A stretch of 64,000 nucleotides of DNA, from the NCBI RefSeq assembly GCF_013394085.1, contig NZ_CP040910.1:821185-885184 (forward strand), in the 5' to 3' direction. The position numbers and the translations under genes are program-made. This DNA is from Limosilactobacillus fermentum (GTDB lineage Bacteria; Bacillota; Bacilli; Lactobacillales; Lactobacillaceae). The notes beneath the pieces are model-generated. The model made no database searches. It saw nothing but the letters and a program-made list of their open reading frames with translations, and was not told the DNA's origin. Shown one piece after another: positions 1 through 64,000 of this stretch (the first letter of the stretch is position 1; each line of letters starts with the position of its first letter).

Positions 1-209
1 ATTTTGCCCATGCCTATTCACCACATGAACGAGGCAGTAATGAAAATCGCAACCGAGTACTACGCCGCTTCATTCCCAAAGGTCAACCGATTGATGAGAT
101 TACCGATGATGAATTGATTCAAATTAACTGGTATTTGAATTGCCGACCACTCAAATGTTTAAATTGGCGAACACAGATTGAGATCTTTTTGCGTAATCTG
201 CGTTACTAA
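1..209 (+). pseudogene. IS30-family transposase, 3' end only (window edge)
   Basis: An open frame enters from the left edge and ends with TAA at 207-209. It encodes about 68 residues, including the HERGSNENRNR block that holds the catalytic Glu of IS30-type DDE transposases and the closing LNWRTQIEIF motif. It closely resembles the end of the complete copy at 8457-9380, with several substitutions, so it is a related but distinct copy. Bases 216-238 match the terminal inverted repeat of that element, so the element ends near 238. Whether the gene is intact cannot be told because its start lies outside the window. Confidence 0.85.
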
Positions 210-283
210 ATTTGTTCAAGTTATTTCTTGCAATCTACCAAAAGGTAATTATTTTTAACAAAGTGGTCCCATGTTGCCCCCAC

Positions 284-322
284 TAAAAAGCCCCTCACCA
301 CGCACTCGGCGCGGGGAGGGGC
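284..322 (-). terminator. Rho-independent terminator of the 340-705 gene
   Basis: Arms GCCCTC-type 290-296 and 316-322 (GCCCCTC and GAGGGGC) pair. Read on the minus strand, the stem is followed by CTTTTTAG. It lies just past the stop codon of the minus-strand gene. Confidence 0.75.
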
Positions 323-339
323 GGTGATAATTGATTTAA

Positions 340-705
340 TTAGTGGCGGCTAGCGCGGTGGTTGCTGGTCCCGTTTATCTTGTGGACCCGGCGCTTGTAT
401 TTAGGTTGGTTGCCATCTTCTAGTTTAAAGTGGCGCATCTTGCCCAAGAAGGGGCGCCCACTGAGCCGGATCCGGGTCCACGCTTGCATTAGCTCGATCA
501 TGCCGGTCAGCTGTTCGACGCGCTTGGGACCCTCGGTGGTAGCGGCGGCCATGATATCGTCGTTTAAACGGGCAACCAGGTTATTATGGTAGTTCAATAG
601 CTCGCTAGTTAGCGGGGCGTTGCGGTATGAATTAAAAAGCTTTTGGATCAGCTCCATGGCTTCCTTGGCGCTTTGGGGCTGGATATAACGGTGATCTGCT
701 GGCAT
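340..705 (-). CDS. Small conserved protein of unknown function
   Basis: I do not recognise this family. The ATG at 703-705 is preferred over the upstream ATG at 795 because a GAGG ribosome site lies 7 bases ahead of it, and the longer form would run through the hrcA promoter. The product is about 121 residues, begins MPADHRYIQPQ, is predicted helical in the middle, and ends in a strongly basic tail (KYKRRVHK, NHRASRH) that might bind nucleic acid. There is no signal peptide or membrane segment. It is transcribed divergently from hrcA, with its own terminator at 284-322. Function is not inferred. Confidence 0.6.
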   Translation of the reverse strand: MPADHRYIQPQSAKEAMELIQKLFNSYRNAPLTSELLNYHNNLVARLNDDIMAAATTEGPKRVEQLTGMIELMQAWTRIRLSGRPFLGKMRHFKLEDGNQPKYKRRVHKINGTSNHRASRH

Positions 706-748
706 GATGTTCCTCGGTGATAAATTGCGAAAAGATCTTTGACTTTTG

Positions 749-777
749 TTGACTTTTAACGGGACGGTTGGTATATT
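749..777 (+). promoter_or_regulatory. Vegetative promoter of the hrcA operon
   Basis: TTGACT (749-754), a 17-base spacer and TATATT (772-777) form a good sigma-A promoter. It sits directly ahead of the CIRCE operator, so bound HrcA would cover the transcription start. Confidence 0.8.
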
Positions 778-788
778 ATACATTGTAT

Positions 789-815
789 TTAGCACTTAGA
801 TGGCCAGAGTGCTAA
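789..815 (+). promoter_or_regulatory. CIRCE operator for HrcA
   Basis: TTAGCACTT (789-797), nine bases, then GAGTGCTAA (807-815). This is the CIRCE inverted repeat with one mismatch in the left arm. HrcA binds it to repress class I heat-shock genes. Position between promoter and hrcA start implies autoregulation of the whole operon. Confidence 0.95.
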
Positions 816-830
816 AAGGAAGTGATCAAG

Positions 831-1877
831 ATGCTAACCAAACGTCAAGAAGAAGTCCTGCAAGCGATTGTACGCCAATACACCACGACCGGTCAACCGG
901 TCGGCTCCAAGGCACTTGTCGATCACCTGGCCAAAAAGGTCTCTTCGGCCACCATTCGAAACGAAATGGCGGTGTTAGAGCACGAAGGGCTGGTGACAAA
1001 GGAGCACTCCAGTTCCGGGCGGGTACCGTCCAAGCTGGGGTACCGTTATTACGTCGACCACTTACTGGATCCGTTGTCGGTAACTGAAAATGACCTGATT
1101 GTAATTCAAAACTCGTTGGGTACCGAGTACCAAAAGATTGATGAGATCGTTTCGCACTCGGCCGACCTCTTGTCGAACCTGACGAGTTACACCGCCTTTA
1201 CCTTAAAGCCGGAGCAAAAGGACGCCCGCCTAAGTGGTTTTCGCCTGGTTCCGCTGGGCAACCACAGGGTGATTGCCATCTTGGTAACGGACACCGGGGA
1301 CGTGGAGAGTCAATCCTTCACCCTGCCCCGGGGGATCGACACCGAGGCCATGGAAGCAGTCATCCGATTGATCAACGACCAGCTAACCGGGCTAACCTTA
1401 CCGGAGGTGGTTAAGCGCCTCGTCACGGACATCCCGTTGCAGGTGACCCGCCACCTCCACCAACCCGAGGGCTTCTTGAACATCTTTGATTCGGTGGCTT
1501 CCCGGGCCGCTCACGAGCGCTTCTTTGTGGGGGGACGGTTGAATTTGCTAGGCTTTGCCAACCAGCAAAACCCGGCGGCGGTCCAAGAATTGTACGCGCT
1601 CTTGGACCACGGCAACAATTTGCAGGCCATTTTGGATCCGGATGACGAACACGATATCTCGGTTCGGATTGGAAATGAGATTGCCGACAACCAGGTCTTA
1701 GATGACTACAGTTTGATCACAGCAAAGTATCAAGTTGACCAGTATGGGGAAGGTATCATCGCCGTCTTAGGCCCGACCCGGATGCCCTACGCTAGGACCA
1801 TTGGGTTGGTGGAGGCCTTCCGCCGCGAGCTGGCCAAGCGCTTACTTGACCACTACCGCCGCTATTACGACTCCTAG
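831..1877 (+). CDS. hrcA: Heat-inducible transcription repressor HrcA
   Basis: HrcA represses the groE and dnaK operons by binding CIRCE, and its folding depends on GroEL. The product is 348 residues, the usual length. It starts MLTKRQEEVLQAIV, has an N-terminal winged helix at about residues 5-75, then the GAF-like and insertion domains. The ATG at 831 is chosen over the GTG at 822 because AGGAAG at 817-822 is its ribosome site, with an 8-base gap. First gene of hrcA-grpE-dnaK; grpE starts 10 bases after its stop. Confidence 0.95.
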   Translation: MLTKRQEEVLQAIVRQYTTTGQPVGSKALVDHLAKKVSSATIRNEMAVLEHEGLVTKEHSSSGRVPSKLGYRYYVDHLLDPLSVTENDLIVIQNSLGTEYQKIDEIVSHSADLLSNLTSYTAFTLKPEQKDARLSGFRLVPLGNHRVIAILVTDTGDVESQSFTLPRGIDTEAMEAVIRLINDQLTGLTLPEVVKRLVTDIPLQVTRHLHQPEGFLNIFDSVASRAAHERFFVGGRLNLLGFANQQNPAAVQELYALLDHGNNLQAILDPDDEHDISVRIGNEIADNQVLDDYSLITAKYQVDQYGEGIIAVLGPTRMPYARTIGLVEAFRRELAKRLLDHYRRYYDS

Positions 1878-1887
1878 GAGGGATTAA

Positions 1888-2475
1888 ATGGCAAAAGATG
1901 AGGAAAAGAACACCCAAGCTTCCGCAGCCCCAAACGAGGGGGAAGTAAAGGCTAAGCAGGAACGGACGTCGGACAAGGAACCGGCGGCTAAGGCCGGGGA
2001 GACCGAAAAAGTTGCCGATTTGCAAAAGCAAGTTGAAGAATTAACCAAGCAACTGGATGACCAAAAGGACCAGAACCTGCGGGCCCAAGCCGAAATGCAA
2101 AACATGACCAAGCGCTTTAAAAAGGAACAGGCGCAACTGCTCAAGTACGATGGTCAGGACCTGGCCAAGGGCATTTTGCCGGTTTTGGACAACTTAAAGC
2201 GGGCCCTGGAAATTGAAGTTGAAGACGAAAACGGTCAACAACTCAAGAAGGGGATCCAAATGGTACACGACCACCTGGAAAAGGCCTTAGCCGACCACGA
2301 CATCAAAGAAGTTGAGGCGTTAAACCAACCCTTTGATCCGACCACGCAACAAGCGGTGCAAACCGTCGCTGCTAGTGGTGATCAAAAGCCGGACACCGTT
2401 GTGCAGGTGCTCCAGGCCGGTTACGTCTTGCATGACCGGGTCCTGCGCCCAGCCATGGTGATCGTGGCCCAGTAA
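1888..2475 (+). CDS. grpE: Nucleotide exchange factor GrpE
   Basis: GrpE releases ADP from DnaK and so sets the pace of the chaperone cycle. The 195-residue product has a charged, disordered N-terminus (about residues 1-45), a long coiled coil (VADLQKQVEELTKQLDDQ onward) that forms the dimer, and a C-terminal beta domain with the family motif DHDIKEVE ... VVQVLQAGY. A GGAGGG ribosome site precedes the ATG. It lies between hrcA and dnaK, as in most Firmicutes. Confidence 0.97.
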   Translation: MAKDEEKNTQASAAPNEGEVKAKQERTSDKEPAAKAGETEKVADLQKQVEELTKQLDDQKDQNLRAQAEMQNMTKRFKKEQAQLLKYDGQDLAKGILPVLDNLKRALEIEVEDENGQQLKKGIQMVHDHLEKALADHDIKEVEALNQPFDPTTQQAVQTVAASGDQKPDTVVQVLQAGYVLHDRVLRPAMVIVAQ

Positions 2476-2512
2476 CAAACTGAAAATTAATAATTAAAAG
2501 AGGGATTTAAGT

Positions 2513-4369
2513 ATGGCAAGTAACAAGATTATTGGTATCGATCTCGGTACTACTAACTCCGCCGTTGCCGTGATGGAAGGTAACGAACCAAAGATTATCA
2601 CCAACCCAGAAGGGGGCCGGACCACGCCGTCCGTTGTTTCCTTTAAGAACGGTGAAGTTCAAGTTGGGGAAGTGGCCAAGCGCCAAGCAATCACCAACCC
2701 GAACACGGTCAAGTCGATCAAGAGCCACATGGGTGAAGCCGGCTACACCGTTGACATCGAAGGCAAGAAGTACACGCCGCAAGAAATTTCGGCCATGATT
2801 TTACAATACATCAAGAAGTACGCCGAAGACTACATCGGTGACACGGTGACCGAAGCCGTGATCACGGTGCCGGCTTACTTCAACGACGCCCAACGTCAAG
2901 CTACCAAGGACGCTGGGAAGATCGCCGGTTTAGACGTTAAGCGGATCATCAACGAACCAACCGCTTCTTCGTTGGCTTACGGGCTGGACAAGAAGGACAG
3001 GGACGAAAAGATCCTGGTTTACGACCTTGGTGGTGGGACCTTCGACGTTTCGATCCTCGAACTCGGGGATGGGGTCTTCCAAGTGCTCTCTACTAACGGG
3101 GACACCCACCTCGGGGGGGACGACTTCGACCAAAAGATCATGGACTGGCTGATTGACGGTTTCAAGCAAGAAAGCGGCATCGACCTGTCCCAAGACAAGA
3201 TGGCCCTTCAACGGCTCAAGGACGCCGCTGAAAAGGCCAAGAAGGACGTTTCCGGGGTTCAAGAAGCCCAAATCTCCCTGCCGTTCATCACGTCCGGCGA
3301 CAACGGTCCGCTCCACTTGGAAAAGACCTTAACCCGGGCCCAATTCAACCAATTGACTAACGACCTGGTTGAACGGACTAAGCAACCGGTTCTAAACGCC
3401 TTAAAGGACGCCGAACTCAGCTTCTCAGACATTGACGAAGTGATCTTAAACGGTGGTTCCACCCGGATCCCGGCCGTTCAAGAAATGGTGAAGTCCTTGA
3501 CCGGTAAGGAACCAAACCACTCAATCAACCCGGACGAAGCCGTTGCCCTCGGGGCCGCCATCCAAGGTGGGGTCTTAACCGGTGACGTTAAGGACGTCGT
3601 TCTCCTCGACGTGACGCCGCTGTCCCTCGGGATTGAAACGATGGGGGGCGTCTTCACTAAGCTGATCGACCGCAACACCACCATACCAACTTCCAAGAGC
3701 CAAGTCTTCTCCACGGCCGCGGACAACCAACCAGCCGTTGACATTCACGTCCTCCAGGGTGAACGCCCAATGGCCGCCGACAACAAGACGCTCGGGAACT
3801 TCCAACTGACGGACATTCCGCCTGCACCACGTGGTGTTCCGCAAATCAAGGTAACCTTTGACATCGACAAGAACGGGATCGTCAACGTTTCTGCCGAAGA
3901 CCAAGGGACCCACAAGAAGCAAAACATCACCATCAAGTCCAACTCTGGTTTGACCGACGAAGAAATCGAACGGATGAAAAAGGACGCCGAAGCCAACGCC
4001 GAAGCCGACAAGAAGAAGAAGGAAGAAGCCGACGTACGTAACGAAACCGACCAACTCCTCTTCCAAACCGACAAGACCTTAGAAGAACTCAAGGGGAAGG
4101 TTTCCGACGACGAAATCAAGAAGGCCCAAGACGCCAAGGACGCCCTGCAAAAGGCGAAGGACGACAACAACTTAGAGGACATGAAGGCCAAAAAGGATGA
4201 CTTAAACAAGATCGTTCAGGACCTGACCGTTAAGTTGTACCAACAAGCCCAACAAGAAAACCAAGCTAACGGTGGCCAACCAACTGGCGACCAAGGTGAC
4301 GGCAAGAAGGACGACGACAACACCGTTGACGGGGACTTTGAAGAAGTTAACCCCGACGACAAGAAGTAA
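2513..4369 (+). CDS. dnaK: Chaperone protein DnaK (Hsp70)
   Basis: ATP-driven Hsp70 chaperone that holds unfolded polypeptides in the cytoplasm. 618 residues. The ATPase domain starts [15 protein letters not shown] and contains the second phosphate loop [14 protein letters not shown] and the adenosine motif [13 protein letters not shown]. The linker [14 protein letters not shown] leads into the substrate-binding domain, then a helical lid and an acidic tail rich in Asp and Glu. A strong AGAGGGA ribosome site precedes the ATG. The codon bias of a highly expressed gene is visible (AAC, AAG, GAA, CGG/CGT). A terminator follows at 4391-4426. Confidence 0.98.
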
Positions 4370-4390
4370 TTAGGTCCTATAATTGAGCAA

Positions 4391-4426
4391 GAAGCCAAAG
4401 GCCAGGAAACCGGACTTTGGCTTTTG
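4391..4426 (+). terminator. Terminator between dnaK and dnaJ
   Basis: AAGCCAAAG (4392-4400) pairs with CTTTGGCTT (4415-4423), followed by TTG. The stem is clear but the U tract is short, so readthrough into dnaJ is likely. The -35 box of a separate dnaJ promoter overlaps its 3' edge. Confidence 0.7.
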
Positions 4427-4452
4427 CTTGCTATGGTGAACTGTGCGATAAT
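4424..4452 (+). promoter_or_regulatory. Own promoter of dnaJ
   Basis: TTGCTT (4424-4429), exactly 17 bases, GATAAT (4447-4452). It lies 29 bases ahead of the dnaJ ATG and overlaps the tail of the dnaK terminator, so dnaJ can be made independently of the CIRCE-controlled transcript. Confidence 0.65.
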
Positions 4453-4480
4453 AACCTACAAAATTTAGTGAGAGGTATTC

Positions 4481-5641
4481 ATGGCAGAAGAAGATTTATA
4501 CGACGTTCTCGGTGTCAAAAAGGACGCCTCGGAGGCCGAAATTAAGCGGGCCTACCGGAAGTTGGCGGCCAAGTACCACCCGGACGTAAACCACGAGCCG
4601 GGCGCCGAAAAAAAGTTTAAAAAGATAAACGAGGCCTACGAAACCTTGAGTGACGACCAAAAGCGGGCCCAATACGACCAGTTTGGCACGACCGGCTCCC
4701 AAGCGGGCGGTTTTGGCGGTCAAGGTGGCTTCGGTGGCTTTGGCCAGGGCGGCTTCAGCCAGGGTGGTTTTGGCGACTTCTCCGATATCTTTGGTGACAT
4801 CTTTGGTGGGGGCCGGGCCCGGCGTGATCCGTCCGCACCACAACAAGGGCGCGACCTCCAGTACACGATGACCCTGGACTTCATGGATGCCGTCTTTGGT
4901 AAGGAGACTTCGATCAAGTACAACCGGTCCGCCGAGTGCCACACCTGTCACGGGTCGGGGGCTAAGCCGGGCAAGTCCGCCCACACCTGTTCCACTTGTC
5001 ACGGCCAAGGGTACGTCCTTCGGCAACGGCAAACGATGATGGGGATGATGCAGTCCCAAGAAGTCTGCCCAACCTGTGGCGGTAAGGGCCAAGTGATCGA
5101 CCCGGCCGACCAGTGTGACACCTGTCACGGTGCCGGGGTAACCGAGGAACGGCACGAACTCAAGGTGAAGGTGCCGCAAGGAATTGACGATGGTCAGCAG
5201 ATGCGTCTGCAGGGCCAAGGGGAAGCCGGCAAGAACGGCGGCCCATACGGTGACTTGTACATCGTCTTCCGGGTCACGCCGAGCCGCGACTTCAAGCGGG
5301 ATGGCAACACGATCTACGTCGACCAAGACATCTCGATTTCCCAGGCGACCCTGGGGGACCACGTTCAAGCCAAGACCGTTCACGGCGACGTTGACTTGAA
5401 GATCCCGGCCGGGACCCAGTCGGAAACCAAGTTCCGCCTGCGTGGCAAGGGGGTTCCGCGGGTCAACGGTAACGGGAACGGCGATGAATACGTCACCGTT
5501 CACGTTAAAACGCCAAAGACCTTGAACAAGCGCCAACGCGAGGCGATGCTGGCCTTTGCGGCGGCCTCTGGTGAAGACGTGAAGGGCGTCAAAGCGGGAT
5601 TTTTTGATAAGCTTAAGGATGCCTTCGAAGATAATAAATAA
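4481..5641 (+). CDS. dnaJ: Chaperone protein DnaJ (Hsp40)
   Basis: Co-chaperone that delivers substrates to DnaK and stimulates its ATPase. 386 residues. The J domain (1-70) has the HPD motif in YHPDVNH. A Gly/Phe-rich linker follows (about 72-118). Four zinc-binding CxxCxGxG repeats are visible ([32 protein letters not shown]), then two beta-rich substrate domains. The GAGAGG ribosome site precedes the ATG. Last gene of the heat-shock cluster, with its own terminator. Confidence 0.98.
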
Positions 5642-5677
5642 GATGGTTAGCTTTCGATCATTAATTGTTTAATAAAG

Positions 5678-5703
5678 GCGCTCTAAAAGGGCGCTTTTTG
5701 TTT
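5678..5703 (+). terminator. Terminator after dnaJ
   Basis: GCGCTC (5678-5683) pairs with GGGCGC (5689-5694), one G-U pair, followed by TTTTTG and more T. Confidence 0.85.
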
Positions 5704-5720
5704 TGTTTGCACAATAATTT

Positions 5721-5749
5721 TTGCTAATTAAGCGGTTTTGGGTTATTAT
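5721..5749 (+). promoter_or_regulatory. Promoter ahead of the decayed his leader
   Basis: TTGCTA (5721-5726), 17 bases, TATTAT (5744-5749). It would start transcription of the degenerate T-box leader and the dead hisH-hisF copy. Confidence 0.55.
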
Positions 5750-5769
5750 TTGGATAGAGAATATGTAGA

Positions 5770-5905
5770 CGATGAGTAACGGCTGAAGTAGGGCTGAGGT
5801 TAGCGATGGCGTCCCCAATCAGCAAGGAAGAACCCCACCACGAGCGGGGTTCGGGCAAACCGTACTCGGGAGTCCCCTTGCTTATCATGCAGGGGGGCTT
5901 TTTGT
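5770..5905 (+). promoter_or_regulatory. Degenerate T-box leader
   Basis: The 3' half has the order of a T-box antiterminator and terminator. GGGCAAACCGTACTCG near 5853 corresponds to the conserved GGGTGGNACCGCG block, but the TGG that pairs with the tRNA acceptor end is replaced by CAA. The terminator stem CCCCTTGC (5874-5881) with GCAGGGGG (5889-5896) and a T tract is intact. Stem I is far shorter than in the functional His T-box at 9515-9780. Compared with that leader, this one looks shortened and unable to sense tRNA. Confidence 0.55.
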
Positions 5906-5983
5906 TACTAATCGGCTACACGGGAGAAATGCACACAAAAGAGAAGAAAGGAGTCGGCCCGGGTGGGGGTCGATAGAGGGCCA

Positions 5984-6595
5984 ATGCTTGCACTTATTGA
6001 TTACGGCGCGGGCAATGCTCATAGTGTCCAAAAGGCGTTTGCCTAATTGGGAGCAAAGACGGTATTGACCAACGACGCCAAACAAGTTATTTCTAGCGAT
6101 GGAATCATTTTAACCGGGATCGGCACCTACCAGTCCGGGATGACCAACTTCATGCAACGCCACCTGATCGGACCCATCCGGCGGGCGGTGGAACAGGGGG
6201 TTCCCTTACTGGGGATCGGGCTCGGCATGGAGTTGCTATTTGATTACTCAACGGAGGGCGGTTTAATTCCCGGCCTGGGCTTAATTAAGGGCCGGGTGAC
6301 CGAAATCCCGAGCACCCCGCAACTGCCGGTGCCGATTGTCGGCTGGAACATGAACCGGCTGGGAAACCCGGTCAGCCGCTTTAACTAAATTGATGAGGAG
6401 TACACCTACTTTGTCCACTCTTATTACGTCCAAACGGCGCCCCAAAACATTGTCGCCACGGCCGAATACGGGGTCGTCATCCCGACGATCGTTCACCGGG
6501 GCAACGTGGTCGGGATGCAGTTTCAAGCCGAAAAGAGCGGGCCAATGGGCTTGAATTTATTAAATGACTTTCTCGAAGGAGTGGTGGCAAGGTGA
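5984..6595 (+). pseudogene. Dead second copy of hisH
   Basis: Read through its stops, this frame is a full-length HisH homologue starting MLALIDYGAGNAHSVQ, much like the hisH at 13440. It has in-frame TAA codons at 6044-6046 (codon 21) and 6386-6388 (codon 135). The glutaminase nucleophile is also gone: GIGLGMELL replaces GICLGMQML. The catalytic His is lost too, with MQFQAEKSG replacing MQFHPEKSG. Loss of both key residues suggests long decay, or a paralogue that had already stopped using glutamine. It is followed by a dead hisF copy in the same order as in the main operon. Confidence 0.85.
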
Positions 6596-6622
6596 GTTAC
6601 GTAAGTAGGGGAGGTGAAGCAG

Positions 6623-7375
6623 ATGCTGACGAGGCGGATTTTGCCGTGCTTAAACGTGATTGATGGTCGGGTCAAAAAGCGCCTACTGGGCAGCGAGCGA
6701 CTATTGGACGTTGGCGACCCGGTCGAGCTGGCCTTTAAGTACCAGGAAAACGGTACGGACGGCCTGGTTTTCATCACGGATCCCAAGTAGGCCGGCGGTG
6801 GCCAGAAATTGCTGGATATGGTCGAGGCCATTTCTCAACAGGTCTTTATGCCGATGACGGTCGTGTGCAACGTGCGGACGGTCGTGGAGGTTAGAAACCT
6901 GTTGTTAGCCGGGGCCGATAAGGTGGGGATTAGCACCCGGTCAATCATGGCGCCGGACTTTATTCCCAAGGTCGCCCAGGTCTTTGGTAACCAAAGCATC
7001 GTCGCCATACTAGATTACCACGTCGACCCGCGTACCAACCGCAAGATCGTTTGCACCCCGGGCAACACCGAACTCGATGCTTACGAATGGACCTTGCGGG
7101 TCGTCGAGCTGGGGGTCGGGGAGCTCCTGGTTAACTCGATGGACCGTGATGGGACCGAAAACGGCTTCGATACCGCCTTTTATCGTGACTTGACCACCAC
7201 CCTGACCATTCCGGTGGTGGCCTCGGGCGGGGCCGGCTCGACGGTGGACTTTGAAGAGGTCTTTGTCAACTCCGGGGTCACCGGGGCGATGGCCGCCTCG
7301 GCCTTCCACCTCGACCAGATGACGATTAGCGAGGTCAAAGAGACCCTACTCGAAAAGGGGATTTTGGTTCGGTAA
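6623..7375 (+). pseudogene. Dead second copy of hisF
   Basis: A 251-codon HisF homologue interrupted by TAG at 6788-6790 (codon 56). The catalytic Asp of the first strand is changed: PCLNV here, PCLDV in the hisF at 14760. The loop after it is altered as well, with VKKRLLGSE in place of VKKGVNF, and PMTVVCNVR replaces PMTVGGGIR. The second catalytic Asp is retained in NSMDRDGTENG. With the preceding hisH copy it forms a duplicated, non-functional IGP synthase pair upstream of the real operon. Confidence 0.85.
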
Positions 7376-7383
7376 GTATAGAG

Positions 7384-7479
7384 TGGGGAATCACCTCCTT
7401 GGCAGAATCAAGGACACCGCTGACGCGCTAACCTGTGTCCTATCCTTAGCCCACGGCCTGCTTTATGGTTGGTCCGCAC
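7384..7479 (-). repeat. Dispersed hairpin repeat, hybrid copy
   Basis: Member of the family described at 40407-40519. Here two left-type arms face each other. The plus-strand left side begins GTGGGGAATCACCTCCTTGG. The reverse complement of the right side begins GTGCGGACCAACC and continues with GCAGGCCGTGGGCTAAGG, as in the copies at 19156 and 42334. The arms still pair in part, so it looks like recombination between two copies. It lies 9 bases after the dead hisF. Confidence 0.65.
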
Positions 7480-7506
7480 TTCCCTCTAGTTCGTTAAACA
7501 ATCATT

Positions 7507-7534
7507 AAGGCACTTCATTGACGGGTGCTTTTTT
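7507..7534 (+). terminator. Terminator after the dead his pair
   Basis: AAGGCACT (7507-7514) pairs with GGGTGCTTT (7523-7531), including G-U pairs, followed by TTTT. Confidence 0.55.
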
Positions 7535-7582
7535 AGTTGGCCAAGCGTATACTAGTGACAATTTTAGGCAGGAGGTTTTTTT

Positions 7583-8422
7583 ATGAAAGTTGATGGCCAC
7601 ACCCACACCGAGTTGTGCCCGCACGGCAGTGGTGACCACTTAGAAGCGATGGTGGAACGGGCGATCGAGCTGGGCTTTACCGACTACTGGGTGACCGAGC
7701 ACGCCCCGTTGCCGGTGAACTTTAGCGATGCCTTCGGGGGCCCCTTAGATGACATCCAAACCGCCTCGTTAAGAATTGACCAGGTCGATGACTACCTGGA
7801 ATTAGCCAACCAGATCAAGGAACGCTTCGCCGCTCAAATTAAGGTCCACATCGGCTTTGAGTTGGATTACCTGGCCGGTTTTGAAGCCGACCGCCGCCAC
7901 TTTTGGGACCACTACGGCCCACAAGTTGACGGCGGCATCTTGTCGGTCCACTATTTGCCGGGCCGCGACGGCCGCTATTACGGGGTCGATTATAGCCCCG
8001 AGGAACTAGAGCAGGGCTTTGGCGAGTTGATCACCCATCCCCAGGAACTGTACCGCTATTACTTCAGCCAGTTGCAACGGGCGGTTAACTGCGACTTAGG
8101 GCCCAACGCCCCGAAGCGCTTGGGCCACCTAACCCTGATTAAAAAGTACCAGGACCGTTTCGGCCTCGACACCGACTTTGACGCCACCACTTGGCAAGCC
8201 ATTGAGCGCCTGTTGGCCCAAATGGTCGCCGACGACTGGGAAATTGATTTCAACACCGCCGGGCTGTTTAAGGCCGATTGCAACGATTTTTACCCGGGGT
8301 GGGAAATCGCCGCCCGGGCCAAGGAATTGGGGCTGCCGTTGGTCTTTGGTTCCGACGCCCACGCCACGGTCGAGGTGGGGCACGCCTACCACTTGTTTGA
8401 AAAATTTAGCCAAAAGGTTTGA
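7583..8422 (+). CDS. hisK: Histidinol-phosphatase, PHP family
   Basis: Hydrolyses L-histidinol phosphate to histidinol, the penultimate stage of histidine synthesis. The 279-residue protein has the PHP metal-site signatures: VDGHTHTELCPHG near the start, VTEHAP at about 39, and the terminal FGSDAHATVEVG. A GGAGG ribosome site precedes the ATG. It stands upstream of the His T-box operon rather than inside it. Its TGA stop lies within the inferred -35 box of that operon, and an IS30 element now begins four bases after the stop. The fold also fits other PHP phosphoesterases, but his context favours HisK. Confidence 0.85.
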   Translation: MKVDGHTHTELCPHGSGDHLEAMVERAIELGFTDYWVTEHAPLPVNFSDAFGGPLDDIQTASLRIDQVDDYLELANQIKERFAAQIKVHIGFELDYLAGFEADRRHFWDHYGPQVDGGILSVHYLPGRDGRYYGVDYSPEELEQGFGELITHPQELYRYYFSQLQRAVNCDLGPNAPKRLGHLTLIKKYQDRFGLDTDFDATTWQAIERLLAQMVADDWEIDFNTAGLFKADCNDFYPGWEIAARAKELGLPLVFGSDAHATVEVGHAYHLFEKFSQKV

Positions 8423-8426
8423 CCTT

Positions 8427-9480
8427 GGCAGATTGCAAGAAATAACTTGAACGAATTTAGTGACGTAGATTAAGCAAGAAGATCTCGATTGGTGTGTGCC
8501 AGTTAAGACATTTAAGTGGTCGGGAATTCAGATACCAATTGATTTGAACCAGCTGGCGATCGCTCAGCTCTTCAATGGCTTGTCCCTTGGGAATAAACCG
8601 TCGCAAAACTCGGTTACGGTTCTCATTACTACCACGTTCATGTGGTGAATAAGCATGGGCAAAATAAACCTGAGTACCTGTTAGCTGTTCAATTGTCTGA
8701 TAGTTAGCGAACTCTTTACCATGATCCACGGTAAGCGTCTTGAGCTTGTCTTGAAGTTGACTAGCTAGTTCAAGTACGGCTTGAGTCATGGACTGACTGT
8801 CGCGACCATGGAGCCGTTTAACAATTGTCAGGCGACTCTTACGTTCCACAAAAGTAGCCACAGCCTGACCTTTACGTTTGCCAGAAAGTACGGTATCAGC
8901 TTCAAAGTGGCCGAATTCCTGGCGAGTTTCGACTTTATGAGGCCGCTCCTCAATGGAGCGGCCGTGATTGAACGTACCACGCTTTTCTTTAGCACGATGA
9001 CGACGAATTCCATGATCAGGCAAATCGGGCAACTGTATATCAAGCCAGCCTTGATCAATCCAGTTATAGACCGTCTTGTAGGTAATCCCCACCACATGGG
9101 CAACTTGTTCAGGGGACCACTTCTGGACTTGAATCTTTTCCTCGACCAAGTGTTTAAGGTTTTTAGTGAGCGAAGACTTCCGCCCCCGTTGACTAACCTT
9201 TCGTTCAAAGTCAGTCTGCGCTAGCCCAGCCTGGTACTCACTATTTAGCCGGTGAAGTTCGTTAAAGATGGTGGTCTTACTAAAGCCTAAGTAGTTAGCG
9301 ATGTATCGCAAGGAACGTCCTTCATTATGAAGCGTTTCAATGACAACACGGTTCTGGAATGATAAAATAGTGGTGCTCATCAAGGTCCTTCTTTCTAATG
9401 GATTGTGTGGTAACACCATTAAAGACCTTGATGGGTTTTTCTGTCCACTTAAATGTTCAACTTAAATTTTACAATCTGCC
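8427..9480. mobile_element. Complete IS30-family insertion sequence
   Basis: Terminal inverted repeats GGCAGATTGCAAGAAATAAC (8427-8446) and, reversed, GGCAGATTGTAAAATTTAAG (9480-9461) bound a single transposase gene. The element is flanked by the 4-base direct repeat CCTT (8423-8426 and 9481-9484), the mark of insertion. It separates hisK from the His T-box operon and falls in the inferred operon promoter. Confidence 0.9.
8457..9380 (-). CDS. IS30-family transposase
   Basis: DDE transposase of 307 residues. It starts MSTTILSFQNR at 9380, which has an AAGGA ribosome site; a longer frame to 9419 lacks one. An N-terminal helix-turn-helix (RSLRYIANYLGFSKTTIFNEL) is followed by the catalytic core: FEADTV (first Asp), TVDHGKEF (second Asp) and HERGSNENRNR (Glu). 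It appears intact. It points away from the his genes, so its own transcription does not enter the operon. Confidence 0.95.
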   Translation of the reverse strand: MSTTILSFQNRVVIETLHNEGRSLRYIANYLGFSKTTIFNELHRLNSEYQAGLAQTDFERKVSQRGRKSSLTKNLKHLVEEKIQVQKWSPEQVAHVVGITYKTVYNWIDQGWLDIQLPDLPDHGIRRHRAKEKRGTFNHGRSIEERPHKVETRQEFGHFEADTVLSGKRKGQAVATFVERKSRLTIVKRLHGRDSQSMTQAVLELASQLQDKLKTLTVDHGKEFANYQTIEQLTGTQVYFAHAYSPHERGSNENRNRVLRRFIPKGQAIEELSDRQLVQINWYLNSRPLKCLNWHTPIEIFLLNLRH

Positions 9481-9514
9481 CCTTTTAAAAAAAGTGGCGT
9501 ATATTTCTATTAAA

Positions 9515-9780
9515 ATTTAGTGAGTAAAAAATGAGTAAGGACCAGGAGAGTAGGAGTGGGGCTCCCAAGCAGAGAGTCGCCGGCGCTGGGATGGCGATTG
9601 ACCCCCGCTTCGAACCACACCTGGGAACTGGACGGCTGAACGGAGTAGGTCGGCCCGGGACCACCCGTTAGCAGGGTTGAAGTTAGCTTCAACGTGAGGC
9701 CCCTTTCGTGAGGGAGGGGTGAACGGAGGTGGAACCGCGCTCCTGTGCCCTCTTGCAGCAATGCAAGGGGGCGTTTTTTA
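9515..9780 (+). promoter_or_regulatory. T-box leader specific for histidine
   Basis: A tRNA-sensing leader ahead of hisZ. The specifier region near 9613-9626 reads GAACCACACC, giving a CAC (His) codon in the usual context. The antiterminator block GGTGGAACCGCG is at 9728-9739. The terminator GCCCTCTTGC (9747-9756) with GCAAGGGGGC (9763-9772) is followed by six T. Uncharged tRNA-His would favour readthrough into the operon. Confidence 0.9.
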
Positions 9781-9801
9781 TTCCAAAGGAGGTTGAGTTT
9801 G

Positions 9802-10962
9802 ATGCAAGATTACAAGTTACCAGCTGGCTTGCGGGACAACTTTGGTCCCCAAGCGACCCAAAAGGAAAGCGTCCGTCATTACCTAACGGGCCTGTTTCAA
9901 CGACATCACTACACCCTGATCGAGACCTCCCTGTTGGAATACCGGGACGTCTTTGGCCCCTACGAGTTGCAGGCCGAAAGCCTCTACCGGATCTTAGAAG
10001 CCGATGGTCAGGACTTGGTGCTACGCCCGGACCTGACCCTGCCGATCGCCCGCTTTTTGGCGACGACTAACGTCAGCTTGCCCACCAGCTTTGCCTACGT
10101 GGGCGAGCAGTTCCGCCGTAACCGCCAGCTGACCGGGCTTTATAACCAATCCACCCAGGCGGGGATCGAACTGGTTGGCTTTCAATCACGCCGGGCCGAG
10201 TTGGAGTGCCTAACGGTGATCAGCGAGTTAAACCGGGACCTCTTTAATGGGCGGCTGCTGGTGGAACTGGGGCAGGCCAGGCTAGCCGACCTGGTGTTAG
10301 CCGACTTGCCGGCCAGCGAGCGGCAAAAAGAAGCGATCAAGGCCGCCCTCTTTAACAAAAACGTCCCCGACTACGAGGCGGCGATTGCCCCCTTTAAACG
10401 GGAGCGCCACTACCCCTTCTTGGTGGAGTGGACCTGGCTGTTTGGTAAGGCGGACGTGGTCGAAAAAATGGTGGCGCCGCTGTGGGTCAACCCAGCGGCC
10501 AGGGAGGCGATGCAGGAGGTGTTGGACCTCGCCAAGTTGGTGGCCCAGCTGGGCGACCAAGAGCTCTTGGTCGACTTTTCGACCGCCGCACCGCAGGCTT
10601 ACTACACCGGGGTGACCTTCAAGGCCTACGCCGACCAAACTAGTACCTACCTGGTATCGGGGGGCCGCTACGATAACCTCCTGGCCAACTTCCAGGAAAA
10701 GAGCGAACCGGCGATTGGGCTGGGGATTGACGTAACCCTCATCGCCCAGCTGTTGGAACGGAGCGCCCCGAGGGACCAAGCGAAGCCAACCCTAGTCTTT
10801 TGCCAACTAGCCGACTGGCCGACCTTTGCCAAGCGCTACGGGGGGGATCCTGCCTACGAGGCCTGTCTGGCCGACAGTTTGGTAGCGGCCCGCACCCAAG
10901 CAGCGGTAACCGGCCAGCAACTTAAAGTCATGAACGAAGAGGGGGACTTAATCGATGCTTAA
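9802..10962 (+). CDS. hisZ: ATP phosphoribosyltransferase regulatory subunit HisZ
   Basis: HisZ is a HisRS-like protein lacking synthetase activity that forms the octameric ATP-phosphoribosyltransferase with short-form HisG. 386 residues starting MQDYKLPAGLRDNFGPQ. Class II synthetase motifs are recognisable: LRPDLTLPIARF (motif 2 region) and SGGRYDNLL. The ATG at 9802 follows AAAGGAGG; an upstream frame start at 9745 lies inside the terminator. It overlaps hisG by 8 bases, matching the need for equal amounts of the two subunits. Confidence 0.92.
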   Translation: MQDYKLPAGLRDNFGPQATQKESVRHYLTGLFQRHHYTLIETSLLEYRDVFGPYELQAESLYRILEADGQDLVLRPDLTLPIARFLATTNVSLPTSFAYVGEQFRRNRQLTGLYNQSTQAGIELVGFQSRRAELECLTVISELNRDLFNGRLLVELGQARLADLVLADLPASERQKEAIKAALFNKNVPDYEAAIAPFKRERHYPFLVEWTWLFGKADVVEKMVAPLWVNPAAREAMQEVLDLAKLVAQLGDQELLVDFSTAAPQAYYTGVTFKAYADQTSTYLVSGGRYDNLLANFQEKSEPAIGLGIDVTLIAQLLERSAPRDQAKPTLVFCQLADWPTFAKRYGGDPAYEACLADSLVAARTQAAVTGQQLKVMNEEGDLIDA

Positions 10963-11569
10963 AATCGCCTTAACCAAGGGGCGGGTGGAAGAACAGTTCA
11001 CCGCCCTGCTGGCCCAGCGGGGCTTTGACACCAGCCCCTTAGAAAACAAGCAGCGCCGCTTGATCATTGAAGTGGCCGACCAGTTTGAGTTCATCCTCGC
11101 CAAGGGGCCGGATGTCTTAACCTACCTGACCAACGGGGTGGTCGACCTGGGGATCGTCGGCAGCGACATCCTGATGGAACAAGACGCCGAAAGTGACGAA
11201 CTCTTGGACCTAAAAACCGGTCAGTGCCAATTTATCCTGGCTTCAACCGAAGACTTTGACCCCGACCGCCCGGGGCGCAAGGTGATCGGCACCAAGTACC
11301 CCCGGGTCGCCCAACGCTACTTTGCTCGCCGCGGCCAAGACGTCGCCATCATCAAGTTGGAGGGGTCGGTGGAGTTAGCCCCCTTAATTGGCCTGGCCGA
11401 CGCCATTATTGACATCACCGAAACCGGCCGGACGCTGAAGGAAAACCACCTAGTCATTTACGACCGCCTCGATCAGGTTTCGACCCGGTTAGTGGCCAAC
11501 CCGCTGGCCCTCAAGCAAAAACGGGACGAGATTTACTGCTTTGTCACCACCCTCAAGGGAGGAAACTAA
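10955..11569 (+). CDS. hisG: ATP phosphoribosyltransferase, short form HisG
   Basis: Catalyses the first step of histidine synthesis, joining ATP and PRPP. At 204 residues it is the short form, lacking the C-terminal histidine-binding domain, which explains the presence of hisZ. Visible motifs include IALTKGRVEE at the start, DLGIVGSDILME, and the PRPP loop near DAIIDITETGRTLKENHL. Its start overlaps hisZ and it is followed directly by hisD. Confidence 0.95.
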   Translation: MLKIALTKGRVEEQFTALLAQRGFDTSPLENKQRRLIIEVADQFEFILAKGPDVLTYLTNGVVDLGIVGSDILMEQDAESDELLDLKTGQCQFILASTEDFDPDRPGRKVIGTKYPRVAQRYFARRGQDVAIIKLEGSVELAPLIGLADAIIDITETGRTLKENHLVIYDRLDQVSTRLVANPLALKQKRDEIYCFVTTLKGGN

Positions 11570-11570
11570 C

Positions 11571-12854
11571 ATGAAGATTTACCAAAAGAACCTCACCGAA
11601 ATGAAGCAAATCGTGGACGACTACACCAGCGCCACCGTCGACCCCCAGATTGTCGCAACGGTTGCCGAGATCATCCAAACCGTCCGCCAAGAAGGCGACG
11701 CCGCCCTCCGCAATTACGGCGCCCAGTTTGATAAGGTCGACGTTAAAGAGTTTGCGGTCCCACAAACCGAACTGGAGGCGGCCTACCAAACCCTGCCGTC
11801 AAACCTCAAGGACGCCCTGGCCACCGCTAAGGCCAACATCACTAGCTTCCACCAACAAGAAATTGAGAACGGCTTTGCCGATTTAACCACGCCCGGGGTG
11901 GTGCGGGGCCAAAAGGTGACCCCCTTAGCCCGGGTGGGCCTCTACGTGCCGGGGGGCACCGCCGCGTACCCGTCGACGATCCTGATGAACGCGATTCCCG
12001 CCAAGCTAGCGGGGGTCGGTAAGTTGGTGATGGTCACGCCGCCGCAAAGGGAGGGGATCTCCCAGACGGTGCTGGCCGCCGCCTACCTGGCCGGCGTCGA
12101 CGCCGTTTACCAAGTCGGGGGTGCCCAAGCGATCGCCGCCTTAGCCTACGGGACCGAAAGCATCCCGCAAGTCGATAAGATCGTTGGCCCGGGGAACATC
12201 TTCGTCGCCACCGCTAAGCAACAGGTTTTTGGCCAGGTCGCCATCGACATGGTGGCCGGGCCGTCGGAAATCGGGATCATCGCGGACGGCAACGCCAACC
12301 CGGACGAAGTAACCGCCGACCTCTTATCGCAGGCCGAACACGACCGGCGCGCCCGGGCGATGCTAGTCACCGACAGCGTGGAACTGGCCGAGGCCGTTTC
12401 CGCCGCCGTTGACCAGCAGTTAAAAACCCTGCCGCGTCAGGAAATTGCCCAAGAAGCGATCGCCAACCGTAGCTTCATTGCCGTAATGGCGGACCAAGAC
12501 GAAATGTTTGAACTGATGAATTCGATCGCCCCGGAGCACTTGGAACTCCAGGTCCAGGACCCGATCACCGCGATGGGCAAGGTGCAAAACGCCGGCTCGG
12601 TCTTCTTGGGCCGTTACGCCTCCGAGCCGCTCGGCGATTACCTAGCCGGGCCAAACCACGTCTTGCCAACCGGGGGAACCGCCCGCTTTGCCTCACCACT
12701 AGGGGTGTACGATTTCGTTAAGCGGACCCAGTTCTTGCAATACACCGAAGCCGCCCTGGCCGGGGTGGTGCAAGAAGTCGCCGACTTGGCCCGGGCCGAG
12801 GGGCTGGAGGCCCACGCCCGCGCCGTTGAAGCCCGTTTTAAGGAGGGAGATTAA
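11571..12854 (+). CDS. hisD: Histidinol dehydrogenase HisD
   Basis: Zinc enzyme that oxidises histidinol to histidine with two NAD. 428 residues starting MKIYQKNL; the ATG at 11571 follows GGAGG and avoids a long overlap with hisG. Family signatures: [48 protein letters not shown] (zinc and base region) and the late [12 protein letters not shown]. No lesion is visible, so this step may remain functional. Confidence 0.95.
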
Positions 12855-12855
12855 G

Positions 12856-13440
12856 ATGCGAACTGCCACCATTAAACGCCAAACCAAGGAAACCCAAATC
12901 GAGGTTAGCCTCAACCTGGACCAACAAAGCGGGATCCAAATTGATACCGGGGTCGGCTACTTCGACCACATGCTGAACTTGTTGGCCAAGCACGGCCGCT
13001 TTGGCCTGGTGGTCAAGGCAACCGGTGACCTAGAAGTCGACGCCCACCACACGGTCGAAGACACTGGGATTGTGCTTGGCGAGGCCCTCAAGGAGGCGCT
13101 GGGCGACAAAGTCTAAATCGAACGCTACGGCGACGCCATGGTGCCAATGGACGAAACCCTAGCCCAGGTGGTCGTCGACCTGTCGGGGCGCTCCTACCTG
13201 GTCTTTGACGCCGAACTGACCAACCCGCGGCTGGGTAGTTTCGAAACCGAGGTTACCGAGGACTTTTTCCAGGCCCTGGCCTTTGCCGCCGAGATGAACC
13301 TGCACGCCCGGGTCTTGTACGGGCGTAACACCCACCACAAAATCGAAGCGCTCTTTAAGGCGACCGGTCGCGCCCTGCGCCAGGCGGTCACGATTAACCC
13401 GGCGATTGAGGGGGTTAACTCCACGAAGGGGGTCATTTAA
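12856..13440 (+). pseudogene. hisB: Imidazoleglycerol-phosphate dehydratase HisB with in-frame stop
   Basis: HisB dehydrates IGP to imidazole-acetol phosphate. The frame runs the full family length (194 codons plus stop), but TAA at 13114-13116 replaces codon 87, after LKEALGDKV and before [13 protein letters not shown]. Metal-site His clusters lie on both sides: [16 protein letters not shown] and [10 protein letters not shown] before the stop, [14 protein letters not shown] after it. Neither fragment could complete the site alone. Reinitiation at the ATG of 13138 is possible but would not restore the N-terminal half. Everything else in the frame looks intact, so the lesion is recent. Confidence 0.85.
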
Positions 13441-14048
13441 TGCTTGCGATCATTGATTACGGGGCCGGCAACACCTATAACGTCGAAAAGACCTTTGCCT
13501 ACCTGGGGGTGCAGGCGACCTTAACCGCCGACCCGGCTAAAATTTTAGCCAGCGACGGCCTGATCCTCCCTGGCGTCGGCGCCTTTAACGCGGCAATGAC
13601 CAACTTGAAGCAACGGGGGTTGGTTGAGCCAATTAAAGAAGCGGTGAAAAAGGGCACACCCTTCTTGGGAATCTGCTTAGGGATGCAGATGCTCTTTGAT
13701 TATTCGACCGAATACGGCCAAACCGCTGGCCTCGGTTTTATCCCCGGCCAAGTCGTGGAGTTGCCCAAGCAACCGGGCCTCTTGGTGCCCGAAGTGGGCT
13801 GGAACCAAAACCGCTTGGTCAACCCGGCGAGCGCCTACCGGCAGGTTGACGGGGAATTTACCTACTTTGTCCACTCCTATTACGCCTAGACGCCGGTCCA
13901 AAACGTCGTCTCGGTCGTCGATTACGGGGTACTGGTGCCGGCGATCGTTCAAAAAGACAACGTGGTGGGAATGCAGTTTCACCCCGAAAAGAGCGGCACG
14001 GTCGGCCTCGGTTTGTTAGAGCAATTCTTAAAGGGGGTAGAAAAATGA
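13440..14048 (+). pseudogene. hisH: IGP synthase glutaminase subunit HisH with in-frame amber stop
   Basis: HisH releases ammonia from glutamine for HisF. The frame is 202 codons plus stop and overlaps hisB by one base. The nucleophile Cys is present in GICLGMQML, but TAG at 13887-13889 (codon 150, after FVHSYYA) cuts the protein before the catalytic His and Glu in [13 protein letters not shown]-to-TAG change is the simplest origin. The rest is well preserved. Unlike the old copy at 5984, only this one lesion is seen. Its stop overlaps the hisA start. Confidence 0.85.
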
Positions 14049-14770
14049 TTAACCCAGCCATTGACCTGCAGGGCGGCCAAAGCGTCCGTTTGAAGCAGGG
14101 CGATTTTGACCAAGCGACCCTAATTGAAAACACCCCCCTGGCCCAGGTAGAACGCTTTCAGGCGGCGGGGATCGACCGCCTCCACTTAGTCGACCTGGAT
14201 GGCGCCCGACTCGGCCACCCGGCTAACCAGGCGGTGGTCAAAGCAATCCGCGACTCCTTTACCGGCATGATCGAGCTGGGCGGCGGGATCCGGACCGCCC
14301 AGGCGGTCGCCGACTACTTAAAGCTGGGGATTGACCGGGTCATCTTGGGCTCGGTGGCCGTCAAGGACCCCCAGCTGACCCGCCGGGTGTTAAATGACTG
14401 GGGTAGCGCCCGGATTGTGATCGGCGTCGACGGCAAGGATGGGATGGTGGCCATGGAAGGCTGGCTCAGCCAGTCGACGGTGCCAATGGCAACCTTAATT
14501 GGCCGGCTGGTGGAAGCGGGCGCCGTTAATTTCATCGTTACCGACGTCGCCCAGGACGGGATGATGGCAGGTCCCAACTTGAACCTGCTCGGCGACTTGC
14601 AGGCCCAGTTCCCAACCGCCAACATCATTGCCTCCGGCGGGATCCGCAACCTAGCAGACATTGACGCCCTCAAGCGAGTCGGCGTCAAAGAAGCGGTCGT
14701 CGGCCGGGCAATGTTTGAGGGGACGCTGACGCTCGAGGAGATTAAGGAGGCCAACGCCAATGCTGACTAA
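14045..14770 (+). CDS. hisA: ProFAR isomerase HisA
   Basis: Isomerises ProFAR to PRFAR, a (beta/alpha)8-barrel enzyme. 241 residues starting [16 protein letters not shown] with catalytic Asp in AIDLQGG. The phosphate sites are [10 protein letters not shown] and [12 protein letters not shown]; the second acid lies in [10 protein letters not shown]. It overlaps hisH by 4 bases (ATGA) and hisF by 11 bases. Confidence 0.95.
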
Positions 14771-15545
14771 ACGAATTATCCCCTGCCTAGACGTGACCGA
14801 TGGCCGGGTTAAAAAGGGGGTCAACTTTGTCAACCTGGTGGACGTTGGTGACCCGGTAGCGATTGCCCGCCGCTACCAGGAACAAGGGGCCGACGAGCTG
14901 GTCTTTTTAGACATCACCGCCACTAACCAGGGCCGTCAGGCGACCGTCGACATGGTGGCCGCCGTCTCCCGGCAGGTCTTTATGCCGCTAACGGTCGGCG
15001 GTGGGATCCGCTCAGTTGAAGACATGCGGGCCCTCCTGTTGGCCGGGGCCGATAAGGTTTCTTTAAACTCCTCGGCCGTGGCCAATCCGGACCTGATCAG
15101 TGCGGGCGCCCGCCTGTTTGGTAACCAGTGTCTCGTCACCGCCATTGACGTCAAAACCGACCCGGCGACCGGGCAAAAGATGGTTTACACCCACGGGGGA
15201 ACCAAGCCCACCGGCCTCGAGGCGCTTGCCTGGGCCAAGCAGGTCGTTTCCCTGGGCTCGGGGGAGCTCCTGGTCACTTCGATGGACAAGGACGGCACCC
15301 AGAATGGTTACGACACCGCCTTTTACAAGGAACTAACGGCGGCCGTCGACGTGCCGGTGATCGCCTCCGGGGGGGCCGGGAAGATCGATGACTTTGCCGA
15401 CGTCTTTTTGAACTCGGGGGTCACCGGGGCCCTGGCCGCTTCCGTCTTTCACTTTCAGCAGCTAACGATTGCCCAGGTCAAAGAGGACCTGATTAAAAAG
15501 GGGGTGCCGGTCCGGTGGAACCAGACTTTACAAAGGGGCTCTTAA
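14760..15545 (+). CDS. hisF: IGP synthase cyclase subunit HisF
   Basis: Cyclase of imidazole glycerol phosphate synthase; forms IGP and AICAR from PRFAR and ammonia. 261 residues. Both catalytic Asp residues are present, in [17 protein letters not shown] and [12 protein letters not shown]. Phosphate loops [11 protein letters not shown] and VIASGGAGK are intact. The paralogue at 6623 has lost several of these positions. It overlaps hisA at its start and hisI at its end. With HisH truncated, it could work only with free ammonia. Confidence 0.95.
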
Positions 15546-15832
15546 CGACGGTGGTGGTGGACGCAACCACTAAGGACGTGTTAATGGTCGCCTGGATGAA
15601 CGAAGCGAGCTACCGGCTGACCAAGCAAACTGGGGAGACCTGGTTTTGGTCACGCTCACGCCAGGAACTCTGGCACAAAGGGGCGACTTCTGGCAACACC
15701 CAGGTCGTCAAGGAAATGTGGTTGGACTGCGACCAAGATACCCTCTTGGTCAAAGTGGACCCGGCCGGCCCGGCTTGCCACACCGGGGCACGGTCTTGTT
15801 TTTTCAACCAGGTGCAGGGAAAGGAAGATTAA
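15515..15832 (+). CDS. hisI: Phosphoribosyl-AMP cyclohydrolase HisI
   Basis: Opens the adenine ring of phosphoribosyl-AMP. 105 residues starting at GTG 15515 ([18 protein letters not shown]), overlapping hisF by 31 bases. The zinc-site cysteines are visible: [13 protein letters not shown] and [12 protein letters not shown]. The WMNEASY and [13 protein letters not shown] motifs are typical. hisI and hisE are separate genes here, as in many lactobacilli. Confidence 0.93.
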
Positions 15833-15833
15833 G

Positions 15834-16154
15834 ATGCAAGATTTAGAAAGCTTATACCAAATGGTCGCCGCCAGAAAGGCCAACCCCAAGGAGGGGTCGT
15901 ACACCGATTACCTCTTCACTAAGGGGTTAGACAAGATTTTAAAGAAGGTCGGCGAGGAAACCACCGAGGTGATTGTGGCCGCCAAAAACGAAGGCACCGC
16001 CGAGCTCCAGTATGAAACGGCCGACCTCTTGTACCACCTGATGGTCCTGCTCGTTGAACAGGGGCTGACCTACGATGACATCAAAGAGGAGCTAGGCAAG
16101 CGCGAGGGCTTGATGAGCGACTTTAAGGACCGCCCGGAGATTAAGGACTTATAA
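15834..16154 (+). CDS. hisE: Phosphoribosyl-ATP pyrophosphohydrolase HisE
   Basis: Removes pyrophosphate from phosphoribosyl-ATP, the second step of the pathway. 106 residues, all-alpha MazG-like fold. The metal-binding acids are in KKVGEETTEVIVAAKNE and ETADLLYHLMVLL. The ATG follows the hisI stop by one base. Confidence 0.93.
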   Translation: MQDLESLYQMVAARKANPKEGSYTDYLFTKGLDKILKKVGEETTEVIVAAKNEGTAELQYETADLLYHLMVLLVEQGLTYDDIKEELGKREGLMSDFKDRPEIKDL

Positions 16155-16166
16155 GGGGGTAGGGGA

Positions 16167-17252
16167 ATGAAAGCAGGGATCAACCAAATTCAAAGCTACG
16201 TGCCAGAAGAACCGGTTCAACGGGTTAAAAGCAAGTACCACTTAAAGCGCCTGGCCCGCCTGTCGGCCAACGAAAACCCGTACGGGACCTCGCCGTTGGT
16301 TAAAGAGGCCCTGATCAATGCGATTAACGACGGGGCGCTCAACCGTTACCCAGACGGAGACGCCAGCGAGTTACGGGCCCTGGTCGGCCAGCAGTTAAAC
16401 GTTGCTGGCGACCAGCTGGTCTTTGGCGTCGGCCTCGACGAAATCATCGAATTGGTGGCCCGCGCCTTTTTGACCCCGGACGATCAGGTGGTGGTCGCCA
16501 AGCCCGCCTTTTCCGAGTACGCACTGCACGCTACGGTTGAGGGGGCGGCCGTCAAGGAGGTGCCCGTTAACCCGGCGACCGGCCACTTCGACTTTGCCGG
16601 CGCCCTGGCCGTGATTAACGAGGCGACCCGGTTGGTTTGGATCTGCAACCCCAATAACCCGACCGGGGTCTTGGAAAGCCCCCAGGCGATTGAGGACTTC
16701 GTGCGCCAAGTCCCTAAAGACACCCTGGTGTTCATTGACGAGGCCTACTTGGACTTCGCTGACGACCCGGCCAAGGCGACCTGCCTGCCGCTGGTCAAGC
16801 GGTACCAAAACGTGGCGGTTTTAAGGACCCTTTCTAAGGCCTACGGGTTGGCCAACGTCCGGGTCGGCTTTGCCGTGATGCCGGTCGCATTGGCGGCGAT
16901 TTTGCAAAAGATCCGGCTCCCTTACAACCTCAACACCCTGGCCCAGGTAGCGGCCGTGGCCGCTTTAAGGGACCAGGACTTCGTCAAGGAAGCGGCCGCC
17001 AAGAATGCGGTTGAGCGGGCCAAGTGGGAAGACTTCTTTGACCAGCAGGGGGTTAAGTACTTTAAGAGTCAGGCCAACTTCATTTACTTCACGGTCAAAA
17101 ACGCCGCTGACCTGGCCCAAACCCTGTTGGAGAAGGGCTTCCAGGTCCGGCGCCACTTGCAACCGGACTGGCTGCGCCTGACGATTGGGCCCGCAGAAGA
17201 CACCACCGTCATGCAGGCCCTGGTGGCCGATTGGCTCAAGCAACAAGCATAA
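16167..17252 (+). CDS. hisC: Histidinol-phosphate aminotransferase HisC
   Basis: PLP enzyme that aminates imidazole-acetol phosphate. 361 residues. Signature regions: RLSANENPYGTSPLVKEAL, ICNPNNPTGVLE, FIDEAYLDF and the Schiff-base Lys in LRTLSKAYGLANVRVG. Last gene of the operon; GGGGGT ribosome site at its start. No clear terminator separates it from lepA, which has its own promoter. Confidence 0.95.
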   Translation: MKAGINQIQSYVPEEPVQRVKSKYHLKRLARLSANENPYGTSPLVKEALINAINDGALNRYPDGDASELRALVGQQLNVAGDQLVFGVGLDEIIELVARAFLTPDDQVVVAKPAFSEYALHATVEGAAVKEVPVNPATGHFDFAGALAVINEATRLVWICNPNNPTGVLESPQAIEDFVRQVPKDTLVFIDEAYLDFADDPAKATCLPLVKRYQNVAVLRTLSKAYGLANVRVGFAVMPVALAAILQKIRLPYNLNTLAQVAAVAALRDQDFVKEAAAKNAVERAKWEDFFDQQGVKYFKSQANFIYFTVKNAADLAQTLLEKGFQVRRHLQPDWLRLTIGPAEDTTVMQALVADWLKQQA

Positions 17253-17253
17253 T

Positions 17254-17283
17254 TTGGCGCCGGCGGGCGGTCTTTGCTATACT
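17254..17283 (+). promoter_or_regulatory. Likely lepA promoter
   Basis: TTGGCG (17254-17259), 18 bases, TATACT (17278-17283), 37 bases ahead of the lepA ATG. Confidence 0.5.
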
Positions 17284-17319
17284 AGAAGCAGACTTTACGG
17301 AAGAAAGTAGGCATAGTGC

Positions 17320-19152
17320 ATGGATTTAGCAGCAATGAAGGAACGCCAACAGCGAATTCGCAACTTTTCGATCGTGGCCCACATCGACCACGGGAAATCG
17401 ACGCTGGCCGACCGGATTTTAGAAATGACCGACACGATCAGCAAGCGCGAAATGAAAAACCAGATCTTAGACGACATGCCCCTGGAACGGGAACGCGGAA
17501 TCACGATTAAGTTAAACGCCGTCACCCTGACTTACCACGCCCAGGACGGCCAGGATTATATTTTCCACCTAATTGACACCCCGGGTCACGTCGACTTCTC
17601 CTACGAGGTGTCGCGCTCCTTGGCCGCCTGTGAAGGGGCGATTTTGGTCGTCGACGCCACCCAGGGGGTCGAGGCCCAGACCTTAGCCAACACCTACCTG
17701 GCGATCGATAATGACCTGGAGATCCTGCCGGTCATCAACAAGGTTGACCTGCCGTCCGCTGATCCGGAGGGGACCAAAAAGCAGATCGAAGACGAAATTG
17801 GCTTAGACACCGACGAGGCCGTCGACATCTCGGCTAAGACCGGGGTCAACGTCGACCAGGTCTTAGAAAAGATCGTCCAAGACATCCCGGCGCCGACCGG
17901 CGATTTAGAGGCGCCGCTCAAGGCCCTGATCTTTGACTCCAAGTACGATGACTACCGCGGGGTGGTCTTGTCCGTGCGGGTCAAGGAGGGGACCGTCAAG
18001 AAGGGCGATAAGATCGAGTTTATGAACTCAAAGGCGGTTTACGAAGTGGCCGAAGTCGGCATCAACTCGCCCAAACCGCTGGCCCGCGACTTCTTGATGG
18101 CCGGCGACGTTGGTTACGTGACCGCCGCCATTAAGGACATCAAGGACGCCCGGGTCGGGGACACGATCACCGACGCCAACCACCCGACCGATAAGCCCCT
18201 GGCCGGTTACCGCCAGATGCAGCCAATGGTCTACGCCGGGCTGTACCCAACCGACAACGCCAAGTTTAACGACCTGCGTGACGCCTTAGAAAAGCTCCAG
18301 TTAAACGACGCCGCCCTGACCTTCGAGCCGGAAAGCTCCCAGGCCCTAGGCTTCGGGTTCCGCTGTGGTTTCCTCGGGATGTTGCACATGGACGTGATTC
18401 AAGAACGCTTGGAGCGCGAGTTTGACCTTGATTTAATCACCACCGCCCCGTCGGTGACCTATCACGTCAACTTGCACGACGGGTCAACCAAAAACGTCGA
18501 AAACCCGGCCGAAATGCCGGACGTCACCGAGATCAAGTCGATCGAAGAACCATTCGTCAAGGCCTCGATCATGGTACCTAACGATTACGTCGGCGCCGTG
18601 ATGGAGCTGTGCCAACGCAAGCGGGGCCAGTTCGACACGATGGAATACCTGTCTGACACCCGGGTCAACGTGATCTACCACATCCCGCTGTCGGAAATCA
18701 TCTACGACTTCTTTGACCGCCTCAAGTCCTCGACGCGTGGTTACGCCTCCTTGGACTACGAGATCGACGATTACCGGCCGTCCGACCTGGTCAAGATCGA
18801 CATCCTCTTGAATGGGGACCGCGTCGACGCCTTGAGCTTCATTTCCCACCGCGACTTTGCCGAGGAACGGGGCCGCGAGATTGCCTCCAAGCTCAAGAAG
18901 ATCATCCCGCGGCAAAACTTCGAAATCCCGGTTCAGGCCGCAATTGGTTCCAAGATCATCGCCCGGACCAACATCAAGGCCTACCGCAAGGACGTGACCG
19001 CCCGGATCCACACTGGGGACCCCGACCGGCGGGCCAAGCTCTTGGATAAGCAAAAGCGCGGGAAGAAGCGGATGAAGGCCGTCGGCAAGGTTGAAGTGCC
19101 GCAGGCCGCCTTCATGGCCGTCCTGCAGACGGATGAAGAGATTGATAATTAA
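17320..19152 (+). CDS. lepA: Elongation factor 4 (LepA) GTPase
   Basis: Ribosome-bound GTPase implicated in back-translocation or ribosome biogenesis. 610 residues. G-motifs: [10 protein letters not shown] (P loop), RERGITI (switch I), DTPGH (G3) and NKVDLPSAD (G4). EF-G-like domains follow, with the LepA-specific C-terminal domain ending [14 protein letters not shown]. The ATG at 17320 is adopted; a second ATG at 17335 would give a 605-residue form. A hairpin repeat begins 3 bases after the stop. Confidence 0.97.
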
Positions 19153-19155
19153 GAA

Positions 19156-19266
19156 GTGCGACCCAACCATAAAGCAGGCCGTGGGCTAAGCTAGGGCAAG
19201 GGTTGATGCGATAAGCATCGTTCATTGCCCGTACTTAGCCACTAGGCCTGCGGTTGGGGAGCATGT
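19156..19266 (+). repeat. Dispersed hairpin repeat, full-length copy
   Basis: Starts 3 bases after the lepA stop. Left arm GTGCGACCCAACC, then GCAGGCCGTGGGCTAAG; tip stem GATGC/GCATC; right arm CTTAGCCACTAGGCCTGCGG and GGTTGGGGAGCAT. Same orientation as lepA. See 40407-40519 for the family. Confidence 0.85.
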
Positions 19267-19287
19267 TATCTGTGTAACCTAGCACGC

Positions 19288-19332
19288 AAAAACGCCCCAC
19301 GTCGCAAAATGCGGCGCGAGGCGTTTTGTTTT
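19288..19332 (+). terminator. Terminator after lepA
   Basis: AAAACGCC and GGCGTTTT close a stem that contains a second hairpin, GTCGC/GCGGC. It is followed by TGTTTTC. It lies directly after the hairpin repeat. Confidence 0.75.
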
Positions 19333-19344
19333 CTTATAAAAACC

Positions 19345-19447
19345 AAAAGGAGGAGCCAAGGTCGGGCTCCTCCTCTCGGAGTATGTTAGGTTATCATACG
19401 GAGTGTAGCAAGATTGGGAGAATCACTATCACTCTACAAATTATATT
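19345..19447 (-). ncRNA. Candidate small RNA with strong terminator
   Basis: On the minus strand a TATAAT-like box near 19450 is followed by three consecutive hairpins: TGTAG/CTACA, GTATG/CATAC, and GGAGGAGCC/GGCTCCTCC (19349-19374) with a TTTTGGTTTTT tail. No coding frame is visible. It may be a small RNA, or simply the far terminator of the lipoprotein gene at 19665-20168. The -35 box is poor, so this is tentative. Confidence 0.35.
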
Positions 19448-19450
19448 ATC

Positions 19451-19664
19451 ACAAATAATTAAAAAGTAAAACCAGGGAAATGTAATGATTTTTATTGTTG
19501 ATAATTAATTTATTTATTTATGGTTTATAAACTACTTGTTTACCAAAGACAAACGGGTTATTCCTTTTTGTAATTAAGGAAAATGACGTTATATTCGCCG
19601 CTAAAGATGTCTATTAAGTCGCACACATCACCATAAAATATTATGATATTTTTGGGTAAAACTG
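19451..19664. other. AT-rich gap without recognisable feature
   Basis: A markedly AT-rich stretch downstream of the lipoprotein gene. I see no gene, convincing hairpin or repeat here apart from A/T runs. Confidence 0.5.
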
Positions 19665-20168
19665 CTAGTTGCTTATAATTGTTCCGTTGGGGTAGACCCG
19701 GAGGCTCAGCGCGGTCCCGGTCATCGAGCCCTCGACCATCGCTTGTTTGGAAATTGCCTTGACGAAGTAGCTGCCGTCCTCGTTTTGGGCCGGTTGCCCA
19801 TCCGATTGGCTCATGATGACCCACTGGTAGTCGCCGTTATCATCCCCGTAGATCGATTCGGCCAGCGCCAGGGCTTCTTCGGCGTTGTGGACGACGACCC
19901 CGGACTGGCTACTGCTTTGGCTGGCGTTACTGGGCTGGGTGGTGGGCGCAGTGATCCCCGCCGCCGAGGCGGTCGCAAAAGGGGCGCTGACCGTGGGGGA
20001 TGCACCGGTGGACGTTAAGCTAGCCGAAGTGATAGCAGCGGCCCGTTGTTGGCTACTGTGGCTACTTGAGGCTTGACTAGACCGCTTGCTTTTGACCTGA
20101 CCGCACCCGGTTATGCCAAGCAGGAATCCGCTAAGCAATAGGGCGCCGATCAATTGTTGTTGCTTCAT
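19665..20168 (-). CDS. Predicted lipoprotein with Ser/Thr/Ala-rich linker
   Basis: 167 residues. A type II signal peptide (MKQQQLIGALLLSGFLLGITGC) has the lipobox ITGC with the modified Cys at about residue 22. A long low-complexity region rich in Ser, Thr and Ala follows (about 25-95) and probably spans the cell wall. The C-terminal domain (VVVHNAEEALALAESIYGDD ... ALSLRVYPNGTIISN) resembles small extracellular domains of lactobacillar lipoproteins. Function unknown. A ribosome site GAGGAG-type precedes the ATG. Confidence 0.8.
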   Translation of the reverse strand: MKQQQLIGALLLSGFLLGITGCGQVKSKRSSQASSSHSSQQRAAAITSASLTSTGASPTVSAPFATASAAGITAPTTQPSNASQSSSQSGVVVHNAEEALALAESIYGDDNGDYQWVIMSQSDGQPAQNEDGSYFVKAISKQAMVEGSMTGTALSLRVYPNGTIISN

Positions 20169-20203
20169 AAATTATCTCCTCTCGCCCCCATTTTAGCACG
20201 GCG

Positions 20204-20827
20204 CTAAAAGGCCGGGCTGGCGCTGCGGTTATAGTAAACTAGGTGCTGGTCGCCGCTAGTGGGGTCAACTAGGATTTTGGTGACGCTGCAGTTGGCGGGT
20301 TCTAAAATCGTCAGGTCGTGCGACTGGGTGGCGTTAATGGCAAAGGAGCGGACGGTGAAGCCGTGGGTGACGACGGCGACTCGTTCGTCAGGGTGGGCCT
20401 TAGCGACCTCTTCGGTGAAGGCTTGCACCCGGGCTTCGACGCTGGCAAAGCTTTCCCCGTTAGCGACCGGGGCGTAGGCGGCCCGGACGTCGTTGATTAG
20501 GGGATCAAAGAGGTCCGGGTACTTAGTCATCAGGTCGGCGTTTAACTGGCCGTCCCAATCGCCGTAGGAAATTTCGAGCAAGCGGTCGTCGGCGACCATT
20601 GGCAGGTGGGCCGTTTGGTTAACAATCTGCGCCGTTTCAACCGTCCGGTGCAGAGGGGAGTGGTAGAGGGCGGCAAAACCAGTCAGGTCCAAGGCGCCGG
20701 CCAGTTCCTTGGCCTGGGCGATCCCCGTTTCAGACAGGTAGGTACGCTCGTCGTCGATCGTCCCCTGCTTGAGCCCGGCGACGTTGGCAGCCGTTTGCCC
20801 GTGGCGGATAATGTAAAGTTCAGTCAT
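20204..20827 (-). CDS. Histidine phosphatase superfamily (phosphoglycerate-mutase-like)
   Basis: 207 residues starting MTELYIIRHGQTAANVAG. The catalytic RHGQT motif is at residue 8, and the second His is in VAVVTHGFTVR. GGAGG lies 7 bases before the ATG at 20825-20827; a longer frame to 20851 has no ribosome site. The size and lack of the longer inserts favour a cofactor-independent phosphatase rather than a glycolytic mutase. Substrate not known. Faces the lipoprotein gene in the same direction. Confidence 0.85.
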   Translation of the reverse strand: MTELYIIRHGQTAANVAGLKQGTIDDERTYLSETGIAQAKELAGALDLTGFAALYHSPLHRTVETAQIVNQTAHLPMVADDRLLEISYGDWDGQLNADLMTKYPDLFDPLINDVRAAYAPVANGESFASVEARVQAFTEEVAKAHPDERVAVVTHGFTVRSFAINATQSHDLTILEPANCSVTKILVDPTSGDQHLVYYNRSASPAF

Positions 20828-20921
20828 GAGAAATCCTCCGTTCTTTTTCAAAGATTATAGCAAAGATTGTCGCCAATTCGGGTAAGAAAGCGTATTCTGG
20901 TCATCAAAAGGAGGGATTTTG

Positions 20922-21941
20922 ATGACACGTTACTTACGTAAAATCGCGGTTTCAGACGTCGGGATGGGCTGCATGGGCTTTTCTCACGGCTACGGAACGG
21001 TGCCCGACCATGACGAAGCAGTTGATTCCATCCGGGCGGCCTACCAGGCGGGGTGCACCTTCTTTGACACCGCCGAGGGCTACGGCAAGGAGCGCTTCTT
21101 CCCCGGCCACAATGAACAACTGGTGGGTGAGGCCGTTCACCCCTTCCGCGACCAGGTAGTCTTAGCCACCAAGGTCCGGATTGAACCAGAAGAGGTGGCC
21201 GAATACGGCGTCGAAGGGGCGCTGCGCCATCACTTAGCCCTGTCAATGGAAAACCTGCAGACCGACTACGTTGACCTCTACTACCTCCACCGGGTCAACG
21301 AGGACGTGGCCCTCAGTGACGTGTCGCTGGCGATGGGCAAGTTAATCGACCAGGGCCTGATCCGGGGCTGGGGGCTGTCGCAAGTCTCCTTGGACCTCTT
21401 AAAAGAAGCCGACCAGGTGACGCCGGTCTCGGCCGTCCAAAACCTCTATAACATGCTGGAACGTGACTGCGAGCAAACGATCCAGCCCTACTGCTTAGAA
21501 AACGGGATCGGGCTGGTGCCCTTCTCGCCAATTGCCAGCGGCTTTTTATCTGGCCAACTGCACAGTACCAGCCAGTTTGAAAAAGCGGATGACGTCCGGA
21601 ACTGGGTGCCCCAACTCAGCCAGGAAAACATGGATAAAAACCAACCGGTCATCCACTTACTCAACCAGTTCGCCGAGGCCAAGGGGGTGACGACCGCCCA
21701 ACTTTCGTTAGCTTGGATGCTGGCTAAGTACCCCAACGTGGTGCCGATCCCGGGCTCCAAGAACCGGGCGCGGATCTTGGAAAACTTAGCGGCGGCTCAG
21801 GTTGATTTGGCCCCGGTCGAAATGCAACGGCTCGACACCGCCCTGAACGAGTTGACGATCCACGGCCACCGGGGGACGGTCGAGGTCGAAAACCGTCAGG
21901 TCGGCTATAACCGGGACACCCACACCAAGTGGACTAATTAA
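20922..21941 (+). CDS. Aldo/keto reductase
   Basis: NADPH-dependent oxidoreductase of the TIM-barrel AKR family, 339 residues. The catalytic tetrad can be read: Asp and Tyr in FFDTAEGYG, Lys in VLATKVRI and His in YLHRVNED. The NADPH motif near the C-terminus is VPIPGSKNRARILEN. The ATG at 20922 follows AAAGGAGGG. Single gene, divergent from the phosphatase. Substrate cannot be predicted. Confidence 0.9.
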   Translation: MTRYLRKIAVSDVGMGCMGFSHGYGTVPDHDEAVDSIRAAYQAGCTFFDTAEGYGKERFFPGHNEQLVGEAVHPFRDQVVLATKVRIEPEEVAEYGVEGALRHHLALSMENLQTDYVDLYYLHRVNEDVALSDVSLAMGKLIDQGLIRGWGLSQVSLDLLKEADQVTPVSAVQNLYNMLERDCEQTIQPYCLENGIGLVPFSPIASGFLSGQLHSTSQFEKADDVRNWVPQLSQENMDKNQPVIHLLNQFAEAKGVTTAQLSLAWMLAKYPNVVPIPGSKNRARILENLAAAQVDLAPVEMQRLDTALNELTIHGHRGTVEVENRQVGYNRDTHTKWTN

Positions 21942-21952
21942 CAAATTGATGA

Positions 21953-21981
21953 TTGACATTTGATGAGAGTTCCCTTAGAAT
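21953..21981 (+). promoter_or_regulatory. Promoter of the ser leader and serCA
   Basis: TTGACA (21953-21958), 17 bases, TAGAAT (21976-21981). The start would fall near 21988, only about 33 bases before the leader-peptide ATG, leaving no room for a T-box stem I. Confidence 0.8.
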
Positions 21982-22020
21982 TTACTTAACTTAAAGGAAC
22001 GAACAAAGGAGGAAACCCAG

Positions 22021-22074
22021 ATGTTACAATTCAATCGCTACAACTTAGTTTCCTCATCACGGTCTTCACGCTAA
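22021..22074 (+). CDS. Serine-rich leader peptide of the serCA attenuator
   Basis: A 17-codon frame, MLQFNRYNLVSSSRSSR, with five Ser codons among its last seven. A near-perfect ribosome site AAAGGAGG precedes the ATG by 9 bases. It ends 65 bases before the attenuator terminator. The arrangement matches ribosome-mediated attenuation: stalling on Ser codons when Ser-tRNA is scarce would change the downstream RNA fold. Firmicute amino-acid genes more often use T-boxes, so this is unusual. Role is inferred; the frame and codons are seen. Confidence 0.7.
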   Translation: MLQFNRYNLVSSSRSSR

Positions 22075-22075
22075 C

Positions 22076-22175
22076 GAAGGCCGTCCTTTAGGGTTGGCCT
22101 TCACCTGGTGGGGGCTGACCTTGGTACCGTGGTACAAACGGGCCCCCACCAAAAGAGGTGGGGGCCCGTTTTTTT
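22076..22175 (+). terminator. Attenuator of serCA with alternative stems
   Basis: Stem 1: GAAGGCC (22076-22082) with GGCCTTC (22096-22102). Antiterminator: GGTGGGGGC (22107-22115) with GCCCCCACC (22142-22150). Terminator: CGGGCCCCCACC (22139-22150) with GGTGGGGGCCCG (22157-22168) and seven T. The antiterminator and terminator share 22142-22150, so they exclude each other. Confidence 0.75.
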
Positions 22176-22200
22176 CATTTGGAATCAAGGAGGAATTGCC

Positions 22201-23274
22201 ATGCCAACCTACAACTTCGCCGCTGGCCCAGCCACCTTACCCCGGCCGGTGCTAGAACAAGTCCAACGAGAGCTCCTGGATTACCAGGGTAGCCAAGTAA
22301 GCATCCTAGAAATCTCCCACCGCTCGCCGGTCTTTCGAGAAATCTACCAGCAGGCCAAGGAACGGCTCTTGCAGTTGATGGGGCTGAGCGCCGACGAGTA
22401 CACACCGCTCTTCTTGCAGGGTGGGGGGACCCTCCAGTTTACGATGGTGCCCTTAAACCTGGCCCGTGACCACCACCGGGTGGCCTACGCCGATACCGGG
22501 CACTGGTCGGCCCGGGCGATTGAAGAGGCGAAGAAGTTGCCGGACTTGACGGTTGACGTGGTCACCGAGGCCGGACCGGACTTCGCCCACATTCCGGCGG
22601 TGCCAGACCTACCAGCTGACACCTACGACTACCTTCACATCACCACCAACAACACGATCATGGGGCTGGCTTACCAGGACCTGCCGCAAACGGCGGTGCC
22701 GCTGGTCGGGGACCTGTCCTCCAACTTCTTGGGCCAGGCCTACGACTTTTCTTCCTTTGACCTAATCTACGCCGGCGCCCAGAAGAACCTGGCCCCGGCC
22801 GGGGTGACGATCGTGGTGGTCAAAAATGACTACCTAACGGAAGACCACGGCCTGCCAAGCATGCTCAATTACCCGGCCCTGGCCAAGAAGGAATCGGCCC
22901 TTAACACGCCGCCGGTCTTTCAAATTTACTTCGCCAACCTGGTCTTGAAGTGGTTAAAAGAACAGGGCGGGGTCCAGGCCATGGACGAGTTAAACCGCCA
23001 AAAGGCCGGCCTGGTTTACGATTACTTAGACCAGTCCAAGCTCTTCTCTAACCGGGTGGCGCCGGATTCAAGGAGCCTGACCAACATTCCCTTCACTACT
23101 GGGAAAGCCGACCTTGACCAGCGCTTCATCAAGGAAGCCGCCGCGGCCGGGTTGGTGAACTTAAAGGGCCACCGCTTAGTCGGCGGGATGCGGGCCAGCC
23201 TGTATAACGCCATGCCACTGGCCGGGGCCGTGGCCCTGCGTGACTTCATGCACCAGTTTGAACAAGAAATTTAG
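22201..23274 (+). CDS. serC: Phosphoserine aminotransferase SerC
   Basis: PLP enzyme that converts 3-phosphohydroxypyruvate to phosphoserine. 357 residues starting MPTYNFAAGPATLPRPVLEQ. Family features are the early NFAAGPA motif, the Lys Schiff base in YAGAQKNLAPAGVTIVVV, and TTNNTIMG. The ATG at 22201 follows CAAGGAGG; a longer frame would begin inside the attenuator. serA follows after 11 bases. No serB is seen in the window. Confidence 0.95.
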   Translation: MPTYNFAAGPATLPRPVLEQVQRELLDYQGSQVSILEISHRSPVFREIYQQAKERLLQLMGLSADEYTPLFLQGGGTLQFTMVPLNLARDHHRVAYADTGHWSARAIEEAKKLPDLTVDVVTEAGPDFAHIPAVPDLPADTYDYLHITTNNTIMGLAYQDLPQTAVPLVGDLSSNFLGQAYDFSSFDLIYAGAQKNLAPAGVTIVVVKNDYLTEDHGLPSMLNYPALAKKESALNTPPVFQIYFANLVLKWLKEQGGVQAMDELNRQKAGLVYDYLDQSKLFSNRVAPDSRSLTNIPFTTGKADLDQRFIKEAAAAGLVNLKGHRLVGGMRASLYNAMPLAGAVALRDFMHQFEQEI

Positions 23275-23285
23275 GAGGGGCGCAC

Positions 23286-24461
23286 ATGTATCAAATCAAA
23301 ACCTACAACGCGATCGCCAAGGAAGGCTTAGACACCTTTAAGGAAAACTACCAGGTCAACACCGGTCAGGAACCGGACGCCTACATGATCCGCAGCATCG
23401 ACCTGCACGACTACCAATTTGAACCGGGGCTGCTAGCGATCGCCCGCTGCGGGGCCGGCTTTAACAACATTCCGCTCGACGCCTGCTCCGAACAGGGGAT
23501 CGCCGTTTTCAACACCCCGGGCGGTAACGCCAACGCGGTGAAGGAAGTGGTCATCGCCCTGATGGTCATCGCCAACCGGAACCTGATCGAAGCGGCCAAC
23601 TGGAGCGCCCAAAACGTTGGCGAAGACATCTCCCTGCGCACCGAACGCGAAAAGTCGCGCTTCAACGGCCACGAACTCTTCGGCAAGCGTCTGGCCGTGA
23701 TCGGGATGGGCCACGTCGGTTCCTTGGTCGCTAACGCCGCCATTGACCTGGGGATGGATGTGATTGGCTACGACCCCTACCTGTCGGTGGACGCCGCATG
23801 GAACTTGACCGCCCGGGTGCAACGGGCCGCCACCCTGGCTGACGCGGTCAAGGGGGCCGACTTCATCACCGTCCACGTGCCGAAAAGCGAGGAAACGACC
23901 GGGATGATTAACCAGGAACTGCTCGCCCAGGTTAAGCCGGGCGCCATCCTGTTTAACTACTCGCGGCTGGGGATTGTCGACAACCAGGCTGCCGTGGCCG
24001 CCCTGGCCAATGGTCAACTGGGCCAGTACGTTACCGACTTCGGCGAGGACTGCCTGCAGGACAACCCGAAGGTCACGATTACCCCGCACCTGGGGGGCTC
24101 GACCAAGGAAGCCGAAATCAACTGCGCCAAGATGGCCGTCGACGAACTGACCCAGTATTTGGAGACCGGGAACACGACCAACGCCGTGAACCTGCCGGAC
24201 GTGGTGGCCCCGTTCACCAGCCAGCACCGCTTCACGATCATTCACCGCAACATCCCCAACATGTTAGGGCAAATTTCGACGGCGATCGCCAAGGCCGAGG
24301 TCAACATCGACAACCTGGTCAACCGGGCCAAGGGCGAGTACGCCTACACGATGGTCGACGTCGGCGAATTGACCGCCGAACAAACCGAGATTCTAACGAC
24401 CACCCTCAATCAGATTGACGCCGTCAGCCGGGTCCGCTTGCTGTATCGGCCAAAACAGTAA
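23286..24461 (+). CDS. serA: D-3-phosphoglycerate dehydrogenase SerA
   Basis: Oxidises 3-phosphoglycerate, the first step of serine synthesis. 391 residues. The NAD-binding motif is GMGHVGSLVANAAIDLGMDV. Catalytic residues lie in LFNYSRLGIVD and ITPHLGGSTKEAE. A C-terminal ACT-like segment (about 310-391; HRNIPNMLGQISTAIAKAEV) suggests feedback by serine. Length is shorter than the E. coli type and matches the lactobacillar form. Forms a two-gene operon with serC. Confidence 0.95.
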   Translation: MYQIKTYNAIAKEGLDTFKENYQVNTGQEPDAYMIRSIDLHDYQFEPGLLAIARCGAGFNNIPLDACSEQGIAVFNTPGGNANAVKEVVIALMVIANRNLIEAANWSAQNVGEDISLRTEREKSRFNGHELFGKRLAVIGMGHVGSLVANAAIDLGMDVIGYDPYLSVDAAWNLTARVQRAATLADAVKGADFITVHVPKSEETTGMINQELLAQVKPGAILFNYSRLGIVDNQAAVAALANGQLGQYVTDFGEDCLQDNPKVTITPHLGGSTKEAEINCAKMAVDELTQYLETGNTTNAVNLPDVVAPFTSQHRFTIIHRNIPNMLGQISTAIAKAEVNIDNLVNRAKGEYAYTMVDVGELTAEQTEILTTTLNQIDAVSRVRLLYRPKQ

Positions 24462-24469
24462 TTAAAAAT

Positions 24470-24512
24470 AAATCCCCGTGGTATGCCAAGGCGAACCGCG
24501 GGGATTTTTAGG
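24470..24512 (+). terminator. Terminator after serA
   Basis: AAATCCCCG and CGGGGATTT close a stem, with inner GG/CC pairs, followed by TTAGG. Confidence 0.8.
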
Positions 24513-24527
24513 TGGGACGCCTTTGAA

Positions 24528-24588
24528 GTTGATTTATAATTAACAACCATTTAGAATGGGTGGGTAAAGTTATTTATAATTTAACAGC
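24528..24588 (+). promoter_or_regulatory. Repeated 20-base box and promoter ahead of the SIR2 gene
   Basis: GTTGATTTATAATTAACAAC (24528-24547) and GTTATTTATAATTTAACAGC (24569-24588) are near copies 41 bases apart. Each has GTT...AAC symmetry. The second contains the likely -10 box TATAAT (24575-24580), with TTAGAA (24551-24556) as -35. This could be an operator pair, perhaps for the Rrf2-type regulator encoded next door. The regulator link is inference. Confidence 0.4.
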
Positions 24589-24600
24589 AAGGAGAGAAGC

Positions 24601-26352
24601 ATGAAGAACGAGATCGAACAGTTAAAGGACGTTCTGCTTGATAGTGATGCAATCTTAATCGGCGCCGGATCGGGAATGTCTGCGGCCGCTGGGATGGACT
24701 GGTGGTACCAGGCCAGCCCGGTATACAAGCAGCACTTCGGGGACTTTTATGCCCGCCACCCGGAGGCGACCGGGATCTTCAAGGGCTTTTATGCGCGGTT
24801 TACGAGCGAAAATGAGCGCTGGGCCTACCTGGTACGGATGTTGGACTTTATCTACCACCAGCCGCCGGTCAAGAATACCTACCAAGTTTTAAAGGACCTA
24901 ATTCAAGACCGCCCCTACCACATCTTGACCACGAACCAAGACGCAATGTTTAACCGCTACTTTGCCGACGAGCAAATCAGTACGATTCAAGGGGATTGGC
25001 GCTTCTTGCAGTCTAGCGCCCCGCAGATTGACGACCAGCTTTACGACGCCCGGCCCTTTGTTAAGCGGGGGATGGAATACTTGGCGCAACAAGAAGATAA
25101 GTTGTACTTGCCAGACGATTTGATTCCCCACAGCCCGACAACTGGCTTGCCGCTAACGCCGTGGGTGCGGTCACCAGAATTTTTGGAGGGGCGCCGGTTT
25201 AAACAAGAACACGAAAAGACCCGCCAATTCATCAACCGGTTTGGCAACCAAAAGTTGTTATTCTTTGAGCTGGGAGTGGGGCGAATGACGCCGATGTTTA
25301 TTCAAGAACCCTTTTGGCAGTTAACCAGTCAGCTCCCCTTGGCCCACTACGTTAACATTAATCCCCAAGACGCCATGACCCATACCCAGATTGCAAGCCG
25401 GTCGGTGTTGATCGACGCCGACGTTGATCAGGCCTTGCGGGCGGTACAAAAACTAAAAAGTCAAAACCCGGTTAGTCACCAAAGTTACTTGAAAACACCG
25501 AGGGTACCAAAGCAAGAGCCTGAACAACAAGCCCTTGGAATGCTTGAACAGGCCCCGGCCTTGTTAATTACGGCAGCCAATGGGTTTTCGATTAGCGAGG
25601 GCTTCAACTGGTTTGCAAGTGACGCTGTCTTTCATGACTTATTGGGCGACTTGGTTGACCAATACGGCCTCCATAACATGTTAGAAGCCGTCCAATACCC
25701 GTACCAGAGTAAGGTGGTGCAGTGGCGGGTTTGGGCCCGGATAATTAATCGTTACTCCAGCCACTACCACACCAGCCCGTTGATGGAAAACTTACGTCAG
25801 ATTATCAAGGGGCGCCCTTATTACATCTGGACCACGAATCCGGAACATCATTTTAACCTAGCCGGTTTAGATCACGTGGTCGAAAACGAGGCCAACTGGG
25901 TGTATGGAAGTTGTCAGACCCCTGATCACCCTCACGTTGACCTACGGGCGGCGGCCAGGTTAATGGTTGGACTCGAACAAGAACGGGAGCTGACCGAAGC
26001 AGACTTGCCACGGTGTACGACCTGTGGGGAGGTGCTAACGCCGCTAATGTTTGCGCCAAAGCCACAACTAGATTCCCAACAGGTGGCGGGGTTAAACAAG
26101 TTGGTCAGGGCGCATGCCGATCAACCACTGGCGGTTTTGGAACTGGGGGTTGGTGATCAGAACCCACTAGTCAAAAAGCCTGTGGAAAGCTTGCTCCGCC
26201 AGTTTAGCGAGTGGAACTACGTGGTGCTCAACCAAAAGCCGGGCCCGGTTCCCTTTAACCTCCAACCCCGCACGGCCGTGATCCAGGGGGATTTGAAAAC
26301 AAACTTGGCCCAATTAGCGCGTTTGATGGCCAGGCCGAGCAAAGCGCGGTAA
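24601..26352 (+). CDS. Tandem SIR2-domain protein
   Basis: 583 residues made of two SIR2-like halves, each similar to the macrodomain-associated sirtuins (SirTM class). Half 1 (about 1-290): NAD loop LIGAGSGMSAAAGMDWW, TTNQDAMFNRYF and FFELGVGRMTPMFIQ. Half 2 (about 305-575): LLITAANGFSISEGFNWF, TTNPEHHF and VLELGVGDQNPLVKK. Half 1 has no zinc Cys pairs. Half 2 keeps one CxxC (CTTCG) and a lone Cys. The GAGxS loop is well kept only in half 1, so one half may be a pseudo-enzyme. GGAG ribosome site. Activity (deacylase, ADP-ribosyltransferase or NADase) cannot be told. Confidence 0.8.
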   Translation: MKNEIEQLKDVLLDSDAILIGAGSGMSAAAGMDWWYQASPVYKQHFGDFYARHPEATGIFKGFYARFTSENERWAYLVRMLDFIYHQPPVKNTYQVLKDLIQDRPYHILTTNQDAMFNRYFADEQISTIQGDWRFLQSSAPQIDDQLYDARPFVKRGMEYLAQQEDKLYLPDDLIPHSPTTGLPLTPWVRSPEFLEGRRFKQEHEKTRQFINRFGNQKLLFFELGVGRMTPMFIQEPFWQLTSQLPLAHYVNINPQDAMTHTQIASRSVLIDADVDQALRAVQKLKSQNPVSHQSYLKTPRVPKQEPEQQALGMLEQAPALLITAANGFSISEGFNWFASDAVFHDLLGDLVDQYGLHNMLEAVQYPYQSKVVQWRVWARIINRYSSHYHTSPLMENLRQIIKGRPYYIWTTNPEHHFNLAGLDHVVENEANWVYGSCQTPDHPHVDLRAAARLMVGLEQERELTEADLPRCTTCGEVLTPLMFAPKPQLDSQQVAGLNKLVRAHADQPLAVLELGVGDQNPLVKKPVESLLRQFSEWNYVVLNQKPGPVPFNLQPRTAVIQGDLKTNLAQLARLMARPSKAR

Positions 26353-26389
26353 GATAAGAAGATGATACTTGCAGGAAGGGGGGAAAAGA

Positions 26390-26845
26390 ATGAAGTATTC
26401 CACCAGGTTTAGCGATGCAATTCATATCGTAGTCTTTATTGCGGCGGGCGGCAGCGACGGGGACCTATCGAGTGCGGCGATTGCCAAGTCCCTAAATAAA
26501 AATCAGACCCAGGTCCGCCAAATTATGGCTCAGCTTAAGCGGCACCACATTTTGGACAGTGTCCCCGGCCACGTTTGTCCCCAGTTAGTTAAAGATCCCG
26601 CTGAATTAGATTTGGCGACCATTTACCAGGCCGTTGATGGCGGGGACTTATTGCACTTCAACAATGAAACTAATACGGAGTGCCGGATCGGGGAGGGGAT
26701 GCCCGACGCGTTGGACCTAATTTTTGGCCAGGTCCAGCGAGCGGCGTTGGCTAAACTGGCCACTTATTCGATCCGAGACGTGCTTAACCAATTAGACCTT
26801 TCCTTGCTTAACTTCCCGCCGGAAAAACAAGAAACTCCAAACTAA
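26390..26845 (+). CDS. Rrf2-family transcriptional regulator
   Basis: 151 residues starting MKYSTRFSDAIHIVVF, with the Rrf2 winged helix (SSAAIAKSLNKNQTQVRQIM as recognition region). The cluster Cys of iron-sulfur Rrf2 proteins is mostly absent: one Cys in GHVCPQ and one in TECRIG, so a redox or cluster role is doubtful. The ATG at 26390 follows a GGAAGGGGGG run. It starts 37 bases after the SIR2 gene and is probably co-transcribed, perhaps as its regulator. Confidence 0.8.
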   Translation: MKYSTRFSDAIHIVVFIAAGGSDGDLSSAAIAKSLNKNQTQVRQIMAQLKRHHILDSVPGHVCPQLVKDPAELDLATIYQAVDGGDLLHFNNETNTECRIGEGMPDALDLIFGQVQRAALAKLATYSIRDVLNQLDLSLLNFPPEKQETPN

Positions 26846-26922
26846 GACCGGACAAATATTTAGATTTGCGCAAGTTAGAGGAGCACGTTATCTTGCGCAA
26901 ATTCGCAGATTTGTCGGGTGTC
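26845..26922. repeat. Inverted-repeat element, family 2 copy A
   Basis: Arms GGACAAATATTTAGATTTGC (from 26850) and, reversed, CGACAAATCTGCGAATTTGC (from 26917) enclose a short unrelated centre. The outer arms match the element at 57969-58091. It overlaps the last base of the Rrf2 gene stop region. Probably a small MITE-like sequence. Confidence 0.65.
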
Positions 26923-26952
26923 CATCGGCCAGCTCGCCACCAAAGCAAAAGT

Positions 26953-26995
26953 AAAACCGGTCACTTCGCACTTAAGCGGAGTGGCCGGTTTTGCT
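26953..26995. terminator. Bidirectional terminator between Rrf2 and rib operons
   Basis: AAAACCGGTCACTTCGC (26953-26969) pairs with GCGGAGTGGCCGGTTTT (26976-26992). T-rich tails exist on both strands, so it can end both converging operons. Confidence 0.85.
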
Positions 26996-27005
26996 TTGGT
27001 TTTCG

Positions 27006-27476
27006 TTACCCTAGTTGTTCGTTTAAGCTAATCATTTCCAGCAGCGATTGGGCAGTCATCGAACCCTCGTTGCCGACCTTTAAGCCGGCCCGTTGCATCG
27101 CCTGTTCGATCGTGTCGGTGGTCAAAATCCCGAAGGTCACCGGAATCGTGCCCTGAGCATTTAAGTTCATGATTGCGCTGGTGGTGGACTGGCAGATCAG
27201 GTCGTAGTGGTCGGTTTCGCCCTTGATCACGGCGCCCAAGGTCATCACCCCGGCGTAGCGGCCGCTGGCGACCAGTTTCTTGGCGGCAAAGGCGATTTCA
27301 AAGGCGCCTGGCACCCAGACGAGGTCAATTTGGTCGTCCTTGATCCCGAATTGCTTTAGGGTCCGGATCGCCCCGTCGGCTAGGTTGCGGGTGACGGATT
27401 CGTTGAATTTACCAACGACGATCGCGATCTTCTTGGTGGGGGTGGTGGTAAAGTTTCCTTCGAATTGGTTAGGCAT
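27006..27476 (-). CDS. ribH: 6,7-dimethyl-8-ribityllumazine synthase RibH
   Basis: Condenses the ribityl-uracil with dihydroxybutanone phosphate to give lumazine. 156 residues. Motifs: [45 protein letters not shown] and [18 protein letters not shown]. Last gene of the rib operon; overlaps the end of ribBA by 8 bases. Confidence 0.97.
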
Positions 27477-28662
27477 GTTGTTCTTCCTCCGTGAGTTTGA
27501 GTAGGTGGTGCATCTTTTCTTGCTTGGTCTTGAGGTAGGCGCGGTCGTAGGCGGTCGCCGGCATTTCCAGCGGCACCCGGGCTGCGACCGTGATTCCGGC
27601 TTCTTCCAGTTGACTGATCTTATCGGGGTTGTTGGTCAGGAGTTTGATGGTTGAAACGTGGAGCGCCCTTAGGATGTGGCTAGCGGCCTCGTAGGTCCGT
27701 TCGTCGGCGGCAAAGCCCAGTTGGTGGTTGGCTTCCACGGTGTCGAAGCCTTCTTCTTGCAGGCGGTAGGCCCGTAGCTTGTTTGGCAAACCGATCCCGC
27801 GCCCTTCTTGGCGTAGGTAGATCAGGATCCCGGTGCCGGCCTGGTCGATGGCCTCCATGGCGGCGTGGAGTTGGGGCCCGCAGTCGCACCGCAGGGAGCC
27901 CAAGACGTCGCCGGTGAAGCACTCGGAGTGGACCCGGACCAACGGGGTAGTCGTGGTCGGGTCCCCCTTGATCAGGGCCAGGTTGCCGTCGTCAAAGTGG
28001 CGTAGGGTAAAGTCGCCGTACGCGCTGGGCAGGTGGACCGGCAGGACCGGTTGGCTGACCACCGAACGCCGGTACTCTTGCAGTTCTTTGACGGTCAGGA
28101 TCGGCAACCGCAGTTCCTCAGCCATCTTCTCTAAGACCGGGCGCCGGGCCATGTGGCCGTCGGCGTCGAGAATTTCGCAGATGTAGCCGGCACCAGGCTC
28201 ACCAGCCAACTCGGCCAGGTCGACGGCGGCTTCGGTGTGGCCGTTACGGGCCAAGATGCCGTTCTCCTTGGCGATCAGCGGGAAGATGTGGCCGGGGTAG
28301 TAAAAGTCGTCGTGGGTGCTGGTGGGGTCGGCCAGGGCCTTGATGGTGGCGGCCCGGTCATAGGCCGAGATTCCGGTGCTGGTCGACTTGTGGTCTAGGG
28401 AAACCGTAAAAGCGGTGTGGTAGGGCTCGGTGTTGTCTTGGACCATTAAATCCAGGCCCAGTTGCTTGGCGATCGCTTCGCTAACCGGGGCACAGAGCAG
28501 GCCGCGGGCGTGCTTGGTCATGAAGTTGACCGTCGCCGGGGTGACCTGGCTGGCGATTCCTAACAGGTCACCTTCTGCCTCGCGGTCTTCGTCGTCGGTC
28601 ATGATGATCAGGCCCCCGTTTTTAAGGTGGGTAAGGGCCGCTTGAATCTTATGAACGTCCAT
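27469..28662 (-). CDS. ribBA: Bifunctional DHBP synthase / GTP cyclohydrolase II RibBA
   Basis: N-terminal half makes 3,4-dihydroxy-2-butanone 4-phosphate from ribulose 5-phosphate; C-terminal half opens GTP. 397 residues. DHBP synthase signature: [15 protein letters not shown] and [16 protein letters not shown]. The GTP cyclohydrolase II zinc site is [36 protein letters not shown] binds GTP. It overlaps ribE by 14 bases. Confidence 0.97.
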
Positions 28663-29257
28663 TTGAAATGCCTCCTAACTGTGCGGCAACGTACTTGCCT
28701 AATACGTCGGTTTCTAAGTTGACTAGGTCGCCAACCCTAAGTTGATCCAGGTTGGTAACGGTCTGGGTGTGGGGGATCAGGCCGACCGAGAACCAGTCGT
28801 CTGCTTGCTTCATGACCGTCAAGCTGACCCCGTTGATCGCCACGCTCCCCTGGCTAATGACTTGACCCCGCAACTCTTCAGGGAGCTTAAAGGTCAATTC
28901 AATTGCGTTTTCGTTAACCTCCCGTTTGATGACCGGAGCCGTTTGGTCGACGTGGCCGGTGACGATGTGGCCCTCCAGCCGGTCGCCGATCTTTAGCGAG
29001 CGCTCCAAGTTGACCAGGGCACCAACTGGCAGGTCCTTGAAGGTGGTCAGGTTGTAAGTCTGCGGCATCAGGGTGACGGTTAGGCGGCCGGGTTGTTCGG
29101 TCTCGACCGTCAGGCAGGTTCCGTTGACAGCTAACGACGCCCCAACTTCCATTCCCTCTTGCAGGGCGGGGTCGAGGTCGATCGTTAGGCGGATGGTGTG
29201 GTCGGTTTGCTCAATCTGGGTGAGCTTGCCCGTTCCGTTTACTAAGCCAGAGAACAT
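28649..29257 (-). CDS. ribE: Riboflavin synthase alpha subunit RibE
   Basis: Dismutates two lumazines to riboflavin. 202 residues made of two similar lumazine-binding halves: MFSGLVNGTGKLTQIEQ with SLAVNGTCLTVE, and GHIVTGHVDQTAPV with SVAINGVSLTVM. The repeated (V)NG-SLTV motif marks each barrel. Starts one base after the ribD stop overlap. Confidence 0.97.
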   Translation of the reverse strand: MFSGLVNGTGKLTQIEQTDHTIRLTIDLDPALQEGMEVGASLAVNGTCLTVETEQPGRLTVTLMPQTYNLTTFKDLPVGALVNLERSLKIGDRLEGHIVTGHVDQTAPVIKREVNENAIELTFKLPEELRGQVISQGSVAINGVSLTVMKQADDWFSVGLIPHTQTVTNLDQLRVGDLVNLETDVLGKYVAAQLGGISNGRS

Positions 29258-30315
29258 TACTCGTCATTCCTTTCGTCAATCCGGATGTCATCACCGAGTT
29301 GGGTGACGGTGCGGTGGGTAAAAGCGGTGCCGACCGGGAACTGGGCCCCGGCCAGGCCTTGGTCGCCGATGATTTGGGGGTCCAGGTAGGTGATTAACTG
29401 GTTGACCGGGACCGCTTGAAATAGTTCGGTCAAAACCGCGGGACCGCCCTCCACGTAGAGGCTTTGCAACTCGGCTTCTTTAAAGTAGTCAAGTAACTCC
29501 GGCCAGTCGCCGTTTTGCAACAGTTTAACGGTCACGTGAGCGGGCCAGTCGACTTTCGTGGCGGCCCGGTTGGTGGTGACTAACCAGGTTGGGGCGGAAG
29601 CATCGGTGAAGACAAAGCGGTCCTGGTAATCGAGCAGGCGCCCCGCCCGGTCCAAGATTACCCGGACCGGGGGGAAGAGTTGCGGCGTCTCGCACAGCAG
29701 GCGTGGGTCGTCGGCAAGCACGGTGCCGGCGCCGACCACGATCGCGTGGTAGTCAGCGCGTTCCTGGTGGACCAGCCGGCGGGCGGCCTGGTTAGTGATC
29801 GCCGTCGCTTGCCCCGGGGCGGCTGCAACCTTGCCATCCAAGGAGAGGGCCTGCTTGGCCGTGATCCAGGGCCGCTGCTGGCGGTAAAAGTAGAAGTAGT
29901 GGCGGTTGAGGGCCTCGGCTTGGTCCTTTAAGAGCCCGACCTCCACATCAATTCCGGCCGCCTTTAGCTGGGCGATTCCCTTGCCACCAACGACTTGGTG
30001 GGGGTCAATCGTGGCGACAACCACCCGGGCAAAGTGGCTGTCAATTAACAACTGGCTACACGGAGGCTGCTTGCCGTAGTGAAAGCAGGGCTCCAGGGTG
30101 ACGTAAATCGTGGCCCCGGCCAGCTGTTCGTTAGAAAGCTTACTGATGGCGTCGCGCTCGGCGTGGGCCTGACCATACTGGTGGTGGTAGCCCGTCGCCA
30201 GCAGCTGGCCGTCTTTGACTATCACGGCGCCGACCTGGGGGTTCTTCCAGGTGGCGCTCCCGCCCTTGGCCGCTTCAGCGAGCGCCAGTTGCATGAACTG
30301 TTCGTCTGAACTCAA
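29257..30315 (-). CDS. ribD: Bifunctional deaminase/reductase RibD
   Basis: Deaminates and then reduces the pyrimidine intermediate. 352 residues. The N-terminal deaminase has the zinc site HAERDAI and EPCFHYGKQPPC. The C-terminal reductase half (from about 145) begins PWITAKQALSLDGKVAA and contains YVEGGPAVL. First gene of the operon, behind the FMN riboswitch. Confidence 0.96.
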   Translation of the reverse strand: MSSDEQFMQLALAEAAKGGSATWKNPQVGAVIVKDGQLLATGYHHQYGQAHAERDAISKLSNEQLAGATIYVTLEPCFHYGKQPPCSQLLIDSHFARVVVATIDPHQVVGGKGIAQLKAAGIDVEVGLLKDQAEALNRHYFYFYRQQRPWITAKQALSLDGKVAAAPGQATAITNQAARRLVHQERADYHAIVVGAGTVLADDPRLLCETPQLFPPVRVILDRAGRLLDYQDRFVFTDASAPTWLVTTNRAATKVDWPAHVTVKLLQNGDWPELLDYFKEAELQSLYVEGGPAVLTELFQAVPVNQLITYLDPQIIGDQGLAGAQFPVGTAFTHRTVTQLGDDIRIDERNDE

Positions 30316-30341
30316 GGTAATGACTTCCTTTCATAGGTGAG

Positions 30342-30385
30342 TGGGAACCAACCTCCTCGGCCCGCCGAGGAGGTTGCCATTCCCA
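30342..30385 (-). repeat. Minimal hairpin repeat in the rib leader
   Basis: AACCTCCTCGGC and GCCGAGGAGGTT form a perfect 12-base stem with a 2-base loop, inside outer arms TGGGAA/TTCCCA. The preceding GTGAG and the CCTCCTCGGC segment match the start of the copy at 40407, so it is a stripped-down family member. It lies between the riboswitch terminator and ribD. Confidence 0.6.
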
Positions 30386-30405
30386 TTTCCCCGGGAAATT
30401 TAAAA

Positions 30406-30432
30406 GGGGCCCCGGAAAAATTCCGGGACCCC
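30406..30432 (-). terminator. Second terminator-like hairpin in the rib leader
   Basis: GGGGTCCCGGAA and TTCCGGGGCCCC (minus strand) pair around a short loop, with TTTT after the stem. It lies downstream of the FMN riboswitch terminator. Confidence 0.55.
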
Positions 30433-30449
30433 TGGTTGAAAGCGTGTTC

Positions 30450-30478
30450 AAAAAGGTGGCAGGGGACTTCCCCCTGCC
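30450..30478 (-). terminator. FMN riboswitch expression-platform terminator
   Basis: Minus strand GGCAGGGG and CCCCTGCC around GAAGT, then ACCTTTTT. Confidence 0.85.
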
Positions 30479-30481
30479 TTT

Positions 30482-30606
30482 TCTTCTCCCATCCAGACTT
30501 TCACTGTCGGTACCAGAATCGCACTGGTTCAGCCGCAAATTTGCGGGTCACGGACTTCAAGCATTGCTTGTCACCGTCGGTCGGGATTTTCACCCTGCCC
30601 CGAAGA
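30482..30606 (-). promoter_or_regulatory. FMN riboswitch (RFN element)
   Basis: On the minus strand the conserved blocks are in order: CTTCGGGGCAGGGTGAAAAT, CCCGACCGACGGTGA, GAACCAGTGCGATTCTGGT and CCGACAGTGAAAGTCTGGAT. FMN binding would favour the terminator at 30450-30478 and shut off ribDEBAH. Confidence 0.96.
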
Positions 30607-30628
30607 AATTATTTATTTAATTGACTAC

Positions 30629-30657
30629 ATTATGCTGGGAAACGGTTCACTTGTAAA
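30629..30657 (-). promoter_or_regulatory. Promoter of the rib operon
   Basis: Minus strand TTTACA (30657-30652), 17 bases, CATAAT (30634-30629). It starts the transcript just upstream of the FMN aptamer. Confidence 0.65.
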
Positions 30658-30724
30658 GGATTTTTTGGTAAGGGCTTTTCTGAAAACGAGCGGCGCCCTT
30701 AGAAATAACCGCTCCTGCTACCAA

Positions 30725-31210
30725 CTAAATTAAGTTCGCCTTGGTCAGCCACTGCTTCGCCTGGCGCTGGTTGCTCAACACAGTGCCGGGGATGATCGTC
30801 ACCTGGTGGTGGGTTTGATCAACGACGCGTTGGATATATCTTTGACTGCGCTGATAACCGGAGCCCCCCGAGGTGGCAAAGGTGGCCAGCGTTTTGCCAT
30901 CTAAAGGAAGTTGGTCAATGGCGTTAGCAATCAAACGGGGCGGAATTCCCCACCAAATTGGGTGGCCGATGATGATCGTGTCGTATTGATCAAGGGCCGG
31001 AAAGTCGTTGACGCAGGCGACGTGCCCCTGGTGTTCGTGTTGCTCAATTGAGGTCCGTGACTGAGGGGCATGCCAGTCCAGGTCCGCTTGGGTGTATGGG
31101 TCTTGGGCCTTGATTTCGTGAAGGTCGGCCCCGGTTAAGTTGGCAATCGTTTGGGCCATCCGTTTGGTGGTGCCTGATGCTGAAAAGTACAAGACGAGCG
31201 TAGTTGCCAT
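30725..31210 (-). CDS. Flavodoxin
   Basis: 161-residue flavodoxin-fold protein. The FMN phosphate loop is LYFSASGTTKRMAQ; the second flavin loop is IIGHPIWWGIPPR, and FATSGGSGYQRS the third. No signal peptide. Likely a small cytoplasmic electron carrier or flavodoxin-type reductase. Adjacent to the riboflavin operon but separately transcribed. The ribosome site is GAGGGA-type. Confidence 0.9.
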   Translation of the reverse strand: MATTLVLYFSASGTTKRMAQTIANLTGADLHEIKAQDPYTQADLDWHAPQSRTSIEQHEHQGHVACVNDFPALDQYDTIIIGHPIWWGIPPRLIANAIDQLPLDGKTLATFATSGGSGYQRSQRYIQRVVDQTHHQVTIIPGTVLSNQRQAKQWLTKANLI

Positions 31211-31270
31211 TAAAATCCCTCATAATATTTAACTATTTTAATTATATTACAATTAAAAAGGTTCTTCTAA

Positions 31271-32305
31271 CTACTTGGCTGACCCTTTGCTAGGTAGGTA
31301 GACGGTGAAGGTGGTATGGTCAGCAGGATTCGAAACCACGGTGATGTGTCCCTGATGGAGAGCAATAATTCGGCTGGCAATGGCGAGGCCAAGCCCAAGC
31401 CTGCCGACGTTGGAACGATTATCGGCTTGGTAAAATTTTTCAAACAGATGGTCCTGGTCAGTGGGTGAGATCAGGGGACCGTCGTTGTTAACGGACACGG
31501 CTATCTGATCGTCGTGGCGCTCGATTTTAATCGTTAGGTGCCCCCCGTCTGGTGTGAATTTGATGGCATTATTGATTAGGTTGACCCAGACCTGGTTCAA
31601 CAGGTCAGCGTTCCCAAATGCGGTTGCCGGAGCAAGCGTTAGGTCAACGTTAAGCTTGTGTTCTTTTAATTGGGGCCACAGGAGGATGACAGTCTGACGA
31701 ACTTGCTCAGTTAGGTCAAACGAAGTCTGGTTGTTTAAAATGGTTTGACTCTCTAACGTGGTTAGGGTCAGTACGTTGGTAGACAGGTTCGTTAAACGAT
31801 GGGCCTCCTTACTAATCAAAGCCAGGTAGGCTTGCCGCTCTTTTTTTGGTAGCTCCCGTTCTTGCATTAGGTCGGCAAACCCCTGGATTGAGGCGATCGG
31901 GGTGCGAAATTCGTGGGAGAACTGGTTGATAAAGTCGTCGCGCAAAGTGGCGGTTTTAGCGAGTTGGTCAGTCATTTGGTTGAAGTTCTGGTAGCTGGCT
32001 GACAGGGGACCACTCTTTTGCTCATCGAGGTGGGTAGCAAAATTTCCGGCGGCCACTTGGTCAATACCCTTTGTTAAGTAGGTGATTTTTTTGTTGAGCC
32101 AAGAAAAGGTTAGGGCTAAGACCACCGTTAAGATAACCACGGTGGGGCCCAGGGCCAGCACTGGGTTAAGCGGGTCGAAATTGCGGGCCAGGTGGGGAAA
32201 GGTCAGCATTAAAGCAAAGTCAAAGGCCAGGGTTCCCATCACGATCAAAAAAGCGATCAAAACAACTAGCCAGGTGAGGACCCGGGTAAAGGGATTTTTA
32301 GTCAT
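31271..32305 (-). CDS. Two-component sensor histidine kinase
   Basis: 344 residues starting MTKNPFTRVLTWLVVL. The ATG at 32303-32305 is chosen because AAGGGAG precedes it. Two membrane helices (about 10-32 and 45-70) have almost no extracellular loop, followed by a HAMP segment, the HisKA box FSHEFRTPIASIQGF, the N box NLINNAIKFTPDGG and the G box GRLGLGLAIASR. It overlaps the regulator gene by 8 bases. The partner regulator lacks its N-terminus, so the pathway is probably broken. Confidence 0.9.
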   Translation of the reverse strand: MTKNPFTRVLTWLVVLIAFLIVMGTLAFDFALMLTFPHLARNFDPLNPVLALGPTVVILTVVLALTFSWLNKKITYLTKGIDQVAAGNFATHLDEQKSGPLSASYQNFNQMTDQLAKTATLRDDFINQFSHEFRTPIASIQGFADLMQERELPKKERQAYLALISKEAHRLTNLSTNVLTLTTLESQTILNNQTSFDLTEQVRQTVILLWPQLKEHKLNVDLTLAPATAFGNADLLNQVWVNLINNAIKFTPDGGHLTIKIERHDDQIAVSVNNDGPLISPTDQDHLFEKFYQADNRSNVGRLGLGLAIASRIIALHQGHITVVSNPADHTTFTVYLPSKGSAK

Positions 32306-32861
32306 GACAAATTTCTCCCTTGTAGCCGAGGCCACGGATGGTGGTGATTTTCACGTCGTTACTATCCTTAAGTAACTTGCGAACCTTTGAGACGTGGGTT
32401 TTGACGGTGTCTTCCGTTGAGTCCGAATCAATTCCCCAGATCTGGTCGAGTAACTGGGCCTGGGTGAAAATTTTATTGGGGTAGGAAAGCAAGGTGAAGA
32501 GAAGCAAAAACTCCTTTTTGGCTAGGGTGGTGAAGTGGCCATTGATGGTCAAAGTAAAATTCTCTTCGTTAAGAATGGTCTGACCGATTGTAATCTGGCG
32601 GGCACTGTTAATCTTAGCCCGGCGCAAAAGGGCGGCCACCCGGAGCTTGAGTTCGGCTAGGTCAACGGGTTTGGTGAGGTAATCGTCGGCCCCACTAGTG
32701 AAGCCGGTGGTTTTATCGGTGATTGTGGTTTTGGCCGTCAGCATCAAAACGGGTTGTTCAAACCCGGCGGCCCGCATTTCCTTAACCATTGTGAAGCCGT
32801 CCATGGTGGGCATCATCACGTCGGCAATTAAGGGGTCGACACCCCCTTGGTAAAGCGCCAC
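32298..32861 (-). pseudogene. OmpR-type response regulator, N-terminus missing
   Basis: The receiver domain begins mid-way at VALYQGGVDPLIADVMMPTMDG. The phospho-acceptor Asp (LIADVMMP) and the late Lys (YLTKPVD) remain. The first ~40 residues with the acidic pair are absent. Upstream codons in frame meet a stop after nine codons. The OmpR winged helix is complete (QILLDQIWGIDSDSTEDTVKTHVSKVRKL region). The junction lies next to a plus-strand permease that has also lost its start, pointing to one deletion that removed both 5' ends. Confidence 0.8.
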
Positions 32862-32892
32862 TAGGGCCCTGCTAGGACCGATGTTTTAGGGG

Positions 32893-33471
32893 ATGCTGGT
32901 ACCAGCCTTGAGCGCCATTTTCATTATCATTGTCGGCAACAAGCTGCTGGCCGGCCAGGTTGACCGGGGCTCGATGGCCTACCTGTTGACGGCGCCGGTT
33001 CGCCGGCTAACGGTCACGCTGACCCAAACGCTGTACTTTATTGGCGCGTTGGTGGTGACCTTTGGCTCGATGACGGTGACCAGTTTGTTGGTCAACCATT
33101 ACGCAGAAGCGGGGTTTGCAAAGAAAATTTTGGTTGAATTAAACTTCGGCGCCCTGGCAATTGCCTTTGCCTTTGCGGAAATCATGTTTTTAGCCTCGGG
33201 GGTGTTTAACCTCTCTAAGCTATCTCTGGGGACCGGAGGGGTCTTAATTTTAGCTTTCATCTTGTTAGCCGTGATTGCTTCTTTTGCCAACTACGGGGTC
33301 AGTGGGTTGGATGACGTTCAACACCTGACGATTGTATCGCTGTTTGATTACAAAGACGTTATGGCCCAAGGAGATGCTTGGCAAGGAAAACTGGCGATTT
33401 TAGGCGGGCTAGGTGCCGTTTGCTTTGCGGGGGGCAACCTCGCCTTTAACCAAAAGGATTTACCGCTATAA
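32893..33471 (+). pseudogene. ABC-2 type permease, 5' part missing
   Basis: About 192 codons with four to five hydrophobic helices and the ABC-2 motif NKLLAGQVDRGSMAYLLTAPV near the start, a segment normally well inside the protein after the first helix and loop. The end is intact. No ATP-binding partner is nearby. The missing start abuts the cut response regulator at 32861. Confidence 0.75.
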
Positions 33472-33476
33472 AAATT

Positions 33477-33517
33477 AAAAACGGCTGCTGGACTGTTGGT
33501 CCGGCGGCCGTTTTGTG
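33477..33517 (+). terminator. Terminator after the permease fragment
   Basis: AAACGGCTGCTGGAC pairs with GTCCGGCGGCCGTTT, followed by TGTG. Good stem, short T run. Confidence 0.7.
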
Positions 33518-33535
33518 ATCAGGAAATTCCAAAAA

Positions 33536-33596
33536 ACTGGCTCTACACTAAATCCTGTTGATGGGCTACCATGATGGTAATTTATTGACAGGATAT
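33536..33596. other. Hairpin, possible remnant IS end
   Basis: CTAAATCCTGT and ACAGGATATTTAG enclose a second small hairpin (CTACCAT/ATGGTA). The string GGCTCTACACTAAATCCTG resembles ends of ISL3-type elements in lactobacilli as I recall them, but no transposase accompanies it. Confidence 0.35.
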
Positions 33597-33610
33597 TTAG
33601 CTTTGTGGGT

Positions 33611-34730
33611 GACGAATTTACAATTGAAGTGCAACAAGTAAGAAGAAAATAAAAAAGAACTCATAGCCTGAGTCCTGTAAAATGAAGTCACCACAACAAA
33701 CATCTAAAGGAGATCTTAGGCTATGAGTTCGTACAACCATCTTACCTTAAAAGACCGAGAATGCATACTATTAGGCGTCACTTTGAAGGACACCTATCAA
33801 GTTATTGCGCAGAGGGTTGGGTGTTCTAAAGCCACCGTATCGCGCGAGATCAAACGCAATGGCGGTCGTAAGGCTTACTCAGCCGTCAAGGCCCAAGAGA
33901 ACTATCAGGGACGTCGACTAAAAAGCCGACGTCCTAGGCTTCTAACTAACTTGAAGTTACGGGATTTTATCCTTCACTGTATTGTTCAACGTCAGTGGTC
34001 CCCGGAACAGATTTCAGGTCGTTTAGCCCACGAAAACAGCGAATGGCGTATCAGTTATAACACCATTTATCGTGGGATTGAACGCGATAATTTAGGCATC
34101 AAACGTAAGAGTCACGGGGCTCGTGGCTTTGCCCGTAAGCTCCGTCACCGTGGTAAAACCCGAAAGGTCAAGGGAACCATTAAGGAACGTCGAGGACGAT
34201 TTAACGACGTCCCTTCCGTTCATGAACGCCCGGTTTCATGTGAGAATCGAAGCCGGTTTGGTCATTGGGAAGGTGATACAATTCGCGGTAAAACCGGGCG
34301 TTCAGCCCTGGTAACCTTAGTGGACCGTAAATCTCGGTATTTATTATCTCAGCGCGTTCTCAAAGTAAACGCCAAGAACGTCACACAAGCGATGATTGAC
34401 CTCCTGCATACCGTAACGCCTAAACGCGTTCGGACGCTTACGCCGGACCGTGGAACTGAATTCGCAGGATACCGTGAAGTTAGCCAAGAACTAAGCATTC
34501 CAGTCTATTTTCCCGATCCCCATGCGCCCCAACAACGGGGAACCAATGAGAATACCAACGGGCTTATCCGTGAGTATTTCCCCAAAGGAACCGACCTAGA
34601 CCAACTAACTGATCAAGATATCGACAAGTTTGTCAGGGATTTAAATCACCGACCACGTAAGGTCTTAGGCTGGAAGAGTCCATTTGAAGTTTTCTTCGGG
34701 ACAAAGTTGCGCTTGATTTGACAATTCGTC
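33611..34730. mobile_element. Second IS30-family insertion sequence
   Basis: Left end GACGAATTTACAATTGAAGT (33611-33630) and right end, reversed, GACGAATTGTCAAATCAAGC (34730-34711) are inverted repeats around one transposase. GGT flanks both ends (33608-33610, 34731-34733), a likely 3-base target duplication. Its sequence differs clearly from the IS30 copy at 8427. Confidence 0.85.
33723..34721 (+). CDS. IS30-family transposase (second type)
   Basis: 332 residues starting MSSYNHLTLKDREC. Helix-turn-helix QVIAQRVGCSKATVSREIKR. Catalytic residues are in GHWEGDTIRG (Asp), LTPDRGTEFAG (Asp) and QQRGTNENTNGLIRE (Glu). AGGAG ribosome site before the ATG. Appears intact and is only distantly related to the transposase at 8457. 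Confidence 0.95.
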   Translation: MSSYNHLTLKDRECILLGVTLKDTYQVIAQRVGCSKATVSREIKRNGGRKAYSAVKAQENYQGRRLKSRRPRLLTNLKLRDFILHCIVQRQWSPEQISGRLAHENSEWRISYNTIYRGIERDNLGIKRKSHGARGFARKLRHRGKTRKVKGTIKERRGRFNDVPSVHERPVSCENRSRFGHWEGDTIRGKTGRSALVTLVDRKSRYLLSQRVLKVNAKNVTQAMIDLLHTVTPKRVRTLTPDRGTEFAGYREVSQELSIPVYFPDPHAPQQRGTNENTNGLIREYFPKGTDLDQLTDQDIDKFVRDLNHRPRKVLGWKSPFEVFFGTKLRLI

Positions 34731-34927
34731 GGTACAAAAAAAGGGTACCTTAAAGGCACCCGAACCGGTTCGTTGGCTAGAAAAGCACCAACTGCACACG
34801 GTGTGTTTGTACTGTCCTCGTATTGTACCACTTTATAAAGGCTTTCCCCTTCTCTATCTAAAAATAAGTAGTATACTAGAACGGTTAAGAATTCGGCCAG
34901 CAATATTTAAAATGAGGAGCGATTTTT

Positions 34928-36100
34928 TTGGATAAGCGGATTTACATTGATAACGCCGGCACCACCAAGATGGCCCCGGAGGTCATTGAAACGATGACCG
35001 AAGCGCTGGAGACGACTTGGGGGAACGCCTCGACGACCAACTACTACGGGCGTCAGGCTAAACAGATGCTGGAAGATTCACGCCACCTCCTGGCCCGGTC
35101 GATTAACGCCCAGTTCGACGATGAAATTGTGATCACCAGTGGCGGCACCGAAAGTGATAACACGGTCGTCAAGCAGGTGGCCAAGGCCCGCCAAAGTGAG
35201 GGGCGCCACATTATTACGACCGCCTTTGAACACGAGGCGATCTTGCGGCCCCTAGAAGACTTGGAACAAGAGGGCTTTGAGGTAACCTACCTGCCCGTCG
35301 ACGAGCGGGGCCAGATTAGCTTAGCCGACTTGAAGGCCGCCTTGCGCGAGGACACGATTCTAGTCACGATCATGACCGTCAACAATGAGGTCGGCAGCCA
35401 CTTGCCAATCCACGAAATTGGCCAAATTGTCGCCGATTCCAACGCCTGGTTCCACACCGACGCCGTTCAAGCATACGGGACCTTGCCGTTGGACGTCCAA
35501 ACGGACCAGATCGACTTGATGTCGGTATCCGGCCACAAGCTCAACGGCCCAAAGATGGTTGGTTTCTTGTACCGGCGCCGCGGGATCGTCTTCCCGTCCT
35601 TTGTGCGCGGCGGCGACCAGGAGTTAAAGCGCCGGGCCGGGACCGAAAACGTACCAGCGGTGGCCGGCTTTGCCCGGGCTGTCGAACTGCACCAAGAGAA
35701 GATGGCCGAGCACCGCGCAACCTACGTGGCCCTAAAGCACCAGCTGGTGGATGGGTTAAAAGACGCTGGGATCGACTTTGAAGTCAACGGGAGTTTGGAT
35801 GAAGGCGCAGCGCCCCAAGTTTTATCGCTGTGGTTTAAGGGGGTGCCTAACGACGCCCTCTTAACCAACCTCGACTTGGAAGGGATCATCGGGGCCGCCG
35901 GGTCGGCTTGCACGTCCGGGTCCCTGGATCCTTCCCACGTGTTAGTGGCGATGTTTGGCGCCGAGAGTCCGCGGGTTTGGGAAACCCTCCGCTTCTCCTT
36001 TGGCATTTACAACACGCCGGCAGAAGTCGACGCCTTGGTGGCCGTCTTGGCCAAGTATGTCCCCTTATTAAAGGACAAGACCGATCGCGGTCAACGTTAA
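34928..36100 (+). CDS. Cysteine desulfurase (NifS/IscS type)
   Basis: PLP enzyme that takes sulfur from cysteine for thiolated tRNA, thiamine or Fe-S clusters. 390 residues. The start is TTG at 34928, 8 bases after GAGGAG. Motifs: YIDNAGTTKMAPEV, HEAILRPLEDLE, HTDAVQAYG, the Schiff-base Lys in SVSGHKLNGPKM, and the active Cys in GSACTSGSLDPSHVL. In many lactobacilli thiI follows this gene; here a cut peptidase and an IS follow, so the partner is absent from this position. Confidence 0.93.
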   Translation: MDKRIYIDNAGTTKMAPEVIETMTEALETTWGNASTTNYYGRQAKQMLEDSRHLLARSINAQFDDEIVITSGGTESDNTVVKQVAKARQSEGRHIITTAFEHEAILRPLEDLEQEGFEVTYLPVDERGQISLADLKAALREDTILVTIMTVNNEVGSHLPIHEIGQIVADSNAWFHTDAVQAYGTLPLDVQTDQIDLMSVSGHKLNGPKMVGFLYRRRGIVFPSFVRGGDQELKRRAGTENVPAVAGFARAVELHQEKMAEHRATYVALKHQLVDGLKDAGIDFEVNGSLDEGAAPQVLSLWFKGVPNDALLTNLDLEGIIGAAGSACTSGSLDPSHVLVAMFGAESPRVWETLRFSFGIYNTPAEVDALVAVLAKYVPLLKDKTDRGQR

Positions 36101-36115
36101 ATTAAAAATAAATTA

Positions 36116-36222
36116 AAGACACGCTTGTTTTTCTCATTTGGGTTTGCTAACCTAGGTTTACGAGATGAGGACGCAAGCTTTCACCCCGGTGGGCAGATTC
36201 GTTCTGGCACCGGGGTTTTTTG
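36116..36222 (+). promoter_or_regulatory. Structured leader with terminator
   Basis: GCTTG (36123) pairs with CAAGC (36172), enclosing CTCAT/ATGAG and the palindrome AACCTAGGTT. A strong terminator CCCCGGTG/CACCGGGG (36183-36216) with six T follows. It reads as a small cis-regulatory leader of the M20 peptidase, class unknown. It could also be simply the cysteine-desulfurase terminator. Confidence 0.45.
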
Positions 36223-36237
36223 ATGGGGGGATGCGCC

Positions 36238-36352
36238 ATGCAGCGACAAGAAAAGATTGAACTACTAAAAAGTCTGATCCGGATTGATTCGGACGACGGC
36301 AACGAATTGGCCGTCGCCGAATTACTGGCCACTGTTTTAATAAATATTGGCC
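36238..36352 (+). pseudogene. M20-family peptidase, N-terminal stub
   Basis: MQRQEKIELLKSLIRIDSDD followed by GNELAVAELLATVL is the typical start of ArgE/DapE-type M20 metallopeptidases. Homology stops near residue 38, where the left end of the IS200/IS605 element begins. No remaining part of the gene is found beyond the element at 38345, so the rest was deleted as well. Confidence 0.75.
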
Positions 36353-36389
36353 GGAATCCCGTGACTTTAGTCATGGGATGGATAGGCTT

Positions 36390-36851
36390 CTACTTACGTC
36401 CTTTAGGGCGTTTTTTTATTTCATTGTACTTTTGATTATTGATATATTGCTCAACGACCTCCTTGCTCATATTCCCTAAAGTACTCATGTAATAGCTAGG
36501 GGACCAGAGGTGGCCACCCCAATACTGCGACTGGCGGATTTCCGGGTGTCGCTTGAGGAAAATGAAGGCACTGCGTCCCTTGAGGGCTTTGATAGCGCTA
36601 GTTGGTGCTTTACTAGGTGGAAAACTAATCAACACATGGACGTGGTCAGGCATTACTTCCATGTGCTCAATCACGATTTCGTTATCTGCCGCAACCGTTG
36701 TAAGGATTTCTTTCATTTCATTCACTAACGCTTCACTAGTAAAAGTTGGATTACGATACTTGGTTACCCAAATCAAATGGTAGTGAAAGTTATAAATATA
36801 ACGCCGTGTATAAATGGCATCTTCGATTTTGTCCTTCGGCATGATTGCCAC
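36390..36851 (-). CDS. tnpA: IS200-type transposase TnpA (HUH, Y1)
   Basis: Single-strand transposase of 153 residues, or 150 if the second Met is used. HUH motif in MPDHVHVLISF; catalytic Tyr in VVEQYINNQKY near the C-terminus. RYIYNFHYHLIWVTKYR is the family start. Intact. Divergent from tnpB. Confidence 0.95.
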   Translation of the reverse strand: MAIMPKDKIEDAIYTRRYIYNFHYHLIWVTKYRNPTFTSEALVNEMKEILTTVAADNEIVIEHMEVMPDHVHVLISFPPSKAPTSAIKALKGRSAFIFLKRHPEIRQSQYWGGHLWSPSYYMSTLGNMSKEVVEQYINNQKYNEIKKRPKGRK

Positions 36852-36920
36852 GCTCCTTAATTATTATTGCCATTGACATGTGGTATAATAACACTATATC
36901 AGTGAAGGAGGTGAAAATAA

Positions 36921-38171
36921 ATGAAGTCAATGGCGCAGATGAAATATCATTACGGACTCAAGGTGCGGATTTATCCAAGCGACAGGCAAAAGAAAATTAT
37001 CAAGATCAATAGTGATGCTAGTCGATTCATCTATAACGAAATGGTCGCTATTAACAAGGAACTTTGGCGGCTAAAACAGGTTAAACTCCCGATTGATACC
37101 ATTCAGAACCGGATTGAGCAACTGGAGCTTCGCCAAAGCGCTAAACAAATGTCTAATCATTTCCAGTTCTTAGAAGATAAAAGGATCGATAGCTTGACTA
37201 AAGCCAATGCCATTCAAAACTACCATAAAGCTTGGAATGCTTTTCGCAAAGTTCATACCGCAGGTGTGCCTAAGTTTCACCGGAAAAGTTACGTTTGGCG
37301 TTATCAAACTAACTGCCAGTATTTGAAACAGAAGGCAGCATACTTAACTAACGGAACTGTACATTTTGAAGATAGTAAGCATGTTATAGTGCCTAAATTA
37401 GGTCGGCTCCGTGTTAAAGGTTCCCATCAACGAGTCTTAGCTCGCAGTGCTGAAACCCGTATTGGAACGGTAACCATCGTAAAGGACGCTAGCGGTCGTT
37501 TCTTTCTCTCAATGCAGTTAGCGTCGGATACTCCCTTTGTCAATTGGCCGCAAAATACAGGCAAGCAGATTGGGATTGATCTTAATACTGAAAACTTCTT
37601 AACTACTAGTAATGGCGATACTGTGGCTAATCCACGCTATTACCGCATAATTAAGGGTCGCTTAGCCAAAGCACAGCGCATCTTATCGCGACGGGCTCGT
37701 CGGGCCAAACAAGAACATCGACCATTACGGACTAGTAAGAACTACCAAAAGCAACGCTTGTTGGTGGCTAAATTACACGCCCAAGTCTTTGAACGTCGAC
37801 GTGACTTTCTCCACAATGTCTCGACTACACTAATCAAGAACCACGATTTCGTAGCCGCAGAGGAATTGCGGAGTAAAAATATGCTGAAGAATCATGCTTT
37901 AGCGATGAGTATTGCGGACGTAGGTTGGCGGACTTTCTTAGGAATGTTGGCTTATAAAGCAGAACTCTACCATCGCCAATTCCTTACGGTGAATCCTAAG
38001 AATACTACGCAGGCTTGCCATGAATGTGGTTTTGTGATGGGCACAGCAGGGACCGAAAAACTCACACTTGCAGACCGAGAATGGACATGCCCAAAGTGCC
38101 ATGCTCACCACGTTCGTGACCATAACGCTGCGCAGAATATTCTAACTAAAGGAATTATTAAATTAGCCTAA
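36921..38171 (+). CDS. tnpB: TnpB, RNA-guided nuclease of the IS605 element
   Basis: 416 residues. N-terminal helix-turn-helix and OrfB domain, then a RuvC-like core with all three acids: GIDLNTENF (Asp), VAAEELRSKN (Glu) and HVRDHNAAQN (Asp). The zinc ribbon is CHECGF ... CPKCHAHH. Related TnpB proteins cut DNA guided by a right-end RNA and are the ancestors of Cas12. No defect is seen. AGGAGGTG ribosome site. Confidence 0.95.
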   Translation: MKSMAQMKYHYGLKVRIYPSDRQKKIIKINSDASRFIYNEMVAINKELWRLKQVKLPIDTIQNRIEQLELRQSAKQMSNHFQFLEDKRIDSLTKANAIQNYHKAWNAFRKVHTAGVPKFHRKSYVWRYQTNCQYLKQKAAYLTNGTVHFEDSKHVIVPKLGRLRVKGSHQRVLARSAETRIGTVTIVKDASGRFFLSMQLASDTPFVNWPQNTGKQIGIDLNTENFLTTSNGDTVANPRYYRIIKGRLAKAQRILSRRARRAKQEHRPLRTSKNYQKQRLLVAKLHAQVFERRRDFLHNVSTTLIKNHDFVAAEELRSKNMLKNHALAMSIADVGWRTFLGMLAYKAELYHRQFLTVNPKNTTQACHECGFVMGTAGTEKLTLADREWTCPKCHAHHVRDHNAAQNILTKGIIKLA

Positions 38172-38345
38172 TTTGGCTCGTCCCTATGGCAACCTGGGGA
38201 CGCTAAAGGCATTGGTAATTGCCGTGTAAGACGAAACGGTTCGTAGAACTGTTCGCAGTGGTGTATCTATGCAAATTGTGATTCAAACACTCATCAGAAG
38301 GGTGCTTGCTCACAAGCCACTGACTTTAGTCAGTGGTGGTTGACG
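38050..38345 (+). ncRNA. Predicted omega (right-end) RNA of the tnpB element
   Basis: In studied IS605 elements the guide RNA spans the 3' end of tnpB and the right end, and its guide is the flanking DNA. Here 38172-38345 is non-coding and structured, ending in the hairpin 38315-38338. The guide would be the bases after 38345 (starting CGCTACCGCTTACG). Limits are inferred. Confidence 0.45.
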
Positions 38346-38361
38346 CTACCGCTTACGAAAT

Positions 38362-38403
38362 AAAGCCCCGGTGTGATTACGGAAGTCACACCGGGGCTTT
38401 TCT
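38362..38403. terminator. Bidirectional terminator
   Basis: AAAGCCCCGGTGTGA pairs with TCACACCGGGGCTTT; T runs on both sides. It serves cadD on the minus strand. Confidence 0.85.
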
Positions 38404-38410
38404 GTTGCGA

Positions 38411-39022
38411 TTAGTGGTGAATTAAGTGCCATAAATGAAGGGCGGTGCCGTTTTCAACCAAAATCAGGATCCCTAAGCCAAGGTAGATCACCCCGGCTAA
38501 CAGGGTCCCGTAGCGGTCCAGGAGTGCCCGGACGGCCGGTAGGTGGGTGATGATGGTGGCCAAGAGGCAAAAGACGGCGACCATGACGGCAAAGGTAACT
38601 AGCACGATTACCAGTTCGGGGGAGGTGCGGGTGGCGAAGTAGGGGATGTAGACCCCCAGGTTGTCGGCACCACAGGAGGCGACCGTGATGAAGGTGACGG
38701 TCAAAAAGAGGTGGTTGGCGGAAACCCGGTTGGCGGGGGTGGCCATGCTTTCTTGGTGGGTCAACAGGTGGCACCCAATGGCTAAGGGGACCAGGCCCAA
38801 GAAGCCGAGTAACCACTGGTCAGGGGCCCGGCGTAAAATCAAAGCGGCGACCAGGGCGAGCCCGACTAAAATGCTGGTGCCGGCGTAGTCAGCGCAGATG
38901 ATCGCTAGCCGCTGGCGGGGCGTCCGGTAGCGGTGAAACAAGATTAACAGCACCATTAGGTAGTCCATCCCGGTCGAGATGAAGGTGAGGATGCTAGTAA
39001 TGACCGTTGCCATGGCGGTCAC
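38411..39022 (-). CDS. cadD: CadD-family cadmium resistance transporter
   Basis: 203-residue membrane protein with five to six helices. It matches the CadD family: STGMDYLMVLLILF, YAGTSILVG, and the conserved ASCGADNLGVYIPYFA motif whose Cys and Asp are likely metal ligands. The first codon appears to be GTG at 39020-39022, directly after the DUF554 stop, so translation is probably coupled. No CadC/CadX regulator is seen beside it, so metal induction is not evident. Confidence 0.85.
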   Translation of the reverse strand: MTAMATVITSILTFISTGMDYLMVLLILFHRYRTPRQRLAIICADYAGTSILVGLALVAALILRRAPDQWLLGFLGLVPLAIGCHLLTHQESMATPANRVSANHLFLTVTFITVASCGADNLGVYIPYFATRTSPELVIVLVTFAVMVAVFCLLATIITHLPAVRALLDRYGTLLAGVIYLGLGILILVENGTALHLWHLIHH

Positions 39023-39703
39023 CTAAAAGATGGCCAGGCCAATGAAGAAGAGCAGCGGCACTAAGAGGGCCGGCAGCATGTCGATGCTCTTAAACTCGCG
39101 GATCTTGAGCAAGGAAAAGGAGGCCGCCACGATCAAGAGGCCGCCGACGATCGACATTTCGGTGATCAAAGCCGGCGAGAAAAAGGAGGCCGACAAAAAC
39201 TTGGCGACCAAGTAGATGGCGGTAAACCAGATGAAGAGCACCGGTACTTCGAGGATCATCCCCAGCCCAAAGCCGGCCCCAAAGACGATCGCGCAGACCA
39301 GGGTCAGCATGGCGTTGGTGTACAAGAAGGTTTGGTTGCCAGTGGTGGCGGCGTTAACCGGCCCGAGGATCGCCAGGGCGCCGATGCAATCCAGGAAACT
39401 GGCGGTCGCCACCGCTTCCCCTAGTGCGGTGTGGAAGGCCCGGTCGATCCAAGCGTTGGCCCGGTCGTCGAGCTTGAGCCAGGTCCCGACCGGCAGCCCG
39501 ATCGCTAGCGAAATGATAAACAGGACCGGGTAGTGGCTCTTGGGCAGGTTGGCGACGACGGTTTGCGCCCCGACCCCGAGGGCGGCCAGCCCTAAAGCGG
39601 TCCAGAAGGTGGCCACGTACTTGTCGGTCAGCACCTTTTTAAAGACCCAGCCGATCACGGTCCCGACGATTATTGCGGCGACGTTGGCCCAAATTCCAAT
39701 CAT
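39023..39703 (-). CDS. DUF554 family membrane protein
   Basis: 226 residues, seven hydrophobic helices. The start MIGIWANVAAIIVGTVIGWV and GPVNAATTGNQTFLYTNAML are typical of DUF554 (YqgA-like) proteins, whose function is unknown. Followed without gap by cadD, suggesting a two-gene unit. Confidence 0.85.
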   Translation of the reverse strand: MIGIWANVAAIIVGTVIGWVFKKVLTDKYVATFWTALGLAALGVGAQTVVANLPKSHYPVLFIISLAIGLPVGTWLKLDDRANAWIDRAFHTALGEAVATASFLDCIGALAILGPVNAATTGNQTFLYTNAMLTLVCAIVFGAGFGLGMILEVPVLFIWFTAIYLVAKFLSASFFSPALITEMSIVGGLLIVAASFSLLKIREFKSIDMLPALLVPLLFFIGLAIF

Positions 39704-39877
39704 AATTCATTCCTCGTTTCTAATGTTCTAACTTGTCCATTATACATGGATTGACCGGGCTTTGCTTAATGGTCGCAACGCCCTGACCAATTGGGGTGGT
39801 GGTGAGCAAGTTGGCGGGCAAAACTAACTAAACGTGGTAACCTTAGGGGCAAGGACAAGCAGAAAGGATCTGATCAG

Positions 39878-40417
39878 ATGACGGCAGAACTTAAGACGGC
39901 GACCTTTGCCGGCGGGTGTTTTTGGTGCATGGTCCAACCCTTTGACACCTACCCGGGAATCGAAAGGGTCGTGTCCGGCTACACCGGCGGCCACGTGGCT
40001 AACCCGACCTACGAGCAGGTCTGCGCCGGGGGAACTGGGCACACCGAGGCGGTCCAAATTACCTACGACCCCAGTAAGGTTTCCTACGCCGATTTGGTAG
40101 AGATTTATTGGCAACAGACCGACCCGACCGACGCCTTTGGCCAGTTCCAGGACCGCGGCGACAACTACCGGCCGGTGATTTATTACCAAACCGAAGAAGA
40201 AAAGGGGATCGCCGAAGCTTCGAAGCAAAAACTCCAGGACAGCGGGCGCTTTGACCAACCGATCGTCACCACGATTGAACCGGCCCAACCATTCTATCCG
40301 GCCGAAGAATACCACCAGGACTTCTATAAAAAGGATCCCTTCCGGATGATGATCGAAGAAGCCGGCGGCCGCCAGAAGTTTATCGATCAGCACTGGAAAG
40401 GAGTGAGTGGCAAATAA
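39878..40417 (+). CDS. msrA: Peptide methionine sulfoxide reductase MsrA (copy 1)
   Basis: Reduces Met-S-sulfoxide in proteins. 179 residues. Catalytic motif [12 protein letters not shown]. Downstream motifs [28 protein letters not shown] and YHQDFY are canonical. The catalytic Cys is present; the resolving C-terminal Cys of some MsrA is not. Its last codons (VSGK, stop) are encoded within the start of a hairpin repeat, so insertion of that repeat probably changed the C-terminus. About 75% identical by eye to the copy at 41812. Confidence 0.95.
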
Positions 40418-40519
40418 CCTCCTCGGCAGGTCGTATTGACTAAGCTAGGACGAATGGTTGATGCGGTACGCATCGTTCTTCGTCCGTACTTAGACACTAG
40501 ACCTGCGGTTATTTGCCAC
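40407..40519 (+). repeat. Dispersed hairpin repeat, type copy
   Basis: A 113-base imperfect hairpin. Outer stem GTGGCAAATAACC/GGTTATTTGCCAC is perfect over 13 bases. Inner arms are GCAGGTCGTATTGACTAAGC and TACTTAGACACTAGACCTGC; tip stem GATGCG/CGCATC. Related copies lie at 7384, 19156, 30342, 42334, 42451, 44968, 46691, 58831 and 60276. Outer and tip stems change between copies while staying paired (for example GGTGCG/CGCACC at the tip of the 44968 copy). It contains the msrA stop codon. Function unknown. Confidence 0.9.
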
Positions 40520-40617
40520 GTTATCTGTCTAATATTCGGGAAAACAACGAGCAGCTGGGTAAAGCAGAATTTTCCCAGTCTCGATTGTTAGCCATCCATA
40601 ACTTATTAAATTTCAGC

Positions 40618-40646
40618 TTGACAGGTTAGGCTGGGTTCAGTATGAT
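40618..40646 (+). promoter_or_regulatory. Promoter of the Met T-box operon
   Basis: TTGACA (40618-40623), 17 bases, TATGAT (40641-40646). Confidence 0.8.
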
Positions 40647-40654
40647 ACCTTTAA

Positions 40655-40928
40655 AATCAAATTAAAGAAAAGTTAGAAAGATGAGTAAACCGGGAGGGGT
40701 GCCCAGAGAGTCAGCGCTTGGTGAAAGCTGAACTCCCTGAACGGTTGAAGATGGTCTTTGTGCAATGCCGGGGTGAGCCAGTGGTGAGCCCCGACCGGGT
40801 TAACGCCCGTTATCACCGTTACGGCTTGTTGGAGCCGGTTGAGGGTCCCCGCGGGGACCGAAAATGGGTGGTAACACGTTGATCAACGTCCCATGAGGTA
40901 GTAATGCCTCATGGGACGTTTTCTTTTG
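40655..40928 (+). promoter_or_regulatory. T-box leader, probably methionine-specific
   Basis: Stem I region 40680-40800 includes GAAGATGGTC, giving an ATG specifier in the usual context. The antiterminator motif GGGTGGTAACACG is at 40865-40877; its TGGT can pair with the ACCA end of tRNA-Met. The terminator AACGTCCCATGAGG (40885-40898) with CCTCATGGGACGTT (40907-40920) and TTC TTTT follows. It controls the metQ-like gene and probably msrA copy 2. Confidence 0.88.
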
Positions 40929-40950
40929 GACTTTTCGAGGAGGATATCTT

Positions 40951-41799
40951 ATGCAAAAACGTTATCGCAAATGGTTGTGGCTAGTCTTAGCCCTGTTAGT
41001 CGTGCTCGGGGGGATTGGCGGCTTAGTGCACCAGCGCCTGGCCAGCACTAGTCACAAGACGGTCAAGGTTGGCCTGGTGGGGACCGACTCACTGCCGGTT
41101 TGGAAGAACGTGGCCAGCCGGTTGAAAAAAGACGGAATCACCCTTAAGTTTGTGATCTTTAACGACTACGTCCAACCAGACGTCGCCCTAAAGGATGGCA
41201 AGATCGATCTGCACTCCTGCCTGACCCGCTACTACTTTGAGTCCTACAACAAGAAGGAAAACGCTCACCTGGTATCGATTGGGAACACCGTGATCTCACC
41301 GCTGGGCCTGTACTCCAAGAATTACAAGTCGATTAAGGACTTACCAGACGGGGCGACGATTGCGATTCCAAACGAGCCAACCACCCTCGGGCGCGGGCTC
41401 AACCTCTTGCAATCGGCGGGCTTAATCAAGGTCAAAAAAGACAGCGGCATCAAGCCGTCGTTAAACGACATCACTTCCAACCCGCATAACTTTAAGTTTA
41501 AAGAGGTCGACCCAGCCACGGCGGCCCGGGCTTTGGATTCGGTCGACGCTTCGATCATCAACGGGAACTACGCCGAAGCGGCTAACCTAACCCCGAAGAA
41601 GGATGCGATTTACCTGGAACCGGTCAACAAGTCAACCAAGCCGTACGTTAACATCATCGCGACCCAGGAAAAGAACAAGGATAACGCCACCTACAAGAAG
41701 ATCGTGGCGGCCTACCAAACCGAGGCCACTAAGAAGGTCATCGATAAGACTTACAAGGGTTCGCAAATCGCGGCCTGGCCACAATTCGGTAAGAACTAA
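40951..41799 (+). CDS. MetQ/NlpA-family substrate-binding protein
   Basis: Binds D/L-methionine for ABC import in related systems. 282 residues. Family motifs: VKVGLVGTDSLPVWKNVA, DGKIDLHSCLTRYYFESYNK and PNEPTTLGRGLNLLQ. Unusually there is no lipobox Cys. The N-terminus (KWLWLVLALLVVLGGIGGLV) looks like an uncleaved membrane anchor or an ordinary signal peptide. No MetN or MetI gene adjoins it, so it must use a transporter encoded elsewhere or be regulatory. The Met T-box supports a methionine role. Confidence 0.88.
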   Translation: MQKRYRKWLWLVLALLVVLGGIGGLVHQRLASTSHKTVKVGLVGTDSLPVWKNVASRLKKDGITLKFVIFNDYVQPDVALKDGKIDLHSCLTRYYFESYNKKENAHLVSIGNTVISPLGLYSKNYKSIKDLPDGATIAIPNEPTTLGRGLNLLQSAGLIKVKKDSGIKPSLNDITSNPHNFKFKEVDPATAARALDSVDASIINGNYAEAANLTPKKDAIYLEPVNKSTKPYVNIIATQEKNKDNATYKKIVAAYQTEATKKVIDKTYKGSQIAAWPQFGKN

Positions 41800-41811
41800 G
41801 GAGGAAGAAAC

Positions 41812-42333
41812 ATGGCGAGTGAAACAGCAATTTTTGCCGGCGGGTGTTTTTGGTGCATGGTCCAACCCTTCGACACCTACCCGGGAATTAAAAAGGTCGA
41901 ATCGGGCTACACCGGCGGCCACGTGGTTAACCCCACTTACGAGCAGGTTAAGGCCGGGGGAACCGGGCACACCGAGGCGGTCCGGATCACCTTTGACCCC
42001 AGCGTGGTTTCTTATGCGGACCTGGTGGAAATCTACTGGCAACAAACCGACCCGACCGACGCCTTTGGCCAGTTCCAAGACCGCGGCGATAACTACCGGC
42101 CGGTGATCTTCGTCAAGGATGAAGAACAGCGCGCCATCGCCCAGGCCTCCAAGGATGCCCTAGCCAACAGCGGCCGCTTCACTGACCCGATCGTGACCAC
42201 GATTGAAGACGCAAAGCCCTTCTACGTGGCCGAGAATTACCACCAGGACTTTTACAAGAAGGACCCGGAACGGATGAAGCTAGAGAAGGCTGGTGGGCGT
42301 AAGCAGTTTATTGAGGATAATTGGAAAAAGTGA
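41812..42333 (+). CDS. msrA: Peptide methionine sulfoxide reductase MsrA (copy 2)
   Basis: 173 residues with the catalytic [16 protein letters not shown] and [22 protein letters not shown] ribosome site, 12 bases after the metQ-like stop, hence under the Met T-box. Paralogue of 39878-40417; the two may come from a local duplication. The hairpin repeat at 42334 begins right at its stop codon. Confidence 0.95.
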
Positions 42334-42446
42334 GTGCGACCCAACCATAAAGCAGGCTGTGGGGTAAGGATAGGGCACGGGTTAGCGCCCTCGACGGTGT
42401 TCTGTGGCCAGACTTAGCCACTAGGCCTACGGCTGGGGAGTACGTT
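42334..42446 (+). repeat. Dispersed hairpin repeat
   Basis: Directly after the msrA stop. Left arm GTGCGACCCAACC, then GCAGGCTGTGGGGTAAGG; tip GCGCC/GGTGT; right CTTAGCCACTAGGCCTACGG. Same orientation as msrA. Very like the 19156 copy on its left side. Confidence 0.85.
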
Positions 42447-42450
42447 ATGG

Positions 42451-42486
42451 GTGAGTGCGACCAACCTTCTCGACGGGTGGTATGTA
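42451..42486 (+). repeat. Fragment of the hairpin repeat (left arm)
   Basis: GTGAGTGCGACCAACC followed by CTCGACGGGTGG resembles the first 35 bases of the family, then stops. It is tandem to the 42334 copy. Confidence 0.55.
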
Positions 42487-42526
42487 AGTTCAATATCTAG
42501 AAAGTAGAAAGTAGCCCGCTATTCGG

Positions 42527-42856
42527 ATGACGACTGGTGGGCTGTTTTTGGGGCTCTTACACCTATCGAACTTAACCTTCCAAAGCGTCGACGCCACCAT
42601 GCAACAAGTCTTTTACGCCCTTATCTTAGGGCTCGCCTTATCCTTCATTCGCATTCTGACCAACGGGTTATGGGTCGGGATCTTGCTTCACTCCTTGATC
42701 GACTTTCAGCCGACGATTGCGACCGGGGGCTCCGCGGCCACTAACTGGGGGTCCTTGCTACTGATCTTCTTGCCGCTGTTTGTGATCAGTTTGCTCTGGC
42801 TGTGGTTTGCTGATCGGTTATTGCTCAAAAAGAAGGGTGAGACACCGTTTTCATAA
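42527..42856 (+). pseudogene. CPBP-family intramembrane protease, C-terminal fragment
   Basis: 109 codons with three hydrophobic helices. Motifs FLGLLHLSN and GILLHSLIDFQ are the third and fourth motifs of CAAX-type (Abi) proteases. The first motif, EExxxR, and about half the protein are missing. The fragment starts just beyond hairpin-repeat debris, so the 5' part was probably lost in a rearrangement there. Confidence 0.65.
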
Positions 42857-42944
42857 AAAAGCGCCCGGAAGAAAAACGAACAGAAAGCGGAAAATGATCC
42901 ATTTTCGTTCCGGTTCAATGTTATAATGTAGCCACTAGAAAGGA

Positions 42945-43388
42945 ATGGTGATTGAGGTGTCAAGTCAAGAATGGTTTCAAAAGATTGCCCACTTGCTCGA
43001 ACTGGTAGCGTTAGTGGCCGTCGGGCTCCTGGGGTTGGCGTTGATCGTCCAACTGGGGATGGAATTGTTGGCGGTCGTCAAGTTGGCGCTCGCCCCGGTT
43101 TCCGACCCCGGCTTTTACGACTTCTTGAACGAAGTAACCTCCTTTTTCATCATCTTCGAGTTCATCGTGATGGTGATCGAAGCCCTGCGCAACCACGGCC
43201 ACATCTCAATTACGATGCTGATGGGGCTGGGGTTAACCGCCCTCTTGCGGCACCTCTTGGCCGCTAGCAACTCCAACGGCATCGAAACGATGGTCGAAGT
43301 GGTGGCGATTGTCTTGCTGACGGTGGGACTGGCGATTTACCGCCGCTTTGTCCACGATCCAGACGAAAATTTTGAGAAGAGAATTTGA
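42945..43388 (+). CDS. PsiE-like membrane protein
   Basis: 147 residues or slightly fewer, with four hydrophobic helices. The central EVTSFFIIFEFIVMVIEALRNHGHI and LGLTALLRHLL match phosphate-starvation-inducible PsiE proteins, function unclear. The start is uncertain: ATG 42945 lies almost on the GAAAGGA ribosome site, so GTG at 42957 is also possible. The stop overlaps the region of the next gene, so they may be co-transcribed. Confidence 0.75.
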   Translation: MVIEVSSQEWFQKIAHLLELVALVAVGLLGLALIVQLGMELLAVVKLALAPVSDPGFYDFLNEVTSFFIIFEFIVMVIEALRNHGHISITMLMGLGLTALLRHLLAASNSNGIETMVEVVAIVLLTVGLAIYRRFVHDPDENFEKRI

Positions 43389-43402
43389 TCCGGAGGCTTA
43401 AT

Positions 43403-44215
43403 ATGACACAATACGTTCAAGCTTTAACCATCGCCGGGCACGATTCCGACGGCAGTGCCGGGATGCCGGCCGACCTGCACGCATTCTTTATCGACGGGGT
43501 TTACGGCCAAGGGCTGCTGACCGCCGCCGTGTCGGGGAATTCCTACGGGATCACCCAGCAACAAATCATGCCGACCAGCTTCATTAAGGAACAGTTTAAG
43601 GTCCTCGCCGACGACTTTGCCATCAAGGCGGCCAAGACCGGGATGTTAGCCAACGATGACGTGATCAACGCCGTCGCCGATTCTTATGACGAAGCTAAGT
43701 TCGGCCCGCTGGTGGTCGACCCGGTCATCATTACCAAGCACGGGGTGATGCTCCTGGAACAATCGGCCTACGAGCTCTTCCGCGAGCGGATTATCCCGCT
43801 GGCCACCGTCATCACGCCCAACTTCTACGAGGCCCAAAAGCTGACCGAGTTGGAATTAAAGGATGACGATCAGGTCCAAGAAGCGGCCGCCAAGCTCCAC
43901 GCCCTGGGCGCCAAGAACGTCGTCATTAAGGGCCAACACATCGAGGGGCAAACGACCCCGGTCCGTGACTTCGTGTCACTAGCGGACGGCAAGACCTTCT
44001 GGCTGGAAGAAGAGTACGTACCCACCGACCGGGTCAACGGGACCGGCGACACCTTCTCGGCGATTATCGCCGCCGAACTGGCCAAGGGACACTCGGTTGA
44101 AGCCGGGGTGCGCCTGGCCAAGAAGGTCGTCCACGAGGCGATCGCCAACGAAATTGAGGTCGGCCACCAGTTTGGCCCGATCAACCACTGGGCCGGTCAA
44201 GAAGCGGCCAACTAA
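43403..44215 (+). CDS. PfkB-like pyridoxal / hydroxymethylpyrimidine kinase
   Basis: 270 residues starting MTQYVQALTIAGHDSDGSAG. ThiD/PdxK family: ALTIAGHDSDGSAGMPADLH, VDPVIITKHG, and the anion hole VNGTGDTFSAIIAAELAKG. The Gly-rich N-motif is HDSDGSAG, against SDSGGGAG in the thiD at 45083, which suggests a pyridoxamine/pyridoxal kinase rather than true ThiD. GGAGG precedes the ATG at 43403. A terminator follows. Confidence 0.85.
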   Translation: MTQYVQALTIAGHDSDGSAGMPADLHAFFIDGVYGQGLLTAAVSGNSYGITQQQIMPTSFIKEQFKVLADDFAIKAAKTGMLANDDVINAVADSYDEAKFGPLVVDPVIITKHGVMLLEQSAYELFRERIIPLATVITPNFYEAQKLTELELKDDDQVQEAAAKLHALGAKNVVIKGQHIEGQTTPVRDFVSLADGKTFWLEEEYVPTDRVNGTGDTFSAIIAAELAKGHSVEAGVRLAKKVVHEAIANEIEVGHQFGPINHWAGQEAAN

Positions 44216-44231
44216 CCAAAGCTAATGAATA

Positions 44232-44272
44232 AAGGCTCCCAGTCGTTCACCAGAACGGCCGGGAGCCTTTTG
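44232..44272. terminator. Bidirectional terminator
   Basis: AAAGGCTCCC and GGGAGCCTTT with inner CGTTC/GAACG; T run on the plus side. It ends the kinase gene and the thi operon. Confidence 0.85.
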
Positions 44273-44276
44273 CTGT

Positions 44277-44918
44277 TTAATACAGTTCCAAAATCTTCTT
44301 CACGGTGCCGGCGACGTCATCTGCCCCCAGTACCATCGAGATCATCGACAACCCGGCGCAGCCACTGGTCAAAGTGGTGCCGGCGTTGTCCAGGCTAATG
44401 CCGCCGATCGCGACGACCGGGTGGGTGGATTGTTCAACGAAGTCGGCGAGACCGTCCACACCCAGGGCGCTGCCGGCGTCGTCCTTAGAAATCGTCGGGA
44501 AGACCGGGCCGGTGCCGATGTAATCGACGTTCAGCTGGTTGGCGTGGGCGACTTGGGCCGCCGTGTTGCAGGAGTAGCCGACCATTAGCTGGTCACCGAC
44601 CGCAGCTAAGACCTCTTCGATCCGCTGGTCCTTTTGGCCGACGTGGATGCCGTCTGCCTTGATGGCGGCCGCCAGCTCTAGGTCGTCGTCGACAAAGAGC
44701 GGTACGCCGTACTTGGTCGCCAGCTCCCGGACTTGCTGACCCAGCGCCAGGGTTTCCGCCTTTGAAAGGGTGCTGGTCCCTTTTTCGCGGTACTGAAAGG
44801 CGGTGATCCCGGCTTGCATCGCTGCTTCGACCTTGGTCAAAAACTCATCCGGGTCGTGGTGGGTGTCTTGGCTGCCGCCGATCAGGTAGCAGCGCAGCAT
44901 TTCATTTTTAAATAACAT
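44277..44918 (-). CDS. thiE: Thiamine-phosphate synthase ThiE
   Basis: Joins HMP-PP and thiazole phosphate. 213 residues. Motifs: FQYREKGTSTLS, PLFVDDDLELA, DGIHVGQKD, YIGTGPVFPT and VVAIGGISLDN, all at phosphate or pyrophosphate sites. A hairpin repeat separates it from thiD upstream. Confidence 0.95.
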   Translation of the reverse strand: MLFKNEMLRCYLIGGSQDTHHDPDEFLTKVEAAMQAGITAFQYREKGTSTLSKAETLALGQQVRELATKYGVPLFVDDDLELAAAIKADGIHVGQKDQRIEEVLAAVGDQLMVGYSCNTAAQVAHANQLNVDYIGTGPVFPTISKDDAGSALGVDGLADFVEQSTHPVVAIGGISLDNAGTTLTSGCAGLSMISMVLGADDVAGTVKKILELY

Positions 44919-44967
44919 GGCTTTTCTCCCTAGCTATTGGCTAGTTTTCAAATGTTAGACAGAAAAC

Positions 44968-45079
44968 GTGGCAAATAACCGCAGCCCTAGTGCCTAAGTA
45001 CGACCGCAGAACGGTGCGTAAGCGCACCAACCTCCGGTCTAGCTTAGTCATACGGCCTGCTGGTTAGGTTATTTGCCAC
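44968..45079 (-). repeat. Dispersed hairpin repeat inside the thi operon
   Basis: Minus-strand copy starting 3 bases after the thiD stop. Outer stem GTGGCAAATAACC/GGTTATTTGCCAC is identical to the 40407 copy. Tip stem is GGTGCG/CGCACC, changed on both sides relative to GATGCG/CGCATC. It lies between thiD and thiE, thus within one transcript. Confidence 0.9.
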
Positions 45080-45082
45080 TCT

Positions 45083-45880
45083 CTATAATGCCCAGTGATT
45101 CAGTGGGCCGTGGCCGTGGCCAACCTGGATCGTGTCGCGAATCGTCGCTTCTACGTAACCTTTAGCGGTCCGGATCGCCTGTTCTAACCCGACGCCCTTG
45201 GCTAGTTCGGCCGTGATGCAGGCCGAAATCGTGTCGCCGGTCCCGTGAGTTTGAACGGTGTCGATCCGTGGTGAGGTCATCCAAAAGCTGGTGCCGTCCT
45301 CCATCAAGACGAAGTCGCTGGCCGCTTGGTCGCCGCCAAGGTGGCCACCCTTGACCAGGACGTTTTTGGGACCCAGCTTTTGCAGGGCCTGGCCGATTTT
45401 AACCATATCAGCGGGGCGCTCCGCCTTTAACCCGGTTAGGGCCTCGGCTTCTGGCAGGTTGGGGGTGACCAAGGTCGCCAGCGGCAAGAGTTCCTCTTTG
45501 ACGGTGGTAATCGCCTCGTCGGCCAATAGCTTGGCGCCGCCCTTAGCTATCATGACCGGGTCGACGGTCAGGGGGCCAAAGTCGTACTGCTTTAAGTTGC
45601 GCACGACCGCCTGAACGGTGGGTACGTCGGCCAGCATGCCCGTTTTAGCCGCCCGAATCTTGAAGTCGTCAGCCAAAGAGGCGAACTGGGCGTCGATTAT
45701 TTCAGTCGGCAAAGCGAGGGCGTCCTGGACACCGAGGGTATTTTGGGCGGTCACCGCCACCACCACCGTCGTCGCGAAGACGTGGCGCATCTGAATCGTC
45801 TTTAGGTCGGCTTGCATGCCGGCGCCACCCCCGGAATCGGAGCCGGCGATCGTCAGGGCCTGGGGAAATTCGTTAGTCAT
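45083..45880 (-). CDS. thiD: HMP/HMP-P kinase ThiD
   Basis: Phosphorylates hydroxymethylpyrimidine twice. 265 residues starting [20 protein letters not shown]. Motifs [24 protein letters not shown] and [16 protein letters not shown]. The ATG at 45880 follows GGAAAGGAAG. Begins 23 bases after thiM. Confidence 0.93.
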
Positions 45881-45902
45881 TTTAAGCTTCCTTTCCAAAT
45901 GC

Positions 45903-46667
45903 TTATTGCCAAGAGGCGAGCTGCTGATCGGTGACGGCGTCGAGGTTGTTTAACAGTCCCGGGTACCAGTTGCCCGGTCGCTGGTCTTCGACGGCTTGGC
46001 CGCAGAGGGTGAAGGTGGTCACGGCGTCAACGGCCGCGTCAAAGGCGTCGTCGTTAGTGGCCAAGAAGGCGCCGATCAAACTCGAAAGCATGTCGCCGGT
46101 CCCAACGTGGGTCTTAAAGGCCGGGGAACCGTACGGCAAGCGGGCCAGGCGGGTGCCGTCAGTGACGATGTCGACTTCGCCGGATAAGACGATCACCGAG
46201 CCGAGCTTTTTGGCCGCCAGCCGGGCCACCTTCTCGAGGTCGGCGTTGCCCTCGCCGGCGTCAATCCCGTGGCTTTGCCATTCGACCCCGGCTAAGGTGG
46301 CGATTTCACCGGCGTTGCCGCGGATGACGGTGAAGTGGTACTGGTGGAGCAGTTCGGTGACCACCCGGAGCCGGTACATGGTGGCGCCGCAAGCGACCGG
46401 GTCCAAGACGGTCGGCTTGTGGTACTTCTTGGCCGCTTCCATTACCGCCTCCATTTCGCCGCGCTGGTGGGGGTTGAGCGTTCCCAGGTTGATGGCGGCG
46501 GCTTGGGCGATGTTGACCATGTCGTCGGCTTCCTCCGGCGTTTGCGACATCATCGGCGAGGCGCCCAGGGCGTTGAGACCGTTGGCGACGTCGGCGGGGG
46601 TAACGTTATTGGCGACGGTCAAGACGATCGGGTTGGTTCCCTTGATGGTTGCGATTGCGTTTTGCAT
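45903..46667 (-). CDS. thiM: Hydroxyethylthiazole kinase ThiM
   Basis: Salvages the thiazole moiety of thiamine. 254 residues. Motifs: [43 protein letters not shown] and [18 protein letters not shown]. First gene after the TPP riboswitch. No de novo thiC or thiG is present, so this operon is for salvage of HMP and thiazole. Confidence 0.95.
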
Positions 46668-46690
46668 GCTTTTCTCCTTAATTTAAGTGA

Positions 46691-46801
46691 GTGGTCACCA
46701 ACCAATTTAGCAGGCCGTATGACTAAGCTAGGGAAAATGGTTAGCGCCTTGGCGGTGTTCTTTGCCCGTACTTAGACACTAGGCCTGCGGTTGGTGAGCA
46801 C
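46691..46801 (+). repeat. Dispersed hairpin repeat between TPP terminator and thiM
   Basis: Outer arms GTGGTCACCAACC and GGTTGGTGAGCAC; inner GCAGGCCGTATGACTAAGC and CTTAGACACTAGGCCTGCGG; tip GCGCC/GGTGT. Here the element is on the strand opposite to the thi genes, unlike most copies. Confidence 0.88.
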
Positions 46802-46819
46802 GTTAGCGACAAAAGAAAA

Positions 46820-46845
46820 GGCCACCGGGGGGAATCCCGGTGGCC
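46820..46845 (-). terminator. TPP riboswitch terminator
   Basis: GGCCACCGGG and CCCGGTGGCC on the minus strand, followed by TTTTCTTTTG. Confidence 0.85.
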
Positions 46846-46852
46846 CATTTCG

Positions 46853-46945
46853 CCGACCGTTGCTTCCCTCCGCGAGTCCAAACTCCCAGGTTCAAAGGGT
46901 CCGCCAATTGGCGTCTCAGTCGGTGGTCCGACACCCCTAGCAACT
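46853..46945 (-). promoter_or_regulatory. TPP riboswitch (THI element)
   Basis: Minus strand carries the conserved blocks AGGGGTGTCGG, ACTGAGA, ACCCTTTGAACCTG and GCGGAGGGAAG. TPP would favour the terminator at 46820-46845. A TATAAT (46962-46957) on the minus strand is the likely -10 box. Confidence 0.95.
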
Positions 46946-47083
46946 ATTACCCCTCCATTATAGCGGGGATCAGTCAGAAAACATAGTGCATTCTTAACTT
47001 TGAACTAAGCTATAATTATTTATGGTCAAAGCATGCGCTGCACCCTTATAATATTGCTGAAAATTGAAAGTGGAGTTGATAAA

Positions 47084-47125
47084 ATGCACAAGCGATTGAT
47101 GACGAAACCGGGGTGGGACCGGTGA
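47084..47125 (+). CDS. Mini-ORF overlapping the start of the membrane glycosyltransferase
   Basis: A 13-codon frame (MHKRLMTKPGWDR) with a GGAG ribosome site. Its TGA overlaps the GTG at 47122 of the next gene in the form GTGA. Either a coupled leader peptide, or the true start of the large gene with a frameshift in the CCGGGGTGGG stretch. I cannot tell which. Confidence 0.4.
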   Translation: MHKRLMTKPGWDR

Positions 47126-49080
47126 CCGGGGCCCGGCGAGTGAGCCGCGGGCTGGCCTGGATCCTGGTTGCCTGCCTGGTGGGGGGCCTGGTGTCTAACT
47201 TTACCTTCTCGCAAAACTGGGTCACCTCCCTAATCTTGGTGCCGCTAACCCTACTGGGCTGGTGGGGCCTGCCTAAGCTAGCCCCCGTAATTGACCGGGT
47301 GACCAACCGCCAAGTCACCCTGCTCGTTGGGGTCGGCATGGCGGTAATGGTGCTCTTGCAGATGGCGGTCTTAAAGTGGTTGCCAGTGACGGTTTACCAC
47401 GACCCGCTCCGGGTCCTCGACCAGGCGACCCGGATGGCGGTCGGCCACACCAGCTGGAAGATTACCTACTTCTGGCGCTACCCGCAAAATGTGCCGATCG
47501 CCTACCTCCTGTCGCGCTGGCTCAAGCTGACGATGGAAATGGGGATGGGCGTCAACCGCGGCGTCCACCTCTTGTCGATGCTGATGCTGGACGGGATGGT
47601 CCTGCTCGGCATCGACACCGCCTGGCGGGTCAGCAAGAAAAAGCACCTCGTCTTGGGCATCTTAGCCTTCGGGGTCCTGACCCCCTTTGCCTACACCTAC
47701 TACCTGCAGGTCTTTTACACCGACCTGCCGGTGATGTTCGTCCTCTTGTATTTGTTGCGGACGCTGGTCTTGTGGCGGCGCCGTAATTGGTGGCAAAAGA
47801 GCCTTAGTGGGGCCCTCTTGGTGCTCCTGGCCATGCTGGGTCAGTTAACCAAGGCCAACATGATCGTGATTATCCCGGCGATGCTGTTGACAGCCCTGAT
47901 TTTATGGGGGCGCCACCGCTTTAAACAAAGCCAACTACTAGTGCCAATGCTCTTAATTACGCTCGGCGTCGCCCTGTCCTTTCCGCTCTCCAGCACCCTG
48001 GACAAGGCGGTCCACTTCACCCGCCAGACCGACTACGAGTTCCCGCTGACCCAGTGGGTGGCGATGGGGCTTAACGAGAAGAGCAACGGGGTCTACAACA
48101 CCAAGGACGCCGTGGCCAACGTTAAGCTCAAGACCAAGGCGGCCCGCAACGCCCACAACCTCCAGGTGATTAAACAGCGTCTGGCCAAGCAAAACGTCGG
48201 TTTAATCAAGCTCTGGCTAGCCAAGCTGATGGTGCTAACCAACGCCGGCAACATCTTCCACTGGTATAACGGCGGGATGCAAGAGGCACCGCGGAGCTAC
48301 CTCAAGGCCGCCCCGGTCTTCACCGGGCTCGTGGCAATTTCCTACCAACTGGCGACCTGCCTGTTGTTTGGCTTCGTGATTAAGCGGCTCTTGGCGACCA
48401 AGATGACCCTGGCCTCGGCCAACGGACAAGTTGCCCTGCTGGTGATCCTAACGGCGCTGGGCTATTTGGCCTTCCACGTCTTGCTGTGGGAAGTCGAAGA
48501 GCGCTACGGCGAGGTGCTGGTGCCGCTGAGCTGGCTGTTGGTGACCCTCCTGCCGGCCGCTGACGACCAACCGATCACGCCTAAGCAAGTCGGGTCCGTC
48601 TTTGCCCTCGGTACGGTGGCGGTCCTGGTCGGGGCGATGACCAACCTCGGCGTTAACTCCAGCGGCCAAACCGTTACGGTGGCCGCCCAACGCTCCCAGC
48701 TATCGACCCAGTACGGGGCCAAGCCGGTTGACCTGGCGCCGGGCAAGCAAATCAGCCAGGTCGTCAAGATCAACGGGGCAGCCAGTGACGTCTCCGTGCA
48801 GATCCACGCCAAGTCACACGTTACGGTGACCCTGGTAGAACTAAAAACTGGTGACGAATACGTCTTCAAGCGCCACGCCGACGAGTACGATTACCAAGGG
48901 AACGTGCCAGCCGGTACCTACCAGTTCGTGATCAAGAACCAAACCGCCGTGGGCCAAGACGTTGACATCGCCCACGTCCCGTACTACCGGATGGCGCCGT
49001 ACCCGATGGACGACCAGGGAACGGTCCACTGGGACACGTCATTGATCTACTGGTTCCGTGACGTTCGCTCCGCCAATTAA
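47122..49080 (+). CDS. Multi-pass membrane glycosyltransferase-like protein (GT-C type)
   Basis: About 652 residues, at least ten hydrophobic helices. The first loop after helix 2 contains YHDPLRVLDQATRMA and the Asp-rich YLQVFYTDLPVMF, typical of lipid-linked sugar transferases of the GT-C fold. A non-membrane C-terminal domain (about 520-652) looks beta-rich and extracellular. Probably works on cell-surface glycans. The start is uncertain: GTG 47122 is chosen for its 4-base overlap with a mini-ORF; GTG 47113 is also possible. Single gene with its own terminator. Confidence 0.75.
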   Translation: MTGARRVSRGLAWILVACLVGGLVSNFTFSQNWVTSLILVPLTLLGWWGLPKLAPVIDRVTNRQVTLLVGVGMAVMVLLQMAVLKWLPVTVYHDPLRVLDQATRMAVGHTSWKITYFWRYPQNVPIAYLLSRWLKLTMEMGMGVNRGVHLLSMLMLDGMVLLGIDTAWRVSKKKHLVLGILAFGVLTPFAYTYYLQVFYTDLPVMFVLLYLLRTLVLWRRRNWWQKSLSGALLVLLAMLGQLTKANMIVIIPAMLLTALILWGRHRFKQSQLLVPMLLITLGVALSFPLSSTLDKAVHFTRQTDYEFPLTQWVAMGLNEKSNGVYNTKDAVANVKLKTKAARNAHNLQVIKQRLAKQNVGLIKLWLAKLMVLTNAGNIFHWYNGGMQEAPRSYLKAAPVFTGLVAISYQLATCLLFGFVIKRLLATKMTLASANGQVALLVILTALGYLAFHVLLWEVEERYGEVLVPLSWLLVTLLPAADDQPITPKQVGSVFALGTVAVLVGAMTNLGVNSSGQTVTVAAQRSQLSTQYGAKPVDLAPGKQISQVVKINGAASDVSVQIHAKSHVTVTLVELKTGDEYVFKRHADEYDYQGNVPAGTYQFVIKNQTAVGQDVDIAHVPYYRMAPYPMDDQGTVHWDTSLIYWFRDVRSAN

Positions 49081-49091
49081 ATAGAATTAGA

Positions 49092-49131
49092 AAACCCCAG
49101 CCGTTCGGGAAACCGAGGGCTGGGGTTTTTG
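49092..49131 (+). terminator. Terminator after the membrane glycosyltransferase
   Basis: AACCCCAGCC and GGCTGGGGTT, then TTTGG. Confidence 0.85.
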
Positions 49132-49300
49132 GGTGGGAAGAGGAGAAAATTTGGAATTAGGAGGGATTTTTGGGCGGGCGACAGAATATGTCCGAGGGGT
49201 GGGATACTATGGAGTTAGTCGGCAAACGCAAAAAGAGGTCGCGAAATAGTCGCTGATCCTTCGTTCAAATTTATCAAAATAACTACTGAAAGCGATTGCG
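49132..49300. other. Gap ahead of cas9
   Basis: No gene or hairpin of note seen. Short GGAGGG-like strings occur but without a following frame. Confidence 0.4.
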
Positions 49301-49302
49301 TT

Positions 49303-49311
49303 TGCTATAAT
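49303..49311 (+). promoter_or_regulatory. Extended -10 promoter of cas9
   Basis: TGCTATAAT (49303-49311), an extended -10 box. The -35 position (CTACTG) is poor. It lies 33 bases before the cas9 start. Confidence 0.55.
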
Positions 49312-49344
49312 CTATCTTGACTACGATATTAAGGAGTGGATTAC

Positions 49345-52300
49345 GTGAAAGAGTATCACATTGGCTTGGACATTGGGACAAGCTCAATTGGCTGGGCGGT
49401 AACGGATAGCCAATTTAAACTGATGCGTATCAAGGGGAAGACGGCAATCGGGGTGCGGTTGTTTGAAGAAGGGAAGACGGCTGCAGAACGTCGAACCTTC
49501 CGGACAACGCGGCGGCGGTTGAAGCGGCGAAAATGGCGCTTGCACTACTTAGATAAAATTTTTGCCCCGCACTTACAAGAAGTGGATGAAAATTTCTTAC
49601 GCCGTCTGAAGCAATCAAATATCCACCCGGAAGATCCAGCGAAGAATCAAGCCTTCATTGGTAAGCTCTTATTTCCGGATCTACTGAAGAAGAATGAGCG
49701 TGGTTACCCAACACTGATTAAGATGCGCGATGAATTGCCAGTTGAGCAACGCGCCCACTACCCAGTAACGAACATCTACAAGTTACGGGAGGCCATGATT
49801 AACGAAGATCGCCAATTCGATCTGCGGGAAGTTTACCTGGCCGTTCACCACATCGTGAAGTACCGGGGTCACTTCTTAAATAACGCTAGCGTTGATAAGT
49901 TCAAAGTGGGGAGAATCGATTTTGACAAATCCTTTAACGTTTTGAACGAAGCCTACGAGGAGCTTCAAAACGGCGAAGGTTCATTCACGATTGAGCCTAG
50001 CAAGGTTGAAAAAATTGGACAACTGTTGCTAGATACGAAGATGCGTAAGTTGGACCGCCAAAAAGCGGTTGCCAAATTGTTAGAGGTGAAGGTCGCTGAC
50101 AAAGAGGAGACCAAGCGCAACAAGCAAATTGCAACGGCGATGAGTAAGTTAGTTCTTGGCTACAAGGCGGACTTTGCAACGGTAGCGATGGCGAATGGCA
50201 ACGAATGGAAGATCGATTTAAGTTCTGAAACCAGTGAGGACGAGATTGAAAAATTCCGGGAAGAATTGAGTGATGCTCAAAATGATATCTTAACGGAAAT
50301 CACTAGCCTGTTCTCGCAGATCATGCTGAATGCAATCGTGCCAAATGGGATGTCGATTTCTGAATCGATGATGGATCGTTATTGGACGCACGAACGTCAA
50401 TTAGCGGAAGTTAAGGAATACTTGGCGACCCAACCAGCTAGCGCGCGGAAAGAGTTTGACCAAGTGTATAACAAATACATTGGGCAAGTGCCAAAGGAAA
50501 AGGGCTTTGACCTTGAAAAGGGACTCAAGAAGATTTTATCCAAAAAGGAAAATTGGAAAGAAATCGATGAGTTACTCAAGGCAGGTGATTTCTTACCAAA
50601 GCAACGGACATCAGCCAATGGGGTCATCCCACACCAAATGCACCAACAAGAATTGGACCGGATTATTGAAAAGCAAGCTAAGTACTACCCGTGGCTAGCA
50701 ACGGAAAACCCAGCCACTGGTGAACGTGATCGTCACCAAGCGAAGTATGAACTTGATCAGCTAGTTTCCTTCCGGATTCCTTACTATGTTGGACCGCTAG
50801 TAACGCCTGAGGTTCAAAAGGCGACATCTGGCGCTAAGTTTGCTTGGGCAAAGCGGAAAGAAGATGGGGAGATTACCCCTTGGAACCTGTGGGATAAGAT
50901 TGACCGTGCTGAATCAGCTGAAGCCTTTATCAAGCGGATGACGGTTAAGGATACGTATCTATTAAACGAGGATGTCCTGCCTGCTAACAGCTTGCTATAC
51001 CAAAAGTACAACGTCTTAAACGAACTAAACAACGTTCGAGTGAATGGACGCCGCCTATCAGTCGGAATTAAACAAGATATTTACACTGAGCTCTTCAAGA
51101 AGAAAAAGACGGTGAAGGCAGGTGACGTGGCCAGCCTAGTGATGGCGAAGACACGAGGAGTTAACAAGCCAAGTGTTGAAGGTTTATCCGATCCGAAGAA
51201 GTTCAATTCAAATTTGGCAACCTACCTTGATCTAAAGTCAATTATGGGTGACAAGGTTGATGATAACCGTTATCAAATGGATCTCGAAAACATTATCGAG
51301 TGGCGTTCCGTCTTTGAAGATGGGGAAATTTTTGCGGACAAGTTAACTGAAGTGGAATGGCTGACGGATGAGCAACGTTCTGCCCTTGTTAAGAAACGGT
51401 ATAAGGGCTGGGGACGTTTATCCAAGAAGCTACTGACGGGAATCGTTGACGAGAACGGCCAACGGATCATTGATCTGATGTGGAATACTGATCAAAACTT
51501 CATGCAGATTGTCAACCAGCCTGTCTTTAAAGAACAGATTGACCAACTGAACCAAAAGGCCATCACCAATGATGGGATGACTTTGCGGGAGCGGGTCGAG
51601 AGCGTTCTGGATGACGCCTATACTTCACCGCAGAACAAGAAGGCCATCTGGCAAGTTGTTCGGGTGGTGGAAGATATTGTTAAAGCGGTCGGGAATGCAC
51701 CAAAGTCGATTTCAATTGAATTTGCCCGTAATGAAGGCAACAAGGGAGAAATAACCCGGAGCCGGCGTACTCAATTGCAGAAATTATTTGAAGATCAGGC
51801 CCATGAATTAGTTAAGGATACGAGCTTGACTGAGGAATTGGAGAAGGCACCGGATCTTTCCGATCGTTATTACTTCTACTTCACCCAAGGTGGTAAGGAT
51901 ATGTACACCGGTGATCCAATCAACTTCGATGAAATTTCTACCAAGTATGATATTGACCACATTTTGCCACAATCCTTCGTGAAGGATGATTCCTTAGATA
52001 ATCGGGTGTTAGTAAGTCGGGCGGAGAATAATAAGAAGTCTGACCGGGTGCCAGCTAAGCTTTACGCAGCCAAGATGAAACCATACTGGAACCAACTTTT
52101 GAAGCAGGGATTGATCACGCAACGGAAGTTTGAAAACCTAACGATGGACGTTGATCAAAATATTAAGTATCGGTCACTTGGATTCGTGAAGCGCCAATTA
52201 GTTGAAACACGCCAAGTTATCAAGTTGACGGCTAACATCTTGGGTAGTATGTACCAAGAAGCCGGGACGGACATCATTGAGACTCGGGCTGGTTTAACTA

Positions 52301-53481
52301 AGCAATTACGCGAGGAATTCGATTTACCAAAGGTTCGTGAAGTAAACGACTATCACCACGCAGTTGATGCTTACCTGACAACGTTTGCTGGGCAATATTT
52401 GAACCGCCGTTATCCGAAATTACGCTCCTTCTTCGTATACGGTGAGTACATGAAGTTCAAGCATGGGTCAGATCTGAAGCTACGTAACTTTAACTTCTTC
52501 CATGAATTGATGGAAGGCGACAAGAGCCAAGGTAAGGTTGTCGATCAACAAACTGGTGAGCTGATTACGACAAGGGATGAAGTAGCCAAGAGCTTTGATC
52601 GATTATTGAACATGAAGTATATGCTGGTATCGAAGGAAGTTCACGACCGGAGTGACCAACTGTATGGAGCAACGATTGTAACAGCAAAGGAATCTGGTAA
52701 GCTCACTTCACCAATTGAGATCAAGAAAAATCGACCTGTTGATTTGTATGGTGCTTATACGAATGGAACGTCAGCTTTCATGACGATCATTAAGTTTACT
52801 GGAAACAAACCTAAGTATAAGGTGATTGGGGTTCCAACAACATCGGCGGTCGGTTTAAAACGAGTTGGGAAACCGGGCAGTGAATCATATAACCAAGAAT
52901 TACATCGAATCATTAAATCTAATCCGAAGGTAAAGAAAGATTTTGAGATTGTAGTTCCACATGTTTCGTATAGTCAGTTGATAGTTGATGGTGACTGCAA
53001 ATTTACCCTAGCTAGTGATACTTATCAGCATCCGGCAACTCAGCTAGTTCTTTCTAAAGAATCGATGGAAATAATTGCAGATGATTTTAAATTTGTGAAA
53101 GAAAATCCGGCAACTGCGGATGAACAACTTGTTAGGGTTTTTGATGAAATTGTTAATCAAATGAACCATTACTTTACTATCTTTGACCAACGTAGTAATC
53201 GTCAAAAGGTAACGAAGGCTCGAGATAAGTTTGTATCGTTACCAACGGAATCAGAGTATGAGGGTGCTAAGAAAACGCAAGTAGGGAAGACAGAAGTCAT
53301 TACGAACTTACTGATGGGTCTACATGCCAATGCTGCACAAGGTGATTTGAAAGTATTAGGATTATCAACCTTTGGGTTTTTCCAGAGTTCAGGTGGACTG
53401 AATTTAAGTGAAGATGCAATGATCGTATACCAGTCACCAACCGGTTTGTTTGAACGTCGCATTTGTTTGAAAGACATTTAA
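49345..53481 (+). CDS. cas9: CRISPR-associated endonuclease Cas9, type II-A
   Basis: RNA-guided double-strand DNA nuclease. 1378 residues. GTG at 49345 is chosen because AAGGAG at 49331-49336 sits 8 bases before it; the GTG at 49336 overlaps that site. RuvC-I IGLDIGTSSIGWAV, then the Arg-rich bridge helix (RTTRRRLKRRKWRLHYL). RuvC-II SIEFARNEG, HNH YDIDHILPQSFVKDDSLDN, and RuvC-III YHHAVDAYLT follow. All catalytic residues are present. The last quarter (PAM-interacting part) is visibly more AT-rich than the rest. Followed by the reverse tracrRNA, cas1, cas2 and csn2. Confidence 0.97.
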   Translation: MKEYHIGLDIGTSSIGWAVTDSQFKLMRIKGKTAIGVRLFEEGKTAAERRTFRTTRRRLKRRKWRLHYLDKIFAPHLQEVDENFLRRLKQSNIHPEDPAKNQAFIGKLLFPDLLKKNERGYPTLIKMRDELPVEQRAHYPVTNIYKLREAMINEDRQFDLREVYLAVHHIVKYRGHFLNNASVDKFKVGRIDFDKSFNVLNEAYEELQNGEGSFTIEPSKVEKIGQLLLDTKMRKLDRQKAVAKLLEVKVADKEETKRNKQIATAMSKLVLGYKADFATVAMANGNEWKIDLSSETSEDEIEKFREELSDAQNDILTEITSLFSQIMLNAIVPNGMSISESMMDRYWTHERQLAEVKEYLATQPASARKEFDQVYNKYIGQVPKEKGFDLEKGLKKILSKKENWKEIDELLKAGDFLPKQRTSANGVIPHQMHQQELDRIIEKQAKYYPWLATENPATGERDRHQAKYELDQLVSFRIPYYVGPLVTPEVQKATSGAKFAWAKRKEDGEITPWNLWDKIDRAESAEAFIKRMTVKDTYLLNEDVLPANSLLYQKYNVLNELNNVRVNGRRLSVGIKQDIYTELFKKKKTVKAGDVASLVMAKTRGVNKPSVEGLSDPKKFNSNLATYLDLKSIMGDKVDDNRYQMDLENIIEWRSVFEDGEIFADKLTEVEWLTDEQRSALVKKRYKGWGRLSKKLLTGIVDENGQRIIDLMWNTDQNFMQIVNQPVFKEQIDQLNQKAITNDGMTLRERVESVLDDAYTSPQNKKAIWQVVRVVEDIVKAVGNAPKSISIEFARNEGNKGEITRSRRTQLQKLFEDQAHELVKDTSLTEELEKAPDLSDRYYFYFTQGGKDMYTGDPINFDEISTKYDIDHILPQSFVKDDSLDNRVLVSRAENNKKSDRVPAKLYAAKMKPYWNQLLKQGLITQRKFENLTMDVDQNIKYRSLGFVKRQLVETRQVIKLTANILGSMYQEAGTDIIETRAGLTKQLREEFDLPKVREVNDYHHAVDAYLTTFAGQYLNRRYPKLRSFFVYGEYMKFKHGSDLKLRNFNFFHELMEGDKSQGKVVDQQTGELITTRDEVAKSFDRLLNMKYMLVSKEVHDRSDQLYGATIVTAKESGKLTSPIEIKKNRPVDLYGAYTNGTSAFMTIIKFTGNKPKYKVIGVPTTSAVGLKRVGKPGSESYNQELHRIIKSNPKVKKDFEIVVPHVSYSQLIVDGDCKFTLASDTYQHPATQLVLSKESMEIIADDFKFVKENPATADEQLVRVFDEIVNQMNHYFTIFDQRSNRQKVTKARDKFVSLPTESEYEGAKKTQVGKTEVITNLLMGLHANAAQGDLKVLGLSTFGFFQSSGGLNLSEDAMIVYQSPTGLFERRICLKDI

Positions 53482-53489
53482 GAGTAAAG

Positions 53490-53523
53490 TAAAAAGGAGC
53501 CGATTAAATCGACTCCTTTTTAT
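53490..53523. terminator. Shared terminator of cas9 and tracrRNA
   Basis: AAAAGGAGCCGA and TCGACTCCTTTT pair with a G-U. T runs exist on both strands, so it can end cas9 (plus) and tracrRNA (minus). Confidence 0.8.
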
Positions 53524-53639
53524 TATATGTATGGCCAGAATAACATGGCTCAAAAGTAATAACTCGTGGAAAACCACTCGTTTGATCTTGACTATGAGTG
53601 TTAGATCAGTAGTCTCGAATGTCGGGAGCTACCCGACAA
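53490..53639 (-). ncRNA. tracrRNA of the type II-A system
   Basis: On the minus strand, from about 53639: a 5' hairpin GTCGGGTAGCTCCCGAC, then the anti-repeat (complement of about 53585-53621). Lower stem CAAGAT pairs with GUCUUG of the repeat, a bulge follows, and upper stem CACTCAT pairs with ATGAGTG. Further hairpins are GTGGTTTTCCAC (nexus-like) and GCCA/TGGC, ending in the terminator. It is transcribed against the cas genes. Confidence 0.85.
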
Positions 53640-53644
53640 GTTAT

Positions 53645-53673
53645 ATTATATGGAATTCGGTTGAATTTGACAA
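53645..53673 (-). promoter_or_regulatory. Promoter of tracrRNA
   Basis: Minus strand TTGTCA (53673-53668), 17 bases, TATAAT (53650-53645). The -35 box overlaps the cas1 ribosome site AAGGAGG (53672-53678) on the other strand. Confidence 0.85.
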
Positions 53674-53688
53674 GGAGGAATTTTAAAA

Positions 53689-54594
53689 ATGGGATGGCGT
53701 TCAATAATCATTGGTCAACATGCAAAGATTACCCACTCTGCTCATATGATGGTTGTGCAGACTAAAGATGGGATTAATGAAATTCCGATGGATGACATTG
53801 CAAAAGTACTAGTTGAAACAACTCAGGCGATGATCTCTTCAGATTTCATGAGTGCATGCCTACAACGGAACATTAAAGTAATCTTTGTCGATCGAAAGTA
53901 CCAACCGATTGGGGAGACGGTTGGTTATCAGCCAGTAGCGAGGGATTATGAATTGTTGGAACGCCAATTCTTATGGCCCTTGGAGCGAAGGGAACAACTT
54001 TGGACTAGGATTGCCCACGCCAAAATCGAGAGCCAAATAAAGGTGGCCCGGCTTAATGGATGCCCGGTTCAAGAACTAGAAAGTGAGTTAGAAGCCATTG
54101 AAGTAAATGATATTTCTAACCGTGAGGCTGTGGTTGCTCGAAAGTATTTCCCATTGCTGTTCGGAAAAGATTTTAGCCGACGACAGGAGAATCAATACAA
54201 CGCCGCTCTGGATTATGGATATGCGGTTTTATTAGCGGAGACAAACCAATCGATTACGGAAAATGGCTATCTGATGGAACTAGGAATCCATCATCAAAAT
54301 CGAGAAAACAGGTTTAATTTGGGTTCAGATTTGATGGAACCATTTCGACCAGTGATCGACTACTGGGTTACAGGACAGAAATTTGCGGAATTCAATCGTC
54401 AAGTCCGAGTTGGCTTAGTAGATGCAATGCATACGGTGATCAAGTATAACGGGATTGAAATGCTGACTCAAAATGCAGTGAGGCAGTATGTGCGGGAATG
54501 TCTTGATTACTTGAGTGGTGAGCGGGATGAAATTGAAGTAAAGGTGGAGTTTAAAGATGAGGTACCGAATCATGCGCTTGATGGTCATGTTTGA
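53689..54594 (+). CDS. cas1: CRISPR integrase Cas1
   Basis: Spacer integrase working with Cas2. 301 residues starting MGWRSIIIGQHAKITHSAHM. The metal ligands are in ARKYFPLLFG (Glu region), LMELGIHHQNRENRFNLGSDLMEPFRP (His and Asp). Strong AAGGAGG ribosome site. A cas1 promoter is not obvious after the cas9 terminator. Overlaps cas2 by 38 bases. Confidence 0.97.
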   Translation: MGWRSIIIGQHAKITHSAHMMVVQTKDGINEIPMDDIAKVLVETTQAMISSDFMSACLQRNIKVIFVDRKYQPIGETVGYQPVARDYELLERQFLWPLERREQLWTRIAHAKIESQIKVARLNGCPVQELESELEAIEVNDISNREAVVARKYFPLLFGKDFSRRQENQYNAALDYGYAVLLAETNQSITENGYLMELGIHHQNRENRFNLGSDLMEPFRPVIDYWVTGQKFAEFNRQVRVGLVDAMHTVIKYNGIEMLTQNAVRQYVRECLDYLSGERDEIEVKVEFKDEVPNHALDGHV

Positions 54595-54877
54595 TTTGCC
54601 CACGGACACTAGTCAGCAACGAAAGCAGTATCGTCAGTTCCGCAAGAAGCTATTAAATGAAGGATTTATTATGATCCAGTACTCTGTTTACGTTCGTGTA
54701 TGTACGACAAGGAGTGCGGCTGAGTTTTTGGAGAGAAGGCTTAAGGATTATTTACCAGACCAAGGAGTCATCCAATCGTTAATGTTAACGGAAAAGCAAT
54801 ACAGTGACATGCATTTCTTGCTTGGTGATGAGGTTAAAGAAGTTAGAAATTCATCAAAGAGGACGATTGTACTATGA
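54557..54877 (+). CDS. cas2: CRISPR-associated protein Cas2
   Basis: Structural partner of Cas1 in spacer integration. 106 residues starting MRYRIMRLMVMFDLPTDTSQ; the conserved ferredoxin-like strand RLMVMFDLP is at 7-15. The start at 54557 gives an N-terminus like that of other type II-A Cas2 proteins (M-YR-MR--LMFD-P). Ends in an ATGA overlap with csn2. Confidence 0.95.
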   Translation: MRYRIMRLMVMFDLPTDTSQQRKQYRQFRKKLLNEGFIMIQYSVYVRVCTTRSAAEFLERRLKDYLPDQGVIQSLMLTEKQYSDMHFLLGDEVKEVRNSSKRTIVL

Positions 54878-55545
54878 AATTGCAATACCATGGCCATCAA
54901 CCAGTTGAACTGATGCCTGGAAAAGTAGTGATTTTGCAAATAGAGAACCCAAGCGTCAACACCGAATTAATTCAGGGGTTGCAGGGATATAATGATTGCT
55001 TAAGGATGATTGACGATGAGTACCAAGAGCTTAATTTGAGTAAGGTAATGAAGTGGGAAGGAGACCTTGTTCTTAATCCAACCAAGCTTGATAGCTACCA
55101 AACAGCACTTGATAAGATGATTGTCAAAAATCTTAGCATTCAGAAACGAGATCGGATGAATGACCTTGCTCGTGAGGTGTTCTCAGAGATGCAAGATTCT
55201 TTGTTCGAATTCGACTTACCGTTGGAGGTGCGGTATGACGAGAGCCTCTTGAGATTATACAAATATGCGAAAATTAAATATTTGACGCAAGTAATAAGGC
55301 AACCTTATGGTATAATTGAAACCGATCTAAAATTACATCTCGAATTAAAAGACTGTCAGGTTCTTGGGTATTGTAATGTCGCTAATTACTTATTGCCTGA
55401 GCAGATACAGGAATTCGCTACTCTTGTTGAGAAAACCGAATTGGCAGTTTTATTAGTGGAATTCTCAGAAAAGAGAGAAACTCTACAACAACTCAAACAG
55501 GATATTTACCGGATTGATCGGGACTTCGTGGACTGGCACGAATAG
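54874..55545 (+). CDS. csn2: CRISPR adaptation protein Csn2
   Basis: Ring-forming DNA-end binding protein required for spacer acquisition in type II-A. 223 residues; conserved regions include VVILQIENPSVNTELIQGLQG, and FCNVANYLLPEQ-like GYCNVANYLLPEQIQEFATL near the C-terminus, followed by a helical tail. Defines subtype II-A. Its stop lies only 28 bases before the first CRISPR repeat. Confidence 0.93.
   Translation: MKLQYHGHQPVELMPGKVVILQIENPSVNTELIQGLQGYNDCLRMIDDEYQELNLSKVMKWEGDLVLNPTKLDSYQTALDKMIVKNLSIQKRDRMNDLAREVFSEMQDSLFEFDLPLEVRYDESLLRLYKYAKIKYLTQVIRQPYGIIETDLKLHLELKDCQVLGYCNVANYLLPEQIQEFATLVEKTELAVLLVEFSEKRETLQQLKQDIYRIDRDFVDWHE
55308..55316 (+). promoter_or_regulatory. Possible pre-crRNA promoter inside csn2
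   Basis: TGGTATAAT is an extended -10 box within csn2, about 258 bases before the first repeat. The -35 is poor (TTGACG is 23 bases away). Proposed because the space between csn2 and the array is too short for a usual leader. Confidence 0.35.
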
Positions 55546-55573
55546 ATCGTTAGTTTTTGATGAGAAAATAACG
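55546..55573 (+). other. CRISPR leader-proximal segment
   Basis: 28 bases between the csn2 stop and the first repeat, ending GATGAGAAAATAACG. The functional leader must extend into the 3' end of csn2. Confidence 0.6.
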
Positions 55574-56401
55574 GTCTTGGATGAGTGTCAGATCAGTAGT
55601 TCCGAGTACCACTACCTGAAGTTAGCGGCAGGGAAACAGGTCTTGGATGAGTGTCAGATCAGTAGTTCCGAGTACTCTGGGTCGCGGGCCAGACGCCCGA
55701 CTAAAGTCTTGGATGAGTGTCAGATCAGTAGTTCCGAGTACGCTTGTGAGTTAACCAGCGCCGTTAGCTGGGTCTTGGATGAGTGTCAGATCAGTAGTTC
55801 CGAGTACCTGTGTCGCTGTTGGATTGGTATTCGTCCCGTCTTGGATGAGTGTCAGATCAGTAGTTCCGAGTACACTTCATCTCTAAAGCCTTACATAACC
55901 ACTGTCTTGGATGAGTGTCAGATCAGTAGTTCCGAGTACTCGTTTTCCCACTTACGAAGGGTCGGTTCGGTCTTGGATGAGTGTCAGATCAGTAGTTCCG
56001 AGTACCACACTATGAAGCCGACACTGAAGAAGCAAGTCTTGGATGAGTGTCAGATCAGTAGTTCCGAGTACGAACAGAATCCTGACTATTACATCGATAC
56101 AGTCTTGGATGAGTGTCAGATCAGTAGTTCCGAGTACATGGTGTCGTAGCCGATTGCTTCTTCAGCTGTCTTGGATGAGTGTCAGATCAGTAGTTCCGAG
56201 TACACCCTTAAATCAGGAAACACTCAAGCAGTGGTCTTGGATGAGTGTCAGATCAGTAGTTCCGAGTACACACGTCAGTTGAAAGGTCAAAGCTGATTAG
56301 TCTTGGATGAGTGTCAGATCAGTAGTTCCGAGTACAAGCTCACGCCTGACTGTGTGGGATGGCATGTCTTGGATGAGTGTCAGATCAGTAGTCTTAGAAT
56401 T
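55574..56401 (+). CRISPR. CRISPR array, 13 repeats of 36 bases and 12 spacers of 30 bases
   Basis: Repeat starts GTCTTGGATGAGTGTCAGAT and ends TAGTTCCGAGTAC. Repeat starts are 55574, 55640, 55706, 55772, 55838, 55904, 55970, 56036, 56102, 56168, 56234, 56300 and 56366, an exact 66-base period. The first twelve are identical. The last keeps 27 bases and then diverges, so the leader is on the left. Direction matches the anti-repeat of the tracrRNA. No two spacers look alike, and I noticed no match to the rest of the window. Confidence 0.98.
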
Positions 56402-56410
56402 ATAGACTAA

Positions 56411-56441
56411 GGGCGTTGCTGTTTTTAGCAATGCCTTTTTT
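56411..56441 (+). terminator. Terminator after the CRISPR array
   Basis: GGCGTTGCT (56412-56420) pairs with AGCAATGCC (56427-56435), then six T. It probably ends the pre-crRNA. Confidence 0.85.
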
Positions 56442-56545
56442 AGAAGTGATGAGGGAAAGGTAAATGTTTTCACGTTGGTAATCTGACGGGAACTTTAGTG
56501 GGCGATGTGCTAGGATAGGGCCAAAATGATTGGAAGTGTTTGCCA

Positions 56546-57509
56546 TGCAAATTGATCCCGAACGGATTCGCCCCGAACTGCGCCGAATCGGCAAGGTGGG
56601 GTACGCAATCAACCTGATGGCCAGCCCGCACGCCTGCAACGAATGGGACGAATAACGGCGAAGGCGAAAATGCCCATTCACTCGCGGCGGGTGATCAAAC
56701 AAGACGTTTGGATTGAACGCCCTGACCATAGCAAGCTTCGGCTGGCTATTTTCCGGGCCAAGCAAGTTGCTACCAAGCGCCCGGCCACCGGGATCCTCTG
56801 GTTGCACGGGGGAGGCTACGCCTTGGAAACCGCCGAAAATGCCTTGGTTTATGCTGAACAGTTGGTGGCTGACGGACGGTCCGTGATGGTGGCGCCGGAT
56901 TACACCACCTCGGCGTTGGCACCGTATCCGGCGGCCCTAGACGACTGTTACCTAGCCTTGACGTGGCTAAGGGATAACGCCACGAGGTTCGGGGTTAACC
57001 CCAACCAGTTGGTGGTCGGCGGCGATTCGGCGGGTGGGGGCTTAACGGCGGCCGTCTGCCTATGGGCCCGCGACCAAGGGGACGTTAAGATTGACTGGTA
57101 AATCCCAATCTATCCGATGCTCGACGACCGGCTGGTGTTAGCTTCGGCCAAGAATAACAATGCTCCGGTGTGGAACTCCCGGGTTAATCAGGCAGCCTGG
57201 GACCTCTACTTAGGCGACTTGCTGCTCGACAAGATTCCAATTTACGCCGCCCCCGGCCGGGCCACTGACTTGGCGGGCCTGCCGCCGGCGATTACTTACG
57301 TTGGCGACCTCGACCCCTTTTTAGATGAAACCTGTTTGTACGCTAAGCGCCTCGAACGCGCCGGGATCCCCGTTGCTTGCAAGGTCTTTGATGGTTGCTA
57401 CCATGGCTTTGACCAAGTGGCCCCGCACGCCGACGTTACGAAAGTGGCCCACGACTTTTTACGCACCGAATTCTTCAAGGCCCAGACCAAGTACTGGGCG
57501 GAAAACTAG
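56546..57509 (+). pseudogene. Alpha/beta-hydrolase (esterase, HSL type) with frameshift and stop
   Basis: The first frame, MQIDPERIRPELRRIGKVGY onward, ends at about 56655. The homologous frame continues shifted from 56643. A TAA at 57099-57101 (after GDVKIDW) then interrupts it, and the frame goes on as IPIYPMLDDR. The catalytic set is otherwise complete: oxyanion HGGGYA, nucleophile GDSAGGG, Asp in GDLDPFLDE and His in CYHGFDQV. Two lesions in a well-preserved gene indicate recent inactivation. Confidence 0.8.
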
Positions 57510-57539
57510 GAAGCGCAAACCTTCCGTATGTAAACACCA

Positions 57540-57576
57540 AGCGCCCAGATTGCATTACGTAATCTGGGCGCTTTCG
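57540..57576. terminator. Bidirectional terminator
   Basis: AAGCGCCCAGATT and AATCTGGGCGCTT around a short loop. Confidence 0.85.
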
Positions 57577-57633
57577 TCTTAGTATCTATTGAAAAGGTGG
57601 CTTGAGTTGAAGTTGGAATTACCATTCGGATTG

Positions 57634-57864
57634 CTAGTCGCTCCACTCGCTATCTAGCACCCCGTCTTCCAAACTAACATCCTTTTGGCGTAGTTCGTTT
57701 CCTTGAAAACCATTCTCCTTAAAGAGGGAAGGGGGAATGGGGCGGAAAATGATCGTACCGTCAGCGGTCTGTTCTACCGTGTAACATTGACCGTCAGGGA
57801 TGCCAAACTCCTTTGGAATGACGAACGCCAATGAGTCGCCAACCTGTTGGACTTTTAGTTTCAT
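57634..57864 (-). CDS. AbrB/MazE-type antitoxin-like protein, no toxin beside it
   Basis: 76 residues. The N-terminal swapped-hairpin domain MKLKVQQVGDSLAFVIPKEF is typical of MazE/PemI-type antitoxins. The C-terminal tail is acidic. In such operons the toxin follows within a few bases; here a terminator lies 58 bases downstream and no toxin frame is seen. GGAGGC ribosome site. Orphan antitoxin or remnant. Confidence 0.75.
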   Translation of the reverse strand: MKLKVQQVGDSLAFVIPKEFGIPDGQCYTVEQTADGTIIFRPIPPSLFKENGFQGNELRQKDVSLEDGVLDSEWSD

Positions 57865-57968
57865 GGTCTGCCTCCTCGCTTTTTAGGGTACGTTTAGTAT
57901 GCGCTAAAGTGGTGGAAAATGCATTCAAAAGGATCTACCGTGTTTAATTTTGCCGGTACCCAGGAAAC

Positions 57969-58091
57969 GACACCCGACAAATTTTTAGATTTGCGCAAAG
58001 AATGGGGGCGGTAGCCTAGAACCCCAGTGCTAACGTGGTTTGTTGAGGATGAGTAATTGGCCATTGCGCCAAATTTTAGATTTGTCGTGTC
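57969..58091. repeat. Inverted-repeat element, family 2 copy B
   Basis: Arms GACAAATTTTTAGATTTGCG (57976-57995) and, reversed, CGACAAATCTAAAATTTGGC, with outer GACACC/GTGTC. The arms match those at 26845; the centre differs. It abuts the cut 5' side of the gene at 58098. Confidence 0.65.
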
Positions 58092-58097
58092 TCTATT

Positions 58098-58760
58098 TTG
58101 GGGATTTTGCCAAACGTCAGGGTGCTGCGGTTTAACTACGTCTACTGGGCCCGGCACGACTACCGCCACTGGTACCAGTTCGGTTGGGTCCCGGTGACCG
58201 TGTACGCCATGAACCTACCGGGTTTCTTGGCCGGCCGCAGCCTCCTGACGCCGTTGACCATCTACGCCGGCCAAACCAGTGATTACAAAGAGTTGGCCTT
58301 AAACATCGCCAACTTCCCCAAGTTCTTGCAACTGGCCTTTCCGACGGCGGTCCTCGACCACTACGAACTGCTCAAGCGGGGGCTAATGGTTTTGACCTGC
58401 CTGATTCTCTTGGCCGGCTTTTGGTATCTGCGCCGCCTGGACTTGACCCCGCAACGTTTCTTGGTGGTGGCGACCTGGAGCTTTTGGACCCGCACGATGT
58501 TCTTGCCGTCGATGCACGACCGTTACTCCTACTTCGTGATGGTGATGCTAGCCCTCGTCGCCTTATTGGACCGCCGGATGATCGGCGTTGCCCTGGTTTC
58601 GATCGGGATCAGCACCGTGCTTTACCTGCGCTACTTGCTTAACGCCGACACGGCGATCGACCTCTGGCCGCTGGCGATCATCCAAATCATCAACTACTGT
58701 GGCTTTACGGCGGGCACCTTCTTGCACCCGCAGCCGGAGTATTTGCACAGTTTTAGATGA
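58098..58760 (+). pseudogene. Membrane glycosyltransferase, C-terminal fragment
   Basis: About 220 codons with five or six hydrophobic helices and the motif FLPSMHDRYSYFVMVML, found in GT-C mannosyltransferase-like proteins. The first half is missing. The frame starts at the edge of the family 2 inverted repeat, which probably marks the break. Confidence 0.7.
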
Positions 58761-58764
58761 AAAA

Positions 58765-58812
58765 ACAACGCCCACACTTTCAACTAGGAAAGTCGGGGCG
58801 TTGCTTTTTTTA
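58765..58812 (+). terminator. Terminator after the glycosyltransferase fragment
   Basis: AACGCCC and GGGCGTT with inner CACTTTC/GGAAAGT, then TTTTTTT. Confidence 0.85.
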
Positions 58813-58830
58813 ATGTTAAACGGGAAACCT

Positions 58831-58937
58831 GTGAAATAACCGCAGGCCTAGTGTCTAAGCAGGACGAAGAACGGTGCGTTGCGCACCAACCGTTCGCCCT
58901 GACTTAGTCATACGACCTGCCAAGGAGGTCATTTCAC
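58831..58937 (-). repeat. Dispersed hairpin repeat after ldh
   Basis: Minus-strand copy, starting about 9 bases after the ldh stop. Outer stem GTGAAATGACC/GGTTATTTCAC; inner GCAGGTCGTATGACTAAG and CTTAGACACTAGGCCTGCGG; tip GGTGCG/CGCACC. Orientation follows ldh. Confidence 0.88.
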
Positions 58938-58946
58938 ACTCTGACC

Positions 58947-59906
<960 letters not shown>

Positions 59907-59981
59907 TCACTCCTTAAAAATCTCTTAACCACGATAAATTATCGGTCGCTTGCCATTATAGCATGTTTGCTCAATAAATGG

Positions 59982-60161
59982 CTAATTTGTGAAAAAACTT
60001 CCCGCAAAAATTAGGAAGATTAGGATCAGACCGGGAATAATAAGGATTTTAACGGCGAAGATGATCAGTGCAATAGTGATCAAAAGCCCCAATAACCAAA
60101 AGGACATCTTCAATAGTTTCCACATAATCCATAAACAGATTAGCAGGATAATTAGGCCCAT
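59982..60161 (-). CDS. Small two-helix membrane protein
   Basis: 59 residues starting MGLIILLICLWIMWKLLKMS, nearly all hydrophobic, probably two or three membrane helices. The ATG at 60161 follows AAAGGAGGAG; a longer frame to 60191 would include that site. I recognise no family. Confidence 0.6.
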   Translation of the reverse strand: MGLIILLICLWIMWKLLKMSFWLLGLLITIALIIFAVKILIIPGLILIFLIFAGSFFTN

Positions 60162-60275
60162 TTTTGAACTCCTCCTTTTAAAGTTGGTCACCGATTATAG
60201 CACGGCGAATTTGAAGAAGGGGTGAACTTAACCAATCCTTAGGGAAGTTAGGTGGGCGAATGTTAGACAGCAAAC

Positions 60276-60339
60276 GTGGTCAATCACCGCAGGCCTAGTG
60301 CCTAAGTACAGCCGACTTGCTGGGGAGGTGATTGGCCAC
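60276..60339 (-). repeat. Hairpin repeat with internal deletion
   Basis: Outer stem GTGGTCAATCACC/GGTGATTGGCCAC and one inner arm GCAGGCCTAGTGCCTAAG are present. The tip and most of the other arm are gone (64 bases total). Confidence 0.75.
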
Positions 60340-60468
60340 TCCATTAAAAAACTTGAGATTTCTTAATCCCTTGCCTAGACCTTTGGCAAGCAGGGCGCTG
60401 TGTGTTAAAATAGGTCCATTAAAGACGAAAAAGCCCACGACGGGTCCGATGATAAGGAGGTGATTACC

Positions 60469-60786
60469 ATGCTAAATCGCACCAAGCAATTCATGCGCGA
60501 ACACGATCTTACTTATAAGAAAGAATACATCCGGCCAATGATGTCGCCGGAGCACGTTTACGTTTTCCGGTTCGGCAAGCACCGGCTCAACAATCGGGTA
60601 ATCATTCGCTACTCCCACACCTGGACGGGGCGGGTAAAGATTAACGAAATCGACGTCCGGATGCATCACCAACACCACCCGCGGATCTTCAAGACCGAAG
60701 ATGACATGTTGGCCTACCTGGCCCACCACTTAGAAAAGCGGGAAGCCAAAGAGGCGACGCGGGTTCACACCGGCGAAGAAGAATAA
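60469..60786 (+). CDS. Conserved small protein, function unknown
   Basis: 105 residues starting MLNRTKQFMREHDLTYKKEY. ATG at 60469 follows AGGAGGTG. Rich in His and Arg, e.g. DVRMHHQHHPRIF. Basic, soluble, no known motif. It lies 55 bases ahead of prmA and could be its operon partner. Confidence 0.65.
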   Translation: MLNRTKQFMREHDLTYKKEYIRPMMSPEHVYVFRFGKHRLNNRVIIRYSHTWTGRVKINEIDVRMHHQHHPRIFKTEDDMLAYLAHHLEKREAKEATRVHTGEEE

Positions 60787-60841
60787 GAAAAGGGGCGTCC
60801 GCGGGGGCGCCCTTTCTTTCAGGAAGGAATGAATCAATAAT

Positions 60842-61804
60842 ATGAATTGGACAGCCATTGTGGTGGAAACCAGCACCGAAGCCGTCGACGCGGTTTCCTA
60901 CATTTTGACCGACACCGGGGCGACCGGGGTCAAGATCGACGACGCGGCCGACTACCAAAAGCTCAAGCCCGGTAAGTACGGGCCCTACGGCGAAATTGTC
61001 GACCCGAGCACCTTACCACACCGCGAGGAGGGGGCGGCCGTGACCGGCTACTACCCGCCCACGACCTTCGTGCCCGAAAAAATCGCCGACATCCGCCAGC
61101 GGGTGGCCAAGTTAGCCGACTTCGGCCTCAACCCGGCCCCGGCCAGGGTCGCTGCCGAAGAAATCGATAACCAGGACTGGGCGACGGCCTGGCAAAAGTA
61201 CTACCACCCGGTCCGCGTCACCCGTGAGCTGACGATCGTACCGCAGTGGGAGGAATACACCCCGGCGACGGCCGATGAAAAGCTGCTCGTCTTGGACCCG
61301 GGAATGGCCTTTGGGACCGGGACCCACCCGACCACCCAGCTGATGCTCCAAGCGTTAACGATCGCCCTACGTGGCGGTGAATCGATGATCGACGTCGGAA
61401 CCGGCTCCGGGGTCTTGTCGATTGCGGCGAAGCAACTGGGCGCCGGCGAAGTCTGGGCCTACGACATCGATGACGTGGCCGTTAAGTCGGCCAAAAAGAA
61501 CCTAGCGCTCAACCCGATCGCTAAAGACGTTCACACAGGGGTTAACTCACTGTTGGACGGCATTCACACCCAGGTCGATCTGGTGGTCGCCAACATCCTG
61601 GCCGAAATCATCCTGCCATTAGTGCCACAAGCCTTTGAGAACCTCAAGCCGGGCGGCAAGTTCTTGACCTCCGGGATCATCAACACCAAGTTTGAAACGG
61701 TCAAGAAAGCCATCGAAGCGCAGGGCTTTGTGGTTGACGAAACGATGCGGATCAAGGATTGGTACGGGATCATCGCCCACAAGCCAGCACCGGAGGAAGC
61801 CTAA
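60842..61804 (+). CDS. prmA: Ribosomal protein L11 methyltransferase PrmA
   Basis: Trimethylates ribosomal protein L11. 320 residues. SAM-binding motif [20 protein letters not shown]; substrate region [27 protein letters not shown]-terminal L11-recognition domain about 1-100. Its stop overlaps the rsmE start. Confidence 0.95.
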
Positions 61805-62553
61805 TGCAACGCTACTTTGTTGACCAAGCACTGCCGGCCCACCGCCGCTTGAACCTCCCTGACGACGTGAGCCACCACCTGATTACGGTGATGCGGGCCG
61901 CGGCCGGCACCCAAGTCGAACTGGTTTTGGCCGACCACCACGCCTACTTAGCGACCCTCTTGGACCCGGCGACGGCCGAAGTCAAGGTCGAACAAGACCT
62001 CGGCGGCGACAGCGAACTACCGATCAAAGTGACACTCGCCTGTGGTCTGCCCAAGACCAAGGAAAAGCCGGAACTGATCGTGCAAAAGGCGACCGAGCTG
62101 GGCGCCAAGCGGATCATCTTCTTTGAAAGTGCCCGCTCGGTGAGCCACTGGAACGACCAGCGCCAGGGCAAGAAGGTCGAGCGCCTGCAAAAGATCACCA
62201 ACGCGGCGGCCGAACAGTCGCACCGCGACCAGATTCCCGAAGTATCCTACGTCAAGGACCTCAAAAGTTTGTTAACTGTCTTTTCGTTCGATCACCGAGT
62301 GGTCGCCTGGGAAGAGTCGGCTAAGCAGGGCGAACGGGCGGCCCTGGCAACCGTCTTTGACCAGGTGACGCCGGGGCAAAGCCTGTTGGCCATCTTTGGT
62401 CCCGAGGGCGGCTTGACCGAAACCGAGGTCGAAACGATGACGGCTGCGGGCGTGGTGGCCTGCGGCTTGGGGCCGCGAATCTTACGGACCGAAACGGCGC
62501 CGCTCTATTTAATGGCGGCCGTTTCCTACCATTTTGAATTAGCCGAACATTAG
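61804..62553 (+). CDS. rsmE: 16S rRNA m3U1498 methyltransferase RsmE
   Basis: Methylates U1498 of 16S rRNA. 249 residues starting [21 protein letters not shown]-class knot motifs: FGPEGGLTETEVE and LGPRILRTETAPLYLMAAV. PUA-like N-terminal domain. ATG at 61804 overlaps the prmA stop codon TAATG, giving coupled translation. Confidence 0.95.
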   Translation: MQRYFVDQALPAHRRLNLPDDVSHHLITVMRAAAGTQVELVLADHHAYLATLLDPATAEVKVEQDLGGDSELPIKVTLACGLPKTKEKPELIVQKATELGAKRIIFFESARSVSHWNDQRQGKKVERLQKITNAAAEQSHRDQIPEVSYVKDLKSLLTVFSFDHRVVAWEESAKQGERAALATVFDQVTPGQSLLAIFGPEGGLTETEVETMTAAGVVACGLGPRILRTETAPLYLMAAVSYHFELAEH

Positions 62554-62612
62554 CCGCTAAATCCAACCGTGGTTTGTGCTAAAATAAGAATACTAACAAT
62601 CAATCGTAAGGG

Positions 62613-62954
62613 ATGAAGAGTTTGAAGAGTTTATGGCAGCGGGCCGACCGTCGTTTGTGGGTCCTGAGCATCTTGATCGGGTTTGTCGTGACCTGGTTAG
62701 TTAACATCGTACCGTTTATCAACAAGGTGGAGCGCTTCGCCGTTTTCTACCTGCTCTTGTACGGGGCCTTTGCAATTTGGACTGGGTTCACCCTTCAAAA
62801 CCGGCGCCGGTGTTGGCAAGCCTTTGTCTTCCCGGTCAGTTTTCTGCTGGCGGCCCACCTGTTTGGACCCAAGTACAGCCTGTATTTTGCACCGGCGTAC
62901 CTGGCGGTGGCCTACCTAGCGTGGTCAATGGTGCGAGCTAATCGGAACAAGTAA
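62613..62954 (+). CDS. Small integral membrane protein
   Basis: 113 residues with four hydrophobic helices (e.g. WVLSILIGFVVTWLVNIVPF). Family not recognised. The ATG at 62613 has little room for its ribosome site; TTG at 62622 is an alternative. It lies between rsmE and rel. Confidence 0.6.
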   Translation: MKSLKSLWQRADRRLWVLSILIGFVVTWLVNIVPFINKVERFAVFYLLLYGAFAIWTGFTLQNRRRCWQAFVFPVSFLLAAHLFGPKYSLYFAPAYLAVAYLAWSMVRANRNK

Positions 62955-62969
62955 AAGGGGGGTGGCTTG

Positions 62970-64000
62970 ATGTCGCAGACAAAGGAATTAACGCACGAAG
63001 ACGTCAAAAACATGGTTGCCAAGTACATGAATGAGGAGCACGTGGCCCTAGTGGAGCGGGCCTACCACTTCGCAGCCGTTGCCCACCAGGGCCAGGTTCG
63101 CAAGTCCGGTGAACCCTACATCATTCATCCAATCCAAGTCGCCGGAATCCTGGCCGAATTAAAGATGGACCCGGAAACGGTGTGTGCCGGCTACATGCAT
63201 GATTTGGTGGAGGATACCGGCGCCACTTTGGATGACATCAAGGAACTGTTCGGGCCGACGATTGCCATGATCGTCGACGGCGACACCAAGATCTCCAAGA
63301 TCCACTACAAGTCCAACAAGGAACAGATGGCCGAAACCCACCGGAAGTTGTTGCTCGCCATGAGCAAGGACATCCGGGTGATGATCGTCAAGTTGGCCGA
63401 CCGCCTGCACAACATGCGGACCTTAAAGCACTTGCGCCCGGATAAGCAACGGCGCATCTCCAACGAAACGCTGGAAATCTACGCCCCGATTGCCGACCGG
63501 CTGGGGATTTCAACCATCAAATGGGAGCTAGAAGACCTATCGTTGCGCTACTTAAACCCGCAACAGTACTACCGGATCGTCCACTTGATGAACTCCCGGC
63601 GCGACCAGCGGATTGACTACATCAGCGCCGCTATCAAGGTCGTGAAAACGGCGATCGCCGACCTCGACCTCGGCCCCAACGTTGAAATCTACGGGCGCCC
63701 CAAGCACATCTACTCTGTCTACCGCAAGATGGTCACCCAGCACAAGCAGTTCTCCCAGATTTACGACCTGCTGGCGATCCGGGTGGTCGTCGATTCGATT
63801 AAGGATTGCTACGCCGTATTAGGGGCGATCCACACTTCCTGGACCCCGATGCCGGGCCGGTTTAAGGACTACATCGCCATGCCAAAGGCTAACGGCTACC
63901 AATCCCTGCACACCACCGTGATTGGGCCCGAGGGCCGGCCGCTGGAAATCCAGATCCGGACCCACCAAATGCACGAGGTCGCCGAATACGGGGTCGCCGC
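62970..64000 (+). CDS. rel: Bifunctional (p)ppGpp synthetase/hydrolase Rel, partial
   Basis: Stringent-response enzyme. The frame starts ATG 62970 ([13 protein letters not shown]) and runs off the window (343 codons seen). HD hydrolase domain: [30 protein letters not shown] and [10 protein letters not shown]. The synthetase domain begins [17 protein letters not shown], with [10 protein letters not shown] and [17 protein letters not shown]. In the HD domain the usual DGVTKL reads DGDTKI. Weak but present ribosome site GGGGGGT. Confidence 0.95.

Follow-up and report, generated by a model that had tools for sequence, protein, structure and literature searches.

The window analyzed here, a stretch of 64,000 nucleotides from a complete 1.89-Mb genome of Limosilactobacillus fermentum, carries on its forward strand the serine biosynthesis genes serC (22201 to 23274), encoding a phosphoserine transaminase (NCBIfam NF003764, 470.7 bits; cut-off, 253), and serA (23286 to 24461), a member of the phosphoglycerate dehydrogenase family that scored below curated cut-offs and was named from its best family and its position. 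The nearest other SerC sequence, found in a Limosilactobacillus metagenome bin, is 78% identical. A histidine phosphatase gene (PF00300; PspA/CobC-like, below curated cut-offs) is located close to serCA on the reverse strand (20204 to 20833), and apparently the same gene, with the protein start MTE.YIIRHG, is divergently oriented and adjoins the serC leader in many relatives; it is a candidate for the missing phosphoserine phosphatase.

Upstream of serC, a sigma-70-type promoter (TTGACA-17-TAGAAT, 21953 to 21981, forward strand) matches the consensus at 11 of 12 positions, with 0.3 such promoters expected per shuffled region, and agrees with the ideally spaced promoter proposed in an earlier sequence-only reading of this DNA. 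Transcription would start near 21988. The 17-codon leader open reading frame (ORF; 22021 to 22074, forward strand) encodes the peptide MLQFNRYNLVSSSRSSR and is preceded by the Shine-Dalgarno (SD) sequence AAAGGAGG (22005 to 22012, forward strand), which ends 8 nt 5' of the ATG codon at 22021 and has counterparts at related loci, so that the strong ribosome site and the 17-residue peptide with five Ser codons claimed by the same reading were also recovered. The Ser codons TCC, TCA, and TCA (22051 to 22059) and, after an intervening CGG, TCT and TCA (22063 to 22068) constitute a putative stall site at 22051 to 22068 of the forward strand. No other SD-preceded short ORF of the window contains five Ser codons within seven codons, and in composition-matched random sequence only 2 of 2,220 such ORFs did. 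Four of the five Ser codons are TCA or TCT, despite the fact that these two are the rarest Ser codons in five neighboring genes of the window (13 of 103). The leader ORF is followed by a highly structured RNA stretch of about 100 bases, a terminator, a second SD sequence, and then serC, and the leader folds with a z score of -7.5 relative to shuffles.

Amino-acid-dependent antitermination of biosynthesis genes is also the function of the T-box (RF00230), which senses uncharged tRNA directly and is common in this genome, with matches at 32 places (E ≤ 0.001). A degenerate or unusual tRNA-Ser T-box is nevertheless an extremely improbable explanation for the serC leader: all 32 matches lie elsewhere, the leader itself gave none even at E ≤ 10, and only about 33 nt separate the 5' end of the transcript from the leader ORF. 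The absence of a T-box postulated by the sequence-only reading was thereby upheld. Other regulatory elements of the window comprise two T-box-like elements below the Rfam gathering score, both on the forward strand (9529 to 9755, 85.7 bits; 40666 to 40896, 83.7 bits), and an FMN (30477 to 30611) and a TPP (46848 to 46948) riboswitch on the reverse strand.

In the leader, the Ser codons are connected to the terminator by a relay of six segments, all on the forward strand, which can form either the helices 1:2, 3:4, and 5:6 (termination) or 2:3 and 4:5 (readthrough). Segment 1 (22059 to 22067) is part of the leader ORF and pairs with 22076 to 22084, and segment 2 (22076 to 22087), directly 3' of the stop codon, can alternatively pair with segment 3 (22076 to 22087 with 22091 to 22102). 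Segment 3 (22088 to 22104) would have segment 2 as its partner during a stall and segment 4 without a stall (22088 to 22104 with 22109 to 22125). Segment 4 (22106 to 22125) can instead act as an antiterminator by pairing with segment 5 (22106 to 22116 with 22141 to 22151). Segment 5 (22136 to 22151) otherwise provides the 5' arm of the intrinsic terminator, and segment 6 with the T-run (22157 to 22178) provides its 3' arm, resulting in a helix of 15 bp (22136 to 22150 with 22157 to 22171) upstream of the T-run. The odd segments partly resemble one another, as do the even segments (repeats D2 and D3). The antiterminator and terminator stems given by the sequence-only reading proved exact and are indeed mutually exclusive, but they are merely the last two of five alternating helices; the pairings 1:2, 2:3, and 3:4 had been overlooked, and the six-segment relay replaces the single antiterminator/terminator pair that had been taken for the whole switch. 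Since the Ser codons are too far from the antiterminator at 22107 for a stalled ribosome to act on it directly, the relay is the link between the two. Its score is -94.9 kcal/mol, compared with a mean of -39.7 kcal/mol for shuffles, and none of 100 shuffles was as good.

The relay is not confined to the window. Among 66 leaders, the full set of pairings 1:2, 2:3, 3:4, and 4:5 surpassed every one of 100 dinucleotide shuffles in 54 and 95 or more of them in 57, counts that are not probabilities because the leaders are related by descent; in this test, as in the masking test described below, the helices were chosen as the strongest and the sequences are related and not independent. A terminator-like hairpin was picked in all 66 leaders. 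A bulge-free search, which recognized the relay in 37 of 66, was superseded by the later helix search. Covariation was counted exclusively on alignment A1 (24 leaders from several genera), because alignment A2 of the Limosilactobacillus group was shifted by one base at segment 2. The terminating set of helices was 93.8% paired and comprised 14 pairs with two-sided changes (shuffles, 5.9 pairs; about 50% paired at best after sliding of the structure), and the antiterminating set was 91.5% paired with 10 such pairs (shuffles, 3.8 pairs; about 52% paired at best after sliding). In both sets, the two-sided changes as well as the standard pairs were more numerous than in each of 500 shuffles. Judged from this alignment, the leaders appear to maintain a conserved pair of incompatible structures, which is what an attenuator needs.

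The position of the ribosome was modeled with an assumed footprint that ends 12 nt past the first base of the A site. In 54 leaders, a ribosome whose A site holds the second invariant Ser codon masked segment 1 (median, 100%) and left segment 2 exposed (0% masked). A ribosome placed at the stop codon masked segment 2 to an average of 97% and segment 3 to about 2%; in the window leader, its coverage of segment 2 was 75%. Folding was evaluated at the decision point, i.e., when segment 5 has emerged and segment 6 has not. A stalled ribosome then resulted in 2:3 plus 4:5 in 36 of 54 leaders, and a ribosome at the stop codon resulted in 3:4 with segment 5 free in 37 of 54. In the window leader, 4:5 also forms with the ribosome at the stop codon, and its balance between 3:4 and 4:5 hence depends on the order of folding. 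Equilibrium folding of the full-length leader under the ribosome mask revealed no switching, and the terminator won in almost every leader with or without a stall; the choice between the two conformations must therefore be kinetic.

Strong and mutually exclusive helices would also be expected of an RNA switch that is governed by a protein or by serine itself, with the ORF being incidental, and a different leader element of unknown effector, RF00517, precedes serC-serA in alphaproteobacteria, where its two short stems have been suggested to sequester the ribosome site of serC (Corbino et al. 2005, PMC1273637). Such a riboswitch-like control is highly improbable for the serCA leader of L. fermentum, whose ORF, SD sequence, and Ser codons are conserved with wobble variation, whose helix spacing matches the ribosome footprint, and in which no aptamer-like core is apparent outside the pairing segments. 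No Rfam family reached its gathering score over the leader, RF00517 had no match upstream of serC in the window, and, unlike the leader studied here, that element is described without a leader peptide or a terminator in PMC1273637.

The conserved core of the leader peptide is S-S-X-S-[ST], with W, R, K, L, or Q as the variable residue X. The codons at positions -2, -1, and +1 relative to X specify Ser in all 58 tabulated leaders, with TCC, TCA, and TCT alternating at the wobble position. Codon -3 is mostly TCN, AGY, or a Val codon, and, since an exchange between TCN and AGY requires at least two base changes, serine itself is apparently selected there. At codon +2, the place of the fifth Ser codon (codon 16), most leaders have TCN (Ser) or ACN (Thr), in correspondence with segment 2 (GAAGGCC or GTAGGCC); the alternation between the two amino acids follows the requirements of base pairing with that segment. 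A variable codon between invariant Ser codons means that the peptide would track serine only. It might be objected that a leader peptide can respond to a general slowdown of translation rather than to serine, as is known for ermC (discussed in PMC2965389). This is scarcely credible for serCA, considering that Ser is the only conserved amino acid of the peptide, that the intervening Trp or Arg codon is not conserved, and that the regulated genes make serine.

A very unlikely explanation for the conservation of the Ser block is that the codons are no sensor at all and that TCCTCC serves as an anti-Shine-Dalgarno sequence hiding the leader SD, with regulation at initiation. The duplex between the SD sequence and the Ser block is indeed stronger than that of synonymous recodings (mean, -9.8 versus -7.4 kcal/mol) and reaches -8 kcal/mol or lower in 48 of 61 leaders, and the window leader folds partly in this way (22008 to 22015 with 22049 to 22055). 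Its own duplex, however, scores no better than the recodings, and elsewhere the pairing is broken or weakened by TCATCATCA (L065 and L068, -1.3 kcal/mol) or by TCT codons while Ser is kept; in several leaders, the first Ser codon is AGC or AGT. The relay, the terminator, and the placement of the stop codon would also be left unexplained. At most, the pairing may represent an extra layer, which may limit reloading of the leader, and part of the base conservation in the Ser block may serve this other purpose. A plain anti-SD role was rejected for the serC leader, as were the T-box and RF00517.

Ribosome-mediated transcription attenuation, with charged tRNA-Ser as the sensed signal, is therefore very probably the function of the serCA leader, as far as comparative sequence analysis can indicate. 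At this level, the individual parts are recognizable, the Ser codons are conserved, both conformations covary, and the spacing fits the ribosome footprint; together, these features correspond to a trp- or his-type attenuator: a short ORF with its own SD sequence between promoter and first gene, conserved codons for the amino acid of the operon (core Ser in 58 of 58, with serC downstream), an intrinsic terminator before the first structural gene, mutually exclusive and covarying terminator and antiterminator structures, and a spacing by which a stalled ribosome would mask segment 1 and one at the stop codon segment 2. The sequence-only reading had thus been right in kind, with conserved Ser codons and a covarying switch, but the relay was needed to complete the mechanism.

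We infer that the leader ORF is translated, that ribosomes stall within it, and that serine starvation causes readthrough. Polymerase would start near the position given above, and a ribosome would load on the leader ORF behind it. With ample Ser-tRNA, the ribosome would reach the stop codon and cover segment 2, so that segment 3 pairs with segment 4, leaving segment 5 free to form the terminator with segment 6, and serC-serA would not be transcribed. If serine is short, the ribosome would stall on the Ser codons and cover segment 1, so that segment 2 pairs with segment 3; segment 4 would then be free to pair with segment 5, the terminator would be preempted, and serCA would be transcribed. 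Without translation, 1:2, 3:4, and 5:6 would form and transcription would stop.

Within the genus, serC was found in 11 of 50 genomes, and within the family in 169 of 397. Of the 94 Lactobacillaceae serC genes sampled, 63 have a Ser leader peptide upstream, 61 of them recognized by a script for SD-preceded Ser-rich ORFs and two by inspection (L080 and L081). The peptide occurs in 15 of the 22 genera covered, and the named contigs that carry it belong to Limosilactobacillus, Ligilactobacillus, Agrilactobacillus, Secundilactobacillus, Companilactobacillus, and Lacticaseibacillus. The check proposed along with the sequence-only reading, i.e., whether related serCA leaders conserve the Ser codons and the stems, accordingly yielded a widespread peptide, invariant Ser codons, and a conserved covarying switch. 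The remaining 31 of the 94 upstream regions lack the peptide. Six of these, from two genera (L045 to L048 of g2; L121 and L122 of g39), have a terminator without a Ser peptide, a combination that the earlier reading had regarded as adverse; their leaders are apparently unrelated in sequence and read as a replacement rather than as a loss of the peptide from the same leader. They possibly contain another regulatory RNA, and no Rfam regulatory match was found in those scanned. The g2 leaders share a conserved stretch with GGACTACAATC and, further on, CTGGCGTCT. Most other peptide-less serC regions have no strong terminator, and a T-box was not found in a sample of them. Of 20 serC upstream regions from six other Lactobacillales families, none contained a Ser leader ORF showing the core motif, and Rfam elements were likewise not detected in them. 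From the regions sampled, the serine leader system appears to be family-wide, occurring across much of the Lactobacillaceae and in most lactobacilli sampled.

A three-segment variant that retains the Ser peptide occurs in the genera g6 and g16 (L063, L064, L079, L080, and L081), e.g., with the peptides SSSPVGTHC, SSSTQSLV, and SSSTRPLM. Here, the terminator's 5' arm has the final part of the ORF as its direct pairing partner (8 to 12 bp), and 5 to 36 of 1,000 shuffles were as good. According to this model, a stall on the earlier Ser codons would leave the pairing segment largely free, and a ribosome at the stop codon would mask it. A covariance model built from A1 detects the serC leaders of nearby genera and misses that of the window under fast filters; among the weak matches inspected, no Ser leader was found and one proved to be an aromatic leader. 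Aromatic-rich short ORFs were observed upstream of DAHP synthase (aroF-type) genes in three genera (L184, L214, L215, L218, L220, and L231), with the ends QAYYFWSR, RFYYYWYV, FYSYW, and YYSFW before the stop codon, and in L184 (G061:C1:57300-59300) a promoter and terminators are visible; these ORFs are likely aromatic leader-peptide attenuators. In L049, L050, and L053, a near-threshold trpB ncRNA motif (RF04312, 48 to 53 bits; gathering score, 59) lies upstream of serC on the opposite strand.

The his operon leader of enterobacteria follows a six-segment scheme, in which A:B, C:D, and the terminator E:F alternate with B:C and D:E. In trpL, the ribosome covers segment 1 when it stalls and segment 2 when it reaches the stop codon, and its position decides between antiterminator and terminator. 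The serCA leader resembles the his leader (RF00514) in its run of codons for the amino acid of the pathway, but these codons specify serine instead of histidine, the sequence is unrelated (no RF00514 match at E ≤ 10), and the host belongs to the Lactobacillaceae. It shares the masking logic and the terminator/antiterminator choice with trpL, which has four segments and Trp codons, whereas two further switching segments relay the signal in serCA. By its architecture, the serCA leader would thus work like the his and trp attenuators, and by homology it belongs to neither. For Firmicutes, histidine leader-peptide attenuators have been predicted where T-boxes were expected (Naville and Gautheret 2010, PMC2965389; Ashniev et al. 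2022, PMC9413887), and a published search with RF00514 recovered no match among the his genes of Firmicutes (PMC9413887). The predicted cases concern his genes of Bacillus, Peptostreptococcaceae, and Erysipelotrichales, and the available parts of both papers describe no serine or Lactobacillaceae case. The amino acid attenuators listed in a survey from 2013 are specific for His, Leu, Thr, Trp, Ile/Val, or Phe (PMC3766115). No serine leader peptide or attenuator of Firmicutes was found in the open literature searched, with subscription papers being mostly outside its scope, and the serine attenuator of lactobacilli appears to be undescribed so far.

A serine sensor would be a new specificity that extends the list of attenuators, and it is located in Firmicutes, where T-boxes usually serve and for which the literature available to us describes only histidine leader peptides. 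The device is short, occurs widely among bacteria of food and the gut, and is not represented in Rfam. A relay with both conformations covarying over several genera would be a good natural test case for models of cotranscriptional folding, and the codons of the leader may reveal which tRNA-Ser isoacceptor reports serine starvation. For the Lactobacillaceae, we regard it as probable that a family-wide, serine-specific class of attenuators exists, itself probably ancestral and with two architectures, i.e., the six-segment relay and the direct three-segment form, and that leader peptides for other pathways, e.g., aromatic ones (Tyr/Phe/Trp) before DAHP synthase, accompany it, which would make classical attenuation a general strategy of bacteria for which reliance on T-boxes has been assumed.
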